This document shows, piece by piece, positions 1 through 59,096 of a stretch of DNA of 59,096 nt; position 1 is the first letter of the stretch, and every line of letters begins with the position of its first letter. Source of the stretch: Bacteroidales bacterium. GTDB taxonomy: Bacteria; Bacteroidota; Bacteroidia; Bacteroidales; WCHB1-69. The position numbers and the translations under genes are program-made. The DNA is taken from NCBI GenBank assembly GCA_017549765.1, contig JAFYNM010000016.1, positions 1-59,096 of the forward strand, given 5' to 3'. Under the pieces are notes generated by a model, which did no database searches, was not told where the DNA came from, and saw nothing but the letters and a program-made list of their open reading frames with translations.

Positions 1-1
1 C

Positions 2-3000
2 ACGGTGAGCGGTCTGACGACGAGCGATCCCGCCAGCACGAACGTGTGCAGCCTGACGAACGCGATCAGCGGCACGGCTGTGGTTAAGGACGCCGCCGGC
101 AACGACGTGACGGCCCAGTTCGACGTGACGACCACGGACGGTACGCTGGAGATTCTTCCTGCTGCCATCACTATCAAGGCTGACGATAAGACGAAAGTCT
201 ATGACAATGATCCGACTACGGATCCTGCATTGACGGCAACTGTGACGGGTGTTCCTGCTAACGGAGATGCTCCTGTTTACAGTCTGAGCCGCGAGCCGGG
301 TCAGGATGTTGATGACTACACGATTACTGTGACGGCAGAGGCTGCCTCCAACCCGAACTACACGGTAACGGTACAGAGCGGCATCTTCTCAATCACTCCT
401 GTCACCACCCAAGTTGCCGTCACCATCGTTGGCGCTATCGACACGGCGACCTACGACGGTGTCGCACACAGCGTGAACGGCTACACTATCAGCATCGATA
501 ACGAGCTGTATACGGTGAACGACTTCACGAAACCTGATCAGGATGCTACCGTGGCCACCGCGACCCGCACGGATTATGGTACCACGAATATGGCACTGAG
601 CGACGCTAACTTCGCGAACATCAGCAATAATTTCAGCAATGTGGTCTTCAACGTGACTCCGGGTCATCAGACTATCGAGAAACGTGAAATCACCTTCACT
701 GCCAACAGCACTTCTGTTGACTACGACGGTGCTGAGCATACCTACGCCGAGACGGCCACTCCGTACTACACCATATCTGGCGACGGCCTTGCCGCCAACC
801 AGAACGTGTGTGCGATTACCCTGACCGGTGCCGGTACCATCGTGGGTGAATATCCGATCAACATCACCGCTGGCAGCGTACACATCTGTGCCGCTAACCA
901 GGATGATGTGACACCCAACTACATCATCACCCTTGAGCCGGGTACCCTGACTATTGAATACGGTGAGCCGATCGCTATCACCATCACGGCTAATAGCGAC
1001 AGCAAGACGTATGATGGCACTGCCCTGACCGCTGATGGCTACACCATCGAGTATACATGGGGTGGTACTGACTACAGCGTGAATGTGGGCACCGACGGTA
1101 TCCATGAATTCCCGAACGGTGACAAGATCACAGTGAACGTGGACGGTACCCGCACCTTCATCGGTGACACCGCCAATGTTCCTACTGTGGTGTCCATCCT
1201 CCACGGCACCAACGATGTGCACGAGGCTTATGCTGTTACCAAGAACAACGGTACGCTGAGCATCACTTCCCGCACGTTGACCATCAAGGCCGCCAGCGAT
1301 AATAAGATCTATGACGGTACTCCGTTGACCAACAGCAACTACGAGGTGATTAACGGTACCTCCGTGGCCTCTACCGACCATATCGAGAATGTGACCGTGA
1401 CCGGTAGCCAGACCGATGTGGGCACCAGCAACAATGTGCCTTCCCAGACGGTTATTGTCCGCAATGCCGATGGTGAAGAGGTTACCTTCAACTACACGAT
1501 CTCTTACCAGAACGGCACCTTGACCGTGACGGAGGACATGACGAACATCACCATCACCAGTGCTACCCACGAGTGGCCGTATGATGGTGCTACGCACACC
1601 GATCCGACCTACACCGTGGTCTATGGCAACACTACCTTGACCCCGGTGGAAGGCTCCAACGGTCTCAGATTCGCCTTGAATGTGCGCGACACCTTGATTG
1701 TCACGCCGACCTTCAACGGTATCACCTACGTGGGTGAGAATGCCGCTAACAACAACGTTTATGACTACACGTTGCAGCACGCTGATAACTACGGCGGCAC
1801 CATTACCACCAATTATGGTACGTTGAGCATCACGCCGGTGACCCTGACGGTGACTGCAGCTTCTGATTCCAAGGTCTATGACGGTACAGCTTTGACCAAC
1901 AGCAATGCTACTGCCGCCACCTTGATCGGCACCGATGTGTTGGCCTCCTGGACCAATACCGGTTCTCAAACCGTGGTGGGTAGCAGCAACAACGTGCCGA
2001 GCAATGCTAAGATTGAGAACGCTGCCGGTACAGACATCACCTCCAGTTACACCATCTCCTATGTGAATGGTACCTTGACGGTGACCAAGGCTCCGGCCGA
2101 CAGTCTGCACCTGACCTGTCCTGCTGTGGCTAACACCACGAAGATGTACGATGGTAGTGTCTTGAATCCTGCTGCCAGCGCTTCCGGTATCTTGGCCACG
2201 GATGTGATCAAGATCGAGTACAGCATTGATGGCGGAGCATGGAGCACGGACGTTCCGAGCATCACGCATGTGGACACCATCGGTGTGAGTGTACGTGCTA
2301 CCCACGCCGACTACGACACCGCATACTGTGACTACACGCTCTCTATTACGAAGCGTACGGTGGTCATGACCTCTGCCGACAGCACGAAGGTGTATGACGG
2401 CACGGCATTGACCAACAACACGGTGACGGTTACTGGCGACGGATTCGTTTCTGGCGAGGGTGCCACCTATAATGTGACGGGCACACAGACCAACATCGGA
2501 TCCAGCGAGAACACGTTCACCTACACGCTGAACAGCAACACCTCTGCTGGAGACTACACCATCACGACCGTGAACGGTACGTTGAAGGTGACGAAGGCTC
2601 CTGCCGACAGTCTGCACTTGACCTGTCCTGCTGTGGCTAATACCACGAAGATGTACGACGGTGTGACGATGCAGCCTGCCGCCAACGCTTCCGGTATCCT
2701 GACCACGGATGTGATCAAGATCGAGTACAGCATCGATGGCGGAGTGTGGAGCACGGACGTTCCGAGCTTGACGCATGTTGACACCATCGCAGTGGATGTT
2801 CGCGCCAGCAGCCCGAACTACGACACCGCATACTGTGACTACACGCTCTCTATCACGAAGCGTACGGTGGTTATGACCTCTGCGGACAGCACGAAGGTTT
2901 ACGATGGCACCCCGCTGACCAACAGCACGGTGACCCTGACGGGTGACGACTTCATCAGCGGCGAGGGCTATACGACCAACGTGACGGGCAGCCAGACCAA

Positions 3001-6000
3001 CATCGGCAGCAGTGCCAACACGTTCACCTACACGCTGAACAACGGCACGCTGGCTGACGACTACTGCATCTCTACCGTGAACGGTACGTTGACGGTGACG
3101 AAGGCTCCGGCCGACAGTCTGCACTTGACCTGTCCTGCTGTGGCTAACACCACTAAGATGTACGATGGCAATGCCCTGAATCCTGCCGCCACGGCACAGG
3201 GCATCCAGACTACGGACGTGATCACCATTGAATACAGTGTCGATGGCGGAGCATGGAACACAACCGTTCCGAGCATCACGCACGTGGGTACTGTCGATGT
3301 GGACGTTCGCGCCACTAACCCGAACTACGACACGGCAACCTGCAACTACACGTTGACGGTGACCTGCCGTACCATCACCCTGACATCCGCTACGGATAGC
3401 AAGGTGTACAACGGCACCCCGCTGACCAACAGCACGGTGACCCTGACAGGTGACGGCTTCATCAGCGGCGAGGGCTACACCACCGATGTAACCGGTACGC
3501 AGACCAATGTGGGCAGCAGCGAGAACACGTTCACCTACACGCTGAACGAGGGCACGCTGGCTGACGACTACTGCATCGAGACTGCCAATGGTACATTGAC
3601 GGTGACGAAGGCTCCGGCCGACAGTCTGCACCTGACGTGTCCTGCAGTGGCTAATACCACCAAGATGTACGATGGCAATGCCCTGAATCCTGCCGCCACG
3701 GCACAAGGCATTGTGGCTAACGATGTGATCAAGATCGAGTACCGCGTTGATGGTGGCGCATGGAGCGAGGCCGTTCCGAGCATCACGCACGTGGGCTCTG
3801 TCGATGTGGACGTTCGCGCCACTAACCCGAACTACGACACGGCAACCTGCAACTACACGTTGACGGTGACCTGTCGTACCATCACCCTGACATCCGCTAC
3901 GGATAGCAAGGTGTACAACGGCACACCGCTGACCAACAGCACGGTGACCCTGACAGGTGACGGCTTCATCAGCGGCGAGGGCTACACCACCGACGTAACC
4001 GGTACGCAGACCAATGTGGGCAGCAGCGCGAACACGTTCACCTACACGCTGAACGAGGGCACGCTGGTTGACGACTACTGCATCGAGACTGCCAATGGTA
4101 CGTTGACGGTGACGAAGGCTCCGGCCGACAGTCTGCACCTGACCTGTCCTGCTGTGGCTAACACCACTAAGATGTACGACGGCACTGCCTTGAATCCTGC
4201 CGCCACGGCACAAGGCATTGTGGCTAACGATGTGATCAAGGTCGAGTACAGTGTTGACGGTGGCGCATGGGTTGAGACCGTTCCGAGCATCACGCACGTG
4301 GGCACTGTCGATGTGGACGTTCGTGCCACGAACCCGAACTACGACACGGCAACCTGTGCATACACGTTGACGGTGACCTGCCGCAACATCACCCTGACCT
4401 CCGCCACGGATGAGAAGGTGTACGATGCAACACCGCTGACCAACAGCACGGTGACCCTGACGGGTGACGGCTTCATCAGCGGCGAGGGCTACACCACCAA
4501 CGTGACGGGTAGTCAGACCAATGTCGGATCCAGCGACAACACGTTCACCTACACGCTGAACAACGGCACGCAGGCTAACGACTACTGCATCGAGACTGTC
4601 AAGGGTACGCTGACCGTCACCCCGGCCGCTCTGACCATTACTGCTAAGGATCAATCCTATGTATATAATGGTCTGGCCCAGGGTCCTGCCGGCACCTACA
4701 CGACGGGCTTCGACACCTACGTGACGGTTGAGGGTCTCAAGGGCAACGACGCTCTGACGAGCATCACCCTCGCAGGCAGCAAGACCAATGTGGGTACCTA
4801 CACCGACGAGATCGTGCCGAGCGCCGCTCAGATCGGCAACAACACGGGTAACTACAACATCACGTATGTGGAGGGTGATCTGACCATCACCAAGCGTAGC
4901 CTGACCATCACCATCAACGATACGAAGGTCTATGACGGCACTCCGTTGGTGACCAACTACAACAGCACGGCGGTTACCACCATCGGTTTGCAGAACAACG
5001 CCACCCTGACGGCTGGTGTGGTGACCACTCCGAGCAAGGATGTGAACACCTACACTGACAACACGGGTGCCAACATCACGACGGCCTTCGCCACCAGCGA
5101 TGGTATCAGCAACTACGATGTACACTACAACTTCACGCAGACCATCACCAAACGTGACCTGTTGATTACGGTCAACGACACGAAGGTCTATGACGGCACG
5201 CCGTTAGTGACGAACTACAACAACACGACGGCTGTTACCGCCACGGGCTTGCAGAACGGTGCCACCCTGACGGCTGGTCAAGTGACGAGCAGCTCCAAGG
5301 ATGTGGGTGTCTATGAGTACACCGGTACTACAGCACCGACCGCATCTGACGATATGACCATCACAACGGCCTTCGCCACCATCGACGGCATCAGCAACTA
5401 CAATGTAAGCTACGATTTCACGCAGGAGATCACGCCGGCCGACCTCGTCATCACCATCAACGATGCGAAGGTCTATGACGGCACTCCGTTAGTGACCGAC
5501 TACACCGAGGCTACCGCTACGGGTCTGCAGAACAACGCCACCCTGACGGCTGGTGTGGTGACCACTCCGAGCAAGGATGTGAACACTTACACCGACAACA
5601 CGGGTGCCAACATCACGACAGCCTTCGCCACCAGCGACGGTATCAGCAACTACAATGTAAGCTACGACTTCACGCAGGAGATCACGCCTCGTGACCTGAC
5701 CATCACCATCGGCAACGACACGAAGGTCTATGACGGTACGCCGTTAGTGACCAGCTACGACAATGCCACGGTGACGGTTGAGGGCTTGCAGAACGGTGCT
5801 GAGCTGACGGCTGGTGAGGTGACGAGCAATTCTGCGAATGCCGGTACCTATACCTATACAGGTGCTACTGCTCCGACAGCAGACGATGACATGACCATCA
5901 CAACGCCGTTCGAGACCAGCGATGGTATAAGCAACTACAATGTGACCTACAACTTCACGCAGACCATCACGCGCAAGAATGCCGAGATCGACATTATGGC

Positions 6001-7396
6001 TTCCAAGATCTACGACGGCACCCCGCTCGTTGTCAACTACAACGATGCTACGGTGACCGTGACGGGTCTGGTGGATGGTGACGCGTTGAACGCCGGTAAG
6101 GCTACCACCGCTGTGGGCACCGAGCCGAGCTACAAGGTGGGTACCTACACGTACAACTACACGCCGAGCATGATGTCCTTGAGCTTCGCTCCGGTGGAGG
6201 GTACCGTACTCCTGGATCCTGAGTTCAACACCATCAACGGTATTGAGAACTACAACATGACCTACGCGCTCGAACTCGACATTACCTTGCGTACGCTGGA
6301 CATTACCGCTGCTGATGCAGAGAAGGTCTATGACGGCACGCCGCTGACCAGCACCGACTACACCATCGCGGCTGTGGACGGTCTGGCTGACGGTGACGAG
6401 ATCGCTACCATCATGCATGGCGGCTCCATCACCTGCGTGGGCTCTATCGCTCACACTGTCGAGAGCGCTGTCATCATGAAGGATGGTACCGAGGATGTGA
6501 CCGACCAGTACACCATCATCTACCATAACGGTACGCTGACGGTGACCAACCACACCGACTTCACCTGTCCGACAGCTGAGGATATCACCCTCGACTTCGG
6601 CGAGTGCGAGACTGAGTACACATTGCAAGGTACTCCGGATGTGGGCACTGGTATGACGGATGGCACGTACACCATCACCAACGATCTGGCAACCCAGAAT
6701 CCGTTGACGGTGGGTACGCACACCATCACCTGGACGCTGTCCGACGCTTGTGGCAACATCATGGCCACCTGCGAGCAGACGGTGACGGTGAACTATCCTG
6801 AGTGTCCGAACGCTACGGATGCCGACGGCAACACCTATGTGGGTGTACGTATCGGTTGCGACTGCTGGACGCAGACCAACTTGAGATCCGAGACCTATGC
6901 TGACGGCACGACGGCTATTCCTGATGTGATGACCTACCATGCTACGCCTTACTACAACAATGAGGCAGCCAACCTGGAGACCTACGGTCACCTGTACACA
7001 TGGCAGGCAGCCATCAAGGATGGTTCCACCAACGCCTACGGTCATGTGCCGGGTATCTGTCCTACCGGTTGGTACTTGCCGACCAAGGAGCAGTATGACG
7101 GTCTGAGCGCTTACGGTCCTGACGCACTGCGTGCCGAGTCCACCTTGTGGGCTGACGGTGGCGGTACGAACACCACGGGCTTCACCGGTCTGCCGGGCGG
7201 CCGCTATGTGGGCAACATCGACCGTTATCGTGACATGACGCTGATGGATTACTACTGGGCAACCACGACTGATTCCGCTGGCAACATCACGGCCACGGAG
7301 GTCGAGTTGACAGTGAACTGTCTCCGTGTGAAGGAGGTTCTGAATACCAACCCGAACGGATACAGCATCAGATGTGTCAAGGAGCGCGAGAACTAG
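2..7396 (+). CDS. Giant MBG-repeat surface protein with FISUMP tail (5' partial)
   Basis: The reading frame is open from the window edge, so the true start and any signal peptide lie upstream; about 2,464 codons are visible. Roughly 24 modules each contain a K-(V/M/I)-Y-(D/N)-G core, typical of MBG-type bacterial Ig-like beta-sandwich domains. Five consecutive two-module blocks are near-identical with an exact 507 bp period (2091-4625), followed by four blocks with TKVYDGTPLV-like cores (about 4900-5980). An HYR-like domain follows at visible residues 2185-2262 with paired Cys. The last 200 residues form a Cys-containing domain with GxxW and GFRLP-like motifs (ICPTGWYLPT, GYSIRCVKE), which is the FISUMP family. 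I infer an exported, surface-exposed adhesin or structural protein. No T9SS tail is seen after the FISUMP domain. The coding strand is unusually GC-rich and repeat-driven, which creates long antisense frames that are not genes. Confidence 0.9.
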   Translation, partial: TVSGLTTSDPASTNVCSLTNAISGTAVVKDAAGNDVTAQFDVTTTDGTLEILPAAITIKADDKTKVYDNDPTTDPALTATVTGVPANGDAPVYSLSREPGQDVDDYTITVTAEAASNPNYTVTVQSGIFSITPVTTQVAVTIVGAIDTATYDGVAHSVNGYTISIDNELYTVNDFTKPDQDATVATATRTDYGTTNMALSDANFANISNNFSNVVFNVTPGHQTIEKREITFTANSTSVDYDGAEHTYAETATPYYTISGDGLAANQNVCAITLTGAGTIVGEYPINITAGSVHICAANQDDVTPNYIITLEPGTLTIEYGEPIAITITANSDSKTYDGTALTADGYTIEYTWGGTDYSVNVGTDGIHEFPNGDKITVNVDGTRTFIGDTANVPTVVSILHGTNDVHEAYAVTKNNGTLSITSRTLTIKAASDNKIYDGTPLTNSNYEVINGTSVASTDHIENVTVTGSQTDVGTSNNVPSQTVIVRNADGEEVTFNYTISYQNGTLTVTEDMTNITITSATHEWPYDGATHTDPTYTVVYGNTTLTPVEGSNGLRFALNVRDTLIVTPTFNGITYVGENAANNNVYDYTLQHADNYGGTITTNYGTLSITPVTLTVTAASDSKVYDGTALTNSNATAATLIGTDVLASWTNTGSQTVVGSSNNVPSNAKIENAAGTDITSSYTISYVNGTLTVTKAPADSLHLTCPAVANTTKMYDGSVLNPAASASGILATDVIKIEYSIDGGAWSTDVPSITHVDTIGVSVRATHADYDTAYCDYTLSITKRTVVMTSADSTKVYDGTALTNNTVTVTGDGFVSGEGATYNVTGTQTNIGSSENTFTYTLNSNTSAGDYTITTVNGTLKVTKAPADSLHLTCPAVANTTKMYDGVTMQPAANASGILTTDVIKIEYSIDGGVWSTDVPSLTHVDTIAVDVRASSPNYDTAYCDYTLSITKRTVVMTSADSTKVYDGTPLTNSTVTLTGDDFISGEGYTTNVTGSQTNIGSSANTFTYTLNNGTLADDYCISTVNGTLTVTKAPADSLHLTCPAVANTTKMYDGNALNPAATAQGIQTTDVITIEYSVDGGAWNTTVPSITHVGTVDVDVRATNPNYDTATCNYTLTVTCRTITLTSATDSKVYNGTPLTNSTVTLTGDGFISGEGYTTDVTGTQTNVGSSENTFTYTLNEGTLADDYCIETANGTLTVTKAPADSLHLTCPAVANTTKMYDGNALNPAATAQGIVANDVIKIEYRVDGGAWSEAVPSITHVGSVDVDVRATNPNYDTATCNYTLTVTCRTITLTSATDSKVYNGTPLTNSTVTLTGDGFISGEGYTTDVTGTQTNVGSSANTFTYTLNEGTLVDDYCIETANGTLTVTKAPADSLHLTCPAVANTTKMYDGTALNPAATAQGIVANDVIKVEYSVDGGAWVETVPSITHVGTVDVDVRATNPNYDTATCAYTLTVTCRNITLTSATDEKVYDATPLTNSTVTLTGDGFISGEGYTTNVTGSQTNVGSSDNTFTYTLNNGTQANDYCIETVKGTLTVTPAALTITAKDQSYVYNGLAQGPAGTYTTGFDTYVTVEGLKGNDALTSITLAGSKTNVGTYTDEIVPSAAQIGNNTGNYNITYVEGDLTITKRSLTITINDTKVYDGTPLVTNYNSTAVTTIGLQNNATLTAGVVTTPSKDVNTYTDNTGANITTAFATSDGISNYDVHYNFTQTITKRDLLITVNDTKVYDGTPLVTNYNNTTAVTATGLQNGATLTAGQVTSSSKDVGVYEYTGTTAPTASDDMTITTAFATIDGISNYNVSYDFTQEITPADLVITINDAKVYDGTPLVTDYTEATATGLQNNATLTAGVVTTPSKDVNTYTDNTGANITTAFATSDGISNYNVSYDFTQEITPRDLTITIGNDTKVYDGTPLVTSYDNATVTVEGLQNGAELTAGEVTSNSANAGTYTYTGATAPTADDDMTITTPFETSDGISNYNVTYNFTQTITRKNAEIDIMASKIYDGTPLVVNYNDATVTVTGLVDGDALNAGKATTAVGTEPSYKVGTYTYNYTPSMMSLSFAPVEGTVLLDPEFNTINGIENYNMTYALELDITLRTLDITAADAEKVYDGTPLTSTDYTIAAVDGLADGDEIATIMHGGSITCVGSIAHTVESAVIMKDGTEDVTDQYTIIYHNGTLTVTNHTDFTCPTAEDITLDFGECETEYTLQGTPDVGTGMTDGTYTITNDLATQNPLTVGTHTITWTLSDACGNIMATCEQTVTVNYPECPNATDADGNTYVGVRIGCDCWTQTNLRSETYADGTTAIPDVMTYHATPYYNNEAANLETYGHLYTWQAAIKDGSTNAYGHVPGICPTGWYLPTKEQYDGLSAYGPDALRAESTLWADGGGTNTTGFTGLPGGRYVGNIDRYRDMTLMDYYWATTTDSAGNITATEVELTVNCLRVKEVLNTNPNGYSIRCVKEREN
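2091..4625 (+). repeat. Five 507 bp in-gene tandem repeats
   Basis: The motif encoding APADSLHLTCP starts at 2091, 2598, 3105, 3612 and 4119, an exact 507 bp (169 codon) spacing. Each unit encodes one KMYDG module and one KVYDG/KVYNG module. Units three to five are the most alike, which suggests recent expansion by recombination or slippage. Copy number is likely to vary between strains and is prone to assembly collapse. Confidence 0.93.
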
Positions 7397-7414
7397 CCAT
7401 TAGTTACTTGTGGA

Positions 7415-7448
7415 CGAAAAAAGGAGCGCTGATGCGCTCCTTTTTTCG
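7415..7448 (+). terminator. Rho-independent terminator after the giant protein gene
   Basis: A perfect 15 bp stem (7415-7429 with 7434-7448) closes a four-base TGAT loop. The A6/T6 ends of the stem make it able to act in both directions. It lies 18 bases after the TAG stop of the surface protein gene. Confidence 0.9.
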
Positions 7449-7449
7449 T

Positions 7450-7477
7450 AATTGAAAATGGAAAATTGAAAATGGAA
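7450..7477 (+). repeat. Heptamer array A (AATTGAA/AATGGAA x4)
   Basis: Four head-to-tail 7 bp units alternate AATTGAA, AATGGAA, AATTGAA, AATGGAA. The array begins two bases after the terminator stem and lies upstream of the first PD-(D/E)XK-like gene. Confidence 0.85.
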
Positions 7478-7541
7478 AGGGCTGTTGTTTTTTTAAAGTT
7501 AATGGTTAAATAATAACTGAAAAAAATATTTTAATACTTCG

Positions 7542-7571
7542 TTGTTTATAAAATAAAAAAGTATATTTTTG
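7542..7571 (+). promoter_or_regulatory. Bacteroidota-type promoter of PD-(D/E)XK copy 1
   Basis: TTG at 7542-7544, a 19 bp spacer and TATTTTTG at 7564-7571 fit the Bacteroidota -33/-7 pattern. About 120 bp of this leader, including the promoter, is conserved ahead of the second gene copy (19189-19313). Confidence 0.7.
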
Positions 7572-7608
7572 CGGCGTTTGTTAAATTACTTGTAAATACT
7601 CGAAGAAG

Positions 7609-8280
7609 ATGAAAGAAGAAATGACAGTCACACCGCAATTCCCCGATTTCGGAGCGTTGCTGGAGTCGGTAAAAGAGAATGGCCGGCTCATGCGGGAAGA
7701 CCACGAACGTTATCGTCAGGCGATGGCGGAGCGCGAGGCCAAATGGGAAAAAGAAAAGGCAGAAAGGGATGCCAAATGGGAAAAGGAAAAAGCAGAGCGC
7801 GAGGCCAAATGGGAGAAAGACAGGGCAGACACGCGCCGGGCGATCCGGGAGATGAGGGAGTTGTTCACGACCCAGTGGGGCCGTCTGGTGGAGGCGTTGT
7901 GCAAACCGGCGGCATTGGCCCTGTTCAAGAAGGAAGGTGTCCAGATAGACCGCATATACGAGGGCATCCACAAGGCCAAGGTGGACGGCCAGGATGTGAT
8001 GGAGATAGATGTGGCCTTGTGTGACACGACGACCGCGGTGATCGTGGAGGTGAAGTCGCGGTGCGACAACCACGACATCGACTATTTTCTGAGCCAAATG
8101 GGGCATTGTAAGGAGTGGTATCCCGATTTTGCGAACAAGCAGCTGTATGTGGCGGTGGCGGCTATCGAATATGCCGGGGGCGCGGACACCTATGCGAGCC
8201 GTCAGGGATTGTATGTGTTGCAGCTTGGCGGCGAAGATACCTATACGATGACGGCGCCCAGAGAGGCGAGGACGTACTAG
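7609..8280 (+). CDS. PD-(D/E)XK nuclease-like protein with hendecad coiled coil, copy 1
   Basis: The protein has 223 residues. Residues 1-39 are variable-looking and helical. Residues 40-72 are three tandem 11-residue repeats of the form AEREAKWEKEK, a hendecad coiled coil. Residues 86-223 look like a PD-(D/E)XK fold of the DUF3782-like kind, with putative catalytic D134 (in EID) and E147-V-K149 (in VIVEVKS). No signal peptide or membrane segment is seen, so it is probably cytoplasmic. The gene is monocistronic, with its own promoter and heptamer arrays on both sides. A second copy at 19314-19919 is nearly identical but has only one hendecad unit. Nuclease activity is inferred from the motif only; the biological role is unknown. 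Confidence 0.8.
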   Translation: MKEEMTVTPQFPDFGALLESVKENGRLMREDHERYRQAMAEREAKWEKEKAERDAKWEKEKAEREAKWEKDRADTRRAIREMRELFTTQWGRLVEALCKPAALALFKKEGVQIDRIYEGIHKAKVDGQDVMEIDVALCDTTTAVIVEVKSRCDNHDIDYFLSQMGHCKEWYPDFANKQLYVAVAAIEYAGGADTYASRQGLYVLQLGGEDTYTMTAPREARTY

Positions 8281-8281
8281 G

Positions 8282-8312
8282 AATGGAAAATTGAAAATTG
8301 AAAATTGAAAAT
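8282..8312 (+). repeat. Heptamer array B (AATTGAA x4)
   Basis: One AATGGAA unit and three AATTGAA units, then a partial AATG, start two bases after the stop codon of PD-(D/E)XK copy 1. They are in the same orientation as array A. Confidence 0.85.
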
Positions 8313-8386
8313 GAGGGGTGCCTCGTCACGTGTACTTTATTTGCATTTTTAATGCTATGGGATTTTCATGGATTGCAAAATAATGT

Positions 8387-8394
8387 TATTTTTG
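8387..8394 (+). promoter_or_regulatory. -7 element TATTTTTG for lpxD
   Basis: TATTTTTG lies 17 bases upstream of the chosen lpxD start. Its position rules out the longer in-frame reading from 8298, which would start upstream of the promoter. No convincing -33 TTTG is seen. Confidence 0.6.
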
Positions 8395-8411
8395 CCGTCC
8401 AATTTGAAGAT

Positions 8412-9428
8412 ATGAAATATACCGTTGCACAAATTGCAGAACTGCTTAATGCAGAGATTGTTGGTGATGCATCTTTGGAGATTTCCACCATCTGTAAAAT
8501 TGAAGAGGGTGCGCCCGGCGGGCTCACTTTTCTCTCAAATCCGAAATACACCCACTATATTTATACCACCAAGGCGACGGCGGCCATCGTCAACAAGGAC
8601 TTTGTGCCGGAGCATGAGGTGTCCTGCACTTTGATCAAAGTGGAGAACTCATATCTGGCCTTTGCCCAGCTGTTGAACTTCTACCAGGAGCAGCAGGCGG
8701 CGACGGCCAAGACGGGCATCTCGCCGTTGGCCTGCATCGCCGAGAGTGCCCAGATAGGGCAGAATGTCTTTATTGCCGAGTTCGTCAGTGTGGGCGAGCA
8801 TGCCGTCATCGGCGACGGTGCTCGTCTCTATCCGCACGTTTGTGTGGGCGACCAGGCCCGTGTGGGCGCGCGCACCGTCCTGAACTCCGGCGTCAAGATA
8901 TACACCCAGTGTGTGGTCGGTGACGACTGCATCCTGCACGCGGGCGCGGTCATCGGTGCCGACGGCTTCGGCTTCGCCAACCAAGACGGCCAGTATCTCA
9001 AGATCCCGCAGATCGGCAATGTGGTCGTCGGCAACCATGTGGAGATCGGTGCCAACACCTGCATCGACCGAGCCACCATGGGCTCCACCAAGATCGGCGA
9101 CTATGTGAAGATCGACAACCTGGTGCAGATCGCCCACAATGTGGAAGTGGGGGAGGGCACTGCCTTCGCGGCCCAGTGCGGCGTGGCTGGCTCCACCAAG
9201 ATCGGCAAGCACTGCATCTTCGCCGGACAGGTGGGTGTGGCCGGACATATCCACATCGACGACAACGTGGTCGTGGGGGCCCAGTCGGGCGTGACCCGTT
9301 CCCTCAAGCAGGGCGTCTATCTCGGCAGTCCTGCCATCCCCGCGGAGCGCGAGCGCGAGCTGATCGTCTATCGCCGCCGTCTGCCCGAGATGTATCAGCA
9401 GATCAGAGACCTAAAAGACAAACAATAA
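8412..9428 (+). CDS. lpxD: UDP-3-O-acylglucosamine N-acyltransferase LpxD
   Basis: LpxD transfers a 3-hydroxyacyl chain to UDP-3-O-acyl-glucosamine, the third step of lipid A synthesis in the cytoplasm. The 338-residue protein has the LpxD N-terminal uridine-binding domain ([19 protein letters not shown]) followed by left-handed beta-helix hexapeptide repeats. The family motif GADGFGFA and the [11 protein letters not shown]-like stretch with [10 protein letters not shown]-type catalytic His are visible. The start at 8412 was chosen because family homology begins at MKYTV and the promoter lies just upstream; the frame is open back to 8298. lpxC follows after 24 bases, so the two form one transcription unit. 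Confidence 0.96.
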
Positions 9429-9452
9429 CCATTTTTCCGACAGCAAACCTGT

Positions 9453-10379
9453 ATGAATTTACAAACCACCATTCATTCACCTATATCAGTATCCGGCAAA
9501 GGGCTGCATACGGGTCAACAAGTGACGGTCACTTTTGAGCCCATGCCCGCCAACTCCGGCATTGTCTTCCTGCGCGACGACCTGCCTGGCAAACCCACCG
9601 TCAAGGCCACTCCGCTGACCGTTTTCGATACCTCCCGCGGCACCTCCATCAAGGATGGCGACGCGATGGTGCACACCATAGAGCATCTCATGGCCTCCCT
9701 AGCCGGACTCGGCATCGACAATGTGCTGGTCCGCACCCAAGGCATGGAGACGCCCATCCTCGACGGCAGTTCCCGTATCTATGTGGAGATGCTCAAAGAG
9801 GCCGGCATCCAGGAGCTGGACGAGAGAAAACGGGTCGGCATGGTCAAGAAGGAGATCTCCTTCTCCATTCCTGAGCAGCAGGTGGAGCTGACCATCCGTC
9901 CTGCCGATCATTTCAAGATGACTGTCAACGTCGATTACGGCACCAAGATCCTGTCTGCCCAGACGGCTGTGCTCGACAATCTTCAATATTTCTATCCGGA
10001 ATTCTACAACTGCCGGACCTTCGTCTTCCTGCGTGAGCTGCAGTTTCTCATCGCCCACAACCTGGTGCGCGGCGGCGACCTCGACAACGCCATCGTCTTC
10101 GTCGATGAGGTGCCCGAGAAGCAGGTGCTCAAGCAGTTGGCGGAGTTTTTCCAGAAAGACAACATACAGGTAACCCCGGACCATGTGCTGAACAACACGG
10201 CCTTGCGTTATCCCAACGAGCCGGCGCGCCACAAGCTGCTGGACCTCGTGGGAGACCTCTATTTATTAGGGGTTCCGCTGCAGGCCGAGATCATCGCCAA
10301 CCGTCCCGGACACCTGGCCAACACCTCCTTTGCGAAGAAAATTTTAGAAAGTGACGATTTTTTTGTAACTTTTTTGTAA
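9453..10379 (+). CDS. lpxC: UDP-3-O-acyl-N-acetylglucosamine deacetylase LpxC, without the FabZ fusion
   Basis: LpxC is the Zn-dependent committed step of lipid A synthesis. In this 308-residue protein the zinc and catalytic residues are present: E77-H78 in HTIEHLMASL, H260 and D264 in HKLLDLVGD, and H287 near the end. In most Bacteroidota LpxC is fused to a FabZ dehydratase domain (about 460 residues). Here the protein stops shortly after the LpxC core, with the atypical tail ESDDFFVTFL. A terminator follows 73 bases later and no FabZ or LpxA coding sequence is present. The LpxC domain appears intact and functional; the FabZ half was either never fused or was lost. Confidence 0.94.
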   Translation: MNLQTTIHSPISVSGKGLHTGQQVTVTFEPMPANSGIVFLRDDLPGKPTVKATPLTVFDTSRGTSIKDGDAMVHTIEHLMASLAGLGIDNVLVRTQGMETPILDGSSRIYVEMLKEAGIQELDERKRVGMVKKEISFSIPEQQVELTIRPADHFKMTVNVDYGTKILSAQTAVLDNLQYFYPEFYNCRTFVFLRELQFLIAHNLVRGGDLDNAIVFVDEVPEKQVLKQLAEFFQKDNIQVTPDHVLNNTALRYPNEPARHKLLDLVGDLYLLGVPLQAEIIANRPGHLANTSFAKKILESDDFFVTFL

Positions 10380-10451
10380 TTGCTTCGTAAGAACCTAATG
10401 ATTTTGAAAATGGTAAATGTTTTCAAGTATCTTACATAGGTTAATGGTTTG

Positions 10452-10484
10452 AAAAAGCGCCTCCTCCCCGGAGGCGCTTTTTTT
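10452..10484 (+). terminator. Rho-independent terminator after lpxC
   Basis: A 13 bp stem (10452-10464 with 10470-10482), TCCCC loop and T-run. It closes the lpxD-lpxC unit. Confidence 0.9.
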
Positions 10485-10507
10485 GTGGCTGGAAGGGAGC
10501 ACGGATG

Positions 10508-10539
10508 AATTGAAAATTAAAAATTGAAAATTGAAAATT
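10508..10539 (+). repeat. Heptamer array C (AATTGAA family, 4.5 units)
   Basis: Units AATTGAA, AATTAAA, AATTGAA, AATTGAA, then AATT. The array lies between the lpxC terminator and the MITE-like element. The unit order is the same as in array E. Confidence 0.85.
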
Positions 10540-10573
10540 ATTTAAGGATAGAGTGTTTCATTCTTTAATTTTA

Positions 10574-10974
10574 GGTAATTATATACATGATGGCACAAAT
10601 ATGATGGTGAAAAAAGAACATCTTTGTTTGAGAGTGTTATGCAAAAAGAGAACATCTTGCTTTGTGGCAAGTACCACTCTCTTAATTAATTATAGTGTTT
10701 AACTTTTCTCTTGATAGAAAAGTTACAAAAGATCAAGCCGACATGAATGCCACCCGCTCTGTCCGCACCGCATGTCGGCATTCCCGCCCGCGTGCTCCAT
10801 GGCGAAGTGTTTCGGAGAAACACTATTTCAGTAACCCCACACGAGCGACGGAGGAGCGGAGTGTGGGGTATGGCATGTGCGCGGGATAAATCGCGGCGCG
10901 GGGAGCACCTGCCAAGATGCATGTGACGTACTCGCCGAGAAAGGGGAGTGTGTGCCATTAGGTATATAATTACC
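10574..10974. mobile_element. 401 bp MITE-like non-autonomous element
   Basis: Terminal inverted repeats of 24 bp (10574-10597 and 10951-10974; 22 of 24 match when one is reverse-complemented) begin GGTAATTATATAC. An identical 8 bp TAATTTTA abuts each end (10566-10573 and 10975-10982), as expected for a target-site duplication. The interior has no credible gene. It is AT-rich on the left and GC-rich on the right, with several hairpins: CTTGC/GCAAG (10656-10671), an 9 bp GCCGACATG pair (10737-10779), GTGTTTC/GAAACAC (10807-10823) and CCCCACAC/GTGTGGGG (10835-10868). Left-side copies of an AAAGAACATCTT-like direct repeat occur near 10610 and 10643. An 8 bp duplication is seen with several transposase families (for example IS256, IS66, ISL3); the mobilising family cannot be decided here. 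Together with arrays and a terminator this accounts for the 660 bp without a gene between lpxC and the next gene. Confidence 0.75.
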
Positions 10975-11041
10975 TAATTTTAAATCAATACAATATAATT
11001 TTATCGTTGTCGTTATTGCCATAACAGCAAAATATTTACCG

Positions 11042-11389
11042 ATGAAAGAAAACATTATCAAAAACAAGTCTTACAGTTTTGCCATTCGTATTGTGCGGAT
11101 GTATCAAACAATCAGCGAGAGAAACAGGGAATATGTATTGTCGAAGCAATGTCTTCGAAGCGGCACTGCTGTTGGGGCGTTGGTATATGAAAGCGAGCAT
11201 GCGCAATCTGTCGCTGATTTCGTCAGCAAGATCAGCATAGCCTTGAAGGAAGCTAACGAGATAATCTATTGGCTGTCTCTGCTTCGAGATACAGGATATC
11301 TCACCAAAGAGGAACATCTTTCAATCCAGCACGATGCACTTGAGCTTGTGAAAATCTTGGCAGCGATCGTGAAAACAATTAAAAGTTGA
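11042..11389 (+). CDS. Four-helix-bundle protein (23S rRNA intervening-sequence protein family)
   Basis: This 115-residue all-helical protein matches the small four-helix-bundle family first named from 23S rRNA intervening sequences: an N-terminal SYSFAIRIVRMYQ-like helix, a central LRSGTAVGALVYES motif, an ALKEANEIIYWLSLL helix and a C-terminal LVKILAAIVKTIK helix. The family is widespread in Bacteroidota genomes outside rRNA; its function is not established. Here it is a solitary gene, with the MITE-like element 60 bases upstream and an inverted heptamer array downstream, so it looks like part of an inserted accessory block. Confidence 0.88.
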   Translation: MKENIIKNKSYSFAIRIVRMYQTISERNREYVLSKQCLRSGTAVGALVYESEHAQSVADFVSKISIALKEANEIIYWLSLLRDTGYLTKEEHLSIQHDALELVKILAAIVKTIKS

Positions 11390-11425
11390 ATATTGAGAAA
11401 AAAGCACAAGTACGGGGTCACCCCT

Positions 11426-11453
11426 AATTTTCAATTTTTAATTTTCAATTCTA
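11426..11453 (-). repeat. Heptamer array D (AATTTTC x4, inverted relative to array C)
   Basis: Units AATTTTC, AATTTTT, AATTTTC, AATTCTA. Read on the minus strand these are GAAAATT-type units, so arrays C and D flank the MITE plus four-helix-bundle gene in inverted orientation. Confidence 0.85.
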
Positions 11454-11509
11454 CTTCCCTCTGCGGAAATCTAATCGACAAATCTCACCATGCGTATCGG
11501 TATTTTTTA

Positions 11510-11517
11510 TATCTTTG
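11510..11517 (+). promoter_or_regulatory. -7 element TATCTTTG ahead of the DUF6913-like/dapA unit
   Basis: TATCTTTG followed by CCG lies 27 bases upstream of the start at 11545. No clear -33 box is seen. Confidence 0.55.
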
Positions 11518-11544
11518 CCGTTTCATATTTAGAATTGCCTACTT

Positions 11545-12078
11545 ATGTTCACAAGTGTTAAAAGATATTTCCTGCGAAAATATATTCGTGAGAACAGGGT
11601 GGTGCGCCAACGTCAGGTCTCCTCTCTGAAACATGCCCGCACCGTGGGACTTCTGTGTGAAATCACCAATGAGGATTCCTATAAAAACATCTATGCTCTC
11701 TTCTCCAAACTGCAGATGGACAACAAGATCGTCAGGCTGGTAGGTTATGTGAACGACAAGGAGGTCCCCTTCTACTGTCTGCCGCAGCTGACCTGTGATT
11801 TCTATTCCAACAAGCATCTCAACTGGTACGGCAAGCCGATGATGCCGCAGCTGCTCGACTTCTCCAAGATAGAGTTCGACATCTTGATCGACTTCAACTA
11901 TCGCGACAATGTGCCGGTGGAGTCGTTGCTGGCCCTGACGAAGGCCAAGTTCATCATCGGGCAGAATGAGGGTTCCGCCTCCTACTATGATCTGTTTATC
12001 AACGACAGCAACAAGGAATACGGCCATTTCTTGGAGGCTATCTATAAATATACCAGTAAATTGTCGGGCAATGAATAG
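11545..12078 (+). CDS. DUF6913-like conserved protein upstream of dapA
   Basis: The 177-residue protein has no signal peptide. It has a basic N-terminus (YFLRKYIRENRVVRQRQ), then an alpha/beta domain with LVGYVNDKEVPFYC and FDILIDFNYRDNVPV segments. It resembles the DUF6913 family, which is often encoded just before dapA in Bacteroidales; the function is unknown. Its stop codon overlaps the dapA start by eight bases (ATGAATAG), so translation of the two is probably coupled. That suggests a link to cell-wall precursor or lysine metabolism, but no reaction can be assigned. Confidence 0.75.
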   Translation: MFTSVKRYFLRKYIRENRVVRQRQVSSLKHARTVGLLCEITNEDSYKNIYALFSKLQMDNKIVRLVGYVNDKEVPFYCLPQLTCDFYSNKHLNWYGKPMMPQLLDFSKIEFDILIDFNYRDNVPVESLLALTKAKFIIGQNEGSASYYDLFINDSNKEYGHFLEAIYKYTSKLSGNE

Positions 12079-12955
12079 CGAGTTGCAAAAATTCAAGGGT
12101 ATGGGTGTCGCCATTGTGACGCCCTTCAAGCCGGATGAGAGCATCGACTTCCAGGCGTTGGAGTCGTTGGTGGAGAACCTCATCGGGAACCATGTGGACT
12201 ATCTGGTGGCTTTGGGCACGACCAGTGAGTATCCCACCATCCCGCCGCAGGAGAAGGAGGAGGTGCTGCGCTGTATCTCAGAGACCAATGCCGGCCGGCT
12301 GCCGTTGATCATCGGGGTGGGCGGGCCGAACACCAAGGCCGTCCTGCGCCGTATGGAGTCGGTGGCACCCTTCAAGGCTGACGCCATCCTCTCGGTGACG
12401 CCCTACTACAACAACCCGACACAGGCAGGCCTGCTGGCTCACTATCAGCTGATTGCGCAGAACAGTCCGCTGCCCATCTTCCTCTACAATGTGCCGGGCC
12501 GTACCTCCTGCAACCTGAAGGCAGAGACTACCCTGCGCATCGCGGAGACCTGTCCCAACGTGTGGGGCATCAAGGAGGCCTCCGGCAACATGCATCAGAT
12601 CCTCTACCTGCTGAACCACAAGCCCGACGACTTCCTCGTCATCTCCGGCGACGACCTGTTGACGCTTCCGCTGATGGCCGCCGGCATGGACGGACTCATC
12701 TCGGTGGTGGCCAACGCCTATCCTGCCGAAGTGGCCAACATGGTGCATCTGGCGCTCTCCGACCAGTTCATCAAGGCCCGTATCTACCACGACCGCTTGT
12801 TCGAGATCACGAAGGCTTGCTTCAAAGAGGGTAATCCCTGCGGCATCAAGGCTTTCCTGGCCGCACAGGGCCGTATCCACAATGTGCTCCGTCTGCCCCT
12901 CGTGCCCGTCTCCGAGACCTTGCAGAAGCAGATTGAGGCTATCGTGAAGAAATAA
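12071..12955 (+). CDS. dapA: 4-hydroxy-tetrahydrodipicolinate synthase DapA
   Basis: DapA condenses pyruvate with aspartate semialdehyde in the lysine/meso-diaminopimelate pathway. The 294-residue TIM barrel shows the Schiff-base lysine K168 in GIKEASGN, the catalytic Tyr in LYNVPGRT (Y139) and the substrate-binding GTTSEYPT loop (GTTGE-type in most relatives, here with Ser-Glu). The start at 12071 is chosen because family homology begins with the ELQKFKGMGVAIVTPF region; the in-frame sequence upstream to 11966 runs inside the preceding gene. It overlaps the preceding stop codon by eight bases. Confidence 0.96.
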   Translation: MNSELQKFKGMGVAIVTPFKPDESIDFQALESLVENLIGNHVDYLVALGTTSEYPTIPPQEKEEVLRCISETNAGRLPLIIGVGGPNTKAVLRRMESVAPFKADAILSVTPYYNNPTQAGLLAHYQLIAQNSPLPIFLYNVPGRTSCNLKAETTLRIAETCPNVWGIKEASGNMHQILYLLNHKPDDFLVISGDDLLTLPLMAAGMDGLISVVANAYPAEVANMVHLALSDQFIKARIYHDRLFEITKACFKEGNPCGIKAFLAAQGRIHNVLRLPLVPVSETLQKQIEAIVKK

Positions 12956-12976
12956 CCCAGCATAACCATTTATACT

Positions 12977-14665
12977 ATGATAAAGAAATTGATGTTGTTG
13001 ACTTGCTGCTTGTTTGTCAGCATGTCGGCTTTTTCCCAGACCGCTGTTTTCAACCCCGAATGGCCGGAGACCTACGTGCAGGTGACCGTCAACGAGGCCC
13101 AGCTGCAGGATCTCTCGTTGCACTATTCCGTCGATAAGGTGGTGCATCATGGCGACGGCACCTTTGACGTGCGCCTCTGTGTGGGCCGCAACGAGTACAA
13201 AGCCTTCGCGGCTACGGGTATCCCATTCACAATAATGTCGTCCGAGAAGCCGCAGGTCAGCATGGCGTCGAGCTATGCCCAGCTGACGCAGTCGTGGAAC
13301 CGCTATCCGACCTACAGCACCTATCTGGCCACGATGGATACTTTCCAGTCGCAGTTCCCGCAGCTTTGCGAGATCGACACCATCCTGGCGCAGACGCTGG
13401 GCGGCCATAAGATCTTGGTGGCCCATATCAGCAGTAGTCTGCAGGACCGTGGCACGCGTCCGGCGGTGTTCTACACCTCCACCATCCATGGCGACGAGCC
13501 GGTGGGCTACTACCTGATGTTGCGTCTCATCCACTATCTGCTCCACAACTACGCCACCGACGCCCGCGTGCAGCAGATGGTCGATAGTCTGGACATCTGG
13601 ATCTGTCCCATCGAGAACCCTGACGGCACCTATCATACCAGCAACAGTCAGCTGAACAGCTCGCCCTATTCGACCCGTGCCAACTACAACGGCATCGACC
13701 TGAACCGTTCGTACCCGTTGGCGGGGGCGGCGACGGCCCTGCGCGATCTGGAACCCGAGGTGCAGGCGATGATCAGCTTCGGCCATGCGCATCCCTTTGT
13801 GCTGTCCGCCAACATGCATGGCGGCGCGGAGGTCTTCAACTACCCGTGGGACACCTGGACATCCTATCAGCGGCCGCACGCCGACGACGCCTGGTGGTAC
13901 CATGTGGGCCGTAAGTTCGCCGACACCTGCCATCTCTATTCTTCCAACTATATGACTGAGGAGAACAACGGTGTCACCGAGGGCGGCGACTGGTACGTCA
14001 TCACCGGCTCGCGGCAGGACTATTACAACTACTATCTCCAGTGCCGCGAGGTGACCATCGAGGTGAGCGACAACAAGGTGGCTCAATCCAACTATCTGCC
14101 GTACTACTGGAACTACATCTACCATTCCTATTTGAACTTCTTGAGGGAGGCGCAGCATGGCTTCCGGGGCGTGGTTACCGACAGTATTACCGGCGCTCCG
14201 CTGGAGGCGACGGTGGTGGTCGAGAGCCACGACGACAACGTCAGCTTTGTCTCCTCGCATCTGCCTGAGGGCGACTACCAGCGGCCTATCAAGGGCGGCA
14301 CGTGGCAGGTCACCTATTCTTCAACGGGCTACTATCCCAAGACGCTCACGCTGACTGCCGTGGATGGTCAGACCACATGGCAGAATGTGCAGTTGGTGCC
14401 CATCGGCTATGGGGTTGAGGATGTGGAGAAGCCCTTGGTGGAGGTCTTTCCCAACCCGACGGCCGGAGAACTCCATGTGCGTATCCCTGCTGAGATGTCC
14501 GACGTTGTGATGACGCTATATGATGCCGCCGGACGTTGTCTTGGCCATCGTGTTGTGTCGCAGCCCGAGGAGGTGATCCCGATGCAGGGGTTGCCTTCCG
14601 GCGTCTATCTGTTGCGTCTTGTTGAAAACGGCAAGACAATCTTCCAGCAAAAGATCCTGCGATAA
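12977..14665 (+). CDS. Secreted M14 zinc carboxypeptidase with T9SS sorting tail
   Basis: The 562-residue protein has a signal peptide (residues 1-20, ending SAFSQ), an M14 catalytic domain with zinc ligands H171 and E174 (HGDEP) and H281 (NMHGG), substrate-contact R244 (DLNRSYP) and catalytic E362 (TIEVS). A carboxypeptidase-regulatory-like beta domain follows at about 386-455. The C-terminal 75 residues (VFPNPTAGELHV through GVYLLRL and a final KILR) are a type A T9SS sorting domain. It is therefore predicted to be exported by the type IX system and anchored or released at the surface to trim peptides. It starts 21 bases after dapA and may be co-transcribed. Confidence 0.93.
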   Translation: MIKKLMLLTCCLFVSMSAFSQTAVFNPEWPETYVQVTVNEAQLQDLSLHYSVDKVVHHGDGTFDVRLCVGRNEYKAFAATGIPFTIMSSEKPQVSMASSYAQLTQSWNRYPTYSTYLATMDTFQSQFPQLCEIDTILAQTLGGHKILVAHISSSLQDRGTRPAVFYTSTIHGDEPVGYYLMLRLIHYLLHNYATDARVQQMVDSLDIWICPIENPDGTYHTSNSQLNSSPYSTRANYNGIDLNRSYPLAGAATALRDLEPEVQAMISFGHAHPFVLSANMHGGAEVFNYPWDTWTSYQRPHADDAWWYHVGRKFADTCHLYSSNYMTEENNGVTEGGDWYVITGSRQDYYNYYLQCREVTIEVSDNKVAQSNYLPYYWNYIYHSYLNFLREAQHGFRGVVTDSITGAPLEATVVVESHDDNVSFVSSHLPEGDYQRPIKGGTWQVTYSSTGYYPKTLTLTAVDGQTTWQNVQLVPIGYGVEDVEKPLVEVFPNPTAGELHVRIPAEMSDVVMTLYDAAGRCLGHRVVSQPEEVIPMQGLPSGVYLLRLVENGKTIFQQKILR

Positions 14666-14802
14666 GGGGTTCGATCTGGATTCCATGTTGGTGCCATTTT
14701 TTTGCAAAAATAGAAGGCTAAATTAACTATTAATTGTAAAACATGGTCTTCTGATGATTATAACTTGTTGATGTTTAGTTATAAAAAAATAATTAAAAAA
14801 CC

Positions 14803-14833
14803 TTGACATTTGTCTGTTTGTGTATTATTTTTG
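14803..14833 (+). promoter_or_regulatory. Promoter of the DUF5618-like gene
   Basis: TTG (within TTGACA) at 14803-14805, a 20 bp spacer and TATTTTTG at 14826-14833. The spacing matches the Bacteroidota consensus. It lies in the AT-rich 200 bp gap between the M14 peptidase gene and the next gene. Confidence 0.7.
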
Positions 14834-14869
14834 CCGTTGAAACCAATGATGTTAAAATAATACTAACCA

Positions 14870-15271
14870 ATGGAAAAGAAAGATCCTATAGAAGAAGCCC
14901 GTAGATATGTGCTTAACGCGGAAGAGGTCATCAAGAAGGCAAATTATGACCCCGAGATGAACCGATACACGGACGGAAAGTACGTAAAGATGGCCGGGAA
15001 CACTTTGTGGAATGGTTGCTTGTTAGCTCTTGACGCTTTGTTCGGCATCAACAAGAGAAAAGGCCGCCCCGACTTTCGCAAATATACGGAGGCTGCGGCC
15101 AAACGTGACAAAAAGCTGCTGGCCTTTATGGTAGATGGGTACAACACCATGCATCTATCCATGGGCTACGATGGCAGCAATCAAAAAAAAGTTTGTGATG
15201 CAGGGTTTGAAGTCGCCCATGCGATCATCGATCGTTGTGCCTTCTTGCGCCCGAATCCGGTGGGTGTATGA
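14870..15271 (+). CDS. DUF5618-like small helical protein
   Basis: The 133-residue protein is mostly helical: an N-terminal EEARRYVLNAEEVIKKA helix, a TDGKYVKMAGNTLWNGCLLALDAL core, a KRKGRPDFRKYTEA segment and an LLAFMVDGYNTMHLSMGYDG motif. It resembles the DUF5618 family, a small HEPN-like helical group common in Bacteroidota. No HEPN R-x4-6-H RNase motif is apparent, so no nuclease activity is claimed. It is a single gene with its own promoter. A run of eight A at 15182-15189 precedes the last third; the downstream alternative frame looks non-coding, so I keep the frame as read. Confidence 0.7.
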   Translation: MEKKDPIEEARRYVLNAEEVIKKANYDPEMNRYTDGKYVKMAGNTLWNGCLLALDALFGINKRKGRPDFRKYTEAAAKRDKKLLAFMVDGYNTMHLSMGYDGSNQKKVCDAGFEVAHAIIDRCAFLRPNPVGV

Positions 15272-15347
15272 CAAGGGAGTGGACGGATGGTGTTGTCCCA
15301 GTATTGTTGATGCTAAGCGAGTGCCAAGGATAGAAAAAGGCTAAAGC

Positions 15348-16205
15348 TTAGAGTCCCAGCTCTTTCAAGGAGATCATCTTGTACACTAATGTGGCGGCGA
15401 GCACGTCGGAGACCTTGTCGTCGGGCTGGGGGCATAGCTCCACCACGTCGAAGCCCACGACGGTGCGCTGGCGGAACACTTTCTCCAGAAATTCCAGGGT
15501 GGGGTACCATTGCAGACCGCCGGGCAGGGGTGTCCCTGTGGCGGGCAGGATGGCGGGGTCGAGGCCGTCGAGGTCGAAGGTGACATATACATGCTCTGTC
15601 AGCCGTTCCACGGCCTTGTCCATCCACGCGTTGTTGTCGTGGATGAGATGGGCGTAGAAGATGTTTTCGGGCACGACTGCGTCTTTTTCTTCGCTGCACA
15701 CGTTGCGGATGCCCACCTGGACGACGCGGGCGTGTTCCTGTGCGCGACGCATGACACAGGCGTGGTTGTAGGGAGACCCGTGGTATGCGTCGCGCAGGTC
15801 GGCGTGTGCGTCAATCTGCAGCACCGTCAGGTCGGGATAGCGCTCGCTCATGGCCTGGATGGCGCCTGCCGAGATGGAGTGCTCGCCGCCGATGAGGACG
15901 GGTGTCTTGCCCATCTCCAGCATCTGGCGGGTGCGGGCATGGACGGAGGCCACCATGGCTTCCGGCGTGGAAAAGTCGTAGTCGTGACGGTCGGTATGGA
16001 TGCCGGCAGTGCAGGCCTCGACGTCGTATTGGACATCGTAGAGCTCCAGGCTGTCGGAGGCGTCGAGGATGGCCTGCGGTCCTTTGTCGGCGCCCTTGAC
16101 GAAGGTGCTGGTGCCGTCGTAGGGGACGCCCATCACCACGTAGCGGGCTGCATCCAGCGTGCAGACCTCGTCGGTGTCCAGAAAATGGTCCATTCGTTTG
16201 ATCAT
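15348..16205 (-). CDS. speB: Agmatinase/ureohydrolase SpeB
   Basis: The protein is 285 residues and belongs to the arginase/agmatinase family, which hydrolyses a guanidino substrate (agmatine to putrescine and urea in SpeB). Binuclear manganese ligands are visible: H109 (GGEHS), D132-x-H134-x-D136 (DAHAD) and D211/D213 (FDLDGLDP). The SPYNHACVMRRA region matches agmatinases better than arginases. The start overlaps the uvrA stop by four bases (ATGA), an arrangement consistent with translational coupling although the two functions are unrelated. Confidence 0.92.
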   Translation of the reverse strand: MIKRMDHFLDTDEVCTLDAARYVVMGVPYDGTSTFVKGADKGPQAILDASDSLELYDVQYDVEACTAGIHTDRHDYDFSTPEAMVASVHARTRQMLEMGKTPVLIGGEHSISAGAIQAMSERYPDLTVLQIDAHADLRDAYHGSPYNHACVMRRAQEHARVVQVGIRNVCSEEKDAVVPENIFYAHLIHDNNAWMDKAVERLTEHVYVTFDLDGLDPAILPATGTPLPGGLQWYPTLEFLEKVFRQRTVVGFDVVELCPQPDDKVSDVLAATLVYKMISLKELGL

Positions 16206-19030
16206 AATGCGTGTGCTAGATATTGTGCGGTGTAACCTTTCTTTTTCTTCACGATCTGTTCGGGCGTGCCGGTGGCCAGGACCTCGCCGCCATAGCGACC
16301 GCCCTCCGGTCCCATATCGATGATATGGTCGGCCATCTTGATGACGTCCATGTTATGTTCGATGACGATGACGGTGTTGCCCTTGTCCACCAGCTTGTTG
16401 AGCACGTCGAGGAGGATGCTGATGTCGTGGAAGTGGAGTCCGGTGGTGGGCTCGTCGAGGATATAGACGGTGCGGCCGGTGTCTTTGCGGGCCAGCTCGG
16501 CGGCCAGCTTGACGCGCTGCGCCTCGCCGCCGGAGAGGGTGGTGGACGACTGCCCTAGATGCAGGTATCCGAGGCCCACATCGACCATCGTCTGCAGCTG
16601 GGTGGTGATGGCGGGGATGTTTTCGAAGAACTTCAGCGCCTGCTCGATGTCCATGTCGAGTACATCGTTGATGGACTTGCCCTTATAGCGGATCTCCAGG
16701 GTCTCGCGGTTGAAGCGTTTGCCCCCGCATTCGGAGCAGGTGACATAGACGTCGGGGAGGAAGTTCATCTCGATGGTCTCCACGCCCGTGCCCTTGCAGG
16801 TCTCGCAGCGGCCACCGGTGACGTTGAAGGAGAAGCGGCCGGGCTTGTAGCCGCGGATCTTGGACTCCGGCATGGAGGTGAAGAGTTTGCGGATATGGTC
16901 CAGCACTCCCACGTAGGTGGCGGGGTTGGAGCGCGGTGTGCGCCCGATGGGCTGCTGGTCGATCTCGATGATCTTGTCGATATGCTCCAAACCAAGGATG
17001 TCCCGATAGGGTAGCGGCTTCTTGTCGCTGCGATACACATAATGGTTCAGGATGGGGTAGAGGGTCTCGTTGATGAGGGTGGACTTGCCGCTGCCGGAGA
17101 CGCCCGTGATGCATATCAGGGTGCCTAGGGGGAACTCGACGGTCACGTTCTTGAGGTTGTTGCCGGTGGCGCCGACGAGGGCCAGCGTCTCGCCGTTGCC
17201 CTTGCGCCGTCTCTTGGGCACAGCTATCTTCTGGCGTCCTGTCAGGTAGTCGGCGGTGATGCCCTTGCTCTTGAGGATCTGCTGGTAGGTGCCTGCCGCG
17301 ATGATCTCGCCGCCCTCTTCGCCCGCGCGCGGCCCGACATCCACGATGTAGTCGGCGGCCTCCATGATGTCGCGGTCGTGCTCCACCACGATGACCGAGT
17401 TGCCCAGGTCGCGCAGGTTCTTCAAAGACTCTATCAGCAGATGATTGTCGCGCTGATGCAGGCCGATGCTGGGCTCGTCGAGGATGTACATGACGTTGAC
17501 GAGCTGCGAGCTGATCTGGGTGGCCAGCCGGATGCGCTGGGCCTCCCCACCGGAGAGCGAGGCGGCAGAGCGGTCCAGGGAGAGATATTGGATGCCGACT
17601 TCGCAGAGGAAGTGCAGACGGAAGTTGATCTCGCGCAGGATCTCGGAGGCGATGGCCTTGTGCTGGGCGTTGAGATGCTTGGGCAGCGCCTCGGTCCAGG
17701 CCAGCAGGTCGGTGAGGTCCATGGCCGCGAGCTCGGCGATGTTCTTGTCTTGGATGCGGAAATGCAGCGACTCCTTGCGCAGGCGGGCCCCATGACAGTG
17801 GGGACACGCGGTCATGTTGACGAACTGGTTGAGCCACTTGCGCATGGAGGCGGGCAGCGCCTCGGCATTGAGGTTGGTCAGGTAGTTGACGACCCCGTCG
17901 AAGGTCTTCTTGATGGGGGCGAGACCCGCCACCTCCCGCTTGACACGCAGAATCTCGGTGGTGCCGTACAAGACCATGTTGAGGTTCTGCTCCGACAGGT
18001 CGCGGATGGGGTCGGAGAGGGAGAAGTGATACTTCTCCGCCAAGGCCTCCAACTCGCGGAATATCATGGTCTTCTTGTACTCTCCGATGGCGATGATGCC
18101 CCCGTCTTTAATCGACTTGCTGTCGTCGGGGATGATCTTCTGGAGGTCCAGCTCGGAGACATATCCGAGGCCGTTGCAGTGCTCGCAGGCGCCATACGGA
18201 GAGTTGAAGGAGAAGGTGTTGGGCTCGGGCTCTGGATAGGAGATGCCCGTGGTGGGGCACATCAGGAACTTACTGTAGGTCTTGATTTCGTTGGACTGGT
18301 TGTCCAAGACCATCACCGTGCCTTTGCCGTATTTCATCGCCAGGTGGATGCTGTGGTTGAGCCGTACCATCGACCGTTCGGAGACGTCGATGGTGTCGAT
18401 GACCAGCTCGATGTCGTGGATCTTGTAGCGGTCCACCTGCATGTTGAGGGTGAGCTTGTGCAGGACGCCGTCCACGCGCACCCGGGTGAAGCCCTGGTTG
18501 CGGATGTTCTCGAAGAGCTCGCGGTAATGACCCTTGCGTCGTTTGACGATGGGTGACATGAGGGTGATGGTGCGCTTGTCGTAATGAGAGATCAGCAGGT
18601 CGATGAGCTCTTTCTCGGTGTAGTGGACCATCTTCTCCCCCGTGTTGTAGGAGTAGGCCTCGCCGATGCGGGCAAAGAGCAGGCGCAGGAAGTCATAGAC
18701 CTCTGTGATGGTGCCCACGGTGGAGCGGGGGTTCTTGTTGACGGTCTTCTGTTCAATGGAGATGACGGGGTTCAGGCCCGTGATCTTGTCCACGTCGGGG
18801 TGTTCCAGGTTGCCGAGGAAATGGCGGGCGTAGGCGGAGAACGTCTCCATGTAACGGCGCTGGCCTTCGGCGTAGATGGTGTCGAAAGCCAGTGACGACT
18901 TGCCGCTGCCGCTCAACCCGGTGATGACGACCAGCTGCTGCTGCGGAATGGTGACGTCCACATTCTTCAGGTTGTTCTCACGCGCGCCGGTCACGATCAG
19001 CGCATCCTCTGCAAAGGAATTCTTGTCCAT
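16202..19030 (-). CDS. uvrA: Excinuclease ABC subunit A, UvrA
   Basis: UvrA is the damage-recognition ATPase of nucleotide excision repair. The 942-residue protein has two ABC modules with Walker A sequences GLSGSGKSS and GVSGSGKST, ABC signatures LSGGEAQR in both halves, and the zinc-binding Cys pairs CEHCNGLGY, CPHCHGARL and CETCKGTG...CSECGGKRF. The start at 19030 (MDKNSF) is chosen because the promoter TACATTTG lies at 19067-19074 and family homology starts right after it; the frame is open to 19144. It is followed by overlapping speB. Confidence 0.97.
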   Translation of the reverse strand: MDKNSFAEDALIVTGARENNLKNVDVTIPQQQLVVITGLSGSGKSSLAFDTIYAEGQRRYMETFSAYARHFLGNLEHPDVDKITGLNPVISIEQKTVNKNPRSTVGTITEVYDFLRLLFARIGEAYSYNTGEKMVHYTEKELIDLLISHYDKRTITLMSPIVKRRKGHYRELFENIRNQGFTRVRVDGVLHKLTLNMQVDRYKIHDIELVIDTIDVSERSMVRLNHSIHLAMKYGKGTVMVLDNQSNEIKTYSKFLMCPTTGISYPEPEPNTFSFNSPYGACEHCNGLGYVSELDLQKIIPDDSKSIKDGGIIAIGEYKKTMIFRELEALAEKYHFSLSDPIRDLSEQNLNMVLYGTTEILRVKREVAGLAPIKKTFDGVVNYLTNLNAEALPASMRKWLNQFVNMTACPHCHGARLRKESLHFRIQDKNIAELAAMDLTDLLAWTEALPKHLNAQHKAIASEILREINFRLHFLCEVGIQYLSLDRSAASLSGGEAQRIRLATQISSQLVNVMYILDEPSIGLHQRDNHLLIESLKNLRDLGNSVIVVEHDRDIMEAADYIVDVGPRAGEEGGEIIAAGTYQQILKSKGITADYLTGRQKIAVPKRRRKGNGETLALVGATGNNLKNVTVEFPLGTLICITGVSGSGKSTLINETLYPILNHYVYRSDKKPLPYRDILGLEHIDKIIEIDQQPIGRTPRSNPATYVGVLDHIRKLFTSMPESKIRGYKPGRFSFNVTGGRCETCKGTGVETIEMNFLPDVYVTCSECGGKRFNRETLEIRYKGKSINDVLDMDIEQALKFFENIPAITTQLQTMVDVGLGYLHLGQSSTTLSGGEAQRVKLAAELARKDTGRTVYILDEPTTGLHFHDISILLDVLNKLVDKGNTVIVIEHNMDVIKMADHIIDMGPEGGRYGGEVLATGTPEQIVKKKKGYTAQYLAHAL

Positions 19031-19066
19031 AGAAACCACGAAATACAAGCCATAAATTAAAGGCCG

Positions 19067-19074
19067 CAAATGTA
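19067..19074 (-). promoter_or_regulatory. -7 element TACATTTG of uvrA
   Basis: On the minus strand TACATTTG followed by CGG lies 36 bases upstream of the uvrA ATG. It matches TAnnTTTG exactly. Confidence 0.65.
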
Positions 19075-19146
19075 CACAATTTTTACGGAAGTAGATAGGG
19101 GATTGTATTGTGGTGACGTGCCCGCCGCGAAAGGGAAACGACAAGA

Positions 19147-19174
19147 AATTGAAAATTAAAAATTGAAAATTGAA
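19147..19174 (+). repeat. Heptamer array E (AATTGAA family x4)
   Basis: Units AATTGAA, AATTAAA, AATTGAA, AATTGAA, followed by AATGAGG. The unit order is identical to array C and the array lies just upstream of the second PD-(D/E)XK copy and its conserved leader. Confidence 0.85.
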
Positions 19175-19245
19175 AATGAGGATGGGTGGTGTTTTTTTAC
19201 AGTTAATGTTTAAATAATATCTGAAAAAAATATTTTAATACATTG

Positions 19246-19276
19246 TTGTTTGTAAAATAAAAAAAGTATATTTTTG
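19246..19276 (+). promoter_or_regulatory. Promoter of PD-(D/E)XK copy 2
   Basis: TTG at 19246-19248, a 20 bp spacer and TATTTTTG at 19269-19276. This is the same leader as that of copy 1, with scattered substitutions. Confidence 0.7.
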
Positions 19277-19313
19277 CAGTATTTATTAAACTACTTGTAA
19301 ATACTCAGAAAAG

Positions 19314-19919
19314 ATGAAAGAAGAAATGACAGTCACACCGCAATTTCCCGATTTCGGAGCGTTGCTGGAGTCGGTGAAAGAGAATGGCCGGCTCATGCGG
19401 GAAGATCACGAACGTTATCGTCAGGCTATGGCAGAAAGGGATGCTAAATGGGAAAAAGACAGAGCAGACACCCGACGGGCGATCCGGGAGATGCGCGAGT
19501 TGTTCACGACCCAGTGGGACTGTCTTGTAGATGCATTGCGAAAACCTGCGTCATTGGCTCTGTTCGAGAAGGAGGGGATTCATGTTGACTACATATACGA
19601 GGGCATCCACAAGGCCAAGGTGGACGGCCAGGATGTGATGGAGATAGATGTGGCCTTGTGCGACACGACGGCCGCGGTGATTGTGGAGGTGAAGTCGCGG
19701 TGCGACAACCACGACATAGACCATTTCCTGAGCCAGATGGGGCATTGCAAGGAGTGGTATCCCGATTTTGCGAACAAGCAGCTGTATGTGGCGGTGGCGG
19801 CCATCGAATATGCCGGGGGCGCGGACACCTATGCGAACCGTCAGGGGTTGTATGTGTTGCAGCTCGGCGGCGAGGACACCTATACGATGACGGCGCCCCG
19901 GGAAGCGAAGACGTTCTAG
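19314..19919 (+). CDS. PD-(D/E)XK nuclease-like protein, copy 2 (single hendecad)
   Basis: The 201-residue protein is a near-identical paralogue of the protein at 7609-8280. The first 39 residues are the same. The coiled coil has one 11-residue unit (AERDAKWEKDR) instead of three, which accounts exactly for the 22-residue length difference. The putative catalytic EID and VEVKS motifs are kept. Differences cluster between about residues 70 and 95 (for example DALRKPASLALFEKEGIHVDYIYEG), while the last 100 residues are almost unchanged. The gene is single, sits divergently from uvrA and is flanked by inverted heptamer arrays. Function is unknown beyond the fold; presence of two preserved copies suggests recent duplication or repeated acquisition. 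Confidence 0.8.
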   Translation: MKEEMTVTPQFPDFGALLESVKENGRLMREDHERYRQAMAERDAKWEKDRADTRRAIREMRELFTTQWDCLVDALRKPASLALFEKEGIHVDYIYEGIHKAKVDGQDVMEIDVALCDTTAAVIVEVKSRCDNHDIDHFLSQMGHCKEWYPDFANKQLYVAVAAIEYAGGADTYANRQGLYVLQLGGEDTYTMTAPREAKTF

Positions 19920-19956
19920 ATATTGATAATAGAAAGATGAAGATCCCTTACTCTCT

Positions 19957-20005
19957 AATTTTCAATTTTTAATTTTCAATTTTTAATTTTCAATTTTCAA
20001 TTCTC
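19957..20005 (-). repeat. Heptamer array F (AATTTTC/AATTTTT x7)
   Basis: Seven units: AATTTTC and AATTTTT alternating, then AATTTTC twice and AATTCTC. It is inverted relative to array E. The array fills most of the gap between PD-(D/E)XK copy 2 and the convergent djlA-like stop codon at 20009. Confidence 0.87.
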
Positions 20006-20008
20006 AAG

Positions 20009-20824
20009 TTAGTTCATCCCCCTTGCTTTCTTGATGCGGTCGTAGGCTTCGTTGACGCGGGCGAACTTCTCTTCGGCGGCCTTGCGCACATCCTCGCCCA
20101 GGTGTCCTACCTTGTCGGGATGGTGCTTCTTGGCAGCCTCGCGGTAAGCTTTCTTGACCTCTTCGTCGGTGGCGTCGGGCGATACCTCCAAGATCTTGTA
20201 GTCGTCTTCTATGTTGAGCGTCCGGGTGGAGGAACCGCCGCCCCCATATTGGTTCTGTTGGCTATAGCCGCCGTAGTCGTACTGGTATTCGTTTTGGTAA
20301 CGTTGGCGGGCATAGAGGGAGTTGATGGCCTCGAAGCTGGCCCGGCTGATGCCGCAGAGGTCGGAGATGTGGCGGATGGCCTGGAACTCCAGATCGTTGA
20401 AGTTCGCATCCGAATAGCCGAAGCCGAAGAGGAAGTGGAGGATCATCAGCTTCTCGGAGGAGGTGGCGTGGTCGCGCACATCCTGGCAGACAGCGGTGAT
20501 ATCGACATTCTCGTCGAGGATGTCTCTGAAACGGAGCAGGGCAGCCTGGGCGCGGGTCTCGTCGAGGTTCTTGAGGAGGAACTGCTTCATGTATGTCAGT
20601 TCCGACTGCAGCAGCCGGTTGTTGTCGGCGCGGGCCACATAGGCGGCCAGCACCAGCTCGTGCTCCAAGAACATGTTGGCTTGGTAGTAGTGCGTTTTCT
20701 TCGTGACCTTGAAGAGGCCTCCGCTGCCGAGCACCGAACCCAGCAGGGCGCCGCCAATGGCTCCCGGGACGCCCAAGAAGGTGCCTCCAATCAGAAATCC
20801 TAAAAAAGCAAACAAACAACCCAT
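20009..20824 (-). CDS. DjlA-like TerB/J-domain co-chaperone
   Basis: The protein has 271 residues. The first 35 are a glycine-rich hydrophobic segment (LGFLIGG...GAIGGALLGSVLG) that could insert in the membrane. A TerB-type helical domain spans about 40-165. A low-complexity Tyr/Gln/Gly linker follows at about 175-200. A C-terminal J domain with the essential HPD motif (KKHHPDKVGHLG) ends the protein. This is the DjlA architecture, a membrane-linked DnaK co-chaperone. It is the last gene of a clpC-kdsC-djlA minus-strand operon, 20 bases after kdsC, which places a DnaK partner with a Clp unfoldase. Confidence 0.88.
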   Translation of the reverse strand: MGCLFAFLGFLIGGTFLGVPGAIGGALLGSVLGSGGLFKVTKKTHYYQANMFLEHELVLAAYVARADNNRLLQSELTYMKQFLLKNLDETRAQAALLRFRDILDENVDITAVCQDVRDHATSSEKLMILHFLFGFGYSDANFNDLEFQAIRHISDLCGISRASFEAINSLYARQRYQNEYQYDYGGYSQQNQYGGGGSSTRTLNIEDDYKILEVSPDATDEEVKKAYREAAKKHHPDKVGHLGEDVRKAAEEKFARVNEAYDRIKKARGMN

Positions 20825-20844
20825 GATTTTCTTTCTTTATCGGA

Positions 20845-21366
20845 TTACCAAATAAAAGCGTCCTCGTTCATCCATTTGCCCTGCGCCTTCATCACCTGTT
20901 CGATGACGTCTCTCACCGCTCCGTTGCCGCCGTTGCGGGGCGAGATGTAGTCCACGATGGCCTTGATCTCGTCGGAGGCGTCTTGCGGGCAGCACTTGAC
21001 AGCCGCCAGCTGCAGCATCGGATAGTCGGGGATGTCGTCGCCCATGACCAGCACCTGCTCGTTCGTGAGCTTGTGCTCGGCCAGATATTCGTTGAACTGG
21101 GCGATCTTGTCGCGTACCCGCATGTGGATCTCTATGCCGGGGAACGTCTTGAACCGCAAGGGTATGGACTGGGCGTAGCCGCCGGAGATGATGGCGATGT
21201 TATAGCCTTTGGTCAGTGCGTAATGCAGTGCATAGCCATCTTTGACGTTGGTGGCGCGCACTTGTTCCCCGTCGGCCATGGTATAGACCTTGCCATCGGA
21301 GAGCACCCCATCAAAGTCGAAGATGAAGGTGCTGATCTTTAGTAGTTTATCTTTTAAATGCTCCAT
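20845..21366 (-). CDS. kdsC: KdsC-type 3-deoxy-D-manno-octulosonate 8-phosphate phosphatase
   Basis: The 173-residue HAD-superfamily C0 protein has motif I FDFDGVLSDG (nucleophile and general-acid Asp), motif II ISGG, a Lys in the RDKIAQF segment and motif III MGDDIPDYPML. The family dephosphorylates KDO-8-P to KDO in the LPS inner-core pathway and works as a homotetramer without a cap domain. Length is typical. The start lies five bases after the clpC stop and the gene is followed by the djlA-like gene. Confidence 0.9.
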   Translation of the reverse strand: MEHLKDKLLKISTFIFDFDGVLSDGKVYTMADGEQVRATNVKDGYALHYALTKGYNIAIISGGYAQSIPLRFKTFPGIEIHMRVRDKIAQFNEYLAEHKLTNEQVLVMGDDIPDYPMLQLAAVKCCPQDASDEIKAIVDYISPRNGGNGAVRDVIEQVMKAQGKWMNEDAFIW

Positions 21367-21371
21367 GATGG

Positions 21372-23921
21372 TTAGGATTCGGGTAGGGCAACGGGTTCTG
21401 TCTCTTCGATGGCGGGCATCTCTTTCTGGCGGATGACGAACTCTTCCGTCAGCGTGTCGTAGTCGAGGGTGACGACGGTGCCGGCGGGCAGCGCCTGCAT
21501 GAGGATCTCCTCGGCGAGCAGGTCTTCCACGTTCTTCTGGATGGCCCTGCGCAGCGGTCTTGCGCCGTAGTTGGCATCCCAGCCGGAGTCCACCAAGTAC
21601 TCCTTGGCCTCGTCGGTGATGTTGACTGTGACGCCGATCTCTCTGACGCGGGAGAGCACCTTGTCGAGTTCAATGTTGACGATCTTGAGGATGTCTTCCT
21701 TGTTCAGCGAGTTGAAGTAGATGACGTCGTCCACACGGTTGAGGAACTCGGGCGAGAAGTTGGCCTTGAGAGCCTTTTCCAGAATGCCCTGTTCCACTTT
21801 GTGCTTGGCGTTGTCGGTGGCCTCCGTGTCGAAGCCGACGCCGGTGCCGAAGTCCTTCAGCTCGCGCGTGCCGATGTTGGAGGTCATGATGAGGATGGTG
21901 TTCTTGAAGTCCACCTTGCGGCCGATGCCGTCGGTGAGCTGGCCCTCGTCGAGCACCTGCAGCAAGACGTTATAGACGTCGTGATGCGCCTTCTCGATCT
22001 CGTCCAGGAGGACGATGGAGTAGGGCTTGCGGCGCACCTTCTCGGTCAGCTGGCCGCCCTCCTCGTAGCCCACATAGCCCGGAGGCGCGCCGATGAGGCG
22101 GGAGATGGTGTGTTTCTCCATGTATTCGCTCATGTCGATGCGGATGAGCGCGTCCTGGGAGTCGAAGAGGTACTCCGACAGTATCTTGGCGAGGTAGGTC
22201 TTGCCCACGCCGGTAGGTCCGAGGAAGAAGAAGGAGCCGATGGGTCTGTTGGGATCTTTGAGGCCGGCCCTGTTGCGGCGGATGGCCTTGGAGATCTTGA
22301 CGATGGCCTCGTCTTGTCCGATGACCTTGCCCTTGAGCTCTTCCGACATCTGCATGAGGCGTTCGCCTTCGTTCTTGACGATGCGCTGCACGGGCACGCC
22401 AGTCATCATGGCGATGACCTCGGCGACGGTATCTTCCGTGACGACAGGGCGTTCCTGGTCGCTCTCCTGTTCCCAGCGGGTGCGGACATCTTCCAGGGTG
22501 GTTTCCAACTCCTTGATCTGGTCGCGGTAGCTGGATGCCATATTGTACTGTTTCTCTTTGATGGCCTCTGTCTTCAGCTTCTCCACCTTGGCGATCTCCT
22601 CCTCCAGCTGGGTGATGCCCTCGGGCACGTGGATGTTCTGGAGATGCAGGCGGGCGCCGGCCTCGTCCAAGGCGTCGATGGCCTTGTCGGGCAGACAGCG
22701 GTCGGAGATATAGCGGTTGCTCAGGGCGACGCATGCCTTGAGGGCTTCGTCGCTGTAGCGGACCACATGATGGTCTTCGTATTTGTCTTTGATGTTGTGC
22801 AGGATCTCGAGGGTCTCCTCGGTGGTCGTCGGCTCCATGATGATCTTCTGGAAGCGGCGCTCCAGGGCTCCGTCCTTCTCGATGTGCTCGCGGTACTCGT
22901 CGAGGGTGGTGGCGCCGATGCACTGGATCTCGCCACGCGCGAGGGCGGGCTTGAAGAGGTTGGAGGCGTCCATGCCGCCGGAGGGGTTGCCCGCGCCGAC
23001 CATGGTGTGCAGCTCGTCGATGAAGAGGATGACGTTGGGGTTCTTCTGCAGTTCCGAGAGGATCGACTTGACACGCTCCTCGAACTGGCCGCGGTACTTG
23101 GTGCCTGCCACGAGGGAGGCCATGTCGAGGGTGACGACCCGCTTGTTGAGCAGGTTGCGCGATACACGGCCCTGCACGATGTTGGTGGCGAGGCCTTCCG
23201 CCAAGGCGGACTTGCCCACGCCGGGCTAGCCGATGAGGACAGGGTTGTTCTTCTTGCGGCGGCTCAGGATCTGGGCGATGCGCTCCAGCTCCTTCTGTCG
23301 GCCCACCACAGGGTCTAGCTTGCCCTTCATGGCGTATTGCGTCAGGTCCTTGCCGAAGCTGTCCAGGATGGGCGTGGCGGAGCCGCCCTTCTTGGGCCGT
23401 GCCGTCACGCGCTCGTCGTCATCGTCGTCGCCCACGCCGGCCATCTCGCCCTCCTCACTGTCCGTGGGGATGTTCAAGGCCCGCTGCACCTCGTTGAGGA
23501 AGGAGTTGTACGACAAGCCCGCACGCGTCAGCAAGGCCCGCGTGGCGTTGGTGTTGCTCAGCCGGTCCTCTTTCAAGACCGCCAAGACGAAGAAGTGGGC
23601 CTCCATCTTGTTGCTGCGGAACTTCTTGGACAGCAGATAGGTGACGCGGATGGTGTTCTCGGCCTGCACCGAGAGACGCGGGTTCTCCTCTGCGGGACCG
23701 TCAGCCTCTACCTGGCCTAACATCTCCTCGAACTTGCCGGCCAAAGCCTCTGTGTCCACCTGATACAGATCCATCAGCTTTTTGGTGATGCTCTGTTCGG
23801 GATAACGGAGGATGGCCAGCATGATGTGCTCCACCCCGATAAAGGGTGATTTATATTGTATGGCGATTTTTTTGGCCTCCTCAAAGGCAAAAACCATCTC
23901 CGGCGAGAAATTGTATTCCAT
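21372..23921 (-). pseudogene. clpC: ClpC unfoldase gene with in-frame amber codon in the D1 Walker A motif
   Basis: The frame encodes 849 codons of a ClpC/ClpA-type AAA+ unfoldase: N-terminal Clp-N domain ([16 protein letters not shown]), D1 AAA module, middle coiled coil and D2 module (GPTGVGKTYLAK Walker A, Walker B VLLDEIEKAH). At codon 232 (23226-23228) a TAG replaces the Glu of the D1 Walker A, giving GxPGVGKS with x as stop. The frame continues unchanged on both sides and the rest of the protein looks intact. A single G-to-T change from GAG explains it. The start at 23921 is chosen from homology and the promoter upstream; the frame is open to 23999. Without read-through the product is a 231-residue N-domain fragment. 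Alternatives are a sequencing error or suppression; TAG is used as an ordinary stop elsewhere in this window, so recoding is unlikely. Confidence 0.85.
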
Positions 23922-23948
23922 AAAAAAAACGTTTTGTTTTAAAGGGTG

Positions 23949-23977
23949 CAAAAATAATAAAAAAATGCCTTTTGGCA
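23949..23977 (-). promoter_or_regulatory. Promoter of the clpC-kdsC-djlA operon
   Basis: On the minus strand TTG, a 19 bp spacer and TATTTTTG (23949-23956) precede the clpC start by about 28 bases. Confidence 0.65.
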
Positions 23978-24033
23978 ACATTATTGCTGCAATTATCATG
24001 CCGAAAAATTGTAAGGGGGCAAGAAATGAAAAA

Positions 24034-24049
24034 CTAAGAAATTAAGAAG
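24034..24049 (+). repeat. Two octamer units (CTAAGAAA, TTAAGAAG)
   Basis: Two adjacent 8 bp units of the YTAAGAAR type precede the DUF4160 promoter. The same unit type forms a four-unit array at 34979-35010. Confidence 0.5.
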
Positions 24050-24069
24050 CATACTTTCCAAAAAGTTGC

Positions 24070-24077
24070 TATCTTTG
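24070..24077 (+). promoter_or_regulatory. -7 element TATCTTTG of the DUF4160/DUF2442/rlmI unit
   Basis: TATCTTTG followed by CGG lies 20 bases upstream of the DUF4160 start. No clear -33 box. Confidence 0.6.
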
Positions 24078-24097
24078 CGGCCTCAAAAAATACTTCA

Positions 24098-24355
24098 ATG
24101 CCTCAGATTAGTTTTTTCTATGGAATAGTCATATTTATGAACTTTATGGACCATGCACCCGCTCATTTTCATGCTTGGTACGGCGAATATAAGATATCTG
24201 TTGAGATTGTGCATGGGGTTGTGAGAGGTGAAATGCCTGGCCGTGCCCTGCGTTTGATTTTGGAATGGTTGGATTTACATCGTGATGAATTAATGATGAA
24301 TTGGGACCGGGCACAACGGGGAGAAGCTTTAACTGAAATAGAGCCTTTAAAATAG
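24098..24355 (+). CDS. DUF4160 domain protein
   Basis: This 85-residue protein matches the compact DUF4160 fold: PQISFFYGIVIFMNFMDHAPAHFHAWYGEY, with the family HxPxHFH motif and a C-terminal ALRLILEWLDLHRDELMMNWDRA helix. DUF4160 and DUF2442 genes are commonly neighbours and have been suggested as a toxin-antitoxin-like pair; no activity has been assigned that I can rely on. The partner starts seven bases downstream. Codon use is AT-richer than the adjacent rlmI, consistent with accessory origin. Confidence 0.85.
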   Translation: MPQISFFYGIVIFMNFMDHAPAHFHAWYGEYKISVEIVHGVVRGEMPGRALRLILEWLDLHRDELMMNWDRAQRGEALTEIEPLK

Positions 24356-24362
24356 AAACAGT

Positions 24363-24665
24363 ATGTTTTTGGAGATAGTAAAAGCAGAATACAGGTCATC
24401 GTATCGAATCAGATTGTGGTTCAATACAGGTGATGTGCGCGAGGTGAATCTGGAAGATTCGCTGCAGGGAAGTGTCTTTGAACCATTGAAAGATATCCAG
24501 GAATTTCAAAAATTTCATATTCGTTTTAATACTATAGAATGGGACAATGGGGCAGATTTCTCCCCAGAATATTTGTTTGATAGGGGGACGGCTGTATATG
24601 ATACAACTTCCAACCCACTTCCTCAAGTGGCGGACGATGTATTGCCTTATAATACGAGATCATGA
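24363..24665 (+). CDS. DUF2442 domain protein
   Basis: The 100-residue protein has the DUF2442 pattern: an N-terminal beta hairpin (IRLWFNTGDVREVNLE), LQGSVFEPLKD, a FHIRFNTIEWDNGADFSPEYLFD core and a degenerate C-terminal tail. It is the usual partner of DUF4160. Its stop overlaps the rlmI start by four bases (ATGA), so the pair is translationally coupled to an rRNA methyltransferase gene. Whether that link is functional or an insertion that borrowed the upstream promoter cannot be decided here. Confidence 0.85.
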   Translation: MFLEIVKAEYRSSYRIRLWFNTGDVREVNLEDSLQGSVFEPLKDIQEFQKFHIRFNTIEWDNGADFSPEYLFDRGTAVYDTTSNPLPQVADDVLPYNTRS

Positions 24666-25843
24666 AAAAGGTTAGCATACGCAAAGGCAAGGAGCGCTCG
24701 TTGCAGCGCTTTCACCCGTGGGTCTTCTCGGGAGCCGTGGCCCGCAAGGACAAGGGCCTCCAAGATGGAGACATCGTGGAGGTGACCGACCAGGAGGGCC
24801 GCTTCCTGGCCATGGGCCACTATGCCGAAAGCTCTATCATGGTGCGTGTCTTCTCCTTCGAACCCGTTGAGCCCAACGATGACTTCTGGCGGGGCAAGAT
24901 CCGGCAGGCGCTGGACTACCGTCATACGATCGGTCTTCCCGCCAGCCGTACGACCATGTTCCGCCTCGTCAATGGCGAGGGCGACGGCATGCCCGGACTC
25001 ATCATCGACATCTATGGGGACCATGCGGTGGTGCAGTGCCACTCCTTGGGCATGTACCGGCTGCGCGACACCTTCGCTGGCATTCTGCAGGAACTGATTC
25101 CCAACCTGCGCTGCGTCTATAACAAGAGCAACCAGACGCTGAACAATGCCTGCGGTCTCGACGAACCCGACGGTGTCCTGTGGGGTGAGATGAGCGACGA
25201 GGTGATCGCCACGGAGAACGGTGTGCCCTACAAGATCGACATCGTTGGCGGGCAGAAGACGGGCTTCTTCCTCGACCAGCGCGACAGCCGGGCCATGGTG
25301 GAACAGTATGCCCAAGGCAAGTGCGTGCTCAATATGTTCTGCTACTCCGGCGGCTTCTCCTCCTACGCGTTGCGCGGCGGCGCCACCCATGTGGACTCCG
25401 TCGATATCTCCCGCGGCGCCATCGACCTGACCCGCCAGAATGTGCAATTGCTGGGTCCGGAGTACGAACAGCGCCACAATGCCTGCTGCGAGGATGTCTT
25501 TGCTTTCCTGGAGCAGCGTGAACAACCCTACGACCTGATCGTCCTCGACCCGCCCGCCTTTGCCAAACATCTGAAGGTGAAGGACCAGGGCATCAAGGGC
25601 TATAGGACCATCAACCGCAAGGCCATGCAACTGCTCAAGCCGGGCGGACTGCTCTTCACCTTCTCCTGCTCCCAAGCCATCAGCCTGGAAGACTTCAAGA
25701 CCATCCTCTTCTCCGCTGCCGCCCTGGAACACAAAAACGTCCGGATCGTGCACCAGCTTCAACAGGCCCCCGACCATCCCGTCAACATCTATCACCCCGA
25801 AGGAGCTTACCTAAAGGGATTGCTGCTGGCCATTAGCTATTAG
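24662..25843 (+). CDS. rlmI: 23S rRNA cytosine-C5 methyltransferase, RlmI type
   Basis: The 393-residue protein has an N-terminal PUA-like RNA-binding domain (about 1-75), a linker domain with NGEGDGMPGLIID, and a class I SAM methyltransferase domain. Family hallmarks are GQKTGFFLDQRDSR, the SAM loop VLNMFCYSGGFSSYAL, the DPPAF motif and the TFSCSQ cysteine region. RlmI methylates C1962 of 23S rRNA; a close relative acting on another cytosine is possible. Translation start overlaps the DUF2442 stop by four bases. The stop is followed at once by a 14-unit heptamer array. Confidence 0.92.
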   Translation: MKKVSIRKGKERSLQRFHPWVFSGAVARKDKGLQDGDIVEVTDQEGRFLAMGHYAESSIMVRVFSFEPVEPNDDFWRGKIRQALDYRHTIGLPASRTTMFRLVNGEGDGMPGLIIDIYGDHAVVQCHSLGMYRLRDTFAGILQELIPNLRCVYNKSNQTLNNACGLDEPDGVLWGEMSDEVIATENGVPYKIDIVGGQKTGFFLDQRDSRAMVEQYAQGKCVLNMFCYSGGFSSYALRGGATHVDSVDISRGAIDLTRQNVQLLGPEYEQRHNACCEDVFAFLEQREQPYDLIVLDPPAFAKHLKVKDQGIKGYRTINRKAMQLLKPGGLLFTFSCSQAISLEDFKTILFSAAALEHKNVRIVHQLQQAPDHPVNIYHPEGAYLKGLLLAISY

Positions 25844-25849
25844 CCATTG

Positions 25850-25950
25850 ACTTCAAACTTCAAACTTATAACTTCTAACTCCTAACTCCAAACTTCAAAC
25901 TTCAAACTCCAAACTGACAACTGATAACTGACAACTGACAACTGACAACT
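25850..25950 (+). repeat. Heptamer array G (14 units, ends at a start codon)
   Basis: Fourteen consecutive 7 bp units plus a final ACT, with no phase break. The first nine are ACTTCAA, ACTTATA, ACTTCTA, ACTCCTA or ACTCCAA; the last five are ACTGACA or ACTGATA. The array starts six bases after the rlmI stop and its last base abuts the ATG at 25951, so it occupies the entire presumed leader of the BatA-like gene. Confidence 0.93.
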
Positions 25951-28005
25951 ATGCTATTCACGAACCCCCTATTGCTCATCGGTCTTGCCGGTATCGCCAT
26001 ACCCATTCTGATACATCTTTTCAATTTCAGAAGATACAAGACCATCCATTTCTCCAATGTGAAGATGTTGGAGGATATCGAGAAGAAGACCAAGCGCGAG
26101 TCGCAGATCATGCATCTCATCGTGCTGGCCTTGCGCGTGCTCGGCATCGCGGCACTTGTGCTCGCCTTTGCCCAGCCCTATATTCCGAATCCCAAGCACA
26201 AGAACGCGAAAGGCAACCTCGTCACCGTTTATCTGGACAACTCCTATTCCATGGAGAGCAACAGCAGGAGCGGCACCATGCTCAACGATGCCGTCGATGC
26301 CGCCAAGGCCATCGTCAACACCTTCAACTACGCCGACGACTTCGTGCTGACGACGCAGGACTTCTCCGGTGAGGAGTCGCGGGTCCTCAACAAAGACCAG
26401 ATGCTGGAGCTGCTTGACAAGATAGAGGTGTCGCCCAACAGCCACACTTTTGACGAGATACTCACTTTCGAGAAGAACACCGCGGCCCAGTCGCAACACA
26501 CCAACGTCGTCCATTATTATATCTCCGACTTCCAGAAGAACGGCTTCGATGCCACGGAACTCCGCCGCGACACTGCTGCGTTGACCTTCCTGATTCCGAT
26601 GCCCGCTGAGGGCACCAACAATGTGAGCATCGACAGTTGCTGGTTTCTGTCACCCGTCTTCAAACTGGGCAACCAGGTGACGCTCTATGCGCGCATTTCC
26701 AACTATGGCGACAAGACACTGGAGAAGCTGCCCGTGAAACTCTATATCAACGACAAACAGAAGGCCATCTCCACCGTGGATCTGCAGCCGGGTGGCACCG
26801 TGGATTGCCGCATGGTCTATACCATCGATGCTGCCGGCATCCAGTACGCCCGTATCGCTATCGAAGATGCTCCCATCGTCTTTGACGACAACCTCTTCTT
26901 GACCTATACCGTCACCGACAACTCCAACATCGTGGCCATCACAGGCAAGCAGGGCAACCGCTTTGTGCAGGCCCTGTACGGCAAAGACTCGGTTTTCAAC
27001 TACCATGGGATGCCCTACACACAGGTCAACTACACGGTGATGAAGAAGGCGGACGTGGTGGTGCTGAGCGATGTCCCGACGCTCTCCTCCGGCATGGCCG
27101 ACGAGGTGGGCAAGTTTGTGCAGGGTGGGGGAACGCTGCTCGTGCTCCCCGGCACCGAGATGGACGCCTCCTGGTCCTCTTTCCTGTCGGGCCTTGGCGT
27201 GGGCCGCTACGGACAGCTGGTCAAGAACACCGTCAAGTGCAAGTCGGTGAACCGCGAGAGCCTCTACTTCAAGGGCGCTTTCAACAATAAGGACGAGAAA
27301 CTCGACATGCCCGTCACGCTGCAGCACTACACCATCGGCGGCAGCACCAAGGGCGGCGAGGTCATCATGACGCTGGAGAACGGCGATGCGATGCTGACTG
27401 CCTACAATGTCGGCAAGGGCAAGGTCATCCTGTCGGCAGTGGGTATGGACGACGTCTTCGGCAATGCCCACCGTCACGCGCTCTTCTTCGTGCCGCTGCA
27501 CAATGTCGGCATCATGAGCTCTATGCAGACCAAACTCTACAATGTCATCGGTCGCGACAACATGCAGACGGTCAGCCTGACGGGCGCGCACACCGAAGGC
27601 TCTGTCTCGCTGAAGGCTCACAACGGCCAGTTTGAGTTTATCCCCGAACAGCGTGCCTCCGGCAACGAGACGGCCCTCTATTTCCACAACCAGGTGACCG
27701 AGAGTGGCCTCTACGATGTACTCAACAACGGCGCCGTGGAAGGAGCCATAGCCTTCAACCAGGACCGCAAGGAGTCAGACCTCTCCTATTATGATGAGAA
27801 AGCCCTGCAGGATATGATCACCGAGGCGCCTGCCGATATCAAAATTGTGCCCGGCGACACCAAAGACATGGCCAAGGCTGCCACCGACAATATGAACGGC
27901 AAGCCACTCTGGCTTTGGTTCCTGCTCCTCGCTCTGCTCTGCTTCCTCGCCGAGGTCGCCATCCTCCGCTTCTGGGGTAAAGCGAAATTGAACGAAAAAG
28001 AATAG
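25951..28005 (+). CDS. BatA-like membrane protein with vWA domain
   Basis: The 684-residue protein starts with the N-terminal aerotolerance-regulator motif (NPLLLIGLAGIAIPILIHLFNFRR), continues with a second helix (LALRVLGIAALVLAFA) and then a von Willebrand A domain with the MIDAS signature DNSYS in VYLDNSYSMES. A long periplasmic-like region follows and a final membrane helix (LWLWFLLLALLCFLAEVAILRF) is near the C-terminus. Bacteroidota carry several such double-transmembrane proteins, often next to MoxR; none of those neighbours is here. The start at 25951 is firm because homology begins at residue 1. No ribosome-binding site is recognisable because the heptamer array runs up to the ATG. 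Confidence 0.87.
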   Translation: MLFTNPLLLIGLAGIAIPILIHLFNFRRYKTIHFSNVKMLEDIEKKTKRESQIMHLIVLALRVLGIAALVLAFAQPYIPNPKHKNAKGNLVTVYLDNSYSMESNSRSGTMLNDAVDAAKAIVNTFNYADDFVLTTQDFSGEESRVLNKDQMLELLDKIEVSPNSHTFDEILTFEKNTAAQSQHTNVVHYYISDFQKNGFDATELRRDTAALTFLIPMPAEGTNNVSIDSCWFLSPVFKLGNQVTLYARISNYGDKTLEKLPVKLYINDKQKAISTVDLQPGGTVDCRMVYTIDAAGIQYARIAIEDAPIVFDDNLFLTYTVTDNSNIVAITGKQGNRFVQALYGKDSVFNYHGMPYTQVNYTVMKKADVVVLSDVPTLSSGMADEVGKFVQGGGTLLVLPGTEMDASWSSFLSGLGVGRYGQLVKNTVKCKSVNRESLYFKGAFNNKDEKLDMPVTLQHYTIGGSTKGGEVIMTLENGDAMLTAYNVGKGKVILSAVGMDDVFGNAHRHALFFVPLHNVGIMSSMQTKLYNVIGRDNMQTVSLTGAHTEGSVSLKAHNGQFEFIPEQRASGNETALYFHNQVTESGLYDVLNNGAVEGAIAFNQDRKESDLSYYDEKALQDMITEAPADIKIVPGDTKDMAKAATDNMNGKPLWLWFLLLALLCFLAEVAILRFWGKAKLNEKE

Positions 28006-28052
28006 GGGACTGCAACCTTTGCAAGTTTCTGCATCTTATTCTATATATTTTA

Positions 28053-28060
28053 TATCTTTG
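28053..28060 (+). promoter_or_regulatory. -7 element TATCTTTG of the secreted-protein/M48 unit
   Basis: TATCTTTG followed by CCC lies about 50 bases upstream of the start at 28110. Confidence 0.6.
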
Positions 28061-28109
28061 CCCATTCTTTGAGAAAAATAATTGTTAAACTAAATAAAGC
28101 CAAAATACT

Positions 28110-29630
28110 ATGAAAAAAATCGTATTTGCATGCCTCTTGGCATTCCTCACTGCTTCTCTCTTCGGACAAAACGTCAATGTCTTGAAGGAAAACATCGTAA
28201 AGGCACAGTTGGCGCCATGGCTCGCAGCCGGACAGCTGGAGAGCGCCGACAACCATCTCTACCTCTATTACACCGACAATACCGTCTGGGCTGCCGGCAA
28301 ACCGGTAAACGATGTGGTGTATGTCGTGGACAAAGACAACTTCTCCGTTTCCGAAATCCATCTGCAACACCTCAACTCCTATAACTTCGTTACCATGTAC
28401 GAGGATGAAGCCAACTTGTATGTCCTGTACAGCGAATGGCAGAACAAGACGAAGACATACACGGTGTGCATGAATACGATAGACAAGAACGCCACTACGG
28501 CAAGATGGAATCCCGATGAGCTTCTGAGCGTGACTACTGAGAAACGTGACGGTATTTACCTTTTCTACTCGGTTTCTCCTGACAAGTCCAAGCTGGGCTT
28601 CGGTCTGCTTGTTGCCTCCAAGAAGAGTGATTTCAAGGGCTCTGTGGCGATGGCCTATGGCGAAGGCGGTGAGAAGTTGTGGGAGGATGAACTTGACCTG
28701 GACTTCTCCAACAAGACCTTCTCTGTGCTGGACTTCGTGATGGACAACAATGCTGTGGCGTATGCGGCCATCTCCTCCTACACCAACGTCACCAAGACTT
28801 CCCGCTCCAACGAGGCCTTGCAGTTTTTGACCATTACTGGTGACAACTCCCAGAGCTATAGCGAGGACATTGAGTTTGGCTATATCTCCTCTTCCAAGCT
28901 GAAGATGGCCAAGAACGGCAATGTGGTGTTGGGCGGTTATTATAACGAAAACCTGAACAAGAACGAGGCTGGCGCCTATATGGCTGTGTTTGACCCGCAG
29001 CGCGGCGATTTCACCATCGACAATATGAAGTTCCCGAGCGACTACTACGCTGGCAAGGCTATGTTCGGCATTCCCGCTCCCAGCAATTACGCCACCAACG
29101 TGCAGTATATCGAAGAGTTTGCTGACGGCACCTTGTTGCTGCTCGGGGAGATGAGAGCGATGGTTGCCTATACGGACAACAGAGGCATGACAACCTATCG
29201 TTTCTTCGCCCGCAACATCCCAGTGGTCTATGCCGATGCCACGGGCAAGATCAACGATTTCGCCCTCATCAAGAAGAACCAGATGGCTTCGGCCGGAACG
29301 CCCCAATCGACCCAATGGCTGCGCGGGCAAGGATTCTCCTATAAGCCTCTCATGCACAATAACAAGCTATATCTGTTCTTCAACGATGCTGTGGAGAACT
29401 ACACCGGCAAGATAGATCAGATCAGCAAGCCTTCCTACGCGCCGGCCCACGCCTCTGCCTATTGTGTTATTGAACCTGGCAAAGAAATCGAGACCAAGGC
29501 CATCATGAACGGAAAGGTGACCAAATACCGCCTTGTCTATCCGCTGATCATGGATGATGACTATGTGTTGGGTGTTTGCACCAACAAGAAGAAAATGGGC
29601 GATATTTCCAAGATCAACTTTTCATTCTAA
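28110..29630 (+). CDS. Conserved secreted protein of unknown function
   Basis: The 506-residue protein has a signal peptide (MKKIVFACLLAFLTASLFGQ) and no further membrane segment. It is beta-rich with recurring aromatic-ended strands (HLYLYYTDNTVW, YVLYSEWQNKT, NGNVVLGGYYNE, NKLYLFFNDAVENY), suggestive of a propeller. I do not recognise a family with confidence. It is followed six bases downstream by a secreted M48 protease, and that by an outer-membrane-like protein, so the three genes probably form an envelope-related operon. Confidence 0.75.
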   Translation: MKKIVFACLLAFLTASLFGQNVNVLKENIVKAQLAPWLAAGQLESADNHLYLYYTDNTVWAAGKPVNDVVYVVDKDNFSVSEIHLQHLNSYNFVTMYEDEANLYVLYSEWQNKTKTYTVCMNTIDKNATTARWNPDELLSVTTEKRDGIYLFYSVSPDKSKLGFGLLVASKKSDFKGSVAMAYGEGGEKLWEDELDLDFSNKTFSVLDFVMDNNAVAYAAISSYTNVTKTSRSNEALQFLTITGDNSQSYSEDIEFGYISSSKLKMAKNGNVVLGGYYNENLNKNEAGAYMAVFDPQRGDFTIDNMKFPSDYYAGKAMFGIPAPSNYATNVQYIEEFADGTLLLLGEMRAMVAYTDNRGMTTYRFFARNIPVVYADATGKINDFALIKKNQMASAGTPQSTQWLRGQGFSYKPLMHNNKLYLFFNDAVENYTGKIDQISKPSYAPAHASAYCVIEPGKEIETKAIMNGKVTKYRLVYPLIMDDDYVLGVCTNKKKMGDISKINFSF

Positions 29631-29636
29631 CGGACT

Positions 29637-31742
29637 ATGAAACGGTTGCTTGTTATCCTTGTGTGGATGGCCTGCGTGTGTGGCCACTCCGGACTTCTGG
29701 CCCAGACATCCGCGGTCTTCACCATGCCGGAGTGCCAGGGTGCATTCCCATCCGTGCTGACCAACGCCCTGAACACCCCTCGCTCTGCGAAGAGCTATAA
29801 CTCCTTGCTGGTCCAGCTGGTCCAGGAAGGACGTGTCCTCTACGGGACCCCGATGAACGACTATGTGGACCAGATTGCGGAGAAACTGCTGGATGGTCAT
29901 CCGCAGCTGCAAAACCAGATCCATTTCTACATCCTGCTCTCTCCGAAGGTCAATGCCATCGCGCTCAACAACGGGGTGATCCTGATCACAACAGGTCTGC
30001 TGGCCCAAGTGACCAATGAGGCGGAACTCGCCTTCGTGATGTCGCATGAGATTGCGCATATATACCTGCATCATGCCGACCAAGTGGAGAAGAAAAACTC
30101 CCGGAAGAAAAACTATGTCACCGACTACCTGAACTATCACCAGCATTCGCGTGAACAGGAGCTGGAGGCCGACCGTGTGGGCCTGACTACCTTCTACCAG
30201 AACTCCCCGTATAGCTACGAAGTGTTGGACGGGCTCTATGATGTGCTGAAGTATGCCCATCTTCCCTTCGATGAGATATCCTTCCCGCGCTCTGAGGTGG
30301 AGACCGACTTCTACCACTTTCCAGACAACTATTTCCTGTCTAATGTCAATCCGATCTCAGACCGTTCGGGCATTACGGATACCCTGTACACCCATCCCAA
30401 CGTGGATAAGCGTCGTGAGGTCGCCAAGGCGTTGGCCTACTCGTTGTCCAACGAGGGACGTGTCAAGTTCTGGCAGGACAAGTCCAGTTTCGAGGAGGTC
30501 AACCGCACCGCCCGACTGATTTGTATTGATCTTTTCCTGCAGATTCATCAATACGACAAGGCTTACTACAATACCTTTGTGCTGCAGAAGATATATCCCG
30601 AGGATGCCTTCTTGAAGAGGGCGTCGGTGGCCTCTCTTTACGGCATGGCCAAACACAAGCTGGACGGCTCCGCCAACAATGTCTATTCTCCCTACAAGGA
30701 GGTGGAGGGCGAGATGCAACAGGTCAACTACTTCTTCACCAAGCTCACGCGCAACGAATGGTCGGTGCTGGCGCTTCGCAATGCCTGGAAAGCCTATCGC
30801 GAGAACCCTGGCGACGAGTATTACGAGCAGGTGGTTCTGGACCTGATGAAGGATGTCTTCGTGACCGAGAAGATGCAGTACAACGACTTCTGCGACTTTC
30901 CGCAGGGAATGCTGGCCGAGGATATCCATCTGGAACAGACCGCCGACACCACCCATTATGAGAGCAAGTACGACCGTCTGAAAAACAATCCCGCTGCCAT
31001 GGTGTTGCCCAACAAGAAGTTCAAGACTGTCAACTATATGCTGGTGGACATCCACCGCGACTCGCTGTTCTTTGCCATGCTCAACAGGGCTCAAGCCGAT
31101 GCTGTCAACGAGCAGATCATGGATGCCATTGCGCAGCCAAGCGCCAGTGCGGCCCCGAAAACGCTGCTGATTATCCCGCCGGAAGTGCATGTTTACAAGA
31201 AAAACGATCAAGAACGCGTCGAGGCCAGTCAACGGCAGTCGCAACATCTGCTCAAGACGATGACCCACACAGCCAAGAAATGCAAGGTGGAGACCATCGT
31301 GGGCGGACATCTGGAGGATGCCAAGCACCCGACCACTGCTCAGTACAACGACTTGATGAAATGGCAGCGCTGGCTCCGCGACTATGCCAACGCCAAAGCC
31401 ATGTCGATGACCTACCTGACCGCTGCCGACCTGGAGGCGTTCATGGACTCCGTCGGCACCCAGCAGGTCTGCTATGTGGGCGCGGAACATCGTTTCTACA
31501 GTTTCAGCACCTTCAACAAGTACTTCTATCTATTGCTGACGCTCTCCCATCCGCTGATGATTCCGGTGGGCATCGCCGACTTCTGCGTGCCGGTCCGCAC
31601 CACCCACGCCCAGTTCGTGGTGGCCGATGTCCAGTCCGGCAAGACCAAGATGTCGAGAGGCCTTAACGAACGGGAAGCCAGCAACCGCGTCCTGCTGGAT
31701 AACTTTGTGTACACCCAATTGCGTTCCTATTTAGCCCGATGA
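29637..31742 (+). CDS. Secreted M48 family metalloprotease with long C-terminal extension
   Basis: The 701-residue protein has a signal peptide (residues 1-23, ending LLAQ). An M48 domain spans about 50-300 with HEIAH (137-141) as zinc-binding and catalytic motif and E175 in ELEAD as third ligand. A helical part follows. The last third (about 480-700) has an alpha/beta region containing LLIIPPEVHVYKK and MKWQRWLRDYANAK and is not recognised. BepA/LoiP-type periplasmic M48 proteases monitor outer-membrane protein assembly; a similar role here is inference. It starts six bases after the previous gene and overlaps the next by four. Confidence 0.88.
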   Translation: MKRLLVILVWMACVCGHSGLLAQTSAVFTMPECQGAFPSVLTNALNTPRSAKSYNSLLVQLVQEGRVLYGTPMNDYVDQIAEKLLDGHPQLQNQIHFYILLSPKVNAIALNNGVILITTGLLAQVTNEAELAFVMSHEIAHIYLHHADQVEKKNSRKKNYVTDYLNYHQHSREQELEADRVGLTTFYQNSPYSYEVLDGLYDVLKYAHLPFDEISFPRSEVETDFYHFPDNYFLSNVNPISDRSGITDTLYTHPNVDKRREVAKALAYSLSNEGRVKFWQDKSSFEEVNRTARLICIDLFLQIHQYDKAYYNTFVLQKIYPEDAFLKRASVASLYGMAKHKLDGSANNVYSPYKEVEGEMQQVNYFFTKLTRNEWSVLALRNAWKAYRENPGDEYYEQVVLDLMKDVFVTEKMQYNDFCDFPQGMLAEDIHLEQTADTTHYESKYDRLKNNPAAMVLPNKKFKTVNYMLVDIHRDSLFFAMLNRAQADAVNEQIMDAIAQPSASAAPKTLLIIPPEVHVYKKNDQERVEASQRQSQHLLKTMTHTAKKCKVETIVGGHLEDAKHPTTAQYNDLMKWQRWLRDYANAKAMSMTYLTAADLEAFMDSVGTQQVCYVGAEHRFYSFSTFNKYFYLLLTLSHPLMIPVGIADFCVPVRTTHAQFVVADVQSGKTKMSRGLNEREASNRVLLDNFVYTQLRSYLAR

Positions 31743-32671
31743 TTATGAAAAAGATAGTTTTGTTTTGCCTGATGATGGTGGCTGCCAGTGCCAGCTACGC
31801 ACAATATTACGGACTCCTGGGCAAGAGGGTGATCTTCAACTTGGAAGGCACTACCTCGCCCGCCTATTTCCATTCCAACTTCATAGCAGAAGCCTTGGAT
31901 AAAAAGTATGGCGAGGACCCGACCGCTGGATTCCTCAGTATGAATTTCTTTGCGACCCCGAGTGTGGAGGTCGCGGTGTGGAAAAAAGGTACCGTCGGAG
32001 TGGGCTACAACTTCTTCTCCTCTCCGTTTGAGGGGACGCAGCACAGCCTCTTTTATAGAAACGATCCCTCCAGCCAATATGTCGATTATGACTATAGAAC
32101 CTATGACGGACATGTCACCGCCCATGGCTTTAACCTCTACTACAAGCAGTATCTGGGAGATGCCGGTGCGCCGATAGGCCATTATCTGAAGTTCAACCTG
32201 GACTGTTTCTTCACCAAGTATGTGATGGATGGTTCCCCCACTTACGAAAGGGATGCTGAGGGTAACCTTGTCATAGACCCGGAGACGGGCAAGCCTGTCG
32301 TACACATGCAGAATGGTCTTCCCGACTACACGATTGACAGTGTGCCGCCCAACCAGCACCTCTATTTTTATTGGCCTGATGAGAAATATGATCCCGAACA
32401 TCCATACGCGCTCTCCGAAATCCGGAGCGGCAAATCAGTGCTGTTTGGTTTCAAGTTCGAGTATGGCTATGACTTCTGGCCGCTCTCTTTCATGAAGCTC
32501 TCGTTGGGGGTCTCGTTGGGAACCACCTTTGGCGGCTATCGTGGTATCATCGTCAAGCATGATGCCTTTACGGAGTGGTCCAAACGCACTTTCCAGGGCT
32601 ACGCCAACGGCCGTATCCTGGGCGCCTACTGGCTGCAGTTCAAGCTGGGGATAGGGTTTAGTGGTTTCTAA
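31739..32671 (+). CDS. Outer-membrane beta-barrel-like protein
   Basis: The 310-residue protein has a signal peptide (MKKIVLFCLMMVAASASYAQ) and alternating amphipathic strands. It ends in LGIGFSGF with a terminal Phe, typical of outer-membrane barrels recognised by the BAM machinery. The first ATG (31739) overlaps the M48 stop (ATGA); a second ATG six bases later (MKK) is an equally plausible start. Together with the secreted protein and protease upstream it suggests an envelope-quality or transport unit. No specific family is recognised. Confidence 0.78.
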   Translation: MIMKKIVLFCLMMVAASASYAQYYGLLGKRVIFNLEGTTSPAYFHSNFIAEALDKKYGEDPTAGFLSMNFFATPSVEVAVWKKGTVGVGYNFFSSPFEGTQHSLFYRNDPSSQYVDYDYRTYDGHVTAHGFNLYYKQYLGDAGAPIGHYLKFNLDCFFTKYVMDGSPTYERDAEGNLVIDPETGKPVVHMQNGLPDYTIDSVPPNQHLYFYWPDEKYDPEHPYALSEIRSGKSVLFGFKFEYGYDFWPLSFMKLSLGVSLGTTFGGYRGIIVKHDAFTEWSKRTFQGYANGRILGAYWLQFKLGIGFSGF

Positions 32672-32767
32672 AGATGACCAGAGAAGTGCTGCTTGGTTGC
32701 TTGCTTGCTTCAACCACTGCCACAGGTTCATCAAAGTACTGTAGAAAGACCAATTCATTTTTCCCAC

Positions 32768-32796
32768 TTGTCGATTCACATAATTGTGTATCTTTG
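32768..32796 (+). promoter_or_regulatory. Promoter of the orphan ATPase gene
   Basis: TTG at 32768-32770, an 18 bp spacer and TATCTTTG at 32789-32796, 38 bases before the start codon. Confidence 0.65.
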
Positions 32797-32809
32797 CGGC
32801 GTGAAACGA

Positions 32810-32827
32810 TTACGAAAAATTTCGTAA
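32810..32827. promoter_or_regulatory. Operator-like palindrome between promoter and ATPase start
   Basis: TTACGAAA and TTTCGTAA form perfect 8 bp arms separated by two bases. The palindrome falls just downstream of the expected transcription start and seven bases before the ATG. It could be a repressor site or a weak leader hairpin. Confidence 0.4.
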
Positions 32828-32834
32828 CGAAAAA

Positions 32835-33911
32835 ATGCGAAATATGGAGAACCCTTTTAAATTCGGCACTATTGTGGAAGAAGAATACTTCACTGACAGA
32901 GTGGAGGAGGTGGCGTATATCTGCCAGTTTGTGAGAAGTGCCAATCATTTAGTTTTAATTAGTCCGAGACGATTCGGCAAGAGCAGTGTTGTGGCGAAAG
33001 CCGTGAAACAGACGGGACGCAAGCACATAACGGTGAATTTGCAGCAGGTGACATCGGTTGCTGATTTGTCCGCTAAGATCTTGAAAGAATTTTTCAAAGT
33101 ACATCCATTGGAGCGAGTCCGACATCTCATCACACATTTTCGAATCATCCCCATGGTATCCACGAATCCTGTGACGGGTGCGATGGATGTTTCATTCCAG
33201 CCCGGAGTGGACGATGCGGTGCTGTTGGAGGATGTGCTGACGCTGATTGAAAGGGCGCATACAGAAAAGAACCGAATAATAGTCGTGTTGGACGAATTTC
33301 AGGACATTCTTGAAATTGCGCCGAAGTTGGACCGGCAGCTCCGCTCCATCATGCAAGAGCAGAAACACATCAATTACATTCTGCTTGGAAGCCAGGAGAG
33401 TATGATGACGGATATCTTTGAGAACAAAAAGTCCCCTTTCTACCATTTTGGAGAGCTAATGCGGTTGAGCAAGTTGCCGCGCGAGGATTTCCACCGTTAT
33501 CTGTCTGAGCGTTTGGCAGGTTGTTTTAAAGGCAGAGAGGAAGCACTAGCGGACAAAATTTTGGATTATACGGGGTGTCATCCGTACTATTCGCAGCAGT
33601 TGGCGGCGAATGTGTGGCAGGTGGGAGTGCTGCAGCCCGAGACAGAAGATCCCATTGCGGCAGCTATCGACCATATTGTGAAGGCTCACGGACTGGACTA
33701 CGAGCGGCTCTGGATGAATTTCAATCGGACGAACAAGTGGATTATGCAGCATTTGGCCTCAGACAGACCGATCCAATCGCGCCAATATCCCACAAGCACA
33801 ATATATAGTGCCCTGAAACGCCTTCAGAAGGAAGGCTACGTGATTTATTCGGATCGTTACGAGCTGGAGGATCCGTTTTTCAAGCAGTGGATTGTCGAGG
33901 CGATGCAGTAG
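32835..33911 (+). CDS. Orphan AAA/STAND-type ATPase with winged-helix tail
   Basis: The 358-residue protein has Walker A SPRRFGKS (43-50), Walker B IIVVLDEFQD (147-156) and a sensor-like LLGSQESMM segment. The region after about residue 200 contains LADKILDYTGCHPYYSQQLA, typical of archaeal-type/MNS STAND ATPases. The C-terminal 60 residues (STIYSALKRLQKEGYVIYSDRYELEDPFFKQWI) form a winged helix. Such genes are accessory in many Bacteroidota and their roles are largely unknown; a DNA-binding or defence role is only a guess. The gene is alone, AT-richer than its neighbours and has its own promoter. Confidence 0.85.
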   Translation: MRNMENPFKFGTIVEEEYFTDRVEEVAYICQFVRSANHLVLISPRRFGKSSVVAKAVKQTGRKHITVNLQQVTSVADLSAKILKEFFKVHPLERVRHLITHFRIIPMVSTNPVTGAMDVSFQPGVDDAVLLEDVLTLIERAHTEKNRIIVVLDEFQDILEIAPKLDRQLRSIMQEQKHINYILLGSQESMMTDIFENKKSPFYHFGELMRLSKLPREDFHRYLSERLAGCFKGREEALADKILDYTGCHPYYSQQLAANVWQVGVLQPETEDPIAAAIDHIVKAHGLDYERLWMNFNRTNKWIMQHLASDRPIQSRQYPTSTIYSALKRLQKEGYVIYSDRYELEDPFFKQWIVEAMQ

Positions 33912-34005
33912 GAAAGACAGACATAAGATGTGCTACGGCAACAAAATCCCGTTGTTTTTTGTCATTGTACTAATGTGCAATTCTGTGCTTTTGTAGCCAG
34001 TTTCT

Positions 34006-34968
34006 CTATTTTATGTTTGTCAGCACGTTCAGCGCGTTGGGGATGATGCTGATCTGATAGTCTCCGTAGGGGAGCACTTCGCCTTCCACCTCTCCATAGA
34101 CGCGGTCGGGGGAGGTGATGGTCAGGAAGCGGGTCTGCCAGTGCTCGACCACCTGTTTCATCTTCTCCACATGGTTGCCGCTTTTGAGGTCTTTGAGATG
34201 CCAAAGGACACGCAGTGTGCTGACATCTTTCACGATGATGATGTCCATCAGGCCGTCTTGAGGGTCGGCCGTCTTGGCCTCGCGCATGCCACCGCCGTTG
34301 TACTGGCATATGCAGCCCAGCGCCATGAAGATCTTGCCGCTGAAGGTTTTGTCGTCATCGCCGGTGATCTGCACGGTGGGAGCCTTTCGCTTCAACAGTG
34401 TGGTGATGAGACCGGACATATAGACGGAGAGCCCGGGCAGTTTCTTGGGACGATAGGTGACATTGTGGATCACCTCGCCGTCGAAGCCGAAGCCGGCGAT
34501 GTTGATGAAGTGGCGCTCGCGGACGAGCTCTTCGCTCTCCATGACGCGCACCATGCCGATGTCATGCTTGAGGAAGTTGCCCTGTTGCAAGATGTTGACG
34601 CAGTCGCTGGTGTTTTTGGGGTATTGATGTGTGCGCACCATGTCGTTGCCGCGCCCCATGGGGAGAATGGCCAGATAGACATCGCGGGTCTCCACCCCGG
34701 AGGTGAAGATGCCGTTGACGACCTCGTTGATGGTGCCGTCACCGCCCGCCGCGATAAGGTGGCGCGCACCTTCACGGCACAAGCGAGCTGCTGTGGCTGT
34801 GCCCTCGCCAATGGCAGTGATGTGGTGCGTCTGATAACGAAAACCGGCTGCCTTCAGATGCTGGGCGATAGCAACCCACTTCTCCAAAAGCGTGTTCTCA
34901 TTGGCATTGATGTTCAGTAATATCTGCCATTTCGGCTCTAAGGTATTGATATGGTGCGTTGTGGACAT
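34006..34968 (-). CDS. Diacylglycerol kinase family lipid kinase
   Basis: The 320-residue protein has the DAGK/YegS catalytic domain: ILLNINANE, the ATP-loop GGDGTINEVVNGI, and LPMGRGNDM matching the LGTGNDFA motif. The C-terminal beta-sandwich domain contains GFGFDGEVIHNV and DGLMDIIIVKD, the usual family signature. It phosphorylates a lipid such as diacylglycerol or a sphingoid base; sphingolipid-making Bacteroidales often carry several, so the substrate is open. It is separated from pepD by 158 bases with repeats and a terminator-like hairpin. Confidence 0.9.
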   Translation of the reverse strand: MSTTHHINTLEPKWQILLNINANENTLLEKWVAIAQHLKAAGFRYQTHHITAIGEGTATAARLCREGARHLIAAGGDGTINEVVNGIFTSGVETRDVYLAILPMGRGNDMVRTHQYPKNTSDCVNILQQGNFLKHDIGMVRVMESEELVRERHFINIAGFGFDGEVIHNVTYRPKKLPGLSVYMSGLITTLLKRKAPTVQITGDDDKTFSGKIFMALGCICQYNGGGMREAKTADPQDGLMDIIIVKDVSTLRVLWHLKDLKSGNHVEKMKQVVEHWQTRFLTITSPDRVYGEVEGEVLPYGDYQISIIPNALNVLTNIK

Positions 34969-34978
34969 AGAGGAGGAG

Positions 34979-35010
34979 TTAAGAAACTAAGAAACTAAGA
35001 AGTTAAGAGG
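34979..35010 (-). repeat. Octamer array H (YTAAGAAR x4)
   Basis: Units TTAAGAAA, CTAAGAAA, CTAAGAAG, TTAAGAGG with an 8 bp period, directly upstream of the lipid kinase start on the minus strand. A further TTAAGAAA lies at about 35068. Confidence 0.7.
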
Positions 35011-35020
35011 GGGCACTATT

Positions 35021-35056
35021 CCCCTTCTTGAGAAGGGGTGCCCGAAGGGCGGGGTA
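35021..35056. repeat. REP-like double palindrome in the pepD-lipid kinase gap
   Basis: CCCCTTCT/AGAAGGGG (35021-35038) is followed by GCCC-GAA-GGGC and GGGG. GC-rich palindromic pairs of this kind recur between genes in many bacterial genomes; only one copy is seen in this window. Confidence 0.5.
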
Positions 35057-35076
35057 GTGGTGGAAGTTAAGAAACA

Positions 35077-35116
35077 AAGAAAGAGGGTGCGCCATACCTG
35101 GTTCACCCTCTTTCTT
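35077..35116 (-). terminator. Terminator-like hairpin downstream of pepD
   Basis: A 13 bp stem (35077-35089 with 35104-35116) encloses a 14-base loop. It lies 10 bases beyond the pepD stop and separates pepD from the lipid kinase gene. The T-run is poor. Confidence 0.6.
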
Positions 35117-35126
35117 ATATGAATGA

Positions 35127-36584
35127 CTACTTGGTAGGCACGTTTTTGAGTACGGCTACTAAGAAATCGAAGAATTTGCCAACGGATTCGATGTTTACGC
35201 GCTCAACGGGGGAGTGCGGGTGCTCGATGGTCGGCCCGAAGGATACCATGTCCCAGTCGGGATAGCAGGCTCCGAAGAGACCGCACTCGAGGCCGGCGTG
35301 GATGGCCATTACCTTCGGGTCGTTGCCGAATTTCTTCTTATAGACCTTCATGCAGGTGTTCATGATCGGAGAATCCATGTTCGGCTTCCAGCCGGGATAG
35401 GCGCCGGTGAGCTCGATGTTGCACTCGGCGAGTTCCGCGATGGCGGTCATCTTGGCGCCGAGGGCGTCTTTGGCGCTATCCACGGAGCTGCGCAGCAGAC
35501 AGCAGGCGCTCATCTTGCCATTCTCAGCCTTGATGTTGGCGAGGTTGTTGGAGGTCTCCACCAAGTCCTTCATGGAGTCGCTCATGCGGACCACACCGTT
35601 GGGAATGGCGAAGATCATGTTGAGGAATTGGTTCTGGGCCTTGGTGCGGATGACCTTCTTCGGGGTGTCCACAGCCTTGACGCTGACGGCGAGGTTCTCC
35701 TCAGTGGCGGCAAATTCGGCCTTCACGATGGCATCATATTTCTTGATGTAGTTCTTGAACGCGGTGGCTTTCTTGGCAGGCACGGCGATGATGGCCGTGG
35801 CCTCGCGCGGGATGGCGTTACGCAGACTGCCGCCGTTGACGGTGGCAACGCAGGCACCATACTCCTTCACGGCATGGGTGATGCAGCGTACCAGCAGTTT
35901 GTTGGCATTGGCACGGCCCAGGTTGATGTCCATGCCGGAGTGACCGCCATGCAGACCGCTGACGCAGACTTGGAAGCCCTTCATGTCGTCGGGCGTGGGC
36001 ATCGTGGTGTAACTGCGCTCGAAGTTGGCGTCCAAACCGCCGGCACAACCCACGTACAATTCGCCCTCCGTCTCGGAGTCGAGGTTGATGAGGATCTTGC
36101 CCTTGACAAAGCCTTTCTTCAGGCCGAAGGCACCCGTCATGCCGGTCTCTTCGTCGATGGTGGCAAGAATCTCTAACGGACCGTGTTGCACGCCCTTGGT
36201 GGTGACGCAGGCCAAGGCGGCACACACGCCGATGCCGTTGTCGGCACCCAGCGTGGTATGGTTGGCACGCACCCAGCCATTGTCGATGATGGGCTCGATG
36301 GGGCTCTTCAGAAAGTCAAACTTGGGATCGTCAGCCTGGGGTACCATGTCGCAGTGGCCTTGCAGGATGACGGGGGTGAGCTTCTCCATGCCCTTGGTGG
36401 CAGGCACTGTGAAGAGCAGGTTGCCGGTCTTGTCTTGTTCGACCTTTACATTGTGCTCTTTAGCCCAGCTTTTCATCCAGTTGACGACAGCTGTCTCGTG
36501 TTTGGAAGGATGCGGGTTGTCGCAGAAGTGTGCAAAGTTCTCCCACAAGTCGTGTGGGTAGAGTTTTAATAATTCTTGATTCAT
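35127..36584 (-). CDS. pepD: Aminoacyl-histidine dipeptidase PepD (M20 family)
   Basis: The 485-residue cytosolic dipeptidase hydrolyses a broad set of dipeptides including Xaa-His. M20 metal motifs are visible: ILQGHCDMV (first His/Asp), TLGADNGIGVC (bridging Asp), IDEETGMTGAFGL (catalytic Glu-Glu) and NLDSETEGELYVGCAGG. The C-terminal region includes VMAIHAGLECGLFG and SFGPTIEHPHSPVERVNI with the last zinc His. Length and order are those of PepD. It starts 39 bases after the HdrD-like gene and may share its operon. Confidence 0.95.
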   Translation of the reverse strand: MNQELLKLYPHDLWENFAHFCDNPHPSKHETAVVNWMKSWAKEHNVKVEQDKTGNLLFTVPATKGMEKLTPVILQGHCDMVPQADDPKFDFLKSPIEPIIDNGWVRANHTTLGADNGIGVCAALACVTTKGVQHGPLEILATIDEETGMTGAFGLKKGFVKGKILINLDSETEGELYVGCAGGLDANFERSYTTMPTPDDMKGFQVCVSGLHGGHSGMDINLGRANANKLLVRCITHAVKEYGACVATVNGGSLRNAIPREATAIIAVPAKKATAFKNYIKKYDAIVKAEFAATEENLAVSVKAVDTPKKVIRTKAQNQFLNMIFAIPNGVVRMSDSMKDLVETSNNLANIKAENGKMSACCLLRSSVDSAKDALGAKMTAIAELAECNIELTGAYPGWKPNMDSPIMNTCMKVYKKKFGNDPKVMAIHAGLECGLFGACYPDWDMVSFGPTIEHPHSPVERVNIESVGKFFDFLVAVLKNVPTK

Positions 36585-36623
36585 TGCTTTTGTGTTTTGT
36601 TTGTTGTATAATTATTGATAGTA

Positions 36624-38411
36624 TTATTTCTCGATTTGGTTGGCGACAATCTCCGCAATATCCTTTACGTTGGCTCCGGTGCCGTGGACAAAGGCTTTCT
36701 TGCACATCGGACAGGCGGTGGCGATGATGTCGGGGTTGGGCTCCGACAGGCAGGCCAGCGTGTTGTCACGGATGACCGTCTGCTGTTCCAAGGACAGGAC
36801 GGTGTTGCCTAAGTTCATGCCGCAGCAGAGACTGTTCTCCTTTTCGTCGGAGATGTTGAGTAGCGTGGCGACGGCGGAGAGCACTTGTCGGGGCTGTTCG
36901 TAGATGTGTTGCCCGCGGCCTAACTCGCACGGGTCGTGATAGGTGACCTTCAGATCCCCTTTCTTGACTTTCAGCTTGCCACTGTCAATGAGCATCTTTA
37001 GATATTCGGTATGATGATAGACAGGGATGGATAGCTGATATTCGTCTTTGAATGATTTGTAACAAATTGGACAAGAGGTGATTAAAGCAGTTGCGCCGGA
37101 TTGGCGAATGAGCTCGGTGTTTTTGCGCCGGAGCTCCGAGGCCTGGCTGTTGAAGCCCTGTTGCAGAAGCGGGCGTCCGCAGCAGATGGTCCCTTGCTCG
37201 TCCATATACCAGTAGTCTTGGCCCGCCGCCTGGAAGATGGTCTCCATGGCTTGGGTGATGCCGGGCGTCAGGTGTGACATACAACCACCGAAATAGGCGA
37301 CACGGCCAATGGCGTTGAAAGAGTTGACATTTTTCAGATAGGAATAGCTGTCCGGCATATCTATTTTCCCTTTGTCGCGGGCAATACGACGGATGTTCAT
37401 CAGGTCGATGTTGACGGGACAGTCTTCCACGCATCGGTTGCACATCAGGCAGTTCTTGGCTGCGGTGACGATGTCTTTATGATATTCAAGGTTTCTGAGG
37501 TTTCGTAAGAGATATACAGACTGCACCTCGGGGATGTCCAGGTCTTTGTATAGCGGACAGTGGTCGATGCACATGCCGCAGCGGGAACAAGAACTCAGTT
37601 CAAACTTGGTGAAGCCAGTCATGCGCGTGTGCTCCTGGACACCCAGCCTGCGGAAATAGATCAGGAAGATCTCGGTGAAGATGTGCATATAGCGGGTGAA
37701 GGGCAACAGCACGAAGAAGACGCAGAGGTCGATGGAGTAGAGGGACCAGAAGGGCAGCTCCAGGAACTGGGCCGCAGGGATGCTGAAGAGGTTGCCGATG
37801 GACTGGGTCAGGAAGCCGCCGTTGCCATAGATACAGGCCGTCACAGACTCGCTGAGAAGGCGCAACGGGAAGATGCCCCAGAGGGAGTAGCGGATGGCTT
37901 TGTCCATCAGGGAGTGCTTGGTGGCGCGCTGCATGCCCAGAAGGCTGGAACGGATCTTCTTGACAAGGGCCAGACATACTCCAGACAAGACATAGAGGAG
38001 CAGCAGGTCCATCAGGTTGGTGAAGAAGACCTCGGTGCCGTTGACGGGTGGGGTGTGGTGGAAGTAGCGGTAGAAGATGGCCACCCAGAAGTGGAAGTGT
38101 TCCTTGGTGCCGAGACGGCTCTCAATGGCACCCACCAGGATCAGCAGGAACCAGCCGAAGGCGATGCTGCGGTGCATGTAGCCTAACCGCCAGTTTTTCT
38201 TGGTGATGCGGAGGTGCAGGAGGCACTCGGTGAACATCTCCCAGAGGGCAGGTATGAACTTGACGCTGAAGATGTTCTTGTAGAGCGTCTTTTTCTGAGC
38301 CCGGTCGAACTGACGGACCCAGCGGACGTATTTGTATATGCAGATGCCAAGCAGCGCGAATGCTCCCAGCACGAAAGGCAGTACGAAAGGACTAAAATTT
38401 TCCATCTTCAA
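36624..38411 (-). CDS. HdrD/HdrE-like membrane (Fe-S) oxidoreductase
   Basis: The 595-residue protein starts with five hydrophobic segments (about residues 8-28 and 85-265) resembling the nitrate-reductase gamma/HdrE cytochrome b type. Two 4Fe-4S motifs follow (CSRCGMCIDHC and CLMCNRCVEDC). Two CCG domains come next: GGCMSH with ICCGRPL, and SCPICY, HDPCELG, SLCCGMNLG with ACPMC. This is the fused membrane plus HdrD layout. The family passes electrons between quinone-type carriers and thiol or other cofactors. The donor here is unknown. It overlaps the preceding ferredoxin-like gene by 20 bases. Confidence 0.88.
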   Translation of the reverse strand: MKMENFSPFVLPFVLGAFALLGICIYKYVRWVRQFDRAQKKTLYKNIFSVKFIPALWEMFTECLLHLRITKKNWRLGYMHRSIAFGWFLLILVGAIESRLGTKEHFHFWVAIFYRYFHHTPPVNGTEVFFTNLMDLLLLYVLSGVCLALVKKIRSSLLGMQRATKHSLMDKAIRYSLWGIFPLRLLSESVTACIYGNGGFLTQSIGNLFSIPAAQFLELPFWSLYSIDLCVFFVLLPFTRYMHIFTEIFLIYFRRLGVQEHTRMTGFTKFELSSCSRCGMCIDHCPLYKDLDIPEVQSVYLLRNLRNLEYHKDIVTAAKNCLMCNRCVEDCPVNIDLMNIRRIARDKGKIDMPDSYSYLKNVNSFNAIGRVAYFGGCMSHLTPGITQAMETIFQAAGQDYWYMDEQGTICCGRPLLQQGFNSQASELRRKNTELIRQSGATALITSCPICYKSFKDEYQLSIPVYHHTEYLKMLIDSGKLKVKKGDLKVTYHDPCELGRGQHIYEQPRQVLSAVATLLNISDEKENSLCCGMNLGNTVLSLEQQTVIRDNTLACLSEPNPDIIATACPMCKKAFVHGTGANVKDIAEIVANQIEK

Positions 38412-38748
38412 AAGGTTCGTTTGAGTTAGAGATGATTTGACGGATGTTGATGATGAGAGAGCGCAGGTTCACGCCGCGGGGACACACGAGGGTGCACTTG
38501 CCGCAGAGCATGCACTTCTGCAATTCTGTGGCTGCATTGTCATACAGTCCACGACGGATGGAGAAGTGGACCTTTCGGATGTTGAAGTCTGTGTATTGTC
38601 GCGCCGAGCAGGTGGCAGTGCAACCGCCGCAGCCAATGCAGTTCTTGTAGGAAGGGACCGCCTCGACAGCCTGCTTGAACTTGGTCAAAGAGGCTTCCGA
38701 TAACTGTATGGAGCGAGTCTTTTTGATGATGAAACCGAAATCTGCCAT
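38392..38748 (-). CDS. HdrC-like 4Fe-4S protein (small)
   Basis: The 118-residue protein has two 4Fe-4S motifs, CIGCGGCTATC and CMLCGKCTLVCPRG, in a ferredoxin-like dicluster fold of the HdrC/GlpC kind, and ends with helices. Soluble electron transfer partner for the CCG-domain protein is the expected role. The start lies six bases after the stop of the larger HdrC-like gene and the end overlaps the HdrD-like start by 20 bases. Confidence 0.88.
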   Translation of the reverse strand: MADFGFIIKKTRSIQLSEASLTKFKQAVEAVPSYKNCIGCGGCTATCSARQYTDFNIRKVHFSIRRGLYDNAATELQKCMLCGKCTLVCPRGVNLRSLIINIRQIISNSNEPFEDGKF

Positions 38749-38754
38749 AGTCTC

Positions 38755-39363
38755 TTATTCTTTGTCTAACACTTTTTTTCTGAGATCCATGCCACCGGTG
38801 ACCTCGAAGATCTTGCGCACCTCTTCCATGTCTTCGTGAGGTATCTCGCGCAATGCTCCGGGACCTTTGCCGTGATAGTTGGCGCCCAATTTGGGGGCCA
38901 GGTCTTGGATGTTCTTGTGATACCATTCCCAGATAGGCCCCTGCTCAGGGTGATAGTCTGGGCTTACCTTGTCGGGGTGAACGCAGTATCCGATTTCCAG
39001 GATGTTGGATCCGATAGCGTTCATCAGGAACACCTGCTGGCGTCCCATCTCGCTGTCCATAAAGTAGCCGAACTTCTGGGATTCGTTGCGCAGGACGGAG
39101 ATGATCTCGCCGGGGGCATTGCCTCTGGGACAGCGGGGCTTGCACGACATGCACTGGCCGCAAAACCAGATGGTGTCGGATCGTAACAGCTGTTCGAGGG
39201 AGCTTTCGTCCTTGCGTTGCACGATGTCGCAGATGCGGCGCGGGTCATACTCGTAGAATTCCGCTGCCGGGCATACGGCTGTGCACATGCCGCAGTTCAT
39301 GCATGCCTTCAACGATTCCGCAAAGCGCACGTCTTTTTGAATGTCTTCTATCAGATTGCTCAT
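38755..39363 (-). CDS. HdrC-like 4Fe-4S protein (large)
   Basis: The 202-residue protein has CMNCGMCTAVC (residues 21-31) and CGQCMSCKPRCPRG (about 68-81) clusters within an HdrC-type domain. A C-terminal region of 100 residues without cysteines-rich motifs follows (PEQGPIWEWYHKNIQDL, GPGALREIPHEDMEEVRKIFE). The extension is unusual for HdrC and may dock a partner. Its ATG overlaps the VOC protein stop (ATGA), so the four genes are tightly coupled. Confidence 0.86.
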   Translation of the reverse strand: MSNLIEDIQKDVRFAESLKACMNCGMCTAVCPAAEFYEYDPRRICDIVQRKDESSLEQLLRSDTIWFCGQCMSCKPRCPRGNAPGEIISVLRNESQKFGYFMDSEMGRQQVFLMNAIGSNILEIGYCVHPDKVSPDYHPEQGPIWEWYHKNIQDLAPKLGANYHGKGPGALREIPHEDMEEVRKIFEVTGGMDLRKKVLDKE

Positions 39364-40436
39364 GATTGTTTGAATTTTACCCGGTTGAATCTCATCAATT
39401 GGAAGAAAGCCTTGGGCAGTGGCTTGGAGCGGTCTTTTTTCATCAGGTTGATGCCGATGTTAAGTTTGTCGATGATGGGGATGCGGTGAATCTCCACGAA
39501 TTCGATGAGGGTTCCATCGGGGTCTTCGATGTAGGTGAAGTGTCCGGAGGCTTTGCCCATGTCGAAGTTGGCATTCTGTTTGCAACTGTCCACGGTGAAG
39601 TGGATGCCCTTGCTCTCGCAATACTCCTCGAGAGCTTTCATGTTGACCACGTCCATGCATAGCTGTATGTAGCCGGGATCTCCCCAGAAGCGGTTTTCAT
39701 AGATCTTGCGGGGTGTGCGGTCCAACGCCTGCACCAACTCGACGGTGCCCGTGCCGTACAATTGGGAGAAGGGACCCGTGAGGGGAGTGGAGCGTCCCAG
39801 CAGCACGCGTCGGTAAGCTTGGGAGCCGCCTTTGAGAGTCTGCCAGTCGGAGAAGACGCCGTTCTTGTCGTACAGGATGGTGTCGAAGCCGAGGATGTCC
39901 TGGTAGATAGGAAGGGAGCGCTCGATGTCGGTGACGCCGATCATGGCGCCGACGATGCCGCCTGAGTACCTGTTCTCGTCGATGAATATGTAGTTGTCTT
40001 CGACCACCTGGAAGGTGTTGCCGAAGGGGTCGTGCACGTAGAAGGTGGGAAGACCGCGCGGGTCGGTATAGACGGGAGTCACATCGTCATGCTTGGCGAT
40101 CAGCTCGTCGTGATAAGCTTCTATGTTATGGGTTTTGATTTTGGCGATGAAGATGCCGAGGTCACCTATTTGGATGGGGAAATCCACTTTCAGGGGCTTC
40201 CGTTCCGAGTATTGCCAGATTTCGAATCCGCCGCCGCCTTGGAGGTTGGCGGCTATGCAGGCGTGTCGTTTTTGGGGTTGGTTTCCTGTATAGGGCAGCA
40301 TGAATTCCGCGACGGTGTTGTCCTCGAGTATTCGGATGTTCATTTGGAACATATCAGCATACCATTTCCAAGAGAGGACCATGTCTTCGGTGCCGATACC
40401 TATTTGCTGAATTCCAACAATGTTGTAGTTTTTCAT
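39360..40436 (-). CDS. Double VOC-domain protein (glyoxalase/HPPD-like)
   Basis: The 358-residue protein has two vicinal-oxygen-chelate modules: DMVLSWKWYADMF with HDPFGNTFQVVE, and DIERSLPIYQDILGF with YIEDPDGTLIEFVEI. The usual first metal ligand His of the beta-alpha-beta unit is not seen (GIQQIGIG, VGAMIGV), while the Glu in the last strand is kept, so metal binding is uncertain. The start at 40436 (MKNYNI) is chosen because promoter TACTTTTG lies upstream; the frame is open to 40514. It leads the operon with three Hdr-like proteins, which suggests it handles the substrate of that electron-transfer complex. Confidence 0.85.
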   Translation of the reverse strand: MKNYNIVGIQQIGIGTEDMVLSWKWYADMFQMNIRILEDNTVAEFMLPYTGNQPQKRHACIAANLQGGGGFEIWQYSERKPLKVDFPIQIGDLGIFIAKIKTHNIEAYHDELIAKHDDVTPVYTDPRGLPTFYVHDPFGNTFQVVEDNYIFIDENRYSGGIVGAMIGVTDIERSLPIYQDILGFDTILYDKNGVFSDWQTLKGGSQAYRRVLLGRSTPLTGPFSQLYGTGTVELVQALDRTPRKIYENRFWGDPGYIQLCMDVVNMKALEEYCESKGIHFTVDSCKQNANFDMGKASGHFTYIEDPDGTLIEFVEIHRIPIIDKLNIGINLMKKDRSKPLPKAFFQLMRFNRVKFKQS

Positions 40437-40456
40437 TGTAATAAATTTTGAACCTG

Positions 40457-40487
40457 CAAAAGTATGAAATTGTGGTATAAAAACAAA
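40457..40487 (-). promoter_or_regulatory. Promoter of the VOC/Hdr-like operon
   Basis: Minus strand: TTTG, 19 bp spacer, TACTTTTG (40457-40464). It is close to the Bacteroidota consensus and decides the VOC start at 40436. Confidence 0.7.
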
Positions 40488-40489
40488 AT

Positions 40490-40518
40490 AAAAAAAAAGA
40501 GGCTGCTTTCGCAACCTC
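40490..40518 (-). terminator. Terminator of tRNA-Ala
   Basis: On the minus strand an 8 bp stem (GAGGTTGC with GCAGCCTC, one G-T pair) with a GAAA loop is followed by a nine-base T-run (40490-40498). It lies ten bases past the tRNA 3' end. Confidence 0.8.
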
Positions 40519-40528
40519 TCTCATCCAG

Positions 40529-40602
40529 TGGAGCGTATGAGAATCGAACTCACGACCTCTTGACTGCCAGTCAAACGCTCTAGCCAACTGAGCTAACGCC
40601 CC
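40529..40602 (-). tRNA. tRNA-Ala (anticodon GGC)
   Basis: The 74-base gene folds into a full cloverleaf: acceptor GGGGCGT/ACGCTCC, D arm GCTC/GAGC, anticodon stem TTTGA/TCAAG with loop CTGGCAG, T arm GTGAG/CTCAT with loop TTCGATT, discriminator A. Anticodon GGC (40566-40568 on the plus strand as GCC) reads Ala GCC/GCU codons. The G3-U70 pair, the alanine identity element, is present. The 3' CCA is not encoded. Confidence 0.97.
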
Positions 40603-40672
40603 GTTTGAAATCGGCGGCAAAAATATAAAAAATATCAATACGCCGCTCTTTTTGAATTAAAAAAATAATTAG

Positions 40673-40680
40673 TACCTTTG
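40673..40680 (+). promoter_or_regulatory. -7 element TACCTTTG of trxB
   Basis: TACCTTTG with TTTG at 40651-40654 (18 bp spacer) lies 19 bases before the trxB ATG. It supports the start at 40700. Confidence 0.65.
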
Positions 40681-40699
40681 CAGCCTAAATTTGAAAACT

Positions 40700-41641
40700 A
40701 TGGCAGAATCTGTTAAGTGCCTGATAATAGGCTCCGGACCGGCCGGATATACAGCCGGAATATACGCCGCTCGCGCCGACCTTAAACCTGTCCTCATCGA
40801 GGGCCTACAGCCTGGCGGCCAGCTGACCATCACCAACGAGGTGGAGAATTTCCCCGGCTATCCGCAGGGCGCCTCCGGTCCTGTCATCATGGAGGATATC
40901 CGCAACCAAGCCCTCCATGTGGGCGTCGAGATGCGCACCGGCATCGTCACCAAGGTCGATTTTTCCTCCCGTCCGTTCCACTGCTGGGTCGATGACAAGG
41001 ACGAGATCCTCGCCGACACCGTCATCGTGGCTACGGGCGCACAGGCCCGCTGGCTCGGACTCCCCAGCGAGCAGAAGTTCCGCGGCTTCGGAGTCTCTAC
41101 CTGCGCCACTTGCGACGGCAACTTCTTCCGCAAACGCACTACCGTCGTCATCGGCGGCGGCGACACCGCCCTCGAGGATGCCCTCTATCTGTCGCAACTC
41201 TGCACCAAGGTCTATATCGTGCACCGCCGCGACCAGTTCCGGGGCACCGCTGCCCTCCAGAAACTGGTGCTCCAGACCCCGAATATCGAGGTCCTCTGGA
41301 ACCATGTGCCCGTGGATATCATAGGTCAACAGGAGGGCTTTATCAAGAAGGTGACAGGTCTCCAGATCCGCCATGTGGCGACGGGCGAGGAGCAGACCAT
41401 CGAGGTCAACGGGGTCTTTGAGGCCATCGGCGTGACACCCCAAAGCGACCTCTTCAAAGGCCAGCTTGAGATGAACGAACAGGGCTACATCGTCACCCAA
41501 CCCGGAACCTGCCGCACTAATGTGCCCGGCGTGTTCGCCGCAGGCGATGTGCAAGACCCCAACTACCGCCAAGGCATCGTGGCCGCTGGCTCCGGCGCCA
41601 TCGCTGGCATCGAGGCGTCAAGGTTCCTGATGGAGAATTGA
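40700..41641 (+). CDS. trxB: Thioredoxin reductase TrxB
   Basis: The 313-residue flavoprotein reduces thioredoxin with NADPH. It has the FAD motif GSGPAGYTAG, the redox-active C135-A-T-C138 pair, the NADPH-binding GGGDTALEDA motif and the C-terminal FAD contact GVFAAGDVQDPNYRQ. Length is typical. Start 40700 (MAESV) is used; an in-frame TTG nine bases upstream lies too close to the promoter. Apparently monocistronic. Confidence 0.96.
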   Translation: MAESVKCLIIGSGPAGYTAGIYAARADLKPVLIEGLQPGGQLTITNEVENFPGYPQGASGPVIMEDIRNQALHVGVEMRTGIVTKVDFSSRPFHCWVDDKDEILADTVIVATGAQARWLGLPSEQKFRGFGVSTCATCDGNFFRKRTTVVIGGGDTALEDALYLSQLCTKVYIVHRRDQFRGTAALQKLVLQTPNIEVLWNHVPVDIIGQQEGFIKKVTGLQIRHVATGEEQTIEVNGVFEAIGVTPQSDLFKGQLEMNEQGYIVTQPGTCRTNVPGVFAAGDVQDPNYRQGIVAAGSGAIAGIEASRFLMEN

Positions 41642-41722
41642 GAATTCGGCATAATAAGTGTGGGGTGAAGCATCATCCACCCCCGCTTTCTGAATGGAAG
41701 ACCACAAAAAACTCAATACGAG

Positions 41723-41754
41723 ATTTGCGGATTCAATTATTATTTTTATTTTTG
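41723..41754 (+). promoter_or_regulatory. Promoter of pyrG
   Basis: TTTG at 41723-41726, a 20 bp spacer and TATTTTTG at 41747-41754 form an excellent Bacteroidota promoter, 23 bases before the pyrG ATG. It excludes the longer in-frame reading from 41694. Confidence 0.75.
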
Positions 41755-41777
41755 CAGCCCATAAAAAGATCATTTTT

Positions 41778-43382
41778 ATGGACACCAAATACATCTTCGT
41801 TACGGGCGGAGTGGTCTCCTCATTGGGAAAGGGCATCATCTCCGCCAGTATTGGCAAGCTGCTGCAAGCGCGCGGCTACAAAGTTACCATCCAGAAATTC
41901 GACCCCTATATCAATATCGACCCGGGTACTCTGAACCCCTACGAACACGGTGAGTGCTATGTGACAGTCGATGGTATGGAAACCGACCTCGACTTGGGAC
42001 ACTATGAACGGTTTACGGGCATACACACCACACGCAACAATTCGGTTACCACTGGACGCATCTATAAGACGGTGATTGACCGCGAGCGTCACGGCGACTA
42101 TTTAGGCAAAACCATTCAGGTGGTGCCGCACATCACGGACGAGATCAAGCGCAGAATACTACGGGAGGACGAAAAGGACGAACAACTGGATTTCGTGATT
42201 ACCGAAGTGGGCGGTACCATCGGCGACATCGAGAGTGCGCCGTTCATGGAGGCCATCCGTCAGTTACGTTGGCAGCTGGGGCGTAACGCTGTGTGTGTGC
42301 ACCTGACCTACGTGCCCTATCTGAAGGCCGCCGATGAGCTGAAGACAAAGCCTACCCAGCACAGCGTGAAAGAGTTACAGGGAATGGGAATCCAACCTGA
42401 CATCCTCGTGCTGCGGACAGAACGCCATCTGGACGACCACGTTCGTATGAAGGTGGCCTCGTTCTGCAATGTCGATCTGGAATGTGTGGTCCAGAGCGAG
42501 GACATGCCCAGCATCTATGAGGTGCCCGTGAGTATGCAGCACCAGGGACTTGACGCGGCCATTCTGCGAAAGATAGGCATCCCGGTAGGGGAGACTCCCG
42601 AGATGAAATCCTGGCATGATTTCCTCGACAAACAGCGTCATGCCACGCGTGAGGTCCACATCGGGTTGGTGGGCAAGTACGACCTGCAGGATGCCTACAA
42701 GAGCATCCGCGAGAGCCTGAATCTGGCCGGTGTCTATAATGATGTGAAAGCCAAAATCCATTTCGTCAACAGCGAAGAGATTTCCAAAGAGAATGTGGCT
42801 GAGAAACTTGACGGGCTGACAGGCATTGTCATCTGCCCTGGCTTCGGACAACGTGGCATAGAGGGTAAGATCATCGCCGCTGAATATACACGCACTCACA
42901 ACATCCCCACCTTCGGCATCTGCCTGGGTATGCAGATGATGGTGATTGAGTTCGCCCGCAATGTGCTCGGTTATCAAGATGCCAATAGTGCCGAAATGGA
43001 TGAGAAGACGCCCCATAACGTCATCGACATTATGGAAGAACAGAAGAACATCACCCAGATGGGAGGAACCATGCGGTTGGGCGCCTACGAGTGCGAACTG
43101 AAAGAAGGAAGCCGCGTTTATGAAGCATACGGGAAGGAAACGCTCATCAGGGAACGCCACCGTCATCGTTATGAGTTCAACAATGTATATAAAGAGGAAT
43201 ATGAGGCTCATGGAATGAAGTGTGTGGGTGTCAATCCCGCCGCCAATCTGGTGGAGATTGTAGAGATTCCGGAGAAGCGCTGGTACATCGGCACCCAGTT
43301 CCACCCGGAATACTCGTCGTCCGTGCTCCATCCTCATCCCCTCTTCATGAACTTTGTCAAGACTTGTCTCACCAATCATTAA
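41778..43382 (+). CDS. pyrG: CTP synthase PyrG
   Basis: The 534-residue enzyme converts UTP to CTP using ATP and glutamine. The N-terminal amidoligase domain shows VTGGVVSSLGKG and the KFDPYINIDPGTLNPYEHGE region. The C-terminal class I glutamine amidotransferase domain shows the nucleophile Cys in GICLGMQ and the His-Glu pair in QFHPEY. Start 41778 (MDTKYIF) follows from homology and the promoter. The stop is separated from the next gene's ATG only by a five-unit heptamer array. Confidence 0.97.
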   Translation: MDTKYIFVTGGVVSSLGKGIISASIGKLLQARGYKVTIQKFDPYINIDPGTLNPYEHGECYVTVDGMETDLDLGHYERFTGIHTTRNNSVTTGRIYKTVIDRERHGDYLGKTIQVVPHITDEIKRRILREDEKDEQLDFVITEVGGTIGDIESAPFMEAIRQLRWQLGRNAVCVHLTYVPYLKAADELKTKPTQHSVKELQGMGIQPDILVLRTERHLDDHVRMKVASFCNVDLECVVQSEDMPSIYEVPVSMQHQGLDAAILRKIGIPVGETPEMKSWHDFLDKQRHATREVHIGLVGKYDLQDAYKSIRESLNLAGVYNDVKAKIHFVNSEEISKENVAEKLDGLTGIVICPGFGQRGIEGKIIAAEYTRTHNIPTFGICLGMQMMVIEFARNVLGYQDANSAEMDEKTPHNVIDIMEEQKNITQMGGTMRLGAYECELKEGSRVYEAYGKETLIRERHRHRYEFNNVYKEEYEAHGMKCVGVNPAANLVEIVEIPEKRWYIGTQFHPEYSSSVLHPHPLFMNFVKTCLTNH

Positions 43383-43417
43383 TCACCATTCACTGATCAC
43401 TGTTCACTTATCACTTA
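43383..43417 (+). repeat. Heptamer array I (TCACNNN x5) between pyrG and the purF-like gene
   Basis: Units TCACCAT, TCACTGA, TCACTGT, TCACTTA, TCACTTA. It starts on the base after the pyrG stop and ends one base before the next ATG, so the whole intergenic gap is repeat. A 24 bp stretch is shared exactly with array J at 47229-47252. Confidence 0.9.
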
Positions 43418-43418
43418 T

Positions 43419-45188
43419 ATGGAACCGATGAAACATGAATGCGGCGTGGCGATGATCCGCCTGCTGAAGCCGCTGGAATACTACGAGAAAAAATACGGAA
43501 CATGGGCTTACGGGTTTGACAAACTCTACCTTATGATGGAGAAGCAGCACAACCGGGGCCAAGAGGGAGCAGGTCTGGCATCCGTTTGTCTGAATAAAGA
43601 ACCCGGCACGGAGTATATGTTCCGCGAGAAAGCTGAGGGCAAAGACGCTATCACGAAGATATTTTCTAAGGTGACGGAAGAGATGGCCGGGGAGTTGCTG
43701 ATGGGACATCTCCGCTATTCCACCACAGGTAAGAGCGGACTGACGTTTGTGCATCCCTTCCTGCGCCGTAACAACTGGCGTGCCAAGAACCTCTGTCTGT
43801 GCGGCAACTTCAACATGACCAACGTTGAGGAGGTCTTCCAGCTCCTGACGGCCCAAGGACAGTCGCCGCGGGTCTATGGCGACACCTACATCACGCTCGA
43901 GCTGATGGGCCACCGTCTGGATCGCGAGGTGGAACGGCTGTTCGTCAAGGCCAAGGAACAAGGTCTGGAGGGCACCGACATCACACGGTACATCGAAGAC
44001 CATGTGGAAATGGCCAATGTGCTGAAAACCACAATGAAGCATTACGATGGCGGTTACGTGATGTGCGGGCTGACGGGCAGCGGCGAGATGTTCTCCGTGC
44101 GCGATCCATGGGGTATCCGTCCTGCCTTCTATTATCGCGATGACGAGATCGTGGCGCTGGCTAGCGAACGGCCGGTTCTGCAAACCACCTTCAACCTCTC
44201 GGCCGACGATATTTGCGAGCTGAAACCCGGCCAGGCACTCATCGTGCGCAAGAGCGGGGAGAGTCATCTGGAACAGATTATGCCTGCCCAAAAGCATAGC
44301 GCCTGCTCTTTCGAGCGCATCTACTTCAGCCGAGGCTCCGACCGCGATATCTACCAGGAACGCAAACGGCTGGGCGAGCAACTGATTCCTGCCATCCTGA
44401 AAGCCATCGACGGCGATGTGGAAAACACCGTCTTCTCATACATTCCTAACACTGCCGAGGTGGCCTACTATGGCATGACAGACGGATTCCGCAAGCTTCA
44501 TAACGAGATACGTACGGAGAAGGTGGTGTGGAAGGATATCAAAATGCGCACTTTCATCGCCGACAACAGTGAACGCAACGACCTCGCAGCCCATGTCTAT
44601 GACATCAGCTACGGCTCGCTGCGGCCCTACGAGGACAACCTCGTCATCATAGACGACAGTATTGTTCGCGGTACCACCCTTCACGAGAGCATTTTCAAGA
44701 TTCTCGACCGCCTGCACCCCAAGAAGATTGTGATGGTCAGCTCGTCTCCGCAAATCCGCTATCCCGACTACTACGGCATCGACATGGCCCGCCTCGAGGA
44801 GTTCTGCGCCTTTCGTGCCACCATAGCCCTGATAGAGGAGCAGGGGATGTGGCAATTGGTTACTGACACGTATCTGGCTTGCAAGCGTGAACTACAGAAA
44901 CCCAAGGAAGAGATGCAGAACTGCGTCCGCGCTCTCTACGAGCCCTTCACCATTGAGGAAATCAACAGCATGATTGTGGCGATGCTCCGTCCGGACGGAA
45001 TGCAAGCACCCGTGGAACTTGTTTTCCAGAGCATCGAGGGGTTGCATGAGGCATGTCCCAATCATCCCGGTGACTGGTACTTCACGGGCCATTACCCCAC
45101 ACCCGGCGGCACCCGGCTCGTCAACCAGGCGTTTGTGAACTATGTCGAATCAGAATGTAATAATATGCCATTTCGTCATGCGAAGTGA
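43419..45188 (+). CDS. PurF-like amidophosphoribosyltransferase family protein (long form)
   Basis: The 589-residue protein has an N-terminal class II glutamine amidotransferase domain with the nucleophile Cys in MKHECGVAMI and the KQHNRGQEGAG motif, and a C-terminal phosphoribosyltransferase domain with the PRPP loop VIIDDSIVRGTTL. PurF makes phosphoribosylamine, the first purine step, in the cytoplasm. This is about 120 residues longer than typical PurF and resembles the second, longer paralogue found in Bacteroidota; whether it is the main purine enzyme is unsure. A nucleophile Cys not at position 2 implies either start at 43428 or N-terminal processing. It follows pyrG directly. Confidence 0.85.
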   Translation: MEPMKHECGVAMIRLLKPLEYYEKKYGTWAYGFDKLYLMMEKQHNRGQEGAGLASVCLNKEPGTEYMFREKAEGKDAITKIFSKVTEEMAGELLMGHLRYSTTGKSGLTFVHPFLRRNNWRAKNLCLCGNFNMTNVEEVFQLLTAQGQSPRVYGDTYITLELMGHRLDREVERLFVKAKEQGLEGTDITRYIEDHVEMANVLKTTMKHYDGGYVMCGLTGSGEMFSVRDPWGIRPAFYYRDDEIVALASERPVLQTTFNLSADDICELKPGQALIVRKSGESHLEQIMPAQKHSACSFERIYFSRGSDRDIYQERKRLGEQLIPAILKAIDGDVENTVFSYIPNTAEVAYYGMTDGFRKLHNEIRTEKVVWKDIKMRTFIADNSERNDLAAHVYDISYGSLRPYEDNLVIIDDSIVRGTTLHESIFKILDRLHPKKIVMVSSSPQIRYPDYYGIDMARLEEFCAFRATIALIEEQGMWQLVTDTYLACKRELQKPKEEMQNCVRALYEPFTIEEINSMIVAMLRPDGMQAPVELVFQSIEGLHEACPNHPGDWYFTGHYPTPGGTRLVNQAFVNYVESECNNMPFRHAK

Positions 45189-45197
45189 TATTTTTTG

Positions 45198-45205
45198 TAT
45201 TTTTG
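45198..45205 (+). promoter_or_regulatory. -7 element TATTTTTG of the glsA/glsB-like pair
   Basis: TATTTTTG followed by TGG lies 29 bases before the acyltransferase start. No good -33 box. Confidence 0.55.
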
Positions 45206-45234
45206 TGGCCGCTCAAAATCAGTAAACATCATTT

Positions 45235-46092
45235 ATGATAAAGGATTACTCATCATTTGGTCCGGCGTATCGTGACTTCAAGGTCAGGGAAGAGGTGTAT
45301 GTCCCTGAACCGACAGCCGAGTTTCCCGGCGACAATCCCTTCACGAGAATGACTCCCATCCGTGAAAAAACCAAGGATATCCAATTTGATGAGACCTATC
45401 CCTATCTGGACAAATCGCTGATATTCAAGATCTGGCATTTTCTCATCTATTGTGTCACATGGTTCTTGGCCTTCCCCTTGAACCGGATCCGCTATGGCCT
45501 CCAAATCGAGGGCCGTGAGAAAATACGAAAGAATCGCAAGCTCTTTGCCAACGGCGCGATGACCGTCTGCAACCACGTCCATCGATGGGATATGATCTGC
45601 GTGCTGCAGGCAATGCGCTACCGCAAATCCTGGATTCCAATGTATGCCCAGGCCTTCAACGGCAAGGACGGATTCCTGATGAAACATATCGGTGGCATCG
45701 CCATACCCGAAAGCGGCGGCGGACTCCGGAAGTTTTTGGAAGCGTTCAATGAGCTCCATGCCAACAGACAATGGATACACGTCTTCCCGGAGAGCTGCAG
45801 CTGGTACTACTATGCGCCGCTCCGACCTTTCAAGATAGGCGCTTTTAATATGGCTTATAGGTATGCTATTCCCGTAATCCCAATGATCATCACTTTCAGA
45901 CCCCGCACAGGATGGCGTAGATTCTTCCACAAAGAGGAACCGTTGATTACCATCCATGTTGGAGACCCGATTATCCCTGACACCCAGGCTGCCCGCAAGG
46001 AGGAGGCGGCCCGCATGCGGGATGTGGCACACCAGACGATGCTTGAGATGGCCGGCATCGTGTCCAACCCCTGGCCGTCCAATATTGATTGA
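45235..46092 (+). CDS. PlsC-type acyltransferase, GlsA-like
   Basis: The 285-residue protein has a hydrophobic segment (about 62-82) and the PlsC catalytic motif H114-x4-D119 (NHVHRWD), followed by FPESCSWYY in place of the FPEGTRS block and a VIPMIITF strand. In Bacteroides thetaiotaomicron GlsA (O-acyltransferase) and GlsB (GNAT N-acyltransferase) build glycine lipids. The same gene pair occurs here, with 13 bases between genes, so O-acylation of N-acyl-3-hydroxyacyl glycine at the inner membrane is the likely role. A lysophosphatidate acyltransferase is the alternative. Confidence 0.82.
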   Translation: MIKDYSSFGPAYRDFKVREEVYVPEPTAEFPGDNPFTRMTPIREKTKDIQFDETYPYLDKSLIFKIWHFLIYCVTWFLAFPLNRIRYGLQIEGREKIRKNRKLFANGAMTVCNHVHRWDMICVLQAMRYRKSWIPMYAQAFNGKDGFLMKHIGGIAIPESGGGLRKFLEAFNELHANRQWIHVFPESCSWYYYAPLRPFKIGAFNMAYRYAIPVIPMIITFRPRTGWRRFFHKEEPLITIHVGDPIIPDTQAARKEEAARMRDVAHQTMLEMAGIVSNPWPSNID

Positions 46093-46105
46093 CAAACACT
46101 GTGAT

Positions 46106-47179
46106 ATGAATACAATGAATACCATTATTGATCCGGTACCCGTCGAGCTGCTGAAAGCAGAACTTACCAAGTCCAAGAAGTTGGAAGACACCAACAAAGG
46201 GGGCAATGAGCTCTACATTGTCACCTGGCACGACTCTCCCCATGTCGTGACGGAGATAGGACGGTTGCGCGAGGTGACGTTCCGCGCGGCCGGCGGCTCC
46301 ACAGGCAATGAGATAGATCTGGATGAGTATGACAAGATGGAAAAACCCTACAAGCAGCTGGTGGTATGGGATCCCGACAACGAGAAGATTATCGGTGGCT
46401 ATCGCTTTTTTTATGGCTCTGATGCCGAATTTGACGAGAAAGGCCAGCCGATCCTGGCCAGCGCTCATCAGTTCCGCTTCTCCCAGAAGTATATCAAAGA
46501 GTACCTGCCCCACGTCTTGGAACTCGGACGCAACTTTGTGGTCCCGGAATACCAGAGCTCCAAGAAGGGCGCCAAGTCCCTGTTTGCCATGGATAACCTA
46601 TGGGATGGCTTGGTGGCCATTATCATGAAGAATCCGAACCTCCTCTATTTCTTCGGCAAGATCACGCTGTACCCTTCCTACGACCATATCATGCGAGATC
46701 TGATCTATCATTTCCTCTGGAAACATTTCGGTGACGAGGAGGAACTTGTCCGCCCGTGGGATGAAATCTCTGTCATGCCTGACTCAGACCCCGAACTGAT
46801 GAACCTGATCGTGAACCAGGAAGACTTGACGGAAGACTACAAGCTGCTGAAACAGGCGGCCAAAATGAGAGGAGTGCATGTTCCGCCGAATATGACGATG
46901 TATATCTCCATCACATCCCAGATGCTGATGTTCGGTACGGCAGTCAACCGCTTGATGCACAATATCGAAGATACTGCGGTCCTTCTTCCGTTCGACACCA
47001 TCTATCATGAAAAGAAGAGACGTCATATAGGCGCATATCTTCGCTATTCCAACACCAGAAGGCGTAAGAATGAAATCCCGGATTTTATGGAAGTGGAAGA
47101 TCAGATGGTGGAGACCTGGCTGAGCAGGCGAGGCCGCAAGGTGATGCGCTTCCTCAAGAAGGCGGGCCGCAAATTATAG
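46106..47179 (+). CDS. GNAT-type N-acyltransferase, GlsB/commendamide-synthase-like
   Basis: The 357-residue protein belongs to the hemolysin-like/OlsB-type GNAT family: VTEIGRLREVTFRAAGG, LVVWDPDNEKIIGGYRF, VLELGRNFVVPEYQ and AMDNLWDGLVAIIMKN segments. The family N-acylates amino acids with 3-hydroxyacyl-ACP; GlsB uses glycine and gives commendamide. The start at 46106 follows the upstream stop by 13 bases; the frame is open to 45956 inside the previous gene, which is a shadow. Assignment to glycine rather than ornithine rests on the neighbour and lineage, not on a residue. Confidence 0.82.
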   Translation: MNTMNTIIDPVPVELLKAELTKSKKLEDTNKGGNELYIVTWHDSPHVVTEIGRLREVTFRAAGGSTGNEIDLDEYDKMEKPYKQLVVWDPDNEKIIGGYRFFYGSDAEFDEKGQPILASAHQFRFSQKYIKEYLPHVLELGRNFVVPEYQSSKKGAKSLFAMDNLWDGLVAIIMKNPNLLYFFGKITLYPSYDHIMRDLIYHFLWKHFGDEEELVRPWDEISVMPDSDPELMNLIVNQEDLTEDYKLLKQAAKMRGVHVPPNMTMYISITSQMLMFGTAVNRLMHNIEDTAVLLPFDTIYHEKKRRHIGAYLRYSNTRRRKNEIPDFMEVEDQMVETWLSRRGRKVMRFLKKAGRKL

Positions 47180-47201
47180 CGCTAAGAGCAAAAAAAAATC
47201 G

Positions 47202-47209
47202 TACTTTTG
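47202..47209 (+). promoter_or_regulatory. -7 element TACTTTTG of sufB
   Basis: TACTTTTG followed by CCG is placed 52 bases before the sufB ATG; the transcribed leader then contains heptamer array J. Confidence 0.6.
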
Positions 47210-47229
47210 CCGCCGATTTCAAATCCTGA

Positions 47230-47257
47230 TCACCATTCACTGATCACTGTTCCCTAC
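47230..47257 (+). repeat. Heptamer array J (TCACNNN x4) before sufB
   Basis: Units TCACCAT, TCACTGA, TCACTGT, TCCCTAC, ending four bases before the sufB ATG. The first three units are identical and in the same order as in array I. Confidence 0.88.
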
Positions 47258-47261
47258 AAAA

Positions 47262-48716
47262 ATGAAAGAAGAACCCGAGAAAAAGGACATATTAGAAGAG
47301 ATCACCGAGCAAGATTACAAATACGGTTTCGTGTCGGATATCGATGTGGAAGAGTTTCCCAGAGGTCTTAGCGAGGACATCGTGCGGATGATCTCCGCTC
47401 GCAAGAACGAGCCTGAGTGGCTGCTGGAGTTCCGTCTCAAGGCCTACCGCCACTGGCTCACCCTCGAGGAGCCTCAGTGGGGTCACCTCGACTTCCCGCG
47501 TCCCGACTATCAGGACATCACCTATCTGGCTATCCCGAAGAAGAAAAAGCAACTTGCCAGTATGGACGAGGTGGATCCCGAGCTTGTCGATACCTTCAAC
47601 AGGCTGGGCATCAACCTGGAGGAACAGAAAGTGCTGGCCGGTGTGGCCGTGGATGCGGTGATGGACTCCGTCTCCGTGAAGACCACCTTCTCGGAAACGC
47701 TGAAGAAGGAGGGCATCATCTTCTGCTCCTTTGGCGAGGCCATCCAGCAGTACCCCGACCTGGTGCGTCAGTATATCGGCTCGGTGGTGCCCTATACTGA
47801 TAATTTCTATGCGGCCCTCAACTCCGCTGTCTTCAGCGAGGGCTCTTTCTGCTATATCCCCAAAGGCGTGCGTTGTCCGATAGAACTCTCCACCTACTTC
47901 CGTATCAACGCGGCCAAGACCGGACAGTTCGAGCGCACGCTGCTCATCGCCGACGAGGGCGCCTACGTGAGCTATATGGAGGGGTGTACCGCTCCGCAAC
48001 GCGACGAGAACCAGCTGCACGCAGCCGTGGTCGAGCTCATCGCCATGAAGGATGCCGAGATCAAATACTCCACGGTGCAGAACTGGTACCCAGGCGACAA
48101 GAACGGCAACGGCGGCATCTACAACCTCGTCACCAAGCGCGGTCTCTGCAAGGGGGCCAACTCCAAGATCTCCTGGACGCAGGTAGAGACCGGCTCGGCC
48201 ATCACCTGGAAATATCCCGGCTGCGTGCTCAAGGGCGACAACTCCGTGGGCGAGTTCTACTCCGTGGCTGTCACCAATAACTACCAGCAGGCCGATACGG
48301 GCACCAAGATGATCCACCTGGGCCGTAACACCCGCAGCCTCATCGTCTCCAAGGGCATCTCCGCTGGTCACAGCCAGAACAGCTACCGCGGTCTGGTGAA
48401 GGTGGGTAAAAATGCGGAAAACGCCCGCAACTTCTCGCAGTGCGACTCGTTGCTGATGGGCGACAAATGCGGTGCCCACACTTGGCCCGACATCCAATGC
48501 GCCAACTCTTCTTCCGTCTTGGAGCATGAAGCCACCACCTCCAAGATCTCCGACGACCAGCTCTTCTACTGCCAGCAGCGCGGCATCGACAAGGAGACCG
48601 CCATCGGCTTGATTGTCAACGGTTACGCCAAAGATGTGCTCAGCAAGCTGCCCATGGAGTTCGCCGTGGAAGCCCAGAAACTCCTTAGCCTGACATTGTC
48701 GGGGAGCGTGGGGTAG
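47262..48716 (+). CDS. sufB: Fe-S cluster assembly scaffold SufB
   Basis: The 484-residue protein has the SufB signature blocks: [37 protein letters not shown], the beta-helix core with SYMEGCTAP and [17 protein letters not shown], and C-terminal [21 protein letters not shown] and [10 protein letters not shown]. SufB forms the SufBC2D scaffold for Fe-S cluster assembly. Normally sufC, sufD and sufS follow; here the next gene is a convergent rhamnosidase 17 bases away, so sufB is alone in this segment. It looks intact. Confidence 0.96.
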
Positions 48717-48732
48717 GAGAGAGCACAGCTTC

Positions 48733-51315
48733 TTACCAATCGATTTTTATACGCCATTGACCCGCAGGAAACTCCCTTTCTTGGGGCGTTCCCGGGAAAA
48801 CGGTGGCCGTGGTGCCCACAGGAACGATGACCATCATCCTGTCATCCACAATCTTCACCCAGATGTCCCCGTAGGGCGTGGGCTTCGTGGCCTGCACCCA
48901 ATCCACCCCGCTGACTGGCTGTGGGTCGATGAAGAAATGTCGGTAGCCAGGGGCGTTCTCGTCGGGACGGATGCCCACCACAGCCTGATAAAACCATGTG
49001 CCGATACCGTTGTAGCAGTTGTGCACGCGACTGCGCTTGCCATCCCACGACTCCCATGTGGAGGTCGCGCCGTGGAGGATCATGTCCCAGTAGCCGGGAT
49101 AGTCGGTCTGGCGCAGGATGGTGGCCATCAACTCCGACTGCCGCTCGCGGATGCACCATTCGGTGAAGATGGGCACACCCATCAGACCCGCTGCAATATG
49201 GGCGTTGTACTTTCCGTAGCAGTCTTCTAACAGCTGCGCCTTCACTTGGTCTTCCGTGGCTCTGTCGGGCGGGATGCCCATCAGCAGGGCGTAACATTGG
49301 TCAATGGGCGTGCCGTTCGCGTAGGTGTGCGTCTCGGGATGATAGAACTGATGGTGAATGGCGGCTATGAGTTGCACTTTTCGTTCTGCAAACATTTGTG
49401 CATCACTGTCTTGATGTAATATCTTGGCCATTTTCTCCATGTCGCCATAACACTCGCTGAGGAAGCAGTTGTTGACGTGCAGGATGGATTTGCCACCCAT
49501 ATCGACTCCTTTCGGGGCGAGCCAGTCACCGAGAAACCACATCCGCTTCTTCGTGTCAGGCCACGGCTGCAACAGTCCATCTACGCAGTATTTCTCGACA
49601 TAACTCAGCCACCGTTTCCCGTATTCGTAATAGGTTTCCACCATCTTAAGGTCGTCGTAGTTGAGGTAGGTGCGCCATGGGGCTTTGATGATGAAACCGC
49701 TCCAGTAGGGACCGCCTCCCGTGGGGAACGAGGGTGCCACGTAGGCCAGTCCGCCGTCCTCGTCCATAGATTCTGCCCACGCCCGCAGCCAGTTGTGGTA
49801 GGTTGGCAGCACGTCGTACATCGTCTGCAACGTCATCGTGGAGGAGTTGCCGTCGCCGCCGTAGCCCATCCGCTCCAAGTGTGGACAATCGACCATGTAG
49901 CCGCTGAACGTCAGATTCTGCAAAGTATATTGCACCAAATCATGAACCCCGTTGAGGCGCTCGTCGGAGCAGGCGAATGTGGAGGATGATTCTGGATTCA
50001 ATGCGCTGATTTGTAATGCTTTTGATTCTTTTATTCTTGCTCCTGAAATGCGCACAAACCGAAAGGAATGGTGATGGAACATGTTTTGAAAATGTTCGAG
50101 CGAATCTGCGGAGAGCGGCTTTATACCGAATGCAGTTGCGTCCTCGGGTCCCTTCGCGATTATTACGTCACTTTCCCCCTGTGCGACAAAAAGGCCGTCG
50201 TCTGACACATGGTCAGCATACTCCATCAACACCGTGTCCCCTTTTTGCATCTTGTCAAATCGGACAGATAACCAGCCTGTTATCACGCGGCCAAAGTCTA
50301 AAAGGACGGCACTGTCGCCTTGAGGAATCTCCGTTTTGGGAAACAAGGTATCTATAATATGGTTCCCCTCAAACACTTGCGGGGTGGCAGTCATATCCCC
50401 GACTTCCAATATCTTTGCGCGGCTCCATTCGGGAATCACGCTCTGATCAACACATTCGCCGCCGAACTGCAACGGCAACCACGTCCCCGTATAGCTCAGA
50501 TGAGTCGTCCAGGCATCCCAGCTGTTGTCTGTCTTGTCCACAGTCTGCCACTTGCCGTCCACCAGTTGACTGATTTCCGCTTTCACTAACGGTCCGTCGT
50601 AAGGGATGTTGAACACCTTCTGCCGACACCAGCCTTGTCCGCACCAAATGAGGATGGTGTTGTGATCTTTACGAAGATAGGGTGTTATGTCGTAGGTTAC
50701 GATATAGGAATGCTTGTCCAGTTGGGAGACAGCGGGTTGCAGAACCTTGTCGCCCACCTTTTTGCCATTCACATACAAGATGTGGTATCCCAATGAGTTG
50801 ACATGGGCAAAGACAGGCTGTCCCTTTTTTAAATCCACGAAGATATACTTGAAAAAATAGGGTGTCTTGGCCAGGCTGTCGTCCAGCTGATGACCGATAT
50901 ATTCCCCGTCTATCCCGTCAATCGGGCCGATGGCGAACCGTTCGACAGGGCTCCACGGGGAGGCTTTGCCGCGCTCATTCCACGTGCGCACGCGCCAGTA
51001 GCAGAGCTGCCGTGCGAGGAGGGGAGAGCCGTGATAGTCCACCCATACCTGTTCTGCGGACATCACCTTGCCGCTTGCCCAGAGATTTGCGCCGTTGCCG
51101 GCTGCCAGTGCTGCGCTGTCGCTGCCCACCTGTATCTCGTAAGCCGTCTGCCGTTGTCCATTGTGTTTTAGCGTGTTCTTCCAGCTGAACCGAGGCGCGG
51201 TGTTTTCAAGGCCGAGCGGCTGGCGCAGCCCGTTGCAGCGGAGGTCATAGACCTGCCCATGCAGCGGGAGGCGCAGAGTCAACAATAACAGCAGAAGTAA
51301 TGGAAAGTGTTTCAT
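48733..51315 (-). CDS. Secreted GH78 alpha-L-rhamnosidase, copy 1
   Basis: The 860-residue protein has a signal peptide (MKHFPLLLLLLLTLRLPLHGQ), N-terminal beta-sandwich domains (LRQPLGLENTAPRFSWKN, VNGKKVGDKVLQPAVSQ) and an (alpha/alpha)6 catalytic domain with DCPHLERMGYGGDGN, the GH78 acid-residue region. A C-terminal beta domain contains PYGDIWVKIVDD. It removes terminal rhamnose from glycans such as pectin or glycosides, probably in the periplasm. Start 51315 is chosen for the signal peptide and the promoter at 51339-51346. No T9SS tail and no SusC/D pair are seen nearby. Confidence 0.9.
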   Translation of the reverse strand: MKHFPLLLLLLLTLRLPLHGQVYDLRCNGLRQPLGLENTAPRFSWKNTLKHNGQRQTAYEIQVGSDSAALAAGNGANLWASGKVMSAEQVWVDYHGSPLLARQLCYWRVRTWNERGKASPWSPVERFAIGPIDGIDGEYIGHQLDDSLAKTPYFFKYIFVDLKKGQPVFAHVNSLGYHILYVNGKKVGDKVLQPAVSQLDKHSYIVTYDITPYLRKDHNTILIWCGQGWCRQKVFNIPYDGPLVKAEISQLVDGKWQTVDKTDNSWDAWTTHLSYTGTWLPLQFGGECVDQSVIPEWSRAKILEVGDMTATPQVFEGNHIIDTLFPKTEIPQGDSAVLLDFGRVITGWLSVRFDKMQKGDTVLMEYADHVSDDGLFVAQGESDVIIAKGPEDATAFGIKPLSADSLEHFQNMFHHHSFRFVRISGARIKESKALQISALNPESSSTFACSDERLNGVHDLVQYTLQNLTFSGYMVDCPHLERMGYGGDGNSSTMTLQTMYDVLPTYHNWLRAWAESMDEDGGLAYVAPSFPTGGGPYWSGFIIKAPWRTYLNYDDLKMVETYYEYGKRWLSYVEKYCVDGLLQPWPDTKKRMWFLGDWLAPKGVDMGGKSILHVNNCFLSECYGDMEKMAKILHQDSDAQMFAERKVQLIAAIHHQFYHPETHTYANGTPIDQCYALLMGIPPDRATEDQVKAQLLEDCYGKYNAHIAAGLMGVPIFTEWCIRERQSELMATILRQTDYPGYWDMILHGATSTWESWDGKRSRVHNCYNGIGTWFYQAVVGIRPDENAPGYRHFFIDPQPVSGVDWVQATKPTPYGDIWVKIVDDRMMVIVPVGTTATVFPGTPQEREFPAGQWRIKIDW

Positions 51316-51338
51316 CGTATGGGTTGTTGTTATGACGG

Positions 51339-51346
51339 CAAAGATA
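51339..51346 (-). promoter_or_regulatory. -7 element TATCTTTG of rhamnosidase copy 1
   Basis: On the minus strand TATCTTTG followed by CCG lies 23 bases upstream of the start at 51315 and supports that choice over the longer frame from 51372. Confidence 0.6.
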
Positions 51347-51426
51347 TTAAATATTCTTTTGCAACATTCCACCTTTGAAAAAAACTCGCTTGGGAGGAGG
51401 GAAAGACCATTATTTTTTTAATTTTG

Positions 51427-52092
51427 TTACTTGTGCCAACCCATTCGTCTGCGAATATCTTGACAAACATCTTCAAAACGTTCTTGATCACGAATCCATG
51501 ACGGTAAATCTTTATCCATCCAACTTGTCACTATCAGTATTTCATCATGAATTGCCTCAACTTTTGACAGATTCCAACAGATGGGTTCGTTATGATAAAT
51601 TCTGTTTCTAAGTCGTCGAAATCTATTTAACGGTGATGATATAATCTTACGTTTGCGTAAAGGTTTGGGTAGGTGCGGAAATGCTCTTCTTAAGTCATGC
51701 CATAGCAGCGACTCATACTCGCTGTTCATCAAAGAAACCCAGAAACCAAAAGTTAATTCCGCCGTGATTTTCGAAGGTGTCGCCATTTCGTTGCGACTGG
51801 CTATTTTTTGCTTGGCATCTTCTATGTGCTGCTTGATGGAATGAAACATGGGATTTTCATAAAACAGTTGATACCATTGATGATTGTTGTTCAATCTGAT
51901 GAGTTCCTCAACTAATGCATTTCTAAGTGTAATTTCGAAAATAGATAAGCAAGGATATAATGATTCAGACAATGAAAGATTACAACGATAGTGCTCTTTA
52001 GCGAGGTCAGGATTGGTCTGATGGAGTGCGAAATATTTATTCATTCGCTCAGGAGAAAATTTTTTTTCGAAAAAAAGTCTGTCGTATTTCAT
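51427..52092 (-). CDS. Abi family protein (Abi_2/HEPN-like)
   Basis: The 221-residue protein is helical and matches the Abi-like family: MNKYFALHQTNPDLAKEHYRCNLSLSESLYPCLSIFEITLRNAL, then LTFGFWVSLM and a C-terminal R162-N-R-I-Y-H167-NE motif of the HEPN R-x4-H type. Abi_2 proteins such as AbiD/AbiF block phage growth; an RNase activity is inferred from the HEPN motif. The start at 52092 (MKYDRLF) is chosen over an in-frame GTG at 52110. The gene is AT-rich and sits between two GC-rich rhamnosidase genes, which points to insertion. Confidence 0.85.
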   Translation of the reverse strand: MKYDRLFFEKKFSPERMNKYFALHQTNPDLAKEHYRCNLSLSESLYPCLSIFEITLRNALVEELIRLNNNHQWYQLFYENPMFHSIKQHIEDAKQKIASRNEMATPSKITAELTFGFWVSLMNSEYESLLWHDLRRAFPHLPKPLRKRKIISSPLNRFRRLRNRIYHNEPICWNLSKVEAIHDEILIVTSWMDKDLPSWIRDQERFEDVCQDIRRRMGWHK

Positions 52093-52099
52093 ATTTTTA

Positions 52100-52107
52100 T
52101 ATTTTTG
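52100..52107 (+). promoter_or_regulatory. Plus-strand -7 element TATTTTTG facing the Abi leader
   Basis: TATTTTTG followed by CACC on the strand opposite to the Abi gene, eight bases before its ATG. It would drive a short transcript antisense to the Abi leader. No -33 box. Confidence 0.4.
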
Positions 52108-52112
52108 CACCG

Positions 52113-52169
52113 CAGTCCCGGTAGTTCCTCTCCCAGACTTAGTGCTGGTGATGAATCCGGGTTTTTTTT
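52113..52169 (+). ncRNA. Possible small antisense RNA ending in a terminator-like hairpin
   Basis: Downstream of the plus-strand TATTTTTG a stretch of about 55 bases is bounded by CCCGG (52117-52121) and CCGGG (52157-52161), with an inner CCAG/CTGG pair, and ends in eight T (52162-52169). This fits a short promoter-hairpin-terminator RNA. The outer stem is only five pairs, so the call is tentative. It may instead be a leader structure of the Abi mRNA. Confidence 0.35.
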
Positions 52170-52173
52170 ATGG

Positions 52174-52181
52174 CAAAAATA
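52174..52181 (-). promoter_or_regulatory. -7 element TATTTTTG of the Abi gene
   Basis: Minus-strand TATTTTTG followed by CC, about 80 bases upstream of the ATG at 52092. The leader overlaps the possible plus-strand RNA. Confidence 0.55.
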
Positions 52182-52256
52182 CAATAAATAATCAAATTAC
52201 CTACAGGTGTAAATATTTTTTAGCTAAAATTTGCATAATCATTTAAAAATACGCTC

Positions 52257-54992
52257 CTATTGGTGGCCGATGATTTGATAGCGTCCGCTGCCGAAGGTCT
52301 GCACTTCATAGCCTTTGTCGGTGGGGACATAGACGTCGGCTTCCGTATTGGCGGGAATGACGATGTCCCATAAGAAGGTGTCGCCCTCCCGTCTCCAGGA
52401 GCTCTCAATGCGGCCCGAGACGGATTCGTAGGTGCAGCGGACGGATTGCAGATTGCCTACGGGATAGGGTTTTAGCATGATCTTGTGGTAGCCGGGCTCC
52501 AGGGCGCGGATGCCGCCAAGGTATTCGTAGTCCCAGAGGATAAGGTCGCCAAGGAGCATGACGTGGTTGCCGGAGTTCATCGACGGGTCGGCGGTGTTTC
52601 CGTTCCAGAGCTCCCAGATGGTGGTGGCGCCGTTGCGTACCATGTAGCCCCAGCTGGGATAGGTGTCGTTGGTGGCGATTTTCAAGGCCAGGTCGCCGCG
52701 GCCGTGCTCGGTGAGCGTGCGCATCAGCTGCTGGATGCCCACCACGCCCGTGGAGACGTGTCCGTTGAAGTCCTGCTCGGTCTTTTCGACGATGTTGGCG
52801 AACACCTTCTTTTCCAGTTCTTTGGGCACCATGCCGAACCATAAGGGCAGGATGTTGGCCGTGACGGTGTTGTTGGCATACTGGCCAGTCTCCCAGTTGA
52901 GGTACTGGCGGTTGTAGGCGGCCGTGGAGAGGGCGACTTCATTCCGGAAGTAGGCGGCGTCTTCCGGCAACGCCAAGAGGTCCGCAAACCGGACCATCAT
53001 GCCGGCAAGATGGCAGTAGAAAGGGGTGGAGATGGCCGCCGCCTCGGTGATGCGCGACGAGTCTTGCGAGTGGATCATCTCTGGACTCTCCGGCGGCATG
53101 CACCAGTCACCGTAGCAGTCGCGGGTGAGGATGCCGTCCACCATATAACTTCTCTTCATATAGCGCATCCACCGCTTCATGGCCTCGTAGTGCTGCCAGA
53201 TGGGCTCGATGTCGCCGTAGCGCGTATAGAGCATGTCGGCCACCGTGATGATGGCGCCCGGCCAGGTCATATTGTCGGTGTAGCGCCGCCAGTAGTTCGG
53301 CCACACGTCGCTCAGAGAGCCGCTGTACCATTGACTGTCTTCGCCATCGATGAGCCACTTGGCATACAGCCGATGGTTGTCGAAGATGTAGGACTCTCCG
53401 TAGTTGCCCGTGGTGCGGTCTCCAGTCCAGCCCATGCGCTCGTCACGCTGCGGACAGTCGGTGGGCATGCTGCGGTAGTTGCTGCGGATACCCCAGTAGG
53501 CGTTGCGATAGACGGCATTGAGGATCTCGTCGGAGCTCTCGAAGGTGCCGGTGGTGGCCATCTCGTCGTACATGACCAGCCCTTGGAAGTCGTCGCTCCT
53601 GGGCTTCTCCCGCAGCCCCGTGATCTCCACGTACCGGAATCCATGGTATGAGAACGTGGCATGCCATTGTACAGTAGCCTTGGCGGTTTTGTCAGGGTGG
53701 CACACGATATAGCGATCCGTGACTTCGGCATAGCGGAGGTTCTCTGTGTAGAGTGTGCCGTCGGATGCGAGGGTCTCGGCAAAGCGCAAGGTGACAGTGT
53801 CGCCTTCCCGCAGTCCAAGTGCCGACATCTCCAGATAACCCACCATGTTCTGTCCCATATCCAAGATCCAGCTGTCGCCCTTGCGGAAGAGGGTGCGCGG
53901 TCTCACCGTGTCCTGTATGCAGATATTGGGGTTGGGCTGCGGCATCAGCCTTCCTTCGGGTGGATAGGTCGACTGCGCCCTTTGCCAGCGATAGTCGGTG
54001 TATCCGGCGGTGGTCCAGTCGCCCAGATCCATACGTCCGTCATAGGTTTCCCCGTCAAACTCGTTAGCTGTGCGTATCGGCCCTAAGTTGGTGATCTGCC
54101 AGCTCTCGTTGCTGACGATGCGCTCGGATGTGCCGTCCTGATAGGTGACCTCCAGCTGTAGGATCAGCCTGGGCGTGCCGTAGTGTATGATGTTCGTCAG
54201 TCCGCCCCAGTCTTCCTCTGCGGGGTCGTATCTCATGGTCATGTATCGTCCGCCCGCCAAGATGACCCCAATCGCGTTGTCCCCTTTCTGAAGCAGTCTC
54301 GTCACATCGTAGGCGTTGAAATAGACGCGCTTGCGAAAGTCGGAGAGGGCGGGCTTGAGAATCTCCTGCGGGGCAACCTCTGTGCCGTTGAGAAAAGCAC
54401 TGTACTGCCCCAACCCGCTGATATAAAGCCGTGCCTCCCGAATCTCATCACGCAGGGGAAACTCCTTGCGCAGATAGCGGGCCGCAATACGGGTCTTCTG
54501 CACGAGACTGTCGTCGTCATAGTTGAAGCTGATCCATTGCGCATACCAGTCGTCGGCATCCAAAAGGCTGATCTCGAAATAGTTGACTTTGCTTTCAGTC
54601 TGGACGGTCTGCTGTTCCTCTTCGGAATTGCCGTATGTCAGGGTGGCGATGACCTTCCAATAGGCCTTGTCGCGGCTGTGCAGTGGCTTGCCCTCGTAGG
54701 GGATGAGCAACATGCGATCGGAGGGGACGGCCTGGGTATCCCAAAGGTCGCCGATGCCGTTGCGGACGTTCTCTTCGGTGGAGCCCACGATGATGCGGTA
54801 GGAGGTCTGCCGCACGTTCTGAAGCTGTGGAGCGGCATCGTATTTCCAGCTGAAGCGCGGCTGACTGGTGGCCAGTGGCTGCGAGCCGTCCTGGAACTCT
54901 ACAGTGGGCTGCACGATGGTGATGACTTGGCCCTCGGCAGGCAGGACGGCGAGAACCAAAACGACGGACAAGAGGAAAAGGATGCGCTTCAT
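52257..54992 (-). CDS. Secreted GH78 alpha-L-rhamnosidase, copy 2
   Basis: The 911-residue protein has a signal peptide (MKRILFLLSVVLVLAVLPAEGQ), N-terminal sandwich domains (WDTQAVPSDRMLLIPYEGKPL, YISGLGQYSAFLNGTEVAPQEILKPALSDF) and a GH78 catalytic domain with the canonical DCPQRDERMGWTGD motif carrying the general acid. The C-terminal domain includes PYPVGNLQSVRCTYESVSGRIESSW. Sequence differs strongly from copy 1, so the two probably act on different rhamnosides. A near-consensus -7 element CATATTTG lies at 55064-55071 on the minus strand. Confidence 0.94.
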   Translation of the reverse strand: MKRILFLLSVVLVLAVLPAEGQVITIVQPTVEFQDGSQPLATSQPRFSWKYDAAPQLQNVRQTSYRIIVGSTEENVRNGIGDLWDTQAVPSDRMLLIPYEGKPLHSRDKAYWKVIATLTYGNSEEEQQTVQTESKVNYFEISLLDADDWYAQWISFNYDDDSLVQKTRIAARYLRKEFPLRDEIREARLYISGLGQYSAFLNGTEVAPQEILKPALSDFRKRVYFNAYDVTRLLQKGDNAIGVILAGGRYMTMRYDPAEEDWGGLTNIIHYGTPRLILQLEVTYQDGTSERIVSNESWQITNLGPIRTANEFDGETYDGRMDLGDWTTAGYTDYRWQRAQSTYPPEGRLMPQPNPNICIQDTVRPRTLFRKGDSWILDMGQNMVGYLEMSALGLREGDTVTLRFAETLASDGTLYTENLRYAEVTDRYIVCHPDKTAKATVQWHATFSYHGFRYVEITGLREKPRSDDFQGLVMYDEMATTGTFESSDEILNAVYRNAYWGIRSNYRSMPTDCPQRDERMGWTGDRTTGNYGESYIFDNHRLYAKWLIDGEDSQWYSGSLSDVWPNYWRRYTDNMTWPGAIITVADMLYTRYGDIEPIWQHYEAMKRWMRYMKRSYMVDGILTRDCYGDWCMPPESPEMIHSQDSSRITEAAAISTPFYCHLAGMMVRFADLLALPEDAAYFRNEVALSTAAYNRQYLNWETGQYANNTVTANILPLWFGMVPKELEKKVFANIVEKTEQDFNGHVSTGVVGIQQLMRTLTEHGRGDLALKIATNDTYPSWGYMVRNGATTIWELWNGNTADPSMNSGNHVMLLGDLILWDYEYLGGIRALEPGYHKIMLKPYPVGNLQSVRCTYESVSGRIESSWRREGDTFLWDIVIPANTEADVYVPTDKGYEVQTFGSGRYQIIGHQ

Positions 54993-55084
54993 ATTTTCGG
55001 CTGTTTGAAAATAAAAGGTTGGTTGGCAGAGGACGATTCAGCTGTCTGCGAAAAACGATGGTGCAAATATGCAAAAAAAATTGT

Positions 55085-55092
55085 TACTTTTG
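55085..55092 (+). promoter_or_regulatory. -7 element TACTTTTG of the RyR/TIR cluster
   Basis: TACTTTTG followed by CGG, 41 bases before the first ATG (55134). It is divergent from the rhamnosidase promoter. No internal promoter is evident before the next three genes. Confidence 0.6.
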
Positions 55093-55133
55093 CGGCTGGC
55101 ATGCGTATAAATGTATAATCTTAAATATAGGTT

Positions 55134-57275
55134 ATGTCTAACAAGAGAAATAATGTCAAGCTATTCCTCGACAGGGCGATGTCGCGCAGCTTCGGCCGGC
55201 AGATACTCATCCTGCTGGTTTTGTTTGTCGTCCTGCTGCTGATATCCTACCTGCTGCTCTCCTTCTCCGGTACTGACTGGAGAGCCTATTGTGCATACAA
55301 AGGCATCCCCGTATGGTCGTTGCCGTTGTTCCTGCTGATAGATACCAGCGCGTATAGCTATGTCTATTTTGGCGAGGGGACCCATGGATGGCTGCTGGTG
55401 GCCAGCGGTATCTCCTACGTCTTCGGTCTCATCATCTTCAACGGCATCATGATCGGTCTTATCACCAATGCCATCGACAATCGGGTGGATGCGCATCGCG
55501 ACGGCTTGCTGCACTACGTTAAGAGCGGCCACTACATCGTCATGGGCTATGATGACATGGTGCCGTCCATCATCACCGAGATATTTGCCAAGACGCCCAA
55601 AGCCGATGTGGTGCTGCTGTCAGCCCTGGATGCCAAACAGGTGCACGAGAAACTCCTCCGCTCCGTGGCCCGCGACAAGATGGACCAGATATTCATTGCC
55701 TATGGTCACAGGATGGTGAAAGATGCCTACCAGGATATCCATTTGGAGTCCGCTGAGGCTATCTATATCGTCGGCAATCGCACCAGACCGGAACATGACG
55801 CTATCAACGTGGAATGCGTGGATAACATCTATATGTATCTGACAGAGCACCCATTCAAGAAGATGCCGAAGCGGATAGTCTGTGTCTTCGAAGACTTTGA
55901 CACCTACGCTGCCTTCAAGACCACCGAGATATTCTCGCAGATCGGCACTCTGGGGGTTGAGTTCGTGCCGTATAACTTCTATGACGACTGGGCCACCCAG
56001 GTCTTTGTGCGCCGTTCCTATAAGGAGAAAAACAACGTGGCTGTGGAGATCCCGTATCCTTCGGTCTATGGCAAAGGGGTTCTCTATGAGGATGCGAAAC
56101 GGGTGCATCTCGTCTTTGTCGGTATCACGAACTTCTCCGTCTCCATGGCGATGCAGGCAGCGCATCTGCTGCATTTTCCCAACTTCAACCGCGACAAGTC
56201 GTTGCGTACCCGCATCACGTTCATCGAGAAGAATGCCGACGAGGAGATGCGCTTGTTCGCCACCCGCAACCGGCATTATTTCGAGGTCCAGCCCTTCTAC
56301 TACTGCGATATGTCGAAGGACGACGCGGCATATCTCCCTGTGAAAGTCGAGCAGCGTCTCTCCCGGGAGTTGCCGGACACAGACTTTCTGGACACCGAGT
56401 TTGAATTTATCAAAGGGGATGTCTATGCTGATGAGATCCAGGACCTCATCAAGAGCTGGGCGCAGGATGGGGAGCACGAGTATCTCTCCATCTTCGTCAC
56501 CCGAACCGACCAGCGCCAGAATTTCATGACAGGCGTGAACATGCCCGACGAGGTGTACGACCAGGCAGTGCCTGTCTTCATTCGTCAGGATCGTGCCGAC
56601 GACTTCGTCACCAACCTGCGGGCTGCCGACGACAAGGTATATGCCTACGGCAAGGTGGAAGAGGGAACGTTGGTGCAGGAGAACCGCCGACACCGTTATG
56701 CCAACATCTATCCTTTCGGCATGAATGACATGGCCTACCGTTCCGATGAGATCCCGCTGAAGCAAGCCAAGCTGTTGAACTACCTCTATGAAACTGCCGA
56801 CTACAGCACCTTCCATTTCACCAGTCTGGCAGACCTGGACGCCATGCCTGCCACTGCATTATGGGCCGATGCCGACCGCCGTTGGCAAGCCCTGACCGTG
56901 GCCAAAAAGTGGTCGAATCTCTATTGCGCATACAGCATCTCCTGCAAACTGGACACGCTGAGGGCCATGCGGGGAATGGCGCCCGATGACCACACACGAG
57001 ACCTCCAAGACCTCAGCGCCGAGGAGGTCGAGATGCTTGCCCGCGTGGAGCATAACCGTTGGAATACCGAGAAACTGCTGATGGGATTCCGCAAGCCCAA
57101 GCAGGCGGAGGACAAGTATGAGAACCCGTCCTACGACCGAGAACTGCAAAACAACAAGGAGTTGTTTGTCCATTATGATATTCGTCCATTTGAACAACTG
57201 CCCTCAGACGTGCGACAGCTGGATTATGAGATCTCGCAATATATCCCGTGGCTGTTGCGTATGACGACGAACTAA
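55134..57275 (+). CDS. Two-helix pore-like channel with RCK-like domains and C-terminal RyR domain
   Basis: The 713-residue protein has a basic N-terminus, TM1 (about 23-43), a semi-hydrophobic loop (about 60-80, SLPLFLLIDTSAYSYVYFG) and TM2 (about 88-112, ending ITNAIDNRVD). The loop-between-two-helices layout resembles K+ channel and CASTOR/POLLUX-type pores, but no TVGYG filter is seen, so ion selectivity is unknown. Residues 130-600 contain Rossmann-like RCK/TrkA-N-type segments (HYIVMGYDDMVPSIITEIF, AIYIVGNRTRPEHDAINVECV, VHLVFVGITNFSVSMAMQAA). About residues 635-700 form a RyR domain (MLARVEHNRWNTEKLLMGF, then VHYDIRPFEQLPSDVRQLDYE). I infer a ligand-gated membrane effector. Three genes follow at 13, 21 and 29 base gaps. 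Confidence 0.82.
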   Translation: MSNKRNNVKLFLDRAMSRSFGRQILILLVLFVVLLLISYLLLSFSGTDWRAYCAYKGIPVWSLPLFLLIDTSAYSYVYFGEGTHGWLLVASGISYVFGLIIFNGIMIGLITNAIDNRVDAHRDGLLHYVKSGHYIVMGYDDMVPSIITEIFAKTPKADVVLLSALDAKQVHEKLLRSVARDKMDQIFIAYGHRMVKDAYQDIHLESAEAIYIVGNRTRPEHDAINVECVDNIYMYLTEHPFKKMPKRIVCVFEDFDTYAAFKTTEIFSQIGTLGVEFVPYNFYDDWATQVFVRRSYKEKNNVAVEIPYPSVYGKGVLYEDAKRVHLVFVGITNFSVSMAMQAAHLLHFPNFNRDKSLRTRITFIEKNADEEMRLFATRNRHYFEVQPFYYCDMSKDDAAYLPVKVEQRLSRELPDTDFLDTEFEFIKGDVYADEIQDLIKSWAQDGEHEYLSIFVTRTDQRQNFMTGVNMPDEVYDQAVPVFIRQDRADDFVTNLRAADDKVYAYGKVEEGTLVQENRRHRYANIYPFGMNDMAYRSDEIPLKQAKLLNYLYETADYSTFHFTSLADLDAMPATALWADADRRWQALTVAKKWSNLYCAYSISCKLDTLRAMRGMAPDDHTRDLQDLSAEEVEMLARVEHNRWNTEKLLMGFRKPKQAEDKYENPSYDRELQNNKELFVHYDIRPFEQLPSDVRQLDYEISQYIPWLLRMTTN

Positions 57276-57288
57276 AACCTTAACAACG

Positions 57289-57588
57289 ATGAATAGACCC
57301 CCCCATATACCGATATCTGTCGATACCTCCCATGTGGAACTGCCCGAAGAACTGCAGGCTGTCGCCGAGCAGATGGCTGAGCATGTCCACGAGGTGTGGG
57401 CGGCCGCGCGTGTCGCCCAAGGCTGGACCTACGGTCCCGAGCGCAATGATGCCAGCAAGAAGCATCCTTGTCTCGTCCCCTACGACCAGCTGTCAGAGGA
57501 GGAGAAGGCCTATGACCGGGAGACCAGCACTGAGACGCTGAAGTTTTTGATGGTCAGCGGCTTTGAGATAGTCCCTAAACACAAATAA
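57289..57588 (+). CDS. Stand-alone RyR-domain protein
   Basis: The 99-residue protein is essentially one RyR domain: MAEHVHEVWAAARVAQGWTYG, then KHPCLVPYDQLSEEEKAYDRETSTETLKFLMVSGFEI, covering residues 20-95. These are the conserved His-x-x-Trp, GW-x-YG and LVPYxxLxxxEKxYDR features of the ryanodine-receptor repeat domain. No signal or membrane segment is present. Its position between a RyR-tailed channel and a TIR protein suggests a soluble adaptor, ligand sink or regulator; the ligand of bacterial RyR domains is not established as far as I know. Confidence 0.9.
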   Translation: MNRPPHIPISVDTSHVELPEELQAVAEQMAEHVHEVWAAARVAQGWTYGPERNDASKKHPCLVPYDQLSEEEKAYDRETSTETLKFLMVSGFEIVPKHK

Positions 57589-57609
57589 TCAATTGGAGCC
57601 CTTTTTCTT

Positions 57610-58740
57610 ATGGAGCAGCAGTATAAATATTTTGCCTTTATCAGCTATAACTCCCATGATCTGAAGTGGGGGAAGTGCCTGCAGAAGAAGCTGGAGCACT
57701 ACCGTATGCCGGCCACCTTGTGTAGCGAGCGCGGCTGGAAGCGTACGCCCATCCAGCCGGTCTTCTTCGCGCCTACCGACATCCAGCCGGGTGGCCTCTC
57801 TCAGGAGCTGCAGGAGCGGCTGAAGGCTTCCCGCCACCTGGTGGTGATCTGCTCGCCCCATTCGGCCAAGTCGGAGTGGGTGGGCCGCGAGATAGCCTTC
57901 TTCCACCAGCTGGGCAGAACCCGGGATATCCACTTCTTCATCGTGGAGGGCGAACCCCATAGCGGCGACCCCGACACGGAATGCTTCAACCCCATGGTGG
58001 AGACGCTGGGACTGCCGGAAATCCTCGCCGCCAACATCCATGAGGACGTACACCGCATCTCCTATCTGAACCGTGAGCGGGCCTACGTGCAACTTGTCTC
58101 CAAGCTGTTGGATGTGGAGTTCGACGCGATATGGAAACGCCACCGCCGACAGCTCATCCGTAAGGCCATTGCCTGGGTGCTCGGAATACTCGTCGTGCTC
58201 GCGGCGCTGGTCGGCGTATGGCGCCAGGGCCTGCCCGTGGATGTGGCCCTGCGGGTGAATGAGGTCTCGGACTATAATGCCAACCTGCCGGAGTTGCAGG
58301 ATGCCGTGGTGACGCTGGCCCTTCCCAACAAGACCGAAACGGACACCCTCCGGACAATGGACGGGAGGGTGGTCTTCCGCAATATCCCCCACAAGTATCT
58401 TGACAAGCCGGTGCACGTGACTGTCTCCTGCCGCGACTTCCTGACCACCGACACGACGGTGGTGCTGGCTGAGACGGTGACGGTGAATGTGGCCCGCGAC
58501 CCGGCAGTCTATGGCGACATCCGTTTCCGGATCTACGACCCGCAGACGGAACAATACCTGTCGGGTGTGGAGGTCTTGATAGAGGGCCAGACCGTGTGGT
58601 CGGACGAGACAGGACTGGTCACGCTGACTATCCCCTTGGCTGCACAGAAGAAGACCTATCCCATCATGGCATCTATCCCGCTGCATGAGGACAGTCTCTA
58701 TCTGCCCTGCGGCGACACCTATTGCATTTTCAGACAATAA
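57610..58740 (+). CDS. Membrane-anchored TIR-domain protein
   Basis: The 376-residue protein has an N-terminal TIR domain (about 5-165): KYFAFISYNSHDLKWGKCLQ, the RPxFxD-like PVFFAPTDI loop, VICSPHSAKSEW and the catalytic WxxxE pair W90/E94 (EWVGREIAFF). A single membrane helix follows (about 186-204, AIAWVLGILVVLAALVGVW) after a basic stretch (WKRHRRQLIRK), placing the TIR domain in the cytoplasm. The last 170 residues are beta-rich Ig/carboxypeptidase-regulatory-like modules predicted periplasmic. Bacterial TIR domains with this Glu cleave NAD+ or make cyclic ADP-ribose isomers. I infer a signalling enzyme or NAD-depleting effector with a periplasmic sensing part. Confidence 0.92.
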   Translation: MEQQYKYFAFISYNSHDLKWGKCLQKKLEHYRMPATLCSERGWKRTPIQPVFFAPTDIQPGGLSQELQERLKASRHLVVICSPHSAKSEWVGREIAFFHQLGRTRDIHFFIVEGEPHSGDPDTECFNPMVETLGLPEILAANIHEDVHRISYLNRERAYVQLVSKLLDVEFDAIWKRHRRQLIRKAIAWVLGILVVLAALVGVWRQGLPVDVALRVNEVSDYNANLPELQDAVVTLALPNKTETDTLRTMDGRVVFRNIPHKYLDKPVHVTVSCRDFLTTDTTVVLAETVTVNVARDPAVYGDIRFRIYDPQTEQYLSGVEVLIEGQTVWSDETGLVTLTIPLAAQKKTYPIMASIPLHEDSLYLPCGDTYCIFRQ

Positions 58741-58769
58741 TTTATCGTCATATCATTGTTGCGATTATT

Positions 58770-59096
58770 ATGAAACGATTTATACTCACCGTCATAGTAA
58801 GCATAGCCGCCATCACGATGGTCTCAGCGCAGACCACCCAGAAGGGCTATGTGAAGACCAAGGGACGGCTGGACAGCAAAGGGCAGCTGATCCCCGGCCA
58901 GCGCATCGCCAGTGCGGCCATCCAGCTGACGGGCGGCCATTCCACCGTGAGCGATGCCAACGGCAACTTCACCCTGACGGTGCCCGACAAGAAATTCTTC
59001 CTGAGCGACGTGCGGAAGCAGGGCTATGTGCTCTCCGACCCCGACGTGCTGAAGAAACAGTATGCCTGCTCCTCCAACCCGCTGGTGATCACGATG
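58770..59096 (+). CDS. Secreted protein with carboxypeptidase-regulatory-like domain (3' partial)
   Basis: The ATG at 58770 opens a frame that runs past the window end, 109 codons visible. A signal peptide (MKRFILTVIVSIAAITMVSAQ) precedes a beta-sandwich module (ASAAIQLTGGHSTVSDANGNFTLTVPD) and a KQGYVLSDPDVLKKQYACSSNPLVITM segment. Similar Bacteroidota proteins carry TPR repeats further on, but that part is outside the window. It starts 29 bases after the TIR gene on the same strand, so it is probably the fourth member of the cluster and may act in the periplasm with the TIR protein's outer domain. Confidence 0.85.
   Translation, partial: MKRFILTVIVSIAAITMVSAQTTQKGYVKTKGRLDSKGQLIPGQRIASAAIQLTGGHSTVSDANGNFTLTVPDKKFFLSDVRKQGYVLSDPDVLKKQYACSSNPLVITM

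Follow-up and report, generated by a model that had tools for sequence, protein, structure and literature searches.

A candidate TIR–RyR–channel signaling operon in a Bacteroidales bacterium

What might a bacterium do with a TIR protein encoded beside two ryanodine receptor-type (RyR) domains, one of them attached to a predicted ion channel? The question is raised by the right-hand end of the window, the 59,096-nucleotide stretch of Bacteroidales DNA that we analyzed, which is an entire contig (JAFYNM010000016.1) of a rumen-type organism. Here, four plus-strand genes follow one another with intergenic gaps of 13, 21 and 29 bases, in agreement with the 13-29 bases given in an earlier sequence-only reading: gene A (55134..57275; 713 aa), coding for a CASTOR/POLLUX-like channel with an RCK region and a C-terminal RyR domain; gene B (57289..57588; 99 aa), coding for a free, R12-type RyR domain; gene C (57610..58740; 376 aa), coding for a TIR protein that has a single membrane helix; and gene D (58770..59096, the window end), of which the first 109 aa, the start of a TPR protein, are present. 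We propose, at a probability that we place slightly above even, that this is a TIR–RyR–channel signaling operon in which a TIR-made nucleotide would act through the RyR pair to open the channel. In outline, it resembles an immune or stress circuit of the bacterium, with a channel that opens on command, and we rate it as candidate TIR nucleotide signaling with an unusual receiver and effector. Upstream of A, the word TACTTTTG (55085..55092, plus strand), spotted by eye, resembles the Bacteroidota -7 promoter element, whose consensus we take to be TAnnTTTG; a sigma-70 promoter and terminator scan returned nothing useful, and an NCBIfam search gave nothing above a curated cut-off. A 382-aa minus-strand frame (57589-58737) lying opposite C was set aside as a mirror frame.

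The pore-like character ascribed earlier to the first protein is borne out and given a family by profile comparison: residues 6-259 of A, covering the pore and RCK1, align with 16 bacterial CASTOR/POLLUX-like channels (hhalign, E 1.2e-17, probability 98.9), and the A model matches 16 of 16 control CASTOR-like channels (2e-11 to 2e-21). The pore region (55176..55478, plus strand) comprises two hydrophobic stretches (aa 15-49 and 84-115, by hydropathy) with a pore loop between them, in which D70 (55341-55343) stands at the presumed selectivity filter and is kept in 53 of 53 A proteins. The RCK1-like stretch (aa 131-224; 55524..55805) is indicated by Pfam and profile comparisons, the Pfam Slo-like_RCK match being below its cut-off (E 0.0012). 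A PDB profile search with A returned 13 matches, none of them significant and every one a cation channel. In CASTOR, the filter reads AD265S(A)GNHA, and the D265N change abolishes activity (PMC6697748, drawn on in part). An ordinary K+ channel was considered and rejected for A, as its pore loop is devoid of a TVGYG-like motif and profile comparison places it closest to CASTOR-like channels. The Castor_Poll_mid domain (PF06241) has no match in this genome, nor in the 53 A proteins at E 0.1; thus, A is a relative of the CASTOR/POLLUX channels and not a member by the Pfam definition. By its sequence, A is a two-helix RCK channel of CASTOR/POLLUX-like type with predicted ion conduction.

On the receiver side of the proposal, B is a free RyR domain, as first read (PF02026, E 2.8e-36, 124.1 bits against a curated cut-off of 27.4), and its PDB matches are RyR1/2/3 and 3nrt. 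The putative RyR assignment of the A tail (aa 627-713; 57012..57272) is backed by hhalign alignment of 17 A tails to 19 B proteins (89.6-95.9% probability, varying with direction and settings) and by four retained residues, H640, W643, H680 and D697, kept in 53, 52, 52 and 52 of 53 A proteins, but it is sub-threshold by Pfam in most of them, PF02026 being found in seven of the 53 (best E 0.0019) and unreported for the tail in the window. According to part of a 2026 preprint (PMC13232231), the RyR domains of the phage RyDEP proteins bind 2′/3′cADPR through a His-Trp-His-Asp set of residues. B carries these four as H34, W37, H59 and D76, which are kept in 52, 52, 47 and 49 of 52 B-type domains, respectively, and both the A tail and B retain this putative cADPR ligand site. 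In PHROGs, B matches three families with no assigned function, and A and C match none.

This same likeness raises an alternative, which we judge unlikely, namely that B, as an enzyme that destroys the signal or as a buffer, akin to the RyDEP glycosidase or sponge, terminates TIR signaling, with the A tail alone gating the channel. B indeed retains the catalytic dyad of RyDEP, as H34 and D76, and RyDEP is likewise a free, small RyR protein; however, in the same part of PMC13232231 other RyDEP homologs left the signals uncleaved in the assay despite conserving the residues, so these cannot separate binding from cleavage and are not diagnostic. Moreover, the RyR domains fused to a channel in genomes G072, G275 and G061 come with a second RyR copy, discerned by eye, which is in keeping with a pair that gates.

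On the sender side, C conforms to the earlier description of a membrane TIR protein. Its TIR domain (about 57610-58149, plus strand) matches Pfam TIR_2 (E 1.3e-9) and ThsB_TIR (E 1.8e-6, 28.7 bits against a cut-off of 21.2), with weak matches to the PADLOC ThsB models (best E 1.2e-4), and hydropathy reveals a single hydrophobic stretch (58150-58239). Going by the positive-inside rule, which we assume to apply, the C-terminal part is presumed to be periplasmic. As a single sequence, C found no match in the PDB at E 0.1; its profile gave weak matches (best E 0.0082), most of them to Toll-like receptor chains. The catalytic-glutamate position is occupied by E94 (57889-57891), which is present along with W90, S12 and D17 in 16 of 16 C proteins. 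Animal TLR2, which to our knowledge is not an NADase, has a glutamate at the same alignment position; hence, E94 is no proof of the NADase activity predicted for C, for which it is necessary and not sufficient. The last gene, D, had been read as a secreted partner, and its start does show a signal-peptide-like sequence and a CarboxypepD_reg-like domain, but the gene is not complete in the window: it is cut by the contig end, since the window spans the whole contig. The last 127 bases of the window recur at the start of the reverse-complemented contig C9 of the same genome, on which D continues as a TPR protein of 682 aa in all. D is probably an exported TPR protein.

In the circuit that we propose, an envelope or infection cue would be sensed by D and by that part of C which is presumed to be periplasmic, upon which the cytoplasmic TIR domain of C would convert NAD+ to a nucleotide of the ADP-ribose type (2′ cADPR, 3′ cADPR or a related molecule). 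This nucleotide would be bound by the RyR domains of B and the A tail, which probably pair in the manner of the two R12 repeats in animals, and the RCK region would relay the binding to the CASTOR/POLLUX-like cation pore. Its opening might depolarize the cell or admit cations, such that growth or infection stops, in which case the operon could serve in phage defense. The sequences show which genes and domains are present, that ligand-site and filter residues are retained and that the association is conserved; the direction of signaling, the ligand, the pairing of B with A, the gating, the ion and the biological purpose are inferred.

The genes are conserved together, contrary to one of the refuting conditions set by the earlier reading: the complete A–B–C–D set, in the same order, occurs in nine of the 19 other loci fetched around RyR matches of relatives and compared by tblastn (a tenth candidate, L028, is truncated where its contig stops). 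Among loci of named genomes, 11 of 80 have the complete set in this order, and the two collections have assemblies in common. Within 6 kb of A, 40 of the 80 loci have a TIR, 49 an RyR and 31 both. The TIR count comes from two models of our own and is partly circular, since one of them (TIRg) was built from 21 of the counted neighbors. Free of this circularity is the Pfam neighbor count, in which TIR_2 is the commonest family (17/136) among the unassigned genes up to two genes away from A. By the same models, none of 16 RyR-less CASTOR-like control channels, which belong to other classes of the phylum and possibly to a different background of TIR density, has a TIR hit within 6 kb or an RyR hit nearby, and the 25 commonest families listed for 128 control neighbors do not include TIR_2 (up to 2/128 being possible). 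This control lends no support to TIR proximity as a general trait of CASTOR-like channels. Chance was likewise rejected as its cause: based on 65 TIR_2 matches in 60 genomes (about 174 Mb), TIR_2 would be expected within 6 kb at 0.4 of 80 random loci against the 40 observed, a rough ratio, as the detection models differ (Pfam TIR_2 versus our two) and relatives are not independent. In the genome under study, the single RyR match and the single TIR_2 match adjoin each other, so their pairing there is not due to chance. Across 36 genomes of the same genus, this one included, a TIR is found in 14/14 RyR carriers versus 4/22 non-carriers (Fisher p 1.6e-6, kinship ignored). The architecture and the TIR–RyR–channel association suggested by the sequence-only reading are upheld by their conservation, by gene fusions, by the swapping of modules and by the control set, but the association is not universal: in 40 of the 80 A loci, a TIR is lacking within 6 kb, and 11 of those loci lie near a contig end. 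A second RyR is missing in 31 of the 80.

The swapping of modules is apparent from several further arrangements. In three further lineages, a TrkA-type RCK channel is fused to RyR and directly adjoins a TIR gene; two loci (L199 and L200) combine a TIR, a TPR protein and an RyR with no channel; and the RyR–TIR pairing recurs with several kinds of TIR. These bear on a reversed direction of signaling, which we hold to be decidedly unlikely, wherein ions or adenine nucleotides (ATP, ADPR or NAD state) would be sensed by the RyR-RCK channel, with the TIR acting independently or as an NADase executioner. RCK domains of known channels bind ions or nucleotides and many bacterial TIRs are NAD-depleting effectors, both of which would fit such a scheme. 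So would the binding of AMP-PCP by R12 of human RyR3 (PMC13232231, in part). However, the pairing of RyR with several kinds of TIR, at times with no adjoining channel, favors a common signal over a common killer. Extending the common-signal reading, we tentatively suggest, at a probability somewhat short of even, that RyR serves across Bacteroidota as a general receiver for ADP-ribose signals made by TIR proteins, wired to a CASTOR-like cation channel, a mechanosensitive-type channel or a transcription switch, with Bacteroidales phages carrying free RyR domains to soak up or destroy the signal. B-like RyR domains do occur on phage contigs, two of them near an isochorismatase-family gene. Counting against the proposed circuit, one genome (G148) codes for an A-like RyR protein with no TIR detected, and in one other genus (20 genomes) RyR lies within an ATPase protein; in the 17 loci inspected there, the flanking genes listed include no TIR.

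That the operon, by this signal or a different one, maintains envelope or osmotic homeostasis instead of serving immunity appears quite unlikely to us. Such a role would accord with the window flanks, which are metabolic in appearance with no evident defense island (an Abi_2-like gene about 3 kb upstream of the operon scores below cut-off), with D and the C-terminal part of C, which point to the envelope, and with the mechanosensitive-channel protein that adjoins the RyR genes in G037. Against it speak the patchy distribution (A in 18 and RyR in 20 of 60 genomes, this one included), the A neighbors that match TIR, CHAT and nSTAND1 in Pfam and TIR models such as ThsB in PADLOC, and the presence of B-like RyR on phages.

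Among known systems, the proposed signaling operon invites comparison with Thoeris, in whose TM-macro type a TIR product made from NAD+ is read by a membrane protein for which a membrane-perturbing action has been proposed (PMC11204291, in part). As in the TM-macro and SIR2-SLOG types, the TIR would make an ADP-ribose-type signal that a partner reads; unlike them, the reader would be RyR rather than macro or SLOG, the effector a pore-RCK channel, and the TIR protein bears a membrane helix and is accompanied by a probably exported TPR protein. No PADLOC match to ThsA of either type was obtained at E 0.1 with A, B, C or the first 109 aa of D. RyDEP shares the RyR/R12 family (PF02026) and the four ligand residues, but is a phage anti-Thoeris protein that degrades or sequesters the signal, whereas here RyR is cellular, beside a TIR and on a channel; the part of PMC13232231 considered here describes no cellular TIR–RyR–channel operon. 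Among the papers listed by our literature search, none described such a cellular system, in line with the earlier reading, which knew of no described system with exactly this set, and the words “RyR” and “ryanodine” are absent from the main texts of PMC7159879 and PMC9503650.

With the plant nuclear Ca2+ channels CASTOR/POLLUX/DMI1, A shares a pore followed by an RCK region, a filter aspartate and the lack of a TVGYG filter (PMC6697748, in part), but it differs in its two predicted helices, RyR tail and TIR partners. With animal ryanodine receptors, the likeness of B to the repeats of RyR1, RyR2 and RyR3 is limited to the R12-type domain, the channel of A being of the CASTOR type. Should the proposal hold, RyR would be a new receiver in TIR signaling and an RCK-bearing channel a new effector, the carriage of RyR proteins by phages would be explained, and the old question of whether cADPR-type nucleotides act on ryanodine receptors via R12 would acquire a tractable bacterial system, each proposed step being accessible owing to small domains (B has 99 aa). 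The general-receiver reading, if true, would amount to a bacterial equivalent of the animal cADPR–ryanodine receptor axis and perhaps to its forerunner. Relatives of A occur in named genomes, including the complete genome of Prevotella communis E15-14.

At the right end of the window, itself an entire contig (C6; 59,096 bases) of a 2.45 Mb draft genome, lie four genes: A, a channel with a RyR tail (55134–57275; 713 aa); B, a free RyR domain (57289–57588; 99 aa); C, a TIR protein (57610–58740; 376 aa); and D, starting at 58770 and truncated at the contig end. The close same-strand spacing claimed for them in the sequence-only reading was borne out: all are on the forward strand, with gaps of 13, 21 and 29 bases, respectively. 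The window's final 127 bases recur where another contig of the genome (C9; 9,130 bases) begins when read in reverse complement, and D resumes there, giving a total of 682 aa from the coordinates. The N-terminus of D displays a signal-peptide-like stretch followed by a weak CarboxypepD_reg-like match, and in a relative the full-length D proved to be a TPR protein. A TIR domain is present in C (Pfam TIR_2, E 1.3e-9; ThsB_TIR, E 1.8e-6), together with a single hydrophobic stretch by hydropathy (aa 181–210), just preceded by a basic segment. By the positive-inside rule, this segment presumably places the TIR domain in the cytoplasm; hence, the C-terminal portion of C would face the periplasm. A rival explanation is that the operon serves envelope homeostasis.

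The channel protein A features two hydrophobic stretches (aa 15–49 and 84–115) and a weak Pfam RCK match that falls under the cut-off (E 0.0012). A profile of 53 proteins (the window's A and 52 from the 80 loci fetched from the named genomes) was aligned with 16 bacterial relatives of the plant CASTOR/POLLUX channels, which remained from 17 fetched after exclusion of one with a differing start (L183); residues 6–259 of A matched them with a profile–profile probability of 98.9 (E 1.2e-17). D70, kept in all 53 A proteins, maps to the filter region; for CASTOR, PMC6697748 gives AD265S(A)GNHA as the predicted filter and reports that D265N abolishes activity. A PDB search with the A profile returned 13 matches, none significant (E 0.27–0.98), comprising TrkA-domain channels, DMI1, CASTOR and nine two-pore channel sequences, and Pfam gave no Castor_Poll_mid match in A.

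The RyR domain (PF02026, E 2.8e-36) covers B, which also matches animal ryanodine receptor repeats and bacterial “putative ryanodine receptor” chains in the PDB (e.g., 3nrt). Pfam reports no RyR in the window's A and only 7 of the 53 A proteins give a match (best E 0.0019); hhalign of 17 A tails against 19 B proteins yielded 89.6–95.9%. By alignment with RyDEP, a phage RyR-domain anti-Thoeris protein, as presented in a 2026 preprint (PMC13232231), its 2'/3'cADPR ligand residues correspond to H34, W37, H59 and D76 of B, kept in 52, 52, 47 and 49 of 52 B-type domains, and to H640, W643, H680 and D697 of the A tail, kept in 53, 52, 52 and 52 of 53 proteins. This conservation points to two RyR domains per operon with intact predicted ligand sites, one channel-borne and one free, which could pair like the R12 repeats of animal ryanodine receptors. 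A rival account of these sites has the RyR domains reading ATP-type nucleotides, with the TIR protein acting as a killer.

The genome encodes a single RyR match and a single TIR_2 match, and these are adjacent. Across 60 genomes including this one (E 0.001), RyR was found in 20, TIR_2 in 30 and A in 18; TIR_2 lay within 0.5 kb of 12 of the 24 RyR places and within 4 kb of 16, most of the 12 being the same operon in related species. The named genomes hold 225 A relatives, the best 80 of which were fetched; among these, the nearest kin of A (91–92% identity) are mostly from rumen and omasum Bacteroidales assemblies. The proposed four-gene set does recur across genomes, with A-B-C-D consecutive in 11 of these 80 loci (L077–L086, L090). 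A further operon is truncated inside C (L076), three loci have all four gene kinds in another order or with an intervening gene (L100, L109, L111), and in one that has A, D and C, B is missing (L092). Within 6 kb of A in the same best 80 of 225, 49 loci had RyR, 40 had TIR and 31 had the two together (46, 38 and 28 within A's same-strand run); 40 had no TIR within 6 kb, 11 of them close to a contig end. The remaining TIR neighbors are of several kinds, including a macro-TIR fusion (L134). Among 136 unassigned genes up to two genes from A in its same-strand run, TIR_2 topped the Pfam ranking (17), followed by TIR (10), TerB (10), TPR families, CHAT (5) and nSTAND1 (3), and the commonest PADLOC assignments of A neighbors were PDC-S66 and SAVED-TIR (12 each), Aga_TIR and ThsB.

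As a control, the 16 CASTOR-like channels without RyR, from other classes of the phylum, were searched about 6 kb to each side with the same models (E 1e-3). Neither TIR nor RyR was found at any of the 16 (TIR 40/80 versus 0/16, Fisher p 1.2e-4; RyR 49/80 versus 0/16, p 2.3e-6). Because one search model had been built from 21 neighbors of A, 128 genes within four genes of the control channels were also scanned with Pfam; TIR_2 was outside the 25 commonest families, i.e., in at most 2 of the 128. Within the limits of 16 loci, the TIR association thus tracks the RyR-tailed channel rather than the channel family.

For independent ARRANGEMENTS, 395 genomes were sampled evenly across the phylum; 27 of them, our genome included, had a RyR match. 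In three further lineages, a single polypeptide with N-terminal hydrophobic stretches carries both TrkA_N and RyR and is encoded directly beside a TIR gene: G072 (11-base overlap; TIR_2 2.8e-15), G275 (4 bases apart; 7e-17) and G061 (23 bases; 5.6e-10); a second RyR-like copy is visible by eye in these fusions, of which Pfam shows one. G093, of the genus of G072, shows this arrangement too, its TIR frame being short (TIR_2 3.2e-13). No TIR was detected with the A-like RyR protein of G148, and our model found no RyR in the G155 stretch. The remaining 20 genomes are of one genus with an ATPase-like protein bearing RyR, and 17 inspected loci (L204–L220) had no TIR match in the two genes on either side; one such protein (L048) has two RyR stretches. 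In G017 and G031, relatives of the same genus as our bacterium, C and D are preceded by a small gene judged ECF-sigma-like by eye (a similar gene in L139 had no sigma match in Pfam) and a protein whose C-terminus is a RyR domain, G031 also carrying A on a different contig. Such sets, with a C-type TIR, a D-type TPR gene and no A beside, occupy L199 688–5530 and L200 4647–9505, RyR-TIR pairs with another output. G037 has B, two D-like genes, a mechanosensitive-channel-domain protein and a protein that resembles the C-terminal part of A and shows no hydrophobic stretches when aligned, a set seen in L040 (5887–10857), where an MscS beta-domain protein is present and the pore seems exchanged. Across these cases, RyR is retained and the presumed output differs.

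B-like RyR domains also occur in 19 IMG/VR contigs, 15 of which, including some near duplicates, keep all four ligand residues, and 249 GenBank phage records match B, nine over at least 80% of it. In L159 (5998–10250) and L163 (4862–7286), an isochorismatase-family gene that looks nicotinamidase-like by eye is no more than 0.5 kb from the RyR gene, and a YspA-type SLOG domain, which in L159 forms a fusion with a reverse transcriptase, is within 3 kb. RyDEP was similarly located in an NAD+-restoring operon (PMC13232231). Another rival reading is that B destroys the TIR signal.

Among the papers listed by full-text searching, with most subscription papers outside its coverage, none dealt with a cellular TIR-RyR-channel system. 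Since PADLOC found no ThsA among A, B, C and the first 109 aa of D, the operon is not Thoeris as usually defined. We rate it as a variant of TIR nucleotide signaling. The sequences show the gene content, domain identities, residues and association, and we infer which way the signal runs, the ligand, how the RyR domains pair, how the channel is gated, which ion passes and what purpose the circuit serves: most likely, D and C would respond to a cue from the envelope or from infection, C would convert NAD+ to an ADP-ribose-type nucleotide, the RyR pair of B and the A tail would bind it, and the RCK region would open the cation pore of A.

Several further neighborhood features were seen. In 16 loci, the gene immediately upstream of A encodes a protein of about 100–200 aa (e.g., L122 7607–8017, L139 7532–8005), the one scanned having no Pfam match. 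That position is taken in Bacteroides faecalis and B. bouchesdurhonensis by a fusion of RyR with hydrophobic stretches (L149 7337–7954, L155 7031–7690). A NadA-family gene of NAD synthesis adjoins A in L096 (4016–5065) and L108 (3141–4190), if these are the two NadA Pfam matches, perhaps by chance. A 192-aa frame in L045 (7342–7920) joins a shortened B domain to an A-type RyR tail, with a C fragment nearby, as a fusion or remnant. In the window, an Abi_2-like gene (51427–52110, reverse strand; PF07751, E 5.1e-5, scoring 24.1 bits where the cut-off is 25.6) is separated from A by one gene, and the forward-strand genes at 7609–8280, without a Pfam match, and 19314–19919 have near-identical N-terminal sequences.
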